Below are positions 1 to 26,841 of a stretch of DNA of 26,841 bases, piece after piece. The notes under the pieces were generated by a model. The model saw only the letters and a program-made list of their open reading frames with translations, made no database searches and was not told the DNA's origin. The first letter of the stretch is position 1. The number at the start of each line of letters is the position of its first letter. The DNA comes from a virus: the IMG/VR virus record IMGVR_UViG_3300034198_013126, positions 1 through 26,841 of that record; one strand, 5' to 3'. Position numbers and translations under genes: made by a program.

Positions 1-537
1 AACCAAAGTCTGTTCATCAGTCAAAGCCAAAGTATAGTTAGCTGACTTAGTAGAAGTAGCCATTCTATAAGGGGCAAATAAAGAACCTGTAGCAGTAGTA
101 TCAGCCCAAGCCAAAGCAGTATTGGCTGGAGCAGTAGCCTGAATCACAATCCCCGCAGGACCTTGAGCGCCAGCAACACCGGCGACAGCAATATTCCAGC
201 TAGCAATAGTTCCAGTGCCACCAGTAGCATCGACATTCACATCGATATTAAGAGACGCAACATTTGTAATCGAACCCTCAACGAAATTTGCGCTATTTGC
301 AGAGCTAACTACCCTAACTCTTGTTCCTACAGCCAAAGCGTCAATTTTATTTAACGTAAAAGTTTTCGACCCAGTTCCGATAGTGATCGAAGTCGTAGAA
401 GTAATGCCCTGATAACCAAGGCCAATAGGTCCTTGAGATCCTTGAGGTCCTTGAGGCCCTTGTGCTCCCTGAGGACCAATGGCTCCAACAGTTGTCGTTT
501 GAGCATCAATTCTTTGAACAACGATCTGGTTAGCCAT
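1..537 (-). CDS. Collagen-like phage fibre protein, partial (C-terminus beyond window)
   Basis: I read this frame by hand from the ATG at 537 to base 1; there is no stop, so the gene continues off the left edge and at least 179 codons are present. The N-terminus (MANQIVVQRIDAQTTTVGAI) is followed by a short Gly-X-Y run of about seven triplets ([19 protein letters not shown]), then a non-collagen part with TSTTSITIGTGSKTF and a Ser/Thr/Ala-rich beta-type sequence. This architecture is typical of phage tail-fibre or appendage proteins that trimerise through a collagen stalk. Its ATG shares one base with the stop of the 142-aa gene upstream (TGATG), so the two are probably translationally coupled. 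Function as a virion appendage is inferred from architecture and neighbours. Confidence 0.85.
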   Translation of the reverse strand, partial: MANQIVVQRIDAQTTTVGAIGPQGAQGPQGPQGSQGPIGLGYQGITSTTSITIGTGSKTFTLNKIDALAVGTRVRVVSSANSANFVEGSITNVASLNIDVNVDATGGTGTIASWNIAVAGVAGAQGPAGIVIQATAPANTALAWADTTATGSLFAPYRMATSTKSANYTLALTDEQTLV

Positions 538-965
538 CAGTAAGTCATCTCCTGCTTGATCTCAAAAAGTCCACTAAGAAGCTTTATGACATCCCCAGAA
601 TCCCCGCCACTAGAACTAGTCCCAAGAGTTACTTCTAAATCATAATCGTATATACCAGCAGTAACGCCAGCCATAGTTGCCGCAGGAACATTGATAGTAA
701 CCTGCCCAGAGGCAGGAATTAAACTTAAGGCCGGACTTCCTCCAGAGCTAGTTAAGCTCAAAACAGGAGAATCTCTATAGGCAGCAGCGCGCTGGGTAGC
801 GGGATAGGACTTCCGAACTTTCATAGCAGCAGAGGCCCCTGTGCCCAAGGTAATAACAGTTCCAGTAGAATCCTTGAAGATAATAGATCTTTTAAATGTA
901 GTTCCTTGATGAATAACAAAATTATATTGGCTTACATCATAATCATCTGTTGTTACAGTAGGCAT
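537..965 (-). CDS. Ig-like/BppU-like small structural protein (142 aa)
   Basis: The 142-aa protein has an N-terminal stretch FVIHQGTTFKRSIIFKDSTG and a C-terminal AGIYDYDLEV, a pattern seen in short beta-sandwich phage proteins related to the N-terminal domain of baseplate upper protein BppU. Such proteins often sit beside fibre genes and may connect or cap fibres. A good Shine-Dalgarno GGAGG lies six bases before the ATG. The stop shares a base with the start of the collagen-like gene downstream. The 112-aa product at 2481-2819 has the same kind of N-terminus ([15 protein letters not shown]), so the two are probably distant relatives that each pair with a collagen-like gene. Structural role is inferred; no catalytic motif is visible. 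Confidence 0.85.
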   Translation of the reverse strand: MPTVTTDDYDVSQYNFVIHQGTTFKRSIIFKDSTGTVITLGTGASAAMKVRKSYPATQRAAAYRDSPVLSLTSSGGSPALSLIPASGQVTINVPAATMAGVTAGIYDYDLEVTLGTSSSGGDSGDVIKLLSGLFEIKQEMTY

Positions 966-986
966 TTTTCCTCCAAGTACACGTAT

Positions 987-995
987 ATTTTATCA
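987..995 (-). promoter_or_regulatory. Extended -10 promoter upstream of 142-aa structural gene
   Basis: On the minus strand the 55-bp gap between the collagen gene stop and the next start contains TGATAAAAT, an extended -10 box (TGnTAAAAT). The predicted start of transcription is near 980, which leaves a ~15-nt leader containing the GGAGG ribosome-binding site. No good -35 hexamer is seen at 16-18 bp. It resembles the TGATATAAT boxes found elsewhere in the window. Confidence 0.4.
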
Positions 996-1020
996 TAGAA
1001 TCAAATTAATAGCGATAGGC

Positions 1021-2484
1021 TTATGTAGTCAGATCACCAACTAATATATAAGTATTTGAGGCTGTGCAAATTAAAGTGGCACCAGAATATTGTGCTCTAA
1101 ACTTTTTGCCCGATGAAGAATTAACGGTGGCAGATCCAGCTACTGTGACCTGTCCTGATCCAGTTTGAATTAAATCAATTCTCTGACCTGCTGTAAGTCC
1201 AATGCCAGTATTAACATTTAAAGTCATTGCTGTGGCGCTGTTGTTGAGGAGAAGCAATTTACCATTATCCCCCGAAACGACAGCATAAGCGTTAGTTGTG
1301 ATTGTAGGAGTAGAGACTGTTTGAGCCGTCGTCCAATCTCCAGCAGCACCTTGCGGGCCTTGAAAGCCCTGTGGGCCTTGAGGACCTTGCGGGCCTTGAA
1401 AGCCTTGCGGGCCTTGAGGACCTTGCGGGCCTTGAAAGCCTTGTGGGCCTTGAGGACCTTGAGAGCCAAGATCTCCAGTACGAGAAAATGTGAGATACCA
1501 ATTCAATCCATTTACTTGGATAGCGCCAGCAACGAAACTTACGGGGATCTTATAATAGCCCGCAGCAACAGTTACGGCACCTGTAACTGCAAAAATGTTT
1601 TGATTATTCGCTGCACTGGTGAGGAGTAGATAGCCCTCATTGGGTGAAGTGGAATCATCGAAAGTATCCAACCAGCCACTACGGCCACCGCCATCGGCAT
1701 CAGTGGTGCTGATGTAGATAAAGGTAACTGACGCAATGGTTGCACTGTTATATCTATAGATGCCAAGCCCCGGATTTGCATCTGTTGTGGTTGTGCTAAA
1801 TACATATCGCAAACCAGTAGATATTCCAGCAACGCCCTGCGGGCCTTGAGCACCTTGAGGACCTTGCGGGCCTTGCGGGCCTTGAACGCCCTGAGGGCCT
1901 TGAACAGAAGATTGAGCGCCCTGAGGACCTTGAGGACCTTGCGGGCCTTGCGGGCCTTGAACACCCTGAGGTCCTTGAACAGTAGACTGAGCACCCTGAG
2001 GTCCTTGAGGGCCTTGGCTACCCTGAGGACCTTGAACGCCTTGTGGGCCTTGAGAACCCTGTGCGCCAACAGCGCCTTGAGAACCAACAGAACCTTGTGG
2101 GCCTTGAGGACCTTGAGTTCCTTGAGGACCTTGAATAGAAGATTGAGCACCTTGCGGACCTTGCGGGCCTTGGGAGCCTTGAGGACCAACAGCGCCTTGA
2201 GGGCCTTGAGAACCTTGAGAACCGACAGCGCCCTGTGGGCCTTGGGAACCCTGTGCGCCAACAACACCTTGTGGACCTTGAGAACCTTGTGGGCCTTGAA
2301 CAGTAGATTGAGCGCCTTGCGGGCCTTGCGGGCCTTGCGGGCCTTGAACACCCTGAGGGCCTACTGGCCCGGAAACGCTAGAACCAACAGCAATAATAGT
2401 ATTACTGCCTTGAACCAGAGTGATAACATCACTTTGCTTTAAAACAATATCATCAGTTCGTTTTAAAACAATAGATTGATTCAC
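1021..2484 (-). CDS. Large collagen-like fibre protein (487 aa)
   Basis: Domains in order: a ~38-residue N-terminal anchor ([20 protein letters not shown]); a long Gly-X-Y domain (residues ~39-220), mostly GPQ triplets; a globular domain (~221-339) with [16 protein letters not shown] and [13 protein letters not shown], a recurring module of phage collagen fibres; a second collagen run (~340-382) of GPQGFQGPQ units; and a C-terminal ~105-residue beta-rich domain ([11 protein letters not shown] to YILVGDLTT) that likely trimerises or caps the fibre. Translation starts at GTG in a GTGA overlap with the upstream 112-aa gene. It most likely forms a trimeric tail fibre, head fibre or other virion appendage. 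Four interruptions AQS(S/T)(V/I)Q break the triplet register in the first collagen domain. Confidence 0.93.
1339..1467 (-). repeat. Short collagen-encoding tandem repeat
   Basis: Near-perfect tandem units encode [12 protein letters not shown]-type triplets (protein residues ~340-382 of the 487-aa fibre). The repeat unit at DNA level is about 36 bp, and each unit carries the single GFQ triplet. Such DNA can change copy number by slippage. Confidence 0.85.
1825..2370 (-). repeat. Long collagen-encoding tandem repeat
   Basis: About 546 bp encode Gly-X-Y triplets dominated by GPQ, GSQ, GVQ and GAV (residues ~39-220). The nine-base triplet units are degenerate but highly similar, so the region is a likely site of copy-number change and of assembly error. 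It produces several long spurious open frames on both strands. Confidence 0.85.
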
Positions 2485-2819
2485 CTAGTAACATCCCTAT
2501 CTATTACAGCTTCACCCGCCAACAAAGTTGTTACAACAACTCCATTAGTTTCTTGTAAATCCCAAACTGCATTTGCGGGAGTGAGACTTCCGCTAGAAGT
2601 AGCAGATAACGTGCAGGCAAATATGCCTTGTGCAGCATTTACTATGCTACACGAAAAAGTAGCTAAGGCAGTAGAAGAACTTGCCTTATCTCTAATTTGA
2701 GCAGAATAAGTTCTGCCAGTAATATTAATAGGATTACCATCATTATCCTGCATAGTAACAGTGACAGTCTCGGTATCTCCGATTCTTACATTTAATGGAT
2801 AATTTGCAGGCTTACTCAT
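2481..2819 (-). CDS. Ig-like/BppU-like small structural protein (112 aa)
   Basis: The 112-aa product begins [20 protein letters not shown] and contains [20 protein letters not shown], the same N-terminal pattern as the 142-aa protein at 537-965 and as the N-terminal domain of BppU-type baseplate proteins. It is short, has no signal peptide or membrane segment, and is probably a virion adaptor or fibre-associated beta-sandwich. The start has an AAAGGA ribosome-binding site that follows the stop of the upstream gene. Its TGA overlaps the GTG of the large collagen gene (GTGA), which suggests coupled production with the fibre. The structural role is inferred from context. Confidence 0.85.
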
Positions 2820-2828
2820 CTCAATCCT

Positions 2829-3341
2829 TTACTCAAAGAAGATACTTCCACTAACAGCGCCAGAAGAAACGTCAACATAAACACCAGTATTAAAGGGAAT
2901 CATGCCCCAAGGAATTGACTGATTTTCCGTAGGACCAAGATGAATGTGGAATACTACAATCGGTCCTCTGTAAACTGTATGAACTCCAGATCCAGCGCTA
3001 GTGGTATTTATCGAAGCTCCGCCTTTGCTGAACGCAAGCTGGAAAGTATTTACATCTACGTACTTAACATAATAAGTAGTATTGACTGAAAGACCCGCAG
3101 GAAGTGATCCAGTAGAGCTAAAAATAACGGTATCACCTTCGGAAAAACCGTGGCCATTAGCCGTAACTACACCGGGCGTTGCATTACTTATAGTGCAGGT
3201 CCCAACAGATGCACCATAAGGCGAAATGCCATCAATTATATTCATGACTGTGTTATCAAGTGCGCCAGCAACATGATAACCATTCATGACTACTCTACCA
3301 CTAACAATCAACCCATCATTTACAAAAGTTTTATATTGCAT
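2829..3341 (-). CDS. Small virion protein with inserted FCCH-like domain (170 aa)
   Basis: The N-terminus (MQYKTFVNDGLIVSG) and C-terminus (GMIPFNTGVYVDVSSG, ending GSIFFE) match the 87-aa product of the next gene upstream (MQYTTF... ending GSIFWE). Between them lies an extra ~80-residue segment with VTANGHGFSEGDTVIFSS and TYYVKYVDVNTFQLAFSKGG, which has the pattern of the FCCH-like beta domain common in phage tail and fibre proteins. So this appears to be a duplicate gene with a domain inserted near residue 40. The ATG at 3341 has a GGGAG ribosome-binding site that lies in the last codons of the preceding gene. Likely a virion decoration, head-completion or tail-tip protein; the exact role is unknown. 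Confidence 0.87.
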   Translation of the reverse strand: MQYKTFVNDGLIVSGRVVMNGYHVAGALDNTVMNIIDGISPYGASVGTCTISNATPGVVTANGHGFSEGDTVIFSSTGSLPAGLSVNTTYYVKYVDVNTFQLAFSKGGASINTTSAGSGVHTVYRGPIVVFHIHLGPTENQSIPWGMIPFNTGVYVDVSSGAVSGSIFFE

Positions 3342-3344
3342 ATT

Positions 3345-3608
3345 CTACTCCCAAAAAATACTGCCAGTAGCAGTACCCGAAACAATTTCCACATAAATTC
3401 CATTATTAAATGGAATACCTTTACATGAGTCATAAAGGACAGTATCAGTAGTTGGCGCTGCAATCCTCAATACAGGAGTTCCGGCACCAGTTGCATTGTC
3501 ATGAATATGAACTACAGCAGTTGCTGTAGCCCTAATCGCAAAACCATGAATAACTGCACGCTGGGAACTAATGACAGTACTACCACTAGTAAATGTTGTA
3601 TATTGCAT
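3345..3608 (-). CDS. Small virion protein, short paralog (87 aa)
   Basis: An 87-aa protein beginning MQYTTFTSGSTVISSQRAVI and ending KGIPFNNGIYVEIVSG...GSIFWE. I chose ATG 3608 rather than the in-frame TTG at 3614: the GGAG box is eight bases before the ATG but only two before the TTG, and the ATG start aligns exactly with the MQY start of the paralog downstream. It lies directly after the portal gene, where head-associated small proteins are common. It shares both termini with the 170-aa protein and lacks its inserted domain. No enzymatic motif is visible. Confidence 0.88.
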   Translation of the reverse strand: MQYTTFTSGSTVISSQRAVIHGFAIRATATAVVHIHDNATGAGTPVLRIAAPTTDTVLYDSCKGIPFNNGIYVEIVSGTATGSIFWE

Positions 3609-3620
3609 TTTCAATTCTCC

Positions 3621-5279
3621 TTAAACTGGCGGATTAGAATCTTGCTTAGATCCTCTTTCCGCTCTTCCTGTTGTTGCATCTGCAGAAGAAGTCTCTCCGG
3701 CAGCACTATCCTGAATTGACTTCGGAGGACTGCCAGCCTGTGCGTTAGAGTTGCCCTGAGGCGCTCCTCCGCTGCTAGAAGTCTGACCAGTCATCATTTC
3801 GAAATCTTGTTTTTCTTGAGTAAGTCTTGTTGGATATGGAAGAACAATATCCCCATTTTCAAGTGCTGTGAGGCCAATATTAGTCCTTACCTCATTCGGA
3901 GTCATAACTTCAGTACGAAGATAACGATCCCAAATTCTTGAACGAAGATCTTCATCAATAACATCAATCTCGGCAAACTTGAAAGATTTTTTATCAGAAA
4001 ATTCTTTAACAATTCTATTGAGCTTTTTTTCAATGATCTTCTGATCTGGGCCAACAACTTGATTCTTGAATGTTTTATCCGCATCCCTTGATACTGCTAA
4101 GTTGGCATTATCATAAATGCCAATCTTCGGAGCAGGGACCCTATTTGCTACAGTAATTTCATCTCTATTTGACTTACGGTATTTATCGAATGAAGCTTCC
4201 TGAGTTGTATTCTCAAGCTTCTCAAATTTTATGTCAACATCTCGGCCAAGAGTTGCTGGAAGTGGAACGAAAAGAGTTCCGTGATTATTTCCCTTAATTT
4301 CATTCTTGAAATAGTTTACAACTTCCTGCTTTGACTTCTGAGAAAGATTTGCGCCTTTTAGAATAATTGCATAACGAGGAATACTCTTATTTTCAAAATA
4401 ATCAATATTATATTCTTTAGCAAATTTATCGCCAATAATTGCACTTAAAGCAGATACAGCAGAAGGAATTCCATAATAAGTATTCGTTGGACTGTACTGC
4501 CTGAAGTGAATTAGTTCGTTGGGATTTGAATCAGAGCCAATTGGGTCTTCAGTCTCTAAGTCTTGAAAGTTTCTGAAGAAAATAAACTTCGCTCCCGCTC
4601 TTTGCACAAAACCATCTCTAGCTCTTCTTACACGAACAAACGTCGCTGGAATATGCCCAACATAGCCAATCGTTCCATTTCTATTTCTACCAATTTCCAA
4701 GAACCCATTACCTATTGTTAGATAATCAATCCAAACTTTAACTAAACTTTCAAGAAAATCTTCATCAACATTGAAAGAATCAAAAAGATCTTCCAAGCGA
4801 TCTTCTTCTCTTTGTAACTCTTCACGCAGTCTAGAAAGAGATTCTCCCTCTTTGGTGGTAGCTCTTTCAATCCTTTTTCTAGTTTTAGAAGTATCTTCCC
4901 ACTTATAACCGAGTGCAACAGTGTTCATAGTTCTGGCCAATACACTTGCGTTATGAACAGAGTTCTCTTCGAACAATGAGGCTAAAATTTCAAGATTATA
5001 AGGAGGCTGTACCAGATCAAACATTCCGTAGCCATTGACAAGCTCAGGATCAACGAACTTAGATTCAGTGCCGTCTTCACTAGTTTGATACCGCTTAGAA
5101 AGTTTATAATATTTATTCTTGACCCTCTTAGTCTGCTTTGAGACATCAATCTTCTGATTAAAAACATCTTTCTCTTCAGCGATTGTCTTAGAGAAATCTC
5201 CGGTATAAGAGCTAGTTACATCATCTATCTCTATAGTTGTAGTTTTCTCATCAGCCATTGCTGCAGATATACGTCTCAA
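3621..5279 (-). CDS. Phage portal protein (HK97/PBSX-like)
   Basis: A 552-aa protein with the features of the HK97/PBSX portal family: NPPYNLEILA-type N-terminal region (here LVQPPYNLEILASLFEENS), NGFLEIGRNRNGTIGYVGHI, LIHFRQYSPTNTYYGIPSAV, and the late segment ITVANRVPAPKIGIYDNANL followed by FKNQVVGPDQKIIEKKLNRI. It forms the dodecameric ring at the head vertex through which DNA enters and leaves. The C-terminal ~60 residues are Ser/Gly/Ala-rich and probably disordered. The start used is TTG 5279, which overlaps the previous stop (TTGA) and has a GGGGGAG box; an in-frame ATG at 5258 lacks such a box but cannot be excluded. It anchors the leftward structural block. Confidence 0.93.
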   Translation of the reverse strand: MRRISAAMADEKTTTIEIDDVTSSYTGDFSKTIAEEKDVFNQKIDVSKQTKRVKNKYYKLSKRYQTSEDGTESKFVDPELVNGYGMFDLVQPPYNLEILASLFEENSVHNASVLARTMNTVALGYKWEDTSKTRKRIERATTKEGESLSRLREELQREEDRLEDLFDSFNVDEDFLESLVKVWIDYLTIGNGFLEIGRNRNGTIGYVGHIPATFVRVRRARDGFVQRAGAKFIFFRNFQDLETEDPIGSDSNPNELIHFRQYSPTNTYYGIPSAVSALSAIIGDKFAKEYNIDYFENKSIPRYAIILKGANLSQKSKQEVVNYFKNEIKGNNHGTLFVPLPATLGRDVDIKFEKLENTTQEASFDKYRKSNRDEITVANRVPAPKIGIYDNANLAVSRDADKTFKNQVVGPDQKIIEKKLNRIVKEFSDKKSFKFAEIDVIDEDLRSRIWDRYLRTEVMTPNEVRTNIGLTALENGDIVLPYPTRLTQEKQDFEMMTGQTSSSGGAPQGNSNAQAGSPPKSIQDSAAGETSSADATTGRAERGSKQDSNPPV

Positions 5280-5611
5280 AGTACTCCCCCTCTTTGAAGC
5301 TGCTTAGCTACGTCTACTGGATCTGGAATGTGTCCATCCAACATTCTCTCCATATGATCGTCTGCCTCGCTATCAGTGATTTTTCTACTACCTGACATCC
5401 AGAACGCCTTTCCTTCAAGCGCTTCGGCTCCAATATAGTGAATTGCAGCCTGCTTCATTTTTTCTTCAATGATAAAATCATTCAAAGATCCCTCCATAGA
5501 GAGAAATCTTCCTTCGTCATCACCAATACAAGCACCATCGGGCATTAACCACAGGCAAACACCTCTGTAATCTTCTATTACAACTTCAACATTCTTTAAA
5601 TTCTTAGCCAT
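5276..5611 (-). CDS. Hypothetical protein preceding portal (111 aa)
   Basis: An acidic 111-aa protein (MAKNLKNVEVVIEDYRGVCL) with DGACIGDDEGRFLSMEGSLN and a C-terminal SEADDHMERMLDGHIPDPVD. I do not recognise the family. It has no membrane segment or metal motif. It is the first gene of the structural block and its stop overlaps the portal start. There is no clear ribosome-binding site; a -10-like box lies nine bases before the ATG, so the message may have little or no leader. Its position before the portal makes a role in packaging or head assembly possible but unproven. Confidence 0.8.
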   Translation of the reverse strand: MAKNLKNVEVVIEDYRGVCLWLMPDGACIGDDEGRFLSMEGSLNDFIIEEKMKQAAIHYIGAEALEGKAFWMSGSRKITDSEADDHMERMLDGHIPDPVDVAKQLQRGGVL

Positions 5612-5620
5612 GACAGTAAT

Positions 5621-5649
5621 ATTATCACAGATATGTGGTTAACAAGCAA
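5621..5649 (-). promoter_or_regulatory. Promoter for the portal/structural block
   Basis: On the minus strand TTGCTT (5649-5644) is followed by exactly 17 bp and GATAAT (5626-5621), with a TGT just before it giving an extended -10. It lies between the RNR terminator and the first structural gene, the expected place for a late promoter. The -10 is only nine bases from the ATG, so the mRNA would be almost leaderless. Confidence 0.6.
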
Positions 5650-5659
5650 CATTTGTTGC
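5646..5659. promoter_or_regulatory. Palindrome overlapping the -35 box (candidate operator)
   Basis: GCAACA-TT-TGTTGC is a perfect 6-bp inverted repeat with a 2-bp spacer that covers part of the TTGCTT -35 element. A regulator bound here would occlude RNA polymerase. It is too short to be sure of by eye. Confidence 0.4.
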
Positions 5660-5680
5660 CAAAATAGATGTAAAAATAAC

Positions 5681-5707
5681 AAAAGCGCACCGAATTGGTG
5701 CGCTTTT
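5681..5707 (-). terminator. Rho-independent terminator after nrdJ
   Basis: A perfect 11-bp stem (AAAAGCGCACC / GGTGCGCTTTT) with a 5-nt loop lies 17 bp after the reductase stop. On the minus strand it is followed by GTTATTTTT. It cleanly separates the nucleotide-metabolism transcript from the structural block. It also has T-runs on the plus strand, so it could act both ways. Confidence 0.9.
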
Positions 5708-5724
5708 GCTAGTTTTGTATTTCT

Positions 5725-7746
5725 TTAGATCTCACAGGTGTCATTACTGCAATACTTTTCACCTTCAGCGTCAAGTGAATTGCCACCATAAAGCTCAGAC
5801 CAGTCAATACTCTTCATCTTCTTTACAGAATTACTCCAAGTATCAAGATCAATTCTCTCATAAGGCATTTGAGCGTAAGCTCCACCAGATTCAAGAATAG
5901 GCAACATGGATACAGATTTCAACTGACCATCAATAGATCTAAGCAATGGCCCGATCTGATCTTTCTCTGATTCTTTAAATGTTACGGTTACAGATACCTG
6001 ATTATCAGCCCAGTATCTCTGAGCGAGAATTGCGAGTGAAGCCTTTTCCCACATAGAAACTTCCCGCTCAGTTCTGACATCAGGACCAACGGTTGGAAGT
6101 TCAGCAACAATGCTATGTGCAGGGTCCATGACATCAGGTTCAGTCTTGTATCCTGCCTTCTTCAAAGCCTTTACAAGAGGATCATTTGTAGAGAATCTCA
6201 TCCTTCGAATGTATACATCGGCAGTAGGCCAATGAACACCGGGAGTGACTCCAAAGAGCAGTGAGACAGTCCCAGATGGCTTCACAGACGTTGTTTTAAT
6301 AGAAGGGCGACATCCCAGCCATTCTGAATAACTGTTATCAAGATGCTGGATATACTCATATCCAGAGTTAAGCCACTCACGAAGTTCAGTCCAGCCCTTT
6401 GTCTCAGCAAAGTGAGCCAGCCCAGAAACAGAGCATCCAATACGACGATTGCGCTGCATGATTGCGTTAGTCTCAGGCCAATGAGTAGGAAGTAAGGTTA
6501 CAGACTTTGCATAAAGATATGAAACCTTCAGAGTCTTACCGAAGTCCTCAAGAGAGTCATGACGAGAAATAAAGTTCTCAACAAGAGTACAGCACTCACC
6601 TGATTCAAGTGTCTGCTCCGAACAAGGATTAGTTCCTGCTGCTCTCCAGTCCTTATCGTTCTTTCGATCTACAAGACGGCCATACTCACGGCAAAGATCA
6701 AGCCAAACAATTCCCGGCTCACCATTGTCTGCAATCCTATCTGCAATGTGATCAAAATTATCTCCAACATTTGCGACAATAGAATTGTTGGATGTATGCC
6801 CCCAGCCATTAGCGCCCATGCGCTCTGGATTAACTTCCCAGTTCTTGAGGTCAAGGAACTCTGCGTCGTCGGCGCTGCCAAGGGCAATCTCTGCAGACCT
6901 TCGAACATTGCCGGAAACTACGCACTTACCAATTTTATTCTGGATATCAACAATATCAGTAGCCGTAATTTTCTCTCCAGCACGATTATCGAACTGCTTC
7001 TTCAGAGAAACATGAAGATCAATCAAAGGACCCGGACCTGCAGCCACCCCGCCGAAGCCCTTGATAGGTTCTCCCGAAGGACGAATCTGGCTGTAGTCAA
7101 AATCAACTGTATTTCTATTTGCAAAGAAATAAGATTCAAGAAGAGTAGATACAGATTCAAACCAACCCTCGCGAGAGTCAGGAACAACAAACGTCTTAGC
7201 GTCATCGGTAGGCTGATGAATTTCAAGCTTACCAGCGCCCTTTGTATCAAAGCCAACACCTACGCCAAGCATAGACATTTCCATAAGCCGAACAAAAGGC
7301 CAAACAGCATCGTGAACACTCCGAGGAGAAATACTCTCAGTCGAAAGGAAAGAACAGTTCTGAAGTGCTGCAGAGTTTTTCTGTTCGTGGACAAATTTAG
7401 TGCCCATCATCCAAAGACCACGACCCGGAGGGGTCCACTTGCCAACAAAGAGTCGCTCGTAAGCATCCTGAGCAGTAGCCTGAGCCTTCCTTTCATTCCA
7501 AGGAAGTCTGCTCTCTTTACACCAGTCCTTTTGAATAGAGAAGGTTCCCTCAATAACTCTACGACAAGTTTCGAACCATCTCTCTTTTGAGCCGTCATCT
7601 TTCCTGCGAGAATACTTTGTAAGATATGTCAATTCTCCGAGGGAGTTACCTCCGCCAATTGGAAATCCCCAAGGAACTTCTCTATCAACATACCCATCAA
7701 TAAAATCATCTGACAAACTGAAACTAAGAAACTGCACACTACCCAC
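5725..7746 (-). CDS. nrdJ: Adenosylcobalamin-dependent ribonucleotide reductase (class II, monomeric type)
   Basis: A 673-aa class II RNR of the Lactobacillus leichmannii RTPR type. It reduces ribonucleotides to deoxyribonucleotides using coenzyme B12 as radical source, so it works with or without oxygen. Visible motifs: C131 in LQNCSFLST (reducible pair, like C119), N373-P-C375-S-E377 (like N406, C408, E410), C386 in SGECCTLVE (like C419), IKTTSVKPSGTVSLL (phosphate site) and the C-terminal shuttle CSNDTCEI (C666, C671). It is about 65 residues shorter than the 739-aa bacterial enzyme. The start is GTG in AGGAGGAAAAGTGGG, the same context as the endolysin start. No intein or intron is seen. 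It depends on B12 from the host or its surroundings. Confidence 0.96.
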   Translation of the reverse strand: MGSVQFLSFSLSDDFIDGYVDREVPWGFPIGGGNSLGELTYLTKYSRRKDDGSKERWFETCRRVIEGTFSIQKDWCKESRLPWNERKAQATAQDAYERLFVGKWTPPGRGLWMMGTKFVHEQKNSAALQNCSFLSTESISPRSVHDAVWPFVRLMEMSMLGVGVGFDTKGAGKLEIHQPTDDAKTFVVPDSREGWFESVSTLLESYFFANRNTVDFDYSQIRPSGEPIKGFGGVAAGPGPLIDLHVSLKKQFDNRAGEKITATDIVDIQNKIGKCVVSGNVRRSAEIALGSADDAEFLDLKNWEVNPERMGANGWGHTSNNSIVANVGDNFDHIADRIADNGEPGIVWLDLCREYGRLVDRKNDKDWRAAGTNPCSEQTLESGECCTLVENFISRHDSLEDFGKTLKVSYLYAKSVTLLPTHWPETNAIMQRNRRIGCSVSGLAHFAETKGWTELREWLNSGYEYIQHLDNSYSEWLGCRPSIKTTSVKPSGTVSLLFGVTPGVHWPTADVYIRRMRFSTNDPLVKALKKAGYKTEPDVMDPAHSIVAELPTVGPDVRTEREVSMWEKASLAILAQRYWADNQVSVTVTFKESEKDQIGPLLRSIDGQLKSVSMLPILESGGAYAQMPYERIDLDTWSNSVKKMKSIDWSELYGGNSLDAEGEKYCSNDTCEI

Positions 7747-7758
7747 TTTTCCTCCTAG

Positions 7759-7792
7759 AAAAAGAGCCTGATCTGTGTTAAAGACCAGACTC
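7759..7792 (-). terminator. Terminator or attenuator hairpin just before nrdJ
   Basis: In the minus-strand RNA, GAGUCUGGUC (7792-7783) pairs with GAUCAGGCUC (7773-7764) over 10 bp including two G-U pairs, with a 9-nt loop, followed at once by UUUUU (7763-7759) and then the AGGAGG ribosome-binding site. A full terminator this close to a start suggests read-through control of nrdJ from the upstream glycosyltransferase transcript. Confidence 0.6.
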
Positions 7793-7875
7793 TGTATTTA
7801 ACCTTTTTATTCGAAGCCCTGTGCGTCGAACGCTATATAGAGCATACCACTAAGCTAGTGCGCCTAGTCGAATTA
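7793..7875 (-). other. Structured nrdJ leader with tRNA-like D-arm (possible tRNA relic)
   Basis: This 83-bp non-coding gap contains TAGCTTAGTGGTA on the minus strand (7857-7845), an excellent match to a tRNA D-arm, and TTCGAAT about 42 nt further on, near the spacing of a T-loop. However no acceptor stem, anticodon stem or T-stem forms around them. The same RNA can fold as a junction closed by ATTCGA/TCGAAT with two small hairpins (CACTA-GCT-TAGTG and GCGT-TCG-ACGC). It is either a decayed tRNA gene or a structured 5' leader. Confidence 0.4.
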
Positions 7876-8862
7876 TCACGCTCTTTGTGTGATTTTCTCG
7901 CCAAAAATCTCTATTATCTGCTGTCCAACGTGGAACCATGTCTGCGTTGAGTGGATCATCCTTGCGGACTGAAGAGTCTTCTCTTTTACGGAATTGTAGT
8001 TCTCATAAACAAACTTCATCTTATCCCGCAGATCATCTTCATCAGGTTCAACCCAGTTTCCAAGATGAACTCCCACTCCGGCAGCGGGCTTAGAGTCTAG
8101 GGGAACTGACATCTCAGCAAAGTCGGCACAGGCGGTTGCGTTCGTAACAATTGTAGGAAGACCCGTCGCAATTCCCTGAAAAGGAATCAAGCCAAAGCCT
8201 TCGCCATTTGTCGGATAAACTAAACAATTAGCGTAATTGTAAACTTTCACTAAGTCCTCAACGCTCACTTGATAATCGATAACATCTATCTGTGGATGCT
8301 CAGAAGCGCTCTTAAAGTTACCATGCTTATCATAATATCTACACTCGGTAACTTCATTCGACTTAAGAACTAGCCTGACATCATCTTGTCCATCAAAAAG
8401 ATCTAAGAAAGCACTGACAACTCTCTGTCCGCCTTTTCTTTCTATAGGACCCCCAACGTGCAAAAAAATAAACTTGTCAGTCAAATATCTATTTTCAATT
8501 TTCCAGATTTCAGGATCTATTCCATGAGGAACTTTTCTAATAATAGAATTTAATTTATTCTCTTCAAAAATATCTACACAATATTGAGATGGAGTCCATA
8601 TCTCCTGCATCTTTGGCATGATATCTTTCCAGCCATCAGGTACAATTGAAGATTCCCAAGGAGTATATCCAACTCTATATTGATCACTATTACCTGAATA
8701 ATATTCAGGCTGAATAAAGGATATGTGGCATAAAGGATCTTTTGTATCGTAAGATACCCTCATGTCATTTTCCTGCAGACCTTTGATTGTTTCAATAGCT
8801 GCGTAACCGTATCCCATTTTGTCACCAAGACCGGGAGGGCTAAACCAAGATATCTCTCTCAT
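7876..8862 (-). CDS. GT-B glycosyltransferase, GT4-like (328 aa)
   Basis: The protein has the layout of a GT4-type glycosyltransferase: an N-terminal half with FSPPGLGDKMGYGYAAIETI and YTPWESSIVPDGW, then VPHGIDPEIWK, a linker FLHVGGPIERKGGQRVVSAF, and the donor-sugar site PTNGEGFGLIPFQGIATGLP near residue 220. In the usual EX7E motif the second Glu is replaced by Gln (E221, Q229). It would transfer a sugar from a nucleotide-sugar to an acceptor in the cytoplasm. Its ATG overlaps the stop of the Zn-ribbon gene (ATGA). At 328 aa it is slightly short for the family, mainly in the N-terminal half. Substrate is not predictable. Confidence 0.9.
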   Translation of the reverse strand: MREISWFSPPGLGDKMGYGYAAIETIKGLQENDMRVSYDTKDPLCHISFIQPEYYSGNSDQYRVGYTPWESSIVPDGWKDIMPKMQEIWTPSQYCVDIFEENKLNSIIRKVPHGIDPEIWKIENRYLTDKFIFLHVGGPIERKGGQRVVSAFLDLFDGQDDVRLVLKSNEVTECRYYDKHGNFKSASEHPQIDVIDYQVSVEDLVKVYNYANCLVYPTNGEGFGLIPFQGIATGLPTIVTNATACADFAEMSVPLDSKPAAGVGVHLGNWVEPDEDDLRDKMKFVYENYNSVKEKTLQSARMIHSTQTWFHVGQQIIEIFGEKITQRA

Positions 8863-9110
8863 ATTTTGTCCAATATTTTTTGATCAATAATTTGCTCTCC
8901 ATTATTGAAGTTAAATATCTTCACATTTTCCCAAAATAAAGATATAGTAACTTTTTTTGTCAAAGAGTCTTTGGCGAGTCTATCACAAAAAAGACAATTT
9001 GCCATCGCAAAGAACTCTTTATTTATCAAAAAAATAGTGATAGCATTTTCATGCATAACCGAGAACTTGCCACAATCTTCGCAGATCATAGTACAAATTG
9101 GTTTTTCCAT
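8859..9110 (-). CDS. Small Zn-ribbon-like protein (83 aa)
   Basis: An 83-aa protein with two CxxC pairs, CEDCGKF near residue 10 and CLFC near residue 39, which could bind one zinc ion. The remainder (ISLFWENVKIFNFNNGEQII) has no recognisable motif. There is no ribosome-binding site; instead TATAAT lies exactly six bases before the ATG, placing the predicted transcription start on the A of ATG. It is therefore a strong leaderless candidate and the first gene of the Zn-ribbon/GT4/nrdJ transcript. Function unknown. Confidence 0.8.
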   Translation of the reverse strand: MEKPICTMICEDCGKFSVMHENAITIFLINKEFFAMANCLFCDRLAKDSLTKKVTISLFWENVKIFNFNNGEQIIDQKILDKI

Positions 9111-9116
9111 TATTAA

Positions 9117-9148
9117 ATTATATCAAAGATTAAAAAATACCTTGTCAA
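9117..9148 (-). promoter_or_regulatory. Strong promoter giving a leaderless mRNA
   Basis: Minus strand: TTGACA (9148-9143), a 20-bp spacer, then TGATATAAT (extended -10, 9125-9117). The spacer is longer than usual, but both boxes match consensus. From the last T of the -10 there are six bases to the ATG of the Zn-ribbon gene, so transcription is predicted to begin at the start codon. Confidence 0.65.
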
Positions 9149-9191
9149 AAACTTGGAATTTTTTAAATACTCCTAGACATTCAACACTATA

Positions 9192-9737
9192 TTAGATAGT
9201 CTTCCAAATTTCAATAACTTCATCTAAGTCAGTACATTGATCTACTCTAATATTTAAGCAATCAGTCCAAAATGTTGTGCCGTTGGATGGGTCTGTTTGA
9301 CCGGCTTCCCACTTTACAGACTTCTTCTCTATATCGATAAATCGAGCTGCTCCGACTATAAAGGCATTTGTAAATCTCTCAAGCCCTCTTTTATTTTTAT
9401 CACGAAGTAAAGACACAAATATATAAAAATTTGGACGCTGATGACTGTGATTGTAGAGTGGGACTGAACATTCGTAATAATCTTTCGGTACTACTGTTCT
9501 ATCTTTTGTCTTTATATCTATTGTTTTATTATTTTTTAATCTATAATCATGAGTAGTCAAATCATCGTGGATTAAATAGATATTATTTGATTTAAGATAA
9601 TTTTCTACAACTATTTCTCCTACAACTCCAACTTCATTTGCCATCTCTTTTCTATGACTATTATTATAAACAGGCATATGCTTTAGTCTTGATATTGACT
9701 GATCGATGTGATCACTTGTTATTTTTATGTCTATCAT
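9192..9737 (-). CDS. PD-(D/E)XK nuclease-like protein (181 aa)
   Basis: The 181-aa protein has the core of the PD-(D/E)XK fold: VVGEIVVENYL (E41 on the first helix), HDYRLKNN (D64) and KTIDIKTKD (D74-x-K76), followed by FYIFVSLLRD, a typical core strand. This points to a DNA endonuclease or a related DNA-processing enzyme; it has no obvious specificity domain. The ATG follows the 3' end of the tRNA-Arg-like gene by three bases (CTT) and has no ribosome-binding site, so the mature mRNA may be created by tRNA 3' processing. Role could be host DNA breakdown, recombination or mobile-gene activity; uncertain. Confidence 0.8.
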   Translation of the reverse strand: MIDIKITSDHIDQSISRLKHMPVYNNSHRKEMANEVGVVGEIVVENYLKSNNIYLIHDDLTTHDYRLKNNKTIDIKTKDRTVVPKDYYECSVPLYNHSHQRPNFYIFVSLLRDKNKRGLERFTNAFIVGAARFIDIEKKSVKWEAGQTDPSNGTTFWTDCLNIRVDQCTDLDEVIEIWKTI

Positions 9738-9740
9738 AAG

Positions 9741-9810
9741 CGCCCAATCTAGGAGTCGAACCTAGCACGATAAGGGTAGAAACCTAGTCTGTGCATCCGG
9801 CACATTGGGC
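9741..9810 (-). tRNA. tRNA-Arg(UCU)-like gene, atypical
   Basis: The 7-bp acceptor stem (GCCCAAT/ATTGGGC) and the 5-bp T-stem with loop TTCGACT are perfect, and G73 follows. The anticodon loop reads TTTCTAC, giving UCU (Arg, codon AGA). The anticodon stem has two mismatches, and the D-arm (GTGC-CGGAT-GCAC) abuts the acceptor stem with no bases 8-9 and a 5-nt loop. So the RNase P/Z-recognised half is intact while the other half is degenerate. It has no encoded CCA. Confidence 0.5.
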
Positions 9811-9811
9811 T

Positions 9812-9898
9812 TGGTGCGGGTAGTGGGACTTGAACCCACAAGAGGTTTCCCTCGGAAGATTTTAAGTCTCCTGCGTATGCCTATTCCGCCATACCCGC
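9812..9898 (-). tRNA. tRNA-Leu(UAA)
   Basis: Class II tRNA with acceptor GCGGGTA/TACCCGC, anticodon loop CTTAAAA (anticodon UAA, codon UUA), a long variable arm (GAGGGAAACCTC) and a GTGGG/CCCAC T-stem with loop TTCAAGT. A73 and CCA are encoded in the DNA. It directly precedes the tRNA-Arg-like gene by one base. Confidence 0.95.
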
Positions 9899-9902
9899 AA
9901 GA

Positions 9903-10070
9903 TTACTTTCTTTTTTTACGTTTATTCTCGTAAAAACGAATCCAGTCTTCTTCAGTCATCTGTCTAGTAGTGGCTTTAGATGGAGCAACCCGAAGACGAG
10001 GTTTGTGAATAACCTTACCTCCACTAGTCCAATATGTCTTTTTGCCTGTACTACCTTTGATATGTCTCAC
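9903..10070 (-). CDS. Small basic protein (55 aa)
   Basis: I translated this by hand: GTG start at 10070, TAA at 9905-9903, 55 residues beginning MRHIKGSTGKKTYWTSGGKV and ending in a Lys/Arg-rich tail (ENKRKKRK). It fits exactly between the glycosyltransferase stop (4-bp gap) and the 5' end of tRNA-Leu. Its high positive charge suggests nucleic-acid binding. No known family is recognised and the ribosome-binding site is weak. Confidence 0.7.
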   Translation of the reverse strand: MRHIKGSTGKKTYWTSGGKVIHKPRLRVAPSKATTRQMTEEDWIRFYENKRKKRK

Positions 10071-10074
10071 AATA

Positions 10075-11247
10075 TTATCTCATCAAATAGTTTGCAATCG
10101 GAGTTTCCTCCGGGTTTTCAATATTCCAATCAAGCATACCATCTCTCCACATGAAGTCATCGACTTCAAGATCCAAGAATCTTTGATGAATGTCACCTTC
10201 GTACACCTGATGAATCAGGGCAACAAGATTCTGAATTTCAGCGTTCCGCTTCTTCTGAGTATTATTTTTATGATGATACTGAATATATCCAAACTTCTGG
10301 ATATGAACTATCTTTGTGTGAAGAAAAGTTCTTACAAGAAGCTCATAATCATCAGCTACAAACAAATTCTTATTATGTCCACCAATACTATGATAAAAGT
10401 CACGTCTCCAAGCCCTAAAGTGATTTGGAACTCCAACAATATGACGTATAGTTTTGGAATTAATATCTGGATAGTTCGTAACTAGATAGTCACGTCCACG
10501 CCAAACTTCTGTCCTATAGCTTCCATATCCAAACCCCCATCCATCAGGATAAGAGGCGCTATCGTGCTGATCCCCAACTACTTCAGCACAGTCTGAGTAA
10601 CAAAATCCTGAATCTGGATAAGTTTGAAATGCCCTATAGACATCACCAAGCGCCCACGGAGTAAGTTCATCATCATGATCAAGTTCAACTAAATACTCTC
10701 CGCTAGCAAGACTAAAGGCATTCTTCTTTACCTCTCCGATAGAGCCTGAGTGGCTAGCAAAGAATACTTTGACTCTAGGATCTATTGAAGATAGTTGACT
10801 AATAGAGTGAAGCGTATTTTCATCGGAAGAGCCATCATCATATACAATCCATTCCCAGTTTTTATATTCCTGACCCACTAGAGATCTATACGGCCACCAA
10901 ATATCTTCGGTATTATATGTTGCAGTTATTACAGATATAACTGGCTCATTTATATTTGCATTATTTTTGATCAAACCTGAATAGCAACCAATAATAGCGT
11001 TGAATAAATTATCGTTACTAATAGGCTCTTCGATATGAAGCCATCTCTGTCTAATATACAATGGCTGACTGAGGAGTAATTTGTAAGAATTTAAGCTTCC
11101 GAATGAGATAATAACATGAGGATCTATCTCAGAAATTACTTTATTAGCAAATAGTCCATTTTTTTCATATGTAATATCAAATCTATCAAACTCTGGATCT
11201 TTAATTTCATCTGAATTAAAAATAACAACTTTAATTTTATCAGTCAT
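10075..11247 (-). CDS. Family 2 glycosyltransferase with N-terminal extension (390 aa)
   Basis: Residues ~103-330 form a GT-A family 2 domain: VISVITATYNTEDIWWPYRS, WIVYDDGSSDEN (D137, D138), then YLVELDHDDELTPWAL (DHDD around 190-193, the metal/nucleotide-sugar site) and FVADDYELLVR in the acceptor region. The first ~95 residues (EIDPHVIISFGSLNSYKLLL) form an extra domain without motifs I know. A GGAG box sits six bases before the ATG. It stands apart from the main glycosyltransferase operon, between small genes and tRNAs. It transfers a sugar from a nucleotide-sugar; the acceptor is unknown. Confidence 0.9.
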   Translation of the reverse strand: MTDKIKVVIFNSDEIKDPEFDRFDITYEKNGLFANKVISEIDPHVIISFGSLNSYKLLLSQPLYIRQRWLHIEEPISNDNLFNAIIGCYSGLIKNNANINEPVISVITATYNTEDIWWPYRSLVGQEYKNWEWIVYDDGSSDENTLHSISQLSSIDPRVKVFFASHSGSIGEVKKNAFSLASGEYLVELDHDDELTPWALGDVYRAFQTYPDSGFCYSDCAEVVGDQHDSASYPDGWGFGYGSYRTEVWRGRDYLVTNYPDINSKTIRHIVGVPNHFRAWRRDFYHSIGGHNKNLFVADDYELLVRTFLHTKIVHIQKFGYIQYHHKNNTQKKRNAEIQNLVALIHQVYEGDIHQRFLDLEVDDFMWRDGMLDWNIENPEETPIANYLMR

Positions 11248-11263
11248 ATTTCTCCAAATAGGA

Positions 11264-11287
11264 GACTGGGGGATTTCTCCCCCAGTC
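11264..11287 (-). terminator. Strong hairpin between 107-aa gene and glycosyltransferase
   Basis: A perfect 10-bp stem (GACTGGGGGA/TCCCCCAGTC) with a 4-nt loop. On the minus strand no T-run follows, and the GGAG ribosome-binding site of the next gene comes 9 nt later. It could act as a weak terminator, an RNA stabiliser or a processing site rather than a classic terminator. Confidence 0.5.
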
Positions 11288-11326
11288 TTTGCACTGCCTT
11301 CACACGGACTTCGCGCTTCGTTCGGA

Positions 11327-11650
11327 CTAAGACATCATATCATTAAGACGGACAATTCCATCGGGAATTGCAGCAAGTCTGCAAAGACCTTCCGGCTCAA
11401 CAGTCTGCAATACAATGTGACAGACACCATCGCCCTCGTAATGAGCACAATTTAAGCACTTAATGCCTCTAGAGGCAACATCATTCTCAGATGCCTCAGT
11501 ATATCCAACCCATATTCCCTTGCCATCGTTATTAGCAAGCTTTCCATGACGTTCTACAATATCCATCATAGCTTGAACAAACTCTTTTTCTGGCTGAGCC
11601 ATAGAGTTCATCATTTCTGCTGCAATCTTATCGATCCAGTCATTTTCCAT
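11327..11650 (-). CDS. Four-cysteine small protein (107 aa)
   Basis: The N-terminal half is helical (MENDWIDKIAAEMMNSMAQP) and the C-terminal half has CLNCAHYEGDGVCHIVLQTV followed by EPEGLCRLA: C-x2-C-x8-C-x11-C. This resembles short Cys4 modules (CgnC...C..V.G.i.p.g.C pattern) seen in phage head-associated and other phage proteins, which probably bind zinc or an iron-sulphur centre. A GGGG box is close before the ATG. No other function can be read. The gene is separated from the glycosyltransferase downstream by the strong hairpin. Confidence 0.8.
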   Translation of the reverse strand: MENDWIDKIAAEMMNSMAQPEKEFVQAMMDIVERHGKLANNDGKGIWVGYTEASENDVASRGIKCLNCAHYEGDGVCHIVLQTVEPEGLCRLAAIPDGIVRLNDMMS

Positions 11651-11702
11651 AATTACCCCATTCTTTGCGCTACGTTCGCAACTTTTAGATTATACCAGAT
11701 TT

Positions 11703-11873
11703 TCAAAAATTTTGATACGGAAGAATTCCCGGATCAAGTGTCATCCTTGACATTCCTTTTTCAATCTTCAAAACTCCAATACGAGGACGAGATTCATCTC
11801 CATCTGGATAGATATTGATCTCTGTTTCGATAGGATCTGGAGTCTTATCTCTCGAAATCTTTACATTAGCCAT
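11703..11873 (-). CDS. Hypothetical protein (56 aa)
   Basis: Translated by hand: ATG 11873, TGA 11705-11703, 56 residues, MANVKISRDKTPDPIETEIN to MSRMTLDPGILPYQNF. A good GGAG box lies seven bases before the ATG. It follows tRNA-Lys by 21 bp. It has no cysteine cluster or membrane segment and I do not recognise it. Confidence 0.75.
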   Translation of the reverse strand: MANVKISRDKTPDPIETEINIYPDGDESRPRIGVLKIEKGMSRMTLDPGILPYQNF

Positions 11874-11894
11874 TTTATTCTCCTTTATTGAGGG

Positions 11895-11967
11895 TGCCTC
11901 CGGTGGGTTTCGATCCCACGACTATCGGCTTAAAAGGCCGCTACTCTTCCAACTGAGTTACAGAGGC
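11895..11967 (-). tRNA. tRNA-Lys(UUU)
   Basis: Acceptor GCCTCTG/CGGAGGC (one G-U pair), D-arm ACTCAGTTGGAAGAGT, anticodon loop CTTTTAA (anticodon UUU, codon AAA), T-arm GTGGG-ATCGAAA-CCCAC, A73. CCA is not encoded. Its 5' end is five bases from the stop of the coiled-coil gene. Confidence 0.93.
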
Positions 11968-11972
11968 TTATG

Positions 11973-12248
11973 CTACTTCGCTACTATCTCGCAAGCAGTT
12001 CTGTTTTCGGCAATATTTTTGAGTCTAGTAATTAAAGATTTAACTATAGATCTGCTTGCATTAATTTCATCTTTAAGAAGACTAATTTCCAAGTTTTTCC
12101 CCTTAATCTCCATGCGAAGATTGTCATTTTCTTTTCTCAAATCGTCTATAGCATCGGCGCCAACAAGGAGTAATCTTTGATACCGATCTTCCGGCTGACG
12201 CTCATAGACACCATTAGCTTCATTACGAAGCTCAAGAGATACGTTCAT
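11973..12248 (-). CDS. Coiled-coil protein (91 aa)
   Basis: Start set at ATG 12248, which overlaps the stop of the preceding gene (ATGA); the frame extends further upstream only through the other gene. The 91-aa product begins MNVSLELRNEANGVYERQPE and contains a heptad-rich helix from about residue 40 (IDDLRKENDNLRMEIKGKNL) to the end, a clear coiled coil. Probably a small dimeric or adaptor protein; function unknown. Confidence 0.8.
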   Translation of the reverse strand: MNVSLELRNEANGVYERQPEDRYQRLLLVGADAIDDLRKENDNLRMEIKGKNLEISLLKDEINASRSIVKSLITRLKNIAENRTACEIVAK

Positions 12249-12487
12249 CTCCCCACCGCCTTGCGAAGAGCTTCGTATGCGGTGTACAGGTCTATTCCGC
12301 GGATCATGTCCGCTTCGTCTTCGGCGTCGGCCCATGCAGCGATGAGCTTTGTCAATCGTTCAATCTCATCTGCGGCCTTATTGAGAAGGAAACAATCAGT
12401 ATGACCGTGATCACTTTTAGGATCATCATCAGTCCAAGGTTTTCCAGCGGGACAAACTCTTTCTCGCAATTGATCAACTAATTGCAT
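12245..12487 (-). CDS. Hypothetical protein (80 aa)
   Basis: An 80-aa protein, MQLVDQLRERVCPAGKPWTD, with HTDCFLLNKAADEIERLTKL, a helix pattern common in small phage proteins of unknown role. I chose ATG 12487, four bases after the previous stop and preceded by AAGTGAG; ATG 12505 in the same frame is an alternative with a short overlap. Its last codons overlap the coiled-coil gene. Confidence 0.75.
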   Translation of the reverse strand: MQLVDQLRERVCPAGKPWTDDDPKSDHGHTDCFLLNKAADEIERLTKLIAAWADAEDEADMIRGIDLYTAYEALRKAVGR

Positions 12488-12491
12488 TGAC

Positions 12492-12650
12492 TCACTTTTT
12501 TGCATCATCAACAACAATCTTGTTATCATACAGAGCATCGAAGCACGCTTTTGCTACAGATCTTACAAGAGGAGCATAAGTATCAGTAAACTTAGATAAT
12601 TCTTTTGCAGTGCTCAATGGTATTTCAATTTTAATACTATCTTCATTCAT
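12492..12650 (-). CDS. Hypothetical protein (52 aa)
   Basis: Hand-translated from ATG 12650 to TGA 12494-12492: MNEDSIKIEIPLSTAKELSK through FDALYDNKIVVDDAKK. Its start overlaps the stop of the previous small gene (ATGA). No known family; short, mostly helical. The tight overlap chain with both neighbours supports it as a real gene. Confidence 0.72.
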   Translation of the reverse strand: MNEDSIKIEIPLSTAKELSKFTDTYAPLVRSVAKACFDALYDNKIVVDDAKK

Positions 12651-12805
12651 CCTTCATACCTCAATGCTTTCTCTCTTGCCATATCTACAATATCTCCATT
12701 GTAGAATTCTCCATCTGGGTTGCACATAGCTTCAACTATAACCCTTGGAAGAACTAATATTACCAAATCTTGCATTTCTTCTTTTGTTGGATCTGATGCC
12801 GACAT
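12647..12805 (-). CDS. Hypothetical protein (52 aa)
   Basis: Hand-translated from ATG 12805 to TGA 12649-12647: MSASDPTKEEMQDLVILVLP through GDIVDMAREKALRYEG. AAGGA lies about seven bases before the ATG, and the start shares one base with the previous stop (TAATG). Unknown function. Confidence 0.72.
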   Translation of the reverse strand: MSASDPTKEEMQDLVILVLPRVIVEAMCNPDGEFYNGDIVDMAREKALRYEG

Positions 12806-12972
12806 TATCTATCCTTAGAAAGTAATTCTTCTATATCTTGATTTTGTTTTAAAATAAAATTAGCTATTTTAATAAGAGAAGATCGTTCTACGCTGTCATC
12901 AAAAAGTGATGATATCCTCATAAGTTCTGATGCAAACGTCTGGGCTTTTTGTCTATCTGATTTATATATCAT
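12805..12972 (-). CDS. Hypothetical protein directly after tRNA-Ile (55 aa)
   Basis: Hand-translated from ATG 12972 to TAA 12807-12805: MIYKSDRQKAQTFASELMRI to IEELLSKDR. The ATG comes three bases (CTT) after the discriminator base of tRNA-Ile and there is no ribosome-binding site, the same arrangement as the nuclease gene after tRNA-Arg. Helical, no known family. Confidence 0.72.
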   Translation of the reverse strand: MIYKSDRQKAQTFASELMRISSLFDDSVERSSLIKIANFILKQNQDIEELLSKDR

Positions 12973-12975
12973 AAG

Positions 12976-13049
12976 TCCGGTAGGAAGGAATTGAACCTTC
13001 GACTACGACTGTATAAGAATCGCGCTCTAACCAACTGAGCTACTACCGG
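12976..13049 (-). tRNA. tRNA-Ile(UAU)
   Basis: Acceptor CCGGTAG/CTACCGG, D-arm TAGCTCAGTTGGTTAGAGC, anticodon loop CTTATAC (anticodon UAU, codon AUA), T-loop TTCAATT, A73, no encoded CCA. A UAU anticodon reads AUA directly without lysidine. Confidence 0.92.
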
Positions 13050-13050
13050 C

Positions 13051-13125
13051 TGGAGCCTAAGAAGGGACTTGAACCCTTGACCGCTCGCTTACAAGGCGAG
13101 TGCTCTACCACTGAGCTACTCAGGC
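13051..13125 (-). tRNA. tRNA-Thr(UGU)
   Basis: Acceptor GCCTGAG/CTTAGGC with one G-U pair, D-arm TAGCTCAGTGGTAGAGC, anticodon stem CTCGC/GCGAG with loop CTTGTAA (anticodon UGU, codon ACA), T-loop TTCAAGT, U73 and an encoded CCA. One base separates it from tRNA-Ile, so they are processed from one precursor. Confidence 0.94.
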
Positions 13126-13155
13126 ACAGAAGCATCATAGCACCGCCAATACGGA

Positions 13156-13854
13156 TCACGTCAGGAAATTGTCTTTCCAAGTAAAATCTTGACGATTCCA
13201 CGGTTTATCGTGAACTTCTTCTCCGGGAAGCCCGCCCCACTTATCTCTAAAATAGTCTCGGTTCTTTTCAAACAACTGAGAAGGAACTACAGGCTCTCCG
13301 CTATTCTGCGTTCTTGAGCCGTAGTGGTAAAATACTGCATTCTGCGATCTAGCACATCTAAGACCCGCCAAAATGGTTCTATAACAATAGTCATTGTCTT
13401 CGAAGTATGCAGGGTATATATTGTTGTCAAATTCGCCAATATAATCATAGGTTTCTGGTGTAATCATAAAGCAGGCAAAGTCGGGAGCAGGCATTATATC
13501 TACAGAATGAGCAGGCTTCTCGCAGATCTTTACCTGCTCTGGTGTCATCGAATCTCTGTAGTCTGTTGCTGTTATTACACCAATATAATCTAAATCAATA
13601 AGGCTACACATATGTTCAATAGTTGTTGGAGATAAAACAATATCATCATTTATTATAAGAATATAATCACAGTTTTTTTCTATAGCTTTTCTTGCACCCA
13701 TATTCCAAGCACCAGAAACTCCATTATTAGTAGACCAGTTATCTATAATAAAAAGTTCCCAATCCATTCCCTCTGGAATTTGAATTGACTCAATAGCTTT
13801 AATTGCTAGTTCAAATTGATTTAAAATAGGTATAACTACGCCAACTTTTTTCAT
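13156..13854 (-). CDS. Family 2 glycosyltransferase (232 aa)
   Basis: GT-A family 2: KKVGVVIPILNQFELAIKAI, LFIIDNWSTNNG, YILIINDDIVLSPTTIEHM (NDD metal site) and YPAYFEDNDYCYRTILAGL (acceptor/base region). This resembles rhamnosyl- or other hexosyl-transferases of the WbbL-like group, but specificity cannot be read. Start is ATG 13854, which shares a base with the preceding stop and has a GGGAAG box; a longer TTG start is possible but less likely. It is the last gene of the glycan operon before the tRNA-Thr/Ile pair. Confidence 0.9.
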   Translation of the reverse strand: MKKVGVVIPILNQFELAIKAIESIQIPEGMDWELFIIDNWSTNNGVSGAWNMGARKAIEKNCDYILIINDDIVLSPTTIEHMCSLIDLDYIGVITATDYRDSMTPEQVKICEKPAHSVDIMPAPDFACFMITPETYDYIGEFDNNIYPAYFEDNDYCYRTILAGLRCARSQNAVFYHYGSRTQNSGEPVVPSQLFEKNRDYFRDKWGGLPGEEVHDKPWNRQDFTWKDNFLT

Positions 13855-14414
13855 CAAACTTCCCAAGGATTATAAATACCATCACTAATGTTTCTACCAT
13901 GAAATCTATACTGCCAAAGAATTTGAGGAAGGCATTTAATTTTAAAACCATTTGTTACAAGCTGAACCCACATAGCATGATCTTCGCACACAACTGCCGG
14001 ATACCCGCCTACAGCTTCCCAAGCAGACTTTCTAAGCAGCACAGTCGCTGGTATGAAATTGGAAGTAAGGATTCTTTCTTCATCATAATAAGCGTTAGGA
14101 TTCCATCCATTTCTTGTCCCGGTTACTTCACACCAAGGGTAAATCATGTCTGCATCACCAGCATTATCAACAAGCTGCTGAATATAATCGGGGTATAAAA
14201 TATCGTCATCACAAAGAGGAGCTACCCACTCGGTAGTTGCTGCATCAATCAGTTTATTGAACATAGCACTGGCTCCGACGCGCTCGTAGTCAGTTCCGAT
14301 AATATGAGCCTTGGGCTGAACTGTCTGATTCCTCACAGACTCCATACAGTCAGCGAGCATCTCATGTCTATGAGCTAAAGTTGGGGTAATAACTGTTACA
14401 TCTGCAAATTCCAT
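13854..14414 (-). CDS. Family 2 glycosyltransferase (186 aa)
   Basis: A short GT-A protein: MEFADVTVITPTLAHRHEML, YERVGASAMFNKLIDAATTE, WVAPLCDDDILYPDYIQQL (DDD site) and LRKSAWEAVGGYPAVVCEDH. I chose ATG 14414, which has GGAG five bases before it; the longer frame to 14495 would run through the end of the previous gene. At 186 aa it holds only the catalytic domain. Cytoplasmic; sugar and acceptor unknown. Confidence 0.88.
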   Translation of the reverse strand: MEFADVTVITPTLAHRHEMLADCMESVRNQTVQPKAHIIGTDYERVGASAMFNKLIDAATTEWVAPLCDDDILYPDYIQQLVDNAGDADMIYPWCEVTGTRNGWNPNAYYDEERILTSNFIPATVLLRKSAWEAVGGYPAVVCEDHAMWVQLVTNGFKIKCLPQILWQYRFHGRNISDGIYNPWEV

Positions 14415-14424
14415 AAGATCTCCA

Positions 14425-15120
14425 TTAGTGATATGTAGAGTACCAGTACTCTGCATCTTTTCTCTTGGCCTCTTCGACCCAAGTGTTTTCGCCATTTGCG
14501 GCAGTTGCTTCTTCTATATGAGTTATATGAAGACCATTAATGCGACATACATAATAATTAGCTTTTCGGACATTCATCTCAACGTGATCATCACCAAACC
14601 ACCAAATAAGATTTTCATCTACATATGGCATCTCATCTGGAGCGAGTTCTCCCCTCAACATAAAGCAGAATCCGCACATCCCGCCATCTTTTTTAGTTCC
14701 GGTAGTGGGAGTTAAGACAAATTTTGCATCAGTGTTGAAGTATCCGTGATCTGGATAGACGCAGCCGACTTGATCCTGAGATCTCAAGAGTTCCGACATC
14801 TTTTCTACAAGTGGTTCAGACCATTCAATATCATTATTAAAGAAAGCAATATTAAATATATCAAATTTAGATACAGCCTCTGACCATGCATGATTCCACA
14901 TTTGATGGAGCTTCCATCCTGATGCGTCTACAATGGTAAATCTAGGATCATCAGAAATAAAGTTTCTGATATCTCTGATAACTTCTTCCCTAGACCCATT
15001 ATCGTACATAATAGCTTGATCAAATTTTTCATTCTTCAAAAGATTAATATACTTGATAGTCATCTCTACTTCATTTTTAAAAGGAGTTACAACTATAGTA
15101 TGGATTTTATTTTCACTCAT
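14425..15120 (-). CDS. GT-A glycosyltransferase-like protein (231 aa)
   Basis: GT-A fold features: MSENKIHTIVVTPFKNEVEM, AIMYDNGSREEVIRDIRNFI, FNIAFFNNDIEWSEPLVEKM (NND in place of DxD), GGMCGFCFMLRGELAPDEMP and LIWWFGDDHVEMNVRKANYY. The overall pattern is that of family 2 enzymes. The ATG is preceded by ATTGGACGCTT, nearly the same sequence as at the tRNA-Arg/nuclease junction. There is a 36-bp gap to the gene upstream with a possible promoter. Substrate unknown. Confidence 0.86.
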   Translation of the reverse strand: MSENKIHTIVVTPFKNEVEMTIKYINLLKNEKFDQAIMYDNGSREEVIRDIRNFISDDPRFTIVDASGWKLHQMWNHAWSEAVSKFDIFNIAFFNNDIEWSEPLVEKMSELLRSQDQVGCVYPDHGYFNTDAKFVLTPTTGTKKDGGMCGFCFMLRGELAPDEMPYVDENLIWWFGDDHVEMNVRKANYYVCRINGLHITHIEEATAANGENTWVEEAKRKDAEYWYSTYH

Positions 15121-15141
15121 AAGCGTCCAATGTTCAAAATC

Positions 15142-15147
15142 ATTATA
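15142..15147 (-). promoter_or_regulatory. Possible -10 box inside glycan operon
   Basis: TATAAT on the minus strand in the only sizeable gap of the glycan operon, 21 bp before the 231-aa glycosyltransferase start. No convincing -35 hexamer lies at 16-18 bp, so this is tentative. Confidence 0.3.
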
Positions 15148-15156
15148 CTATATTTT

Positions 15157-15909
15157 TCAAGATCTTGTTGGTGCTGGATCTAAAATCATATCTGTTGACA
15201 AAAAATCTTGCCATAGTTGGAATAGCGAATCATCATCTAGAGCACCCATTTGTCTCCAATGAGCACCCTCTCCCTCGGGGAGATTAGTGGCGTCGTATGC
15301 AATTTTACCGTTTCGGAGCTTCCTTTTAAACTGCTCAAAAGATCGATATTGGAAGTGTCTTATTTCTACAGCACTATAGTTTCGTTCTCCAGATCTTATA
15401 ACATTGTGATTTCCCTGAAGGATTTCAAAATCATCTTCGGCCCTAAATGCTACGCATGGCCAAAGCTCTGGTAGCGGCTCTTTATGTAGAATAGTTTTGA
15501 TTGGATTATCTCCAACTGGATCATCAGAGGTTGGAAAGTGATCAAATACCTTAGCCACAGCTATAGGCTCCGATAGAGATCTAAGCTCAGATCCAAGAGT
15601 TTCCCCGGAAGTCGCGTACCAGACTTCATCTGCATCGAATGGGATAATCCAGTCAGCACCATTTGACACTGCTTTATTTGCCAGATTTGTCATTTTCAGT
15701 GATTGATAGTATGCCACTTCAAAATCATCTTCTATCAATATATTCTTATACTCTCTAGCAAGGTCTTCCAGAATATCTCTAGTTCCATCAGAAGACATAT
15801 TGTCTAATACAATAAAATTATCAATATCTTCACAAAGAAGATGTTTGATTGTATATTCAATAATATCTGCTTCATCTTTTACCATAGCTATAGCGAATAC
15901 TTTATTCAT
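15157..15909 (-). CDS. Glycosyltransferase, Glyco_tranf_2_4-like (250 aa)
   Basis: The N-terminus VFAIAMVKDEADIIEYTIKH, FIVLDNMSSDGTRDIL and NGADWIIPFDADEVWY are the signatures of the Glyco_tranf_2_4 group (GT-A fold, often annotated as family 2). The metal site is FDADE. Later segments (EIRHFQYRSFEQFKRKLRNG) match the C-terminal helix typical of that group. Start ATG 15909 overlaps the acyltransferase gene by eight bases. It is part of the overlapping glycan operon; the sugar acceptor is unknown. Confidence 0.9.
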   Translation of the reverse strand: MNKVFAIAMVKDEADIIEYTIKHLLCEDIDNFIVLDNMSSDGTRDILEDLAREYKNILIEDDFEVAYYQSLKMTNLANKAVSNGADWIIPFDADEVWYATSGETLGSELRSLSEPIAVAKVFDHFPTSDDPVGDNPIKTILHKEPLPELWPCVAFRAEDDFEILQGNHNVIRSGERNYSAVEIRHFQYRSFEQFKRKLRNGKIAYDATNLPEGEGAHWRQMGALDDDSLFQLWQDFLSTDMILDPAPTRS

Positions 15910-16516
15910 TTAAATCTTTAATCCTTCTGGCTGGAACTCCCGCCACAGTAGTACCGGGATTATCTATATTTTTCACAACAACACTTCCGGCACCTATAGT
16001 TGTATTTTCAGCAATATTGATTAAATTAATAATAGAAGCTCCAGTTCCAATGAAAGCATTATCACCTATATTTACTTCTCCAGCAATATTAACTCCGGGA
16101 CCAATGCTGCAAAACTTTCCAATTTCTGTTCCTTGGCTTACTGTTGAGCCAACATTCACATGAGAGTCTGAATTTATCCATACATTTCCAGTAATAATAA
16201 CTCCCGGGAAAATGACTACACCATCACCTAAAAAAACTTTCTTGCCAATGATTGCTGATGGATGAACTAATGTCGCTGGAATAGTTAATCTTTTTTTAAG
16301 AAACATTTTACGTTTTAAGTATGGTTCGTTAACTCCGATAACATAATAAACATTATCGATGCTTTTATCAACACCACCGATAACTCCGGCCTTATTTTTA
16401 TCATCATCAAGATATCCAAGCAAATTCCAAGTCGGAACTTGATCGTTTATAGCACTGACTATTGTCTCTATACCAGAACCGTGAGAACCTGCTCCGATAA
16501 TAACTAGATTTTTCAC
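15902..16516 (-). CDS. NeuD/PglD-like sugar O- or N-acyltransferase (204 aa)
   Basis: N-terminal Rossmann-like domain (MKNLVIIGAGSHGSGIETIV) followed by a left-handed beta-helix of hexapeptide repeats (VHPSAIIGKKVFLGDGVVIF, VNVGSTVSQGTEIGKFCSIG, TTIGAGSVVVKNIDNPGTTV) and the closing VAGVPARRIK. This is the architecture of NeuD/PglD acetyltransferases, which acylate amino- or hydroxy-sugars with acetyl-CoA. A trimer is expected. Start is GTG in a TAGTG overlap with the methyltransferase stop. In this operon it probably acylates a sugar intermediate or the finished glycan. Confidence 0.93.
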   Translation of the reverse strand: MKNLVIIGAGSHGSGIETIVSAINDQVPTWNLLGYLDDDKNKAGVIGGVDKSIDNVYYVIGVNEPYLKRKMFLKKRLTIPATLVHPSAIIGKKVFLGDGVVIFPGVIITGNVWINSDSHVNVGSTVSQGTEIGKFCSIGPGVNIAGEVNIGDNAFIGTGASIINLINIAENTTIGAGSVVVKNIDNPGTTVAGVPARRIKDLNE

Positions 16517-17142
16517 TAGACACTCCAGTTATTATAATGTATAACATCTAAGATTTGATGATCAACTTTAATATTTTTGAATAGAACTGGATTCTTTGTA
16601 AAGATCAATATATTTTGTCTATACCAGTTTTCAATATTTTCATTATTCCAAAAATTAAATCTAAAAATAGGCGAACATACATAGCCTTTTTGATGAAACT
16701 TCGGTACCCAATAACTTGGCCACTGTTCATTTATATGTCCAACGCCTTTTTGGCCCGGAACGGCTGCTGACCACAGTATATTGTCTGAGCTATTGCAAAT
16801 ATTAGTCACAAATTGATCAGCAAATTCATGAGGAATATGCTCAGCAACTTCAAGTGATATAGCTAAATCATACTTTTTGTTTAAAAAAAACTCTGAAGAA
16901 AGATCTCTTAGTGTAAAACTTTCTTCGGGTATAAGAGAATGTCCCTCTGGAGATCCATCGACTCCGGCTATTTCATCTATGCCATTCTCTTTAAATACTG
17001 ATAGCCAAGCCCCCGTTCCACAGCCAAAGTCAACTACAGACTTTGGTTTAAATATGCTTATTACTTCGGGTACGATAGCTCTTGCAGATGACAAGGCTCC
17101 ATCATGTATTTGATTATAAAAATCTTCATTGTATGCGTTCAT
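16516..17142 (-). CDS. SAM-dependent methyltransferase (208 aa)
   Basis: Class I methyltransferase: motif I SVVDFGCGTGAWLSVF (residues ~35-50), acidic motif II IAGVDGSPEGHSL, YDLAISLEVAEHIPHEFADQ as motif IV region, and LWSAAVPGQKGVGHINEQWP. I start it at ATG 17142, which overlaps the previous stop (ATGA); the longer frame to 17283 is just read-through of the neighbour. Members beside glycosyltransferases often methylate a sugar or cap a glycan chain, which fits here, but the substrate is not shown by the sequence. Confidence 0.92.
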   Translation of the reverse strand: MNAYNEDFYNQIHDGALSSARAIVPEVISIFKPKSVVDFGCGTGAWLSVFKENGIDEIAGVDGSPEGHSLIPEESFTLRDLSSEFFLNKKYDLAISLEVAEHIPHEFADQFVTNICNSSDNILWSAAVPGQKGVGHINEQWPSYWVPKFHQKGYVCSPIFRFNFWNNENIENWYRQNILIFTKNPVLFKNIKVDHQILDVIHYNNWSV

Positions 17143-17813
17143 ACACGCCAGCCATCCCCTCTGTAGTGTCCTATATGATCTACCAAAGGAGGATCTTCGA
17201 TATGTCCTAAATATGCACACTTGACATATGGATCTGAAAACAGAAGTTCTGAAAACTCTTTCTCTCCCCAACCGACTTGCCATCCCAAATTAAATACCCA
17301 TTTTGGATATAGACATGGATTTAAAGTAAAGAAGTTTCTATGCTCTAACCACTTAACATTATCATGTATATATGGCTCATATGAAGTTGGATCTTGATAC
17401 ATAAATCCACCAACAGAAATTTCTTGATCATTAATTGCCTGTCTTTTCAAGGCAACTTGAGCAAGAGTTTTTTTATTATTCAGCTTATATTTTAATATAT
17501 TAACATCAATTTTTTTATTAAAAATAAAATCGCCTTCTTGATGCCAAACATAATCTATATCGTAAACATTTGCTATATTCCATAAGGTTCTTATTGAACC
17601 AGAAAGTCCCATATTTACAGAATGAGAATAAATTTCATATCTATCTGAGTATTTTTCTTCAAGATATTTTGAATACTCACTATCTCCAGAATCATCAATA
17701 ATTACTTTTTTAAAAAAATCACAAAATAAATTATCTTCTAAAGATTGAATTGTGGCATCTAAACAATCTGGTCTTTTATTGTCAATAATACCCAATAACA
17801 CTTTGTCATTCAT
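17139..17813 (-). CDS. Family 2-like glycosyltransferase (224 aa)
   Basis: GT-A-like: MNDKVLLGIIDNKRPDCLDA, FFKKVIIDDSGDSEYSKYLE, SHSVNMGLSGSIRTLWNIAN and VWHQEGDFIFNKKIDVNILK (EGD at the usual DxD place). Start at ATG 17813, with GGGAGG about ten bases before, overlapping the previous gene by eight bases; an earlier in-frame ATG at 17831 includes that box inside the coding region. The C-terminal half (WVFNLGWQVGWGEKEFSELL) is unlike standard family 2 enzymes. Function inferred from fold and operon. Confidence 0.84.
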   Translation of the reverse strand: MNDKVLLGIIDNKRPDCLDATIQSLEDNLFCDFFKKVIIDDSGDSEYSKYLEEKYSDRYEIYSHSVNMGLSGSIRTLWNIANVYDIDYVWHQEGDFIFNKKIDVNILKYKLNNKKTLAQVALKRQAINDQEISVGGFMYQDPTSYEPYIHDNVKWLEHRNFFTLNPCLYPKWVFNLGWQVGWGEKEFSELLFSDPYVKCAYLGHIEDPPLVDHIGHYRGDGWRV

Positions 17814-18486
17814 TTGGAAAGAACCTCCCATTATGAACTAGATACTGAACACTGTCGCCATGATATCTCTTAGCTTCATAAGGACCACCTTCTACTGGAT
17901 AGAACTTGTGTCCAGCGTCAGTTATTCTATTCCAGAAATACGCATCGGCTCCCGCCCAATATTCTGGGTTATCCGGCCATCCACCAACATCGTAGAACAA
18001 CTGAGTTCTATGCATTACCGAATTATGATCAACTATGTTATATGCAATATCTAATATCCCCTGAGTTTCTCTTATTTCAATAGTAGTTCCATCAGGTTGA
18101 ATTGATCTTTGACTTCCATAAACTATATTGATGTTCTCATTTTCAAAACTTTTGAGCATAGATTCAAGTCGATCTGGATAATAAAAGTCATCATCAGTAA
18201 GATATGTTATATAGTCGCCAGTTGCTATCTCATAGACGCCCAGATTTATTAAGGTAGCGTATCTAGCTGTTTTATATCTATCCTGCTCAGAAACATTAGA
18301 TGTATATATCTTAATTCTTTCATCTTTGTAAGAAGACAAAATCTCCTGAACCATTGGATCAGGAGAATTGTCATCAAGAATTATAAGTTCCCAATTATCA
18401 TATGTCTGGTCAATTACAGAGTCAATGCACTGTTTTAACCATTGAGGCTTATTATAGACAGTGAGAAGAACGCTAACTCTAGCCAT
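17806..18486 (-). CDS. Family 2 glycosyltransferase (226 aa)
   Basis: A classic GT-A family 2 enzyme: RVSVLLTVYNKPQWLKQCID, NWELIILDDNSPDPMVQEIL (DDN), GDYITYLTDDDFYYPDRLES (TDDD metal site) and HRTQLFYDVGGWPDNPEYWA with GADAYFWNRI as acceptor/catalytic base area. It is the first gene of the glycan operon, six bases after the endolysin stop, with only a weak ribosome-binding site, so it may be coupled to endolysin translation or read from the same transcript. Sugar and acceptor unknown. Confidence 0.92.
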   Translation of the reverse strand: MARVSVLLTVYNKPQWLKQCIDSVIDQTYDNWELIILDDNSPDPMVQEILSSYKDERIKIYTSNVSEQDRYKTARYATLINLGVYEIATGDYITYLTDDDFYYPDRLESMLKSFENENINIVYGSQRSIQPDGTTIEIRETQGILDIAYNIVDHNSVMHRTQLFYDVGGWPDNPEYWAGADAYFWNRITDAGHKFYPVEGGPYEAKRYHGDSVQYLVHNGRFFPNE

Positions 18487-18492
18487 CTTATT

Positions 18493-19551
18493 TTAAGAGA
18501 GAAGAGATGTCCATGTCTGGGGACCAACAACACCATCAACGGCAAGTCCGTTGTCAGATTGAAATTTGCGGACAGCGTTAGATGTTGCAGGACCAAAGAT
18601 ACCATCTCCAACAAGAGGATATCCCCTACCATTCAAGCCGGTCTGAAGAATCTTCACAGACCCTCCAGTCGAACCTTCCCTGAGAACCTGACTTCTTGCA
18701 TCATTAAGTGCATCGAAGAATGGATTGCTAGGAGCAACAGCCTGAAGATTATTCAGGAATACAAAAAGATCATGTGTTGCTTGTTCAGTAGCAGGACCCC
18801 AAATACCATCGGAGGAGATCTTAAGATTTGCCTGCCACTGCTTGACAGCAGATTCAGTAGCAGGCCCAAAGACTCCATCTTGATTTGCACCAACAACTTT
18901 TTGAATCTCGCGAACCTTATCTCCAGTAGAACCAATCTTCCAAATTGACTCAGGAAGAACAGGAACTGGCTTAGTAGGCTCAACAGGCTGTGCGGGTACA
19001 GAACCAGAATGACGTTCAATAGCCTGAAGGAGCATAGAATCAAAGATCCAACGATCTTCACGACGACTCCATGCATCACTTCTGTCCCAAGGCTGAACGT
19101 CGCCATGATGAGCAAGTCCGGGGCGATCCTTAACTTCCTCGCCAATAAACTGCGAAGCTTCTGCGATATTAATTCCATTGCGCTGCCAGAAGGCAACAAT
19201 CTCTGCGCCCAGTCGATCAACTTCCGCTTGAGTATAGGGGCTATTTGGATCAAGAGCGGCTGATTGTGCTGCAATAGCAATCATCCAACAGGTACTATTG
19301 AATCCGGAAGCTGCAACGCCAAACGCAACATAATCATCAGGCATCATGGCCACAGAAGAATCTGTATCGACTATCATGTGATAGCTGCCCGGATCTGAAC
19401 GCCGTGAAATAAACGAAGCAGTATTTTCTGCTGCAGTATCTCCGCCTGCGCCTTCGGTAGTATGAATGACTACACCACCACTAAGCCCATTATTTCTTGA
19501 TGGCCAGAATTGCTTACTTGCTGGCGGATTATCGATTAGGTAATATCCCAC
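18493..19551 (-). CDS. Endolysin: N-acetylmuramoyl-L-alanine amidase with two peptidoglycan-binding domains
   Basis: 352 aa. Residues ~1-165 form an Amidase_2 (PGRP-like) domain: VVIHTTEGAGGD (H30), SYHMIVD (H58) and LAHHGDVQPWDRSDAW (H148/H149, D156), the zinc and catalytic region; it cuts the amide between MurNAc and L-Ala. A Pro-rich linker follows, then two PG_binding_1 repeats (~208-265: GSTGDKVREIQKVV...DGVFGPATESAVKQWQ; ~290-352: GSTGGSVKILQTGL...DGIFGPATSNAVRKFQ). No signal peptide, so a holin or other route is needed. I use GTG 19551 after AGGAGGAATA, the same start context as nrdJ, instead of the ATG 19569 that precedes the box. Confidence 0.94.
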   Translation of the reverse strand: MGYYLIDNPPASKQFWPSRNNGLSGGVVIHTTEGAGGDTAAENTASFISRRSDPGSYHMIVDTDSSVAMMPDDYVAFGVAASGFNSTCWMIAIAAQSAALDPNSPYTQAEVDRLGAEIVAFWQRNGINIAEASQFIGEEVKDRPGLAHHGDVQPWDRSDAWSRREDRWIFDSMLLQAIERHSGSVPAQPVEPTKPVPVLPESIWKIGSTGDKVREIQKVVGANQDGVFGPATESAVKQWQANLKISSDGIWGPATEQATHDLFVFLNNLQAVAPSNPFFDALNDARSQVLREGSTGGSVKILQTGLNGRGYPLVGDGIFGPATSNAVRKFQSDNGLAVDGVVGPQTWTSLLS

Positions 19552-19573
19552 TATTCCTCCTAAGAACATTCGT

Positions 19574-19582
19574 ATTATATCA
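19574..19582 (-). promoter_or_regulatory. Extended -10 promoter for endolysin and glycan operon
   Basis: TGATATAAT on the minus strand just after tRNA-Ser; predicted transcription start ~19567 gives a 16-nt leader containing the AGGAGG of the endolysin. The -35 region is weak. The box is identical to those at 9117, 20714 and 22614. Confidence 0.6.
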
Positions 19583-19601
19583 CAAAATTATATTAAAAGC
19601 G

Positions 19602-19686
19602 TGGAAGGAGTGGGATTCGAACCCACGGTGAGTTTCCCCACAACGGTTTTCAAGACCGACGCATTCGTCCGCTCTGCCACCCTTCC
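19602..19686 (-). tRNA. tRNA-Ser(UGA)
   Basis: Class II tRNA: acceptor GGAAGGG/TCCTTCC, anticodon loop CTTGAAA (anticodon UGA, codon UCA), long variable arm (TGTGGGGAAACTCACC), T-arm GTGGG-TTCGAAT-CCCAC. A73, no encoded CCA. Its first base is also the last base of the stop codon of the upstream Cys-rich gene. Confidence 0.94.
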
Positions 19687-19877
19687 TAGAAGTCTTCAAG
19701 CTTATTTGAAGTTGAAGGATTACTAGACTTATACCCACCCGGAACATCACCAAAAGATATAGTTCTTATTCTGCAAGCAAAACAATTACAATCAGAAGTG
19801 TGGTGGCATGAACATTCACAATGTTTTTCTTCACATTTTTTATGATCTTTACTAGCACATAAAGTTGATTTAACCAT
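19686..19877 (-). CDS. Cys/His-rich small protein (63 aa)
   Basis: A 63-aa protein with a dense cysteine/histidine block, LCASKDHKKCEEKHCECSCH followed by HTSDCNCFACR: nine Cys and four His within about 30 residues. It probably binds one or two zinc ions or another metal. The start shares a base with the thyX stop (TAATG). The last base of its TAG is the first base of tRNA-Ser, so tRNA processing would cut the mRNA at its stop codon. Family unknown. Confidence 0.8.
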   Translation of the reverse strand: MVKSTLCASKDHKKCEEKHCECSCHHTSDCNCFACRIRTISFGDVPGGYKSSNPSTSNKLEDF

Positions 19878-20680
19878 TAGAACACCAAATGTAAATTATG
19901 TCTTACCTGAGCAAAGCCATTAAAATTTCCTGATGGATCAAGTTCATCAGTGAGTGGAGTTGCAACGTGTTCCATTGGACTCCAATGAGGTGGATCTGCT
20001 GTACAAAGTCTATCAAATAGACCTAAGTCTTTTTCAATTGAGTAAATATTATCATGAGTTAAGTAAGAAACTCTAGCACATCTTGCAATAGATATTCTTG
20101 CTTTTTTATAATCTGGAAGATTAAACTCTCCCGGCTGAATGTACGGAAGATGCATCTCTCCATCAATAAGCAAAAATGGCACAGACTTCTTGTAGGCATC
20201 TCTCATAGCATTGGCAACTAATCGAATTTCAGGCTGAGCCATGTAACTACACCTTTGTTCGAAAAATCCATCCCACTCAGTTGAAGTCACAATAACTGTA
20301 TGCCACATATATGGCTCAAGGATTCTATTCGCTATTTCTTTATGAACCCCAAGTTTCTCAAGCTTTCTTGAGGACTTAATGGCGTTTTTGCAACTCTTCT
20401 TCCAGATGCTTTTTGCTTTTCTTTCGTCTGCTGTACCAAGAGGCTCGCCAGCCTGCATTCCCGACTTATTAGTTCCCCAAGAAACTGGGTACGCCGGGTG
20501 ATTGAATATTTTCGCAATTTGCTTCTCAATAGGTATCGCTCTAGACGACGCAGAATTTCTTGAAAAAACTCTGTGAGTATTAAATTCAGCAAGGACAAAT
20601 CGGTGCATTTGCACTTCCATCGTCGTCAGACGCTTCCCATCTGCTGTTATGCTATCTTCAATAACTTTTGCATATATCAT
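19877..20680 (-). CDS. thyX: Flavin-dependent thymidylate synthase
   Basis: 267-aa ThyX. It makes dTMP from dUMP using methylene-tetrahydrofolate, NADPH and FAD, supplying thymine for phage DNA. The ThyX signature is visible as THRVFSRNSASSRAIP (residues ~35-50; H36, R37, S45, R47), with the dUMP/FAD-binding later parts EWDGFFEQRCSYMAQPEIRL and FNLPDYKKARISIARCARVS. It is the long phage-type form. AGGA precedes the ATG by six bases. The promoter box TGATATAAT lies ~30 bp upstream. With nrdJ it gives the phage its own deoxynucleotide supply. Confidence 0.95.
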   Translation of the reverse strand: MIYAKVIEDSITADGKRLTTMEVQMHRFVLAEFNTHRVFSRNSASSRAIPIEKQIAKIFNHPAYPVSWGTNKSGMQAGEPLGTADERKAKSIWKKSCKNAIKSSRKLEKLGVHKEIANRILEPYMWHTVIVTSTEWDGFFEQRCSYMAQPEIRLVANAMRDAYKKSVPFLLIDGEMHLPYIQPGEFNLPDYKKARISIARCARVSYLTHDNIYSIEKDLGLFDRLCTADPPHWSPMEHVATPLTDELDPSGNFNGFAQVRHNLHLVF

Positions 20681-20709
20681 ATAAGATCCTAGAAATTATT
20701 TTTTCAAGA

Positions 20710-20724
20710 CGTGATTATATCACG
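20710..20724 (-). promoter_or_regulatory. thyX promoter embedded in a palindrome
   Basis: CGTGAT-TAT-ATCACG is a perfect 6-bp inverted repeat. On the minus strand it contains TGATATAAT (20722-20714), an extended -10 box, so the probable operator and the -10 coincide. The TGA is also the stop codon of the HNH gene. Predicted transcription start is near 20707. Confidence 0.5.
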
Positions 20725-21067
20725 ATCTTGTTTCTTTTTTATGCAATCTTGACTTTCTCTTTATAACTTGCTTTTTCTTCTTTTTCTTCCGAGACTTCGC
20801 TTTTTCTTTATTCCTAATAAAAGCCTCTGTAGCAATCCAAAGATTCTGGCCACTTTGTCTTTGTCTACGGTGAAGCGCTGAGTGACATAAATGACAGAGC
20901 GGGACTAAATCTGCGTCCCGCTCTTCTCCAAGTCGTCTATAAGTTTTGTGATGGAGGTGAATCCTTTTGGCTGAGCCACAAGCCCTACACCGTCGAAGAT
21001 GATTCTCAAAATAACGCTCTTTGCGCTTTTTCCACTCATCCGACGTAATGTATTCACGATATATCAT
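20720..21067 (-). CDS. HNH endonuclease (115 aa)
   Basis: HNH (treble-clef) motif in the first 70 residues: CRAC (C27, C30), KRIHLHHKTYRRLGEERDAD (H39, H40) and LVPLCHLCHSALH (C58, C61, H66); the Cys pairs hold structural zinc and the His residues the catalytic metal. The C-terminal ~30 residues are very Lys/Arg-rich and probably bind DNA. It may be a free-standing homing nuclease or a packaging-associated HNH protein; no intron is nearby. There is no ribosome-binding site, but TATAAT lies exactly six bases before the ATG, predicting a leaderless mRNA. Confidence 0.92.
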   Translation of the reverse strand: MIYREYITSDEWKKRKERYFENHLRRCRACGSAKRIHLHHKTYRRLGEERDADLVPLCHLCHSALHRRQRQSGQNLWIATEAFIRNKEKAKSRKKKKKKQVIKRKSRLHKKETRS

Positions 21068-21073
21068 ATAGTC

Positions 21074-21079
21074 ATTATA
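21074..21079 (-). promoter_or_regulatory. -10 box giving leaderless HNH mRNA
   Basis: TATAAT on the minus strand followed by six bases (GACTAT) and the ATG of the HNH gene. No -35 match or TG extension is seen, so the call rests on the -10 and the exact spacing shared with the genes at 9110 and 22629. Confidence 0.45.
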
Positions 21080-21081
21080 GC

Positions 21082-21279
21082 CTATATAATTGGGATTTCT
21101 TTCTCAATCTTGTTCCAAAGACTTTTTGCAACAAGATATCTATCATCTGTAAAGAGAACTACAGACTTTTCTTCCGCTGCTGTCTTCATCTTGTGGAAGA
21201 AGTCTACAACGGCAGCGTTTAGAAAAGCTGCTTCCATCTCCGTGAGTTTAAAATTGTAATCTTTTTCTATATTGTCCAT
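21082..21279 (-). CDS. Hypothetical protein directly after tRNA-Val (65 aa)
   Basis: A 65-aa protein, MDNIEKDYNFKLTEMEAAFL, AAVVDFFHKMKTAAEEKSVV to SLWNKIEKEIPII. No known family. The ATG lies two bases (CT) after the discriminator base of tRNA-Val and there is no ribosome-binding site, the third case in this window of a gene starting at a tRNA 3' end. Confidence 0.78.
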   Translation of the reverse strand: MDNIEKDYNFKLTEMEAAFLNAAVVDFFHKMKTAAEEKSVVLFTDDRYLVAKSLWNKIEKEIPII

Positions 21280-21281
21280 AG

Positions 21282-21355
21282 TGGATGTTGAGGGATTCGA
21301 ACCCCCGACTTTCTCGGTGTAAGCGAGACACTCTGACCAACTGAGTTAAACATCC
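21282..21355 (-). tRNA. tRNA-Val(UAC)
   Basis: Acceptor GGATGTT/AACATCC, D-arm ACTCAGTTGGTCAGAGT, anticodon stem TCTCG/CGAGA with loop CTTACAC (anticodon UAC, codon GUA), T-loop TTCGAAT, A73, no encoded CCA. Its first ten bases overlap the end of the deformylase gene, including its stop codon. Confidence 0.94.
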
Positions 21356-21876
21356 CAAGGCATATCTATTTCCGGAGCATTATACTCTGAAATTTTTGAC
21401 TTTGCCTTAAAATGTCGAAGGAACTCTTCTCTCTGCTCTTCTGTCAGAAAATCCGGGATGAGAATACCATCTAAATGATCCAGTTCATGTTGGACTATCC
21501 TAGCGTAAAGTCCCTTGAAGGTCTTGCAGTGTTTATTCCCATAAATATCATAATATGATATACAAATAGATTTCGGCCTTTTAATAGGCCAAAAATAATC
21601 TGGAATAGATAGACATCCTTCATTGAAAATTTCAAAGCCTGAATAAGATTCAATATGTGGATCACATATCCACATTAGATCTTTTTTATTTGGATTAATT
21701 ATACCAAACATCTGGAAGGGCTTATTAATTTGAATTGCGGAAATACCTAATCCATTTACATTCCAGCATTCTTTTCTCATATCAAGAGCAAGCTCTTCTC
21801 TTTCTGGAAGAGAAAGATGTTCTAATACTGGAATAGATACTTGATCTAAATTCTTAGATGGATACTTAACTATCAC
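21346..21876 (-). CDS. def: Polypeptide deformylase
   Basis: 176-aa PDF that removes the formyl group from nascent protein N-termini. All three motifs are present: GLGISAIQ (42-49, normally GxGLAAxQ), NEGCLSIP (metal ligand C88) and VQHELDHLDG (H130, E131, H134; metal ligands and base). Deformylases are known as auxiliary genes of marine and freshwater phages. The start is GTG 21876, with a GGGAG 11 bases before and an 11-bp overlap with the preceding gene. Its stop codon lies inside tRNA-Val, so tRNA maturation and full-length translation compete for the same RNA. Confidence 0.95.
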   Translation of the reverse strand: MIVKYPSKNLDQVSIPVLEHLSLPEREELALDMRKECWNVNGLGISAIQINKPFQMFGIINPNKKDLMWICDPHIESYSGFEIFNEGCLSIPDYFWPIKRPKSICISYYDIYGNKHCKTFKGLYARIVQHELDHLDGILIPDFLTEEQREEFLRHFKAKSKISEYNAPEIDMPWDV

Positions 21877-22255
21877 AGATAATATGCTCCCGGATATTAT
21901 TTACAGCAATGTCAATATGCTGCCAGCACTCCTGCTGAGAGAAGTTCTCTTCCATGCCCTTTGTAAAGAAAGGATTCTGATGGATATCAGAGTATTCACA
22001 AAGACTCTTGTCAGAGTCATTACAGTCACAGGCAATATTCAAAAATCCTGCACCTGAAAAATATGCTGCAGCATTATAGAGGATAGAAAGCTCTATGGCA
22101 AGATTTGCTGTATACAGCTTAAAAAAAGTTTCTGGAATAGGTAGACCATCTACACTAAGAAGTAGACAAACTTCATGAGCAATCTGAGAAGGACTATCAA
22201 ACTCTTCAGTAATCTCTTTAAGTTCTTCCATAAGAAAGCTATAGTAATTTTCCAT
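21866..22255 (-). CDS. Hypothetical protein (129 aa)
   Basis: First gene of the leftward transcripts. MENYYSFLMEELKEITEEFD, then HEVCLLLSVDGLPIPETFFK, mostly helical, with a Cys pair (IACDCNDSDKSLC) in the second half. No family recognised. A good GGAG lies five bases before the ATG, preceded by a ~100-nt structured leader. Overlaps def by 11 bases and may be coupled to it. Confidence 0.8.
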   Translation of the reverse strand: MENYYSFLMEELKEITEEFDSPSQIAHEVCLLLSVDGLPIPETFFKLYTANLAIELSILYNAAAYFSGAGFLNIACDCNDSDKSLCEYSDIHQNPFFTKGMEENFSQQECWQHIDIAVNNIREHIICDS

Positions 22256-22354
22256 GATTCTCCAGTCTAGAGGCCGTGTCGCCTACCCTTCCTTGGGTAT
22301 GACCATCCTAGCATACTCTGACCTTACAGATCATTTATGTTCCTTAGACTACAG
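22256..22354 (-). other. Structured 5' leader of the 129-aa/def transcript
   Basis: The ~100-nt leader on the minus strand can form an outer stem (CTAGG...TCTAG with an inner GG:CC step) enclosing a hairpin TACCC-AAGGAA-GGGTA, followed by the GGAG site. It contains no open frame. It may be a regulatory leader; I could not match it to a riboswitch class by eye. Confidence 0.35.
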
Positions 22355-22360
22355 GATTCT

Positions 22361-22366
22361 ATTATA
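22361..22366 (-). promoter_or_regulatory. -10 box for leftward transcript at the divergent region
   Basis: TATAAT on the minus strand in an AT-rich stretch (22361-22412). Predicted transcription start near 22354. The -35 is poor. Position is right for the first leftward gene. Confidence 0.4.
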
Positions 22367-22434
22367 AACTTTATAAGAAGTTTTAAAGAATATATATTAT
22401 ATAACAGATCTTTTCCAGTTTCTTAAAAACGGGA

Positions 22435-22463
22435 ATGACAAAAAGGATTTCGCTTGGTATACT
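22435..22463 (+). promoter_or_regulatory. Promoter for a candidate noncoding RNA
   Basis: ATGACA (22435-22440), exactly 17 bp, then TATACT (22458-22463) with TGG immediately before it (extended -10). The box is framed by the inverted repeat TTTCGC...GCGAAA (22448-22470), a possible operator. Predicted start is 22470. No open frame follows. Confidence 0.6.
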
Positions 22464-22489
22464 CGCGAAACCGTACTCATCAACCTGTT

Positions 22490-22501
22490 CTGTGATCACA
22501 G
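22490..22501. promoter_or_regulatory. Perfect 12-bp palindrome
   Basis: CTGTGATCACAG is a perfect palindrome, 27 bp downstream of the sRNA -10 box, and could be a protein-binding operator or a short RNA hairpin. It is followed by CTTTTTT, so it may also be a weak early terminator. Confidence 0.45.
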
Positions 22502-22536
22502 CTTTTTTCAGCTAATTGCAAGATACCACAAGATCC

Positions 22537-22569
22537 AAAATCTCGCGTGCAAATCGCAGATTTTTTTTT
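22537..22569 (+). terminator. Rho-independent terminator
   Basis: AAAATCT-C-GCG pairs with CGC-AGATTTT (ten base pairs with one bulged C) around a 7-nt loop, ending in nine Ts. It closes the candidate sRNA and insulates the rightward operon promoter 24 bp further on. Confidence 0.7.
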
Positions 22570-22592
22570 GCCGGTGGATATTTATGAACGTC

Positions 22593-22622
22593 TTGGCATT
22601 AAAAGTAAGAGGTTGATATAAT
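22593..22622 (+). promoter_or_regulatory. Main rightward promoter
   Basis: TTGGCA (22593-22598), 18 bp, TATAAT (22617-22622) with TGA before it: the same TGATATAAT extended -10 as on the minus strand. Predicted start is base 22629, which is the A of an ATG. It should drive the rightward gene set. Confidence 0.7.
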
Positions 22623-22628
22623 CTATTA

Positions 22629-22676
22629 ATGAGACTTGATCTTATAACTAGAATGCATTGGAGTCATAATGAGTGA
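22629..22676 (+). CDS. Possible leaderless 15-codon leader peptide
   Basis: ATG 22629 lies exactly six bases after TATAAT, at the predicted first base of the mRNA. The frame reads MRLDLITRMHWSHNE and stops at 22674-22676, overlapping the start of the membrane-protein gene at 22669 in another frame. The overlap could couple or attenuate translation of that gene. It may equally be chance. Confidence 0.35.
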   Translation: MRLDLITRMHWSHNE

Positions 22677-23016
22677 GTTAGCCTCAGCAGCTCAAGATAT
22701 TGTTGTACCTATCACAGTTGCGTTGATTACAGCAGGAAGCAGCATATTCGCAGTAATAAGATCAAACAAGAAGGCTTCAAGCAGAATGAGAAGCGAAGCC
22801 GAAGCTTTCAGAATAGAAAACACTCAGCAGCATAACGACAACAAAGCAGTTGCAGAAGAAAGCAAAACACTCCTTAGTCATCTCAGCAATCAGGTTTCCG
22901 GCATAGATAGCAAAGTAGACCGACTTGATGAAAGACTGGACAATGTTCAAATCTGGCAATCGGAGCACGAAAAGGTTCATCTAACAGAAAAAGAATCTAC
23001 CGACCTAGATATTTGA
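22669..23016 (+). CDS. Membrane-anchored coiled-coil protein, holin-like (115 aa)
   Basis: One hydrophobic segment near the N-terminus (residues ~10-30, DIVVPITVALITAGSSIFAV), then a charged region and a coiled coil (LSNQVSGIDSKVDRLDERLD) to the end. GGAG lies six bases before the ATG. Small one-span phage proteins of this type include holins and lysis regulators, but it is not next to the endolysin, so another membrane role is possible. First full gene of the rightward operon. Confidence 0.82.
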   Translation: MSELASAAQDIVVPITVALITAGSSIFAVIRSNKKASSRMRSEAEAFRIENTQQHNDNKAVAEESKTLLSHLSNQVSGIDSKVDRLDERLDNVQIWQSEHEKVHLTEKESTDLDI

Positions 23017-23040
23017 TAATATCTACCTTGGAGGTTGAAT

Positions 23041-23247
23041 ATGCCTGTTGAGATATTTAATAACGATCTAGACCCGTCAACCAGATTGACAATTGACGTA
23101 TACAACAAAAATGGCGATCTAACTCCATCTTGGTGGCTTGAGATAGTGAGAACAGAGCAATATGATGTTGATGAAATTCGTATGCTCATTGACTGCACTC
23201 AAAGTATCGCCAAACAACTCGAAAGAGTGATAGAATATCTTTCATGA
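23041..23247 (+). CDS. Hypothetical protein (68 aa)
   Basis: Start at ATG 23041, six bases after GGAGG; the in-frame TTG at 23035 sits directly against that box and is less likely. MPVEIFNNDLDPSTRLTIDV then WWLEIVRTEQYDVDEIRMLI and a C-terminal helix. Family unknown. Its stop overlaps the next start. Confidence 0.8.
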   Translation: MPVEIFNNDLDPSTRLTIDVYNKNGDLTPSWWLEIVRTEQYDVDEIRMLIDCTQSIAKQLERVIEYLS

Positions 23248-23537
23248 ACTTAGCAGAACACTTTCGGGGAGAGCTTTTAGGAAAACCTATACCCAACTTC
23301 CCGTATCCAGATAAACCTTGCAGATACTGCAATAAAAAATGTGAGCTTATTGATGCCATTCACATATCCGCTCATCCAGAGGATTACAAGGTTCTTTTTA
23401 TCTGCATGAACAACAAATGCGATGCCTACGACGAACCCGCCCGCAGAGCGTATGCTAAAGTATACTATTCGTCGGATGAAGCATATAAAAAGCTAGAGCT
23501 TCACCGGATATGGTTTGATAGAAAGAAGTTGGATTAA
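23244..23537 (+). CDS. Zn-finger-like protein (97 aa)
   Basis: Begins in an ATGA overlap. CRYCNKKC (near residue 26) and FICMNNKCDAY (near residue 54) give a C-x2-C...C-x4-C arrangement that could bind zinc. In between lies ISAHPEDYKVLFICM. The rest is charged (YYSSDEAYKKLELHRIWFDR). Function unknown; perhaps a small adaptor or transcription-modifying protein. Confidence 0.82.
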   Translation: MNLAEHFRGELLGKPIPNFPYPDKPCRYCNKKCELIDAIHISAHPEDYKVLFICMNNKCDAYDEPARRAYAKVYYSSDEAYKKLELHRIWFDRKKLD

Positions 23538-23794
23538 TGACGTTTTTTGAAGAAATCGACAGGGCAGAAGATTCTAAGCCCAGTGATCTTGTTTTTATCA
23601 AGGCAAAAAATTTCCTTGATCTTGTTGATATTTGGGTTGGAACAAGCGAATGGCTGCAACTCATCTCAGAGGACGATCATGAAGGCGCATCAGAGCTTCT
23701 TATGATGCTTCAGGAGAAGGTAGAATCCTTCTCTGTTCGTGTTGTAGGTGAGATTGAAGGAACTTTCGAAGAAGAAGTAATCGACTTCGAATAA
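23537..23794 (+). CDS. Acidic hypothetical protein (85 aa)
   Basis: Starts in a TAATG overlap with the Zn-finger gene. MTFFEEIDRAEDSKPSDLVF, WLQLISEDDHEGASELLMML, ending FEEEVIDFE. Strongly acidic, helical, no known motif. Last gene before a 136-bp gap with a new promoter. Confidence 0.78.
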   Translation: MTFFEEIDRAEDSKPSDLVFIKAKNFLDLVDIWVGTSEWLQLISEDDHEGASELLMMLQEKVESFSVRVVGEIEGTFEEEVIDFE

Positions 23795-23838
23795 TTCCAA
23801 AAATAATCAGAAAATCGTGATAGCACCGATTCTTGTTG

Positions 23839-23847
23839 TGCTATAGT
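23839..23847 (+). promoter_or_regulatory. Extended -10 promoter before 121-aa gene
   Basis: TGCTATAGT forms an extended -10 in the 136-bp gap after 23794; no strong -35. Predicted start ~23854 leaves a ~77-nt leader with a small hairpin (TGTTA-TTAAG-TAACA) and the GGAGG site of the next gene. Otherwise nothing is seen in this gap. Confidence 0.45.
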
Positions 23848-23930
23848 CTCTTTCAAGGCCGGTCGCCCAAAATGTTATTAAGTAACAAAAAGATCGGTCT
23901 AAGATAACCCACCACTAACTGGAGGAAATT

Positions 23931-24296
23931 ATGGATATCGAAACATTTCTCAAGACACCTGAAATTAGCAAGGTCCTTGACGAAGCTTTTATGTTGCTCG
24001 CTGCAACAGGGGATACGTTTAACGTGACCGAAACAATGTCTGATGGTTATTACAACCATGTGACCATTGTTGATCAAGATGAAGATGGCAAGTCTTTTGC
24101 TAAGACAGTTAAGCTTAGCAATATGGGTGCTGGATGCATTAGTTCTGGATACGCCGCCCTTCATATTTTGTCAACCCTTTATGTCCTTGCCAATGAGAAG
24201 GAAATTGTTAAGGACTTTGACATTGAACATTACGCCATTGTTCTTGCCGACACTATCTCAAATGTGAAGAATAGTGGCTTGGCCAATGTCGCCTAA
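23931..24296 (+). CDS. Hypothetical protein (121 aa)
   Basis: Strong GGAGG seven bases before the ATG. MDIETFLKTPEISKVLDEAF, TFNVTETMSDGYYNHVTIVD, then LSNMGAGCISSGYAALHILS, ALADT-type C-terminus. No membrane span or catalytic motif I can name. T-ending codons are frequent here, unlike the genes near the right edge. The next gene begins inside its end. Confidence 0.8.
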   Translation: MDIETFLKTPEISKVLDEAFMLLAATGDTFNVTETMSDGYYNHVTIVDQDEDGKSFAKTVKLSNMGAGCISSGYAALHILSTLYVLANEKEIVKDFDIEHYAIVLADTISNVKNSGLANVA

Positions 24297-24567
24297 ACCC
24301 TTAAGCACTCCTGCTCTTATTGAGTTAGAGTGTGACGCGATTAAAGCAATGTTGATTGATAAGAATCGGAAGTATGGTGATTCTGCTCTTTCCCCGTTGA
24401 ATGTCTTTTTTCGCGGTTCTGCTGCTGACGCTTTGCGAGTGAGGATGGATGACAAGTTATCCAGAATCGCTAATCAGCAGCCCGATGAGGACGAAGATCC
24501 AATTGATGATTTGATTGGTTACCTCATTCTTTACAAGGTCCACTTGCGTAAAGAGAACAATAAGTAA
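24286..24567 (+). CDS. NTP-pyrophosphohydrolase-like / DUF1599-type protein (93 aa)
   Basis: Pattern KNRKYGDSALSPLNVFFRGS, LRVRMDDKLSRIANQQPDED and PIDDLIGYLILYKV is that of the small phage family annotated DUF1599 or MazG-like all-alpha nucleotide hydrolases; the acidic residues of the DD and EDPIDD segments would bind metal. It may clean the nucleotide pool or handle a modified nucleotide. I chose ATG 24286; GTG 24274 in the same frame adds four residues. It overlaps the previous gene by 11 bases. Confidence 0.82.
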   Translation: MSPKPLSTPALIELECDAIKAMLIDKNRKYGDSALSPLNVFFRGSAADALRVRMDDKLSRIANQQPDEDEDPIDDLIGYLILYKVHLRKENNK

Positions 24568-24570
24568 AAT
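24565..24570 (+). promoter_or_regulatory. Possible -10 box for a leaderless gene
   Basis: TAAAAT is followed by exactly six bases and the ATG of the 76-aa gene, which has no ribosome-binding site. No good -35. Listed because the spacing equals that of the other candidate leaderless genes. Confidence 0.3.
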
Positions 24571-24576
24571 ACTAAC

Positions 24577-24807
24577 ATGAGTGCTTTCCAACCATACGTC
24601 AAAGGGTTTTTGTGTGTATGTGATTGTAGTTGGGCCTTGGATGATGGAAAGCCTCAGCAATGTTGGTCATGTGGATCTAAAGGACCGCATCTGCCGGTGG
24701 CAACTTCACAGTCTAATTGTAAGATTGTGAAAGTACCGCCAGCGGATGCGGACCTTTTATTCTCTAAGATAAATGAGTTACAGGAGATGGAACGAAATGA
24801 AGCTTGA
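24577..24807 (+). CDS. Small Cys-rich zinc-ribbon-like protein (76 aa)
   Basis: MSAFQPYVKGFLCVCDCSWA with a second pair QCWSCGSKGPH: C-x-C-x-C and C-x2-C, likely one zinc site. The C-terminus PADADLLFSKINELQEMERN is a helix. No ribosome-binding site is visible; a TAAAAT box lies six bases before the ATG. Function unknown. Confidence 0.78.
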   Translation: MSAFQPYVKGFLCVCDCSWALDDGKPQQCWSCGSKGPHLPVATSQSNCKIVKVPPADADLLFSKINELQEMERNEA

Positions 24808-25012
24808 TTATTGGAAGTGGCTTGACATTGGTGTTGAGAATGGCTGGATAAGCAAACCTACTTGTGCTACACATGATTGGCTTGACATGACAGATGAAGA
24901 AGCTAATGAGTGGGATGAAGGCTTTGATCCCTGTATCCCCGCCGTTCGTCTCTGGGGACATGAAAGAGTTACTTCAGACATTGAAGTACAGGAAAGTCAC
25001 CCCGTTATGTAA
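24797..25012 (+). CDS. Conserved small phage protein (71 aa)
   Basis: Start at ATG 24797 after AGGAG, overlapping the previous gene by 11 bases. MKLDYWKWLDIGVENGWISK, PTCATHDWLDMTDEEANEWD, EGFDPCIPAVRLW: this 'GW...P.C.TH......E...W..G.DPC...RL' pattern recurs in small phage proteins, but no function is known to me. Two conserved Cys and a His might bind metal. Confidence 0.8.
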   Translation: MKLDYWKWLDIGVENGWISKPTCATHDWLDMTDEEANEWDEGFDPCIPAVRLWGHERVTSDIEVQESHPVM

Positions 25013-25038
25013 TATGAATGAAACAATAAGGAGTTCAT

Positions 25039-25683
25039 ATGCCCGAATTAAACGCTAACATTCCACCTATTGAATGTTTTGTTCGTGGAAACTTTCTGCG
25101 AAATCAAAAAGACAGCCACGAAAAGAAGTTTCCAGTAGTTATCTTCGGAGTAGCATCAGTCCAGAACCGGAGTCCACTTTTTCATTTCCTGATGGAAGAC
25201 GGAGCCGTTTGGTGGCGAATGCCAATTTCTGCTTTCTGTTCAAGAGAAGACTCTCCGGAAGTAGACTTGCATGATCTTGTCCTTTGGAACTCATTCTCTC
25301 CTCATGTCTCTGTTTCACAGTTCGCTAACCTTAGAAACATGAGAATGCTTTATCGTGATCGAACTGGCAAGCAAATCAGTGGCAAATACCTTATGACGCT
25401 TGATTGGCACAATCCTGACGCAAATGTTTTGGATACCAGCTACTCAGAAAGCCCTGACCAGCATAAATGCGGCCACATCATTCAACGAGACGATGGTAAC
25501 TACGCTATTCAGCCGAATAATCGCTGCAGATTGTTTGAACCTTCCTTCACCACTAAGATAGATGAGAATCTTATTGATCGATTGGTGAACACAAACCTCT
25601 GGGATGTTGAAGACGCCTCAAAATCGATCACAGAAGACTCTGACGCTTACGAATACAAGTTGAGTAGCGAAAAACAAAAATGA
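25039..25683 (+). CDS. Conserved phage protein of unknown function (214 aa)
   Basis: Good AAGGAG box before ATG 25039. The first part, NIPPIECFVRGNFLRNQKDS, PVVIFGVASVQNRSPLFHFL and GAVWWRMPISAFC, has the look of a phage protein family I have seen in environmental phages, with no function assigned. Cys at HKCGHIIQ and NNRCRLFE may form a structural pair. Soluble; stop overlaps the membrane-protein gene (ATGA). Confidence 0.82.
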   Translation: MPELNANIPPIECFVRGNFLRNQKDSHEKKFPVVIFGVASVQNRSPLFHFLMEDGAVWWRMPISAFCSREDSPEVDLHDLVLWNSFSPHVSVSQFANLRNMRMLYRDRTGKQISGKYLMTLDWHNPDANVLDTSYSESPDQHKCGHIIQRDDGNYAIQPNNRCRLFEPSFTTKIDENLIDRLVNTNLWDVEDASKSITEDSDAYEYKLSSEKQK

Positions 25684-25943
25684 GTGAAGCATCGTGGACG
25701 TGGGTACTGTTTGCCTTTGAGCTTTTCGGTATTACAGGAATGTGGTACATCGGCAAAAAGTACTGGTGGGGCTGGCTCATCGTGCTAACCCACTCAATTC
25801 CTTGGTTTATTTACAGCGTAATCTACGGAAAACCCGGATTTATTGCCATGAGCTTCATGTGGTGGGCAGTAAACTTCACAAATATGATCAAATGGAAGCA
25901 AGAAAGCAAAGAAAATGCTATATCTGACGCCAGCCTGCACTAA
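25680..25943 (+). CDS. Small PnuC-like membrane protein (87 aa)
   Basis: About three membrane spans: SWTWVLFAFELFGITGMWYI, WGWLIVLTHSIPWFIYSVIY and FIAMSFMWWAVNFTNM, ending in a charged tail. The order (G..G.Y..GK...WGW, W..Y, N....KW) recalls half of a PnuC-type nicotinamide riboside transporter, but it is much shorter than the usual ~200-250 aa, so transport is only a suggestion. Starts in an ATGA overlap and overlaps the next gene by 29 bases. Confidence 0.8.
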   Translation: MSEASWTWVLFAFELFGITGMWYIGKKYWWGWLIVLTHSIPWFIYSVIYGKPGFIAMSFMWWAVNFTNMIKWKQESKENAISDASLH

Positions 25944-26499
25944 AGAGGTGAAAGAACAGATAAGTGAAGGTCATTTTGGCCAAATGATCACTCCAAGATC
26001 AGGAGAAAAGATCGTACCCAATGCCATATGGGCGTTAGATAACGGATGTTTCTCAGCAAACTGGCAACAATCACGTTGGGAAAAGAATCTTGTACGTTAT
26101 CAAGACGAACCGGGCTGCCTTTTCGCCGTAATACCCGATGTAGTAGCTGACGCCAAAGAAACCGACGAACTTTGGTACCAATGGTCCGAAGTAGTAAAAG
26201 ATTTAGGTTACAAAGTAGCATATGTGCTACAAAACGGATGCACACATATTCCAGATAACGCCGATGCGGTATTCACCGGAGGCGACACCGACTGGAAGCT
26301 CGGTCCAGAAGCCTCCCATTGGGTCCTAAAAGCCCGCCAGAGAGGTCTATGGACCCACATGGGTAGAGTTAATAGCCTAAAAAGATTACGCTACGCAAAA
26401 GCCCAAAAATACGACTCCATCGACGGCACATTCATCACATACGCCCCAACAGAAAACCTCCAAAGAATGACACGATGGCTCCAAAAGGTCCACGCCTAA
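25915..26499 (+). CDS. tRNA-guanine transglycosylase / DpdA-like protein (194 aa)
   Basis: A family common in actinophages and usually annotated as queuine tRNA-ribosyltransferase: MLYLTPACTKEVKEQISEGH, WALDNGCFSANW (D42), LFAVIPDVVADAKET (D75), VAYVLQNG, DAVFTGGDTDWKLGPEA (GG 122-123), GLWTHMGRVNSLKRLRYAKA and YDSIDGTFITYAP (D167/D170). The Asp and GG features are in the order expected for a short TGT-type barrel that swaps guanine for a 7-deazaguanine base. Relatives (DpdA) act on DNA to protect it from restriction. Which substrate is used here, and whether preQ0 genes exist elsewhere in the genome, is unknown. Confidence 0.85.
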   Translation: MLYLTPACTKEVKEQISEGHFGQMITPRSGEKIVPNAIWALDNGCFSANWQQSRWEKNLVRYQDEPGCLFAVIPDVVADAKETDELWYQWSEVVKDLGYKVAYVLQNGCTHIPDNADAVFTGGDTDWKLGPEASHWVLKARQRGLWTHMGRVNSLKRLRYAKAQKYDSIDGTFITYAPTENLQRMTRWLQKVHA

Positions 26500-26544
26500 C
26501 AACAAAACGAACAAATGTTCGCCGGAAAGCCCCCACAACAACTA

Positions 26545-26553
26545 TGCTATAAT
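26545..26553 (+). promoter_or_regulatory. Extended -10 promoter before the metalloprotein gene
   Basis: TGCTATAAT in the 78-bp gap after 26499; predicted start ~26560, leader ~18 nt. No clear -35 in the C/A-rich upstream stretch. Confidence 0.5.
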
Positions 26554-26577
26554 AAACACACACAGAAAGACAACACC

Positions 26578-26841
26578 ATGCCAGAAAACCCCAACACAAG
26601 AATCACAAAACTCATCGACAAACTCGCCCCAATCTGGCAAACCCGCCTCGGCCTCAACCACTGGGACATCCAACACACATACCTAGACACATACTACGAC
26701 CCCGAAGAACACAAAGTCACCGCAACCACACACGCCCAATGGCAATACATGGACGCAAACATCAAATGGTACCTACCATCAGCAGTCCGACACAACAACG
26801 AAACCATCGAAAAAATACTCGTACACGAACTCGTCCACGTC
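26578..26841 (+). CDS. HExxH metallopeptidase-like protein, partial
   Basis: Hand-translated from ATG 26578 to the window edge (88 codons, no stop): MPENPNTRITKLIDKLAPIW, HWDIQHTYLDTYYDPEEHKV, and a C-terminal KILVHELVHV carrying HExxH, the zinc and catalytic motif of gluzincin/SprT-like enzymes. The C-terminal half, with the third ligand, lies outside the window. The codons are strikingly A/C-ending and the coding strand has only about 14% G by hand count. Only a weak AAAGA ribosome site precedes the ATG. Confidence 0.8.
   Translation, partial: MPENPNTRITKLIDKLAPIWQTRLGLNHWDIQHTYLDTYYDPEEHKVTATTHAQWQYMDANIKWYLPSAVRHNNETIEKILVHELVHV

Follow-up and report, generated by a model that had tools for sequence, protein, structure and literature searches.

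The best reading of three tRNA-gene junctions in a virus is that tRNA punctuation probably gives rise to mRNAs that are leaderless, or nearly so. The junctions lie on the minus strand of a stretch of 26,841 nucleotides (the window, meaning the whole stretch analysed), and we infer cleavage at the junctions and translation of the freed mRNAs from sequence. The three spacings between tRNA and ATG (CTT, CTT and CT) and the ORFs of 181, 55 and 65 aa are as the initial annotation gave them, and the tRNAs were called with ARAGORN. tRNA-Arg(TCT) (9740..9810; discriminator G at 9741, C74 at 9740, no encoded CCA) has a paired acceptor stem and the 3' sequence ATTGGGC-G-CTT-ATG, in which the spacer occupies 9738..9740 and the ATG at 9737 opens the gene of a 181-aa protein (9192..9737). 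No family match was found for this protein and a pattern scan returned no viral relatives; one distant locus was found later, and the alignment with a distant homologue starts at the first residues of that homologue (MNPIEVEIT / MIDIKIT). tRNA-Ile(TAT) (12975..13049; discriminator A at 12976, C74 at 12975, no encoded CCA), likewise with a paired stem, reads CTACCGG-A-CTT-ATG, with the spacer at 12973..12975 and the ATG at 12972 opening a 55-aa ORF (12805..12972) for which a homologue was sought and none found. tRNA-Val(TAC) (21281..21355; discriminator A at 21282, C74 at 21281) also has a paired stem and reads AACATCC-A-CT-ATG; its CT spacer (21280..21281) is followed by the gene of a 65-aa conserved protein (21082..21279) that has no in-frame start further upstream of the ATG at 21279.

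In these pairs tRNA and gene share a strand, and the upstream ORF ends 4 nt before the tRNA or inside it. A peptide deformylase gene (21346..21876, minus strand) has its last 10 bases, including the stop, within tRNA-Val, and because of this overlap the two are most simply co-transcribed. One base upstream of tRNA-Arg lies tRNA-Leu(TAA) (9812..9898), with a stop codon 4 nt upstream, and one base upstream of tRNA-Ile lies tRNA-Thr(TGT) (13051..13125), both on the minus strand with an encoded CCA; a rule tying encoded CCA to a tRNA coming next was rejected, as it fails in relatives. The contrast cases, also on the minus strand, are tRNA-Lys(TTT) (11893..11967), where the next gene begins 22 nt past the discriminator behind the Shine-Dalgarno (SD) AAAGGAG, and tRNA-Ser(TGA) (19601..19686), where it begins about 33 nt downstream. 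Anti-SD duplex energies are -0.9 at the Val junction, -2.6 at Ile and -5.0 at Arg, so that the lack of a ribosome-binding site proposed earlier is borne out only in part, an SD being absent at Val, weak at Ile and moderate at Arg. The other minus-strand genes of the window have a median of -4.7, and since 9 of these 32 are weaker than -2, weak SDs are nothing unusual in the window.

Among the relatives of the window, the junction A-C-T-ATG is fixed wherever tRNA-Val(TAC) is present (G007/G006, G010, G014, G015 and G053), while the acceptor stems of this tRNA covary. An SD is absent throughout these Val junctions (between -2.5 and +1.7). What follows the tRNA differs: the slot holds either a gene of a 65-71 aa family or that of a C5 methyltransferase, the Pfam domain of which begins at residue 1; in G007 the displaced gene of the 65-aa family carries an SD-like AATAAGG. 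In G010 and G014 ORFs can be read through tRNA-Val, but this reading was discarded, since both the window and G015 have the frame closed upstream. The Arg and Ile junctions occur only in the window and are not kept in relatives, and conservation of the spacing in related phages thus applies to Val and not to the other two.

We then counted unique tRNA junctions with no tRNA next that open an ATG or GTG frame, 45 codons or longer, 1-3 nt past the discriminator, with the permuted triplets AGT and GGT as control. Such frames are opened at 14/61 junctions of freshwater relatives (permuted, 0) and at 17/133 junctions of Streptomyces phages of the Stanwilliamsviridae (permuted, 2), while six phages of other bacteria (T4, T5, KVP40, S-CREM1, CcrSC and PAK_P2) have none among 75 (Fisher p 2.5e-5). 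Mycobacteriophage Myrna gave no ATG or GTG start of this type. A survey of ATG near tRNA 3' ends, suggested in the initial annotation as a comparison with chance, was therefore positive in actinophages and negative in the six other phages. Independently, the GenBank annotations of StarPlatinum, Yaboi, Gilson and Comrade begin 13 genes at the tRNA end + 1. The annotated abutting starts in the Streptomyces phages are 9 ATG, 5 GTG and 0 TTG, and downstream of tRNA-Phe homologous genes of Comrade and Gilson start at the same position, one with GTG and the other with ATG. Viral contigs were also scanned with the pattern T-arm...C-N(0-2)-ATG, and the matches listed served for ORF lengths and a distance profile. 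For viral tRNAs not selected for ATG, among the matches listed, ATG-opened frames peak at 2-3 nt, stay at control level from 6 to 15 nt and rise from 16 nt; the separation of the peak from the later rise indicates that abutting genes are a distinct class.

The pattern extends to the chromosomes of acI, a family of freshwater Actinobacteria. In acI the arrangement tRNA-Leu-C-RTG is found at 28/29 loci of an ANTAR regulator (25 ATG, 3 GTG) whose N-terminal tails are otherwise variable. C-RTG gave 212 matches in 95/101 genomes, against 39 for the permuted C-RGT and against 75 and 83 for the registers CN-RTG and CNN-RTG; the same enrichment was sought in 25 other genomes and not found. Genes that open at acI tRNA junctions include those of PPIase, LeuS, a PgsA-like protein, GDPD and an RNase_T-fold protein, with domains starting within about 20 residues, and for PPIase C-RTG is seen at only 8/19 tRNA-linked loci. 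Homologous domains pin start codons at these junctions. The arrangement, first noted in a phage and likened to mitochondrial punctuation, is not phage-specific and is also common in acI chromosomes.

Published maps suggest how such junctions could work. Cleavage of tRNA has been mapped between the two Cs of CCA, i.e. after C74, in S. coelicolor (PMC4681348) and P. acnes (PMC3848588). We hypothesize that each tRNA gene shares a transcript with its neighbours and that host maturation of the tRNA 3' end would free the downstream mRNA, with its 5' end at the start codon or 1-2 nt before it. The actinobacterial cut can fall after C74, one base past the discriminator; where the spacer is a single C, as in the Streptomyces phages and acI, the mRNA would therefore start exactly at AUG or GUG, while the window spacers would leave U-AUG (Val) and UU-AUG (Arg, Ile). 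Translation of the freed mRNAs could then follow the leaderless route, which is common in Actinobacteria and would make an SD unnecessary. Leaderless starts in C. glutamicum are AUG in 79% and GUG in 21% of cases (PMC3890552), and the abutting starts of the Streptomyces phages resemble them. Reporters in M. smegmatis required RTG at exactly +1 (PMC4633059), and the 1-2 nt leaders of the window may therefore initiate poorly. The host of the window is inferred to be an actinobacterium; a portal search of cellular genomes gave no match. Punctuation with leaderless initiation in an actinobacterial setting, as first suggested, is strongly favoured by the comparison, and what tells against it is the window register, which leaves 1-2 nt, the SD-like stems of some Streptomyces phages, the lack of conservation at Arg and Ile, the negative result in Myrna and the low share of C-RTG at the PPIase loci. 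We also counted against it that compact genomes favour abutting genes anyway.

These SD-like stems are the basis of another explanation, in which the acceptor stem has a dual use: an uncleaved transcript would be translated from an SD formed by the 3' strand of the stem, in competition with tRNA folding or processing. In Streptomyces phages, tRNAs with an abutting gene are more SD-like (-5.1, n=17, versus -3.0, n=134; p 0.015), although the sequences tested share kinship; one example reads AGAGGAATCAC-GTG, and in the window tRNA-Arg has TTGGGCG (-5.0). The element is, however, base-paired within the tRNA, and it is absent from every Val junction of the relatives and from G050/G051, and by eye from the tRNA-Ala junctions of acI. 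We think that this explanation is unlikely overall, but it competes seriously at some junctions of Streptomyces phages.

Ordinary crowding in compact genomes, with uncut polycistronic RNA translated by SD-independent internal initiation or reinitiation, would agree with upstream stops close to the tRNAs and with the very weak SDs of other window genes. It is nevertheless quite improbable, since the upstream stop is separated from the ATG by a folded tRNA, T4, T5 and KVP40 are compact yet have no abutting RTG genes, the acI register is sharp and the 2-3 nt peak among the matches listed marks a separate class. A promoter within the tRNA gene could instead give a leaderless primary transcript from the ATG. 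Leaderless promoters are in use in Actinobacteria (PMC4633059) and tRNA-Arg has TAGATT, a TANNNT-like -10, 8 nt before the ATG. A promoter inside tRNA-Val was rejected, the variants TCAACA, TCAGTG and TTAACG having no -10; the acI tRNA-Leu and tRNA-Ala have none at that position, and the window has no more promoter-like matches than shuffles do, with none at the junctions. An internal promoter is thus highly improbable.

tRNA-punctuated expression, the preferred reading, has several known counterparts, and the open-access literature searched contained no description of tRNA-punctuated mRNAs from phages or bacteria. As in mitochondrial punctuation, tRNAs and genes abut, no more than 3 nt separate the start codon from the tRNA 3' end and excision would set the mRNA 5' ends; the present case, predicted from sequence, differs in concerning bacteria and phages and a minority of genes. 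The leaderless mRNAs of M. smegmatis, S. coelicolor, C. glutamicum and P. acnes similarly have AUG or GUG at or near the 5' end without an SD, but they were mapped as transcription starts, whereas tRNA processing would generate the 5' end here; their +1 start would fit C-RTG cut after C74 and not the CT and CTT spacers of the window. MazF of E. coli also generates leaderless ends through cleavage, although there a stress toxin cuts mRNA and here housekeeping tRNA maturation is proposed. The Stanwilliamsviridae (Comrade, Gilson, StarPlatinum, Yaboi) have a portal about 42% identical to that of the window, share ThyX, RNR and glycosyltransferases with it and, like it, have many tRNAs and abutting genes, with a spacer mostly of 1 nt versus 2-3 nt in the relatives of the window.

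It is tempting to propose, with our confidence evenly balanced and on comparative grounds, that tRNA 3' maturation after C74 could be a general source of leaderless mRNAs in streamlined freshwater Actinobacteria, housekeeping genes (LeuS, PPIase, PgsA) included, and that phages of Actinobacteria exploit it, tRNA genes serving as signals for processing and thereby placing the start codons. If true, mitochondrial-style tRNA punctuation would operate in bacteria and phages, protein expression would be mechanically coupled to tRNA maturation, and leaderless mRNAs would have a concrete source other than promoters. It would also give a reason for the C kept after the discriminator and allow start annotation beside tRNAs to be fixed to the nucleotide; the idea is testable with cultured Streptomyces phages and their hosts.

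Of the seven tRNAs in this 26.8-kb IMG/VR record, all on the minus strand, three are followed almost directly by a start codon. The tRNA-to-start spacing claimed in the initial annotation was borne out, with CTT-ATG after tRNA-Arg (gene start at 9737) and tRNA-Ile (12972) and CT-ATG after tRNA-Val (21279). The claim that these genes lack a ribosome-binding site held in part: anti-Shine-Dalgarno (SD) energies are -5.0 (Arg), -2.6 (Ile) and -0.9 (Val), and 9 of the 32 other minus-strand genes are also weaker than -2. The junctions of tRNA-Lys, with the next gene 22 nt on and preceded by AAAGGAG, and of tRNA-Ser, about 33 nt from an amidase gene, are ordinary. At 19686, tRNA-Ser begins with the base that ends the stop codon of a 63-aa ORF (19686-19877). 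A glycosyltransferase-like gene (14425-15120) has a start region, TTGGACGCTTATG, similar to the tRNA-Arg end at 9737, TTGGGCGCTTATG; no tRNA was found at its start.

The discriminator A followed by C, T and ATG was found in every relative carrying tRNA-Val (G014, G015, G010, G006/G007 and G053) as in the window, while the acceptor stem varies by paired changes (GGATGTT, GGACACT, GGACGTT, GGGCGTT). The following gene encodes 65 aa in the window, G014 and G015, 71 aa in G010, 403 aa in G006/G007 and 400 aa in G053. The gene of 400-403 aa encodes a C5 DNA methyltransferase, and because the Pfam domain begins at residue 1 the start is well fixed. In G007 it occupies the tRNA-Val slot, and the displaced 65-aa-family gene lies behind, overlapping the methyltransferase stop and with AATAAGG upstream. 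These comparisons indicate that the Val junction is conserved independently of the downstream gene. In two relatives (L117:4272-5483; L386:1285-2487) the methyltransferase gene exactly fills the space from tRNA-Val to the 65-aa-family gene, which makes the tRNA end look like a slot for insertions. In another locus, L390, no tRNA was found, and the peptide deformylase gene and a 64-aa gene overlap through ATGA. The expected conservation of spacing thus holds for Val but not for Arg or Ile. In relatives, tRNA-Ile is followed by a gene with an SD (AAGGAG or AGGAGG) or by a longer gap, and the gap behind tRNA-Arg is mostly about 15-30 nt, so these two junctions are local.

The suggested survey of related phages showed an excess over chance. 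Unique junctions without a following tRNA were counted as abutting when an ATG or GTG frame of at least 45 codons opened 1-3 nt past the discriminator, with AGT/GGT as control. Freshwater relatives gave 14/61 (control 0) and Streptomyces phages 17/133 (control 2), against 0/75 (control 2) in T4, T5, KVP40, S-CREM1, CcrSC and PAK_P2 (Fisher p 2.5e-5, inflated by sequence kinship); Myrna gave 0/18 (control 3). Two unassigned viruses, G050 and G051, gave 9/20 (control 0), a rate biased upward because they came from a scan for the junction itself. Both are AT-rich (L429-L431), with abutting genes after 6/20 and 5/7 tRNAs, the top rates seen and subject to the same bias. Among 513 viral tRNAs, ATG-opened frames peak at 2-3 nt, are at control level at 6-15 nt and give way to an SD class from 16 nt; this profile is supportive but biased by contig choice, the tRNAs coming from two junction scans, not themselves ATG-matched, with some contigs picked for another ATG junction. 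GenBank annotation places 13 genes directly past an annotated tRNA end in StarPlatinum, Yaboi, Gilson and Comrade. Several small proteins past these tRNAs (L435-L438) look KOW/SH3-like by eye, one nearby being annotated KOW, and the region also encodes a Ro-like protein, RNA ligase, polynucleotide kinase and tmRNA. In G019 (L152:12764-12841), G027 and G029, a tRNA-Asn with encoded CCA shares its final A with the ATG that opens a 184-185-aa gene; a single transcript could not yield both a mature tRNA that keeps its encoded CCA and an mRNA with its start codon intact.

Cellular genomes were scanned for a T-arm followed by C-N(0,1)-ATG. In the freshwater acI actinobacterium Candidatus Planktophila versatilis, tRNA-Leu(CAA)-C-ATG precedes a response regulator with an ANTAR domain, and in a lake actinobacterium tRNA-CC-ATG precedes TadA. 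tRNA-Leu(CAA) lies upstream of the ANTAR regulator at 29/30 fetched acI-family loci (L555-L584), hinting that regulation may be coupled to that tRNA. A-C-RTG (R, A or G) occurs at 28 of these 29 (25 ATG, 3 GTG), one having a 50-nt leader, and the first residues of the regulator vary despite the fixed junction. The PPIase after tRNA-Ala shows C-RTG at 8/19 loci and longer leaders at the remainder, several with SD-like motifs; the abutting state has therefore been gained and lost. Other acI junctions precede LeuS, CDP-alcohol phosphatidyltransferase, GDPD, RNase_T-fold exonuclease, bicarbonate-transporter-like and DoxD-like genes. Across 101 acI genomes, which are related and whose matches are not independent events, C-RTG gave 212 matches (95 genomes), the permuted C-RGT 39, CN-RTG 75 and CNN-RTG 83; for 25 other bacteria the counts were 10 and 17, with no enrichment. 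The window's CTT-ATG spacing is seen in acI too.

The most serious alternative is an SD carried by the tRNA acceptor stem. Abutting tRNAs of Streptomyces phages are more SD-like than other tRNAs, and their genes as a group are only slightly weaker (-5.4 versus -6.7 for other genes, p 0.07); however, this leaves tRNA-Val, G050/G051 and the acI tRNA-Ala cases unexplained. Crowding of compact genomes alone does not explain the junctions either, as it accounts neither for their sharp register nor for their absence from compact T4-, T5- and KVP40-type genomes. An internal tRNA promoter is a plausible alternative for tRNA-Arg alone; promoter-like matches in the window were not above shuffles. Co-transcription is the simplest reading, since the 3' end of the peptide deformylase gene overlaps tRNA-Val, and a stop codon lies 4 nt before the start of tRNA-Leu. 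The deformylase stop codon lies inside tRNA-Val (21346-21355), so tRNA excision would leave that mRNA without a stop codon.

In dRNA-seq of P. acnes (PMC3848588) and S. coelicolor (PMC4681348), CCA-encoding tRNAs are cleaved at the 3' side between the two Cs of CCA; P. acnes is said to be without obvious tRNase Z. The same cut on discriminator-C-RTG would release a 5'-monophosphate mRNA opening with its start codon. Reporters in M. smegmatis needed an RTG placed exactly at +1 (PMC4633059). In the window and its relatives, one or two extra bases would make the mRNA start U-AUG or UU-AUG, unless the host cuts further on; these bases are the weakest link of the mechanism for the window itself.

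The host is likely a member of Actinobacteria, given its portal kin and the genes shared with Streptomyces phages. The portal returned many relatives among viral contigs (80 kept) and no carrier among the cellular contigs searched. By portal, the closest isolates (about 42% identical) are Stanwilliamsviridae phages of Streptomyces, which have ThyX, RNR and glycosyltransferases in common with the window. Genes for sugar modification, glycosyltransferase-like ones among them, form a run at 13156-18486, and a collagen-like repeat protein is encoded at 1021-2484.

A literature search, mostly outside subscription journals, found no earlier report of tRNA-punctuated mRNAs, whether from phages or from bacteria. 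Processing and translation at these junctions are inferred. The punctuation reading is supported in outline as an architecture of actinophages, but it is not confined to phages: the abutting arrangement is shared by an actinophage group and a free-living family of Actinobacteria, and it yields a precise prediction of the cut site.
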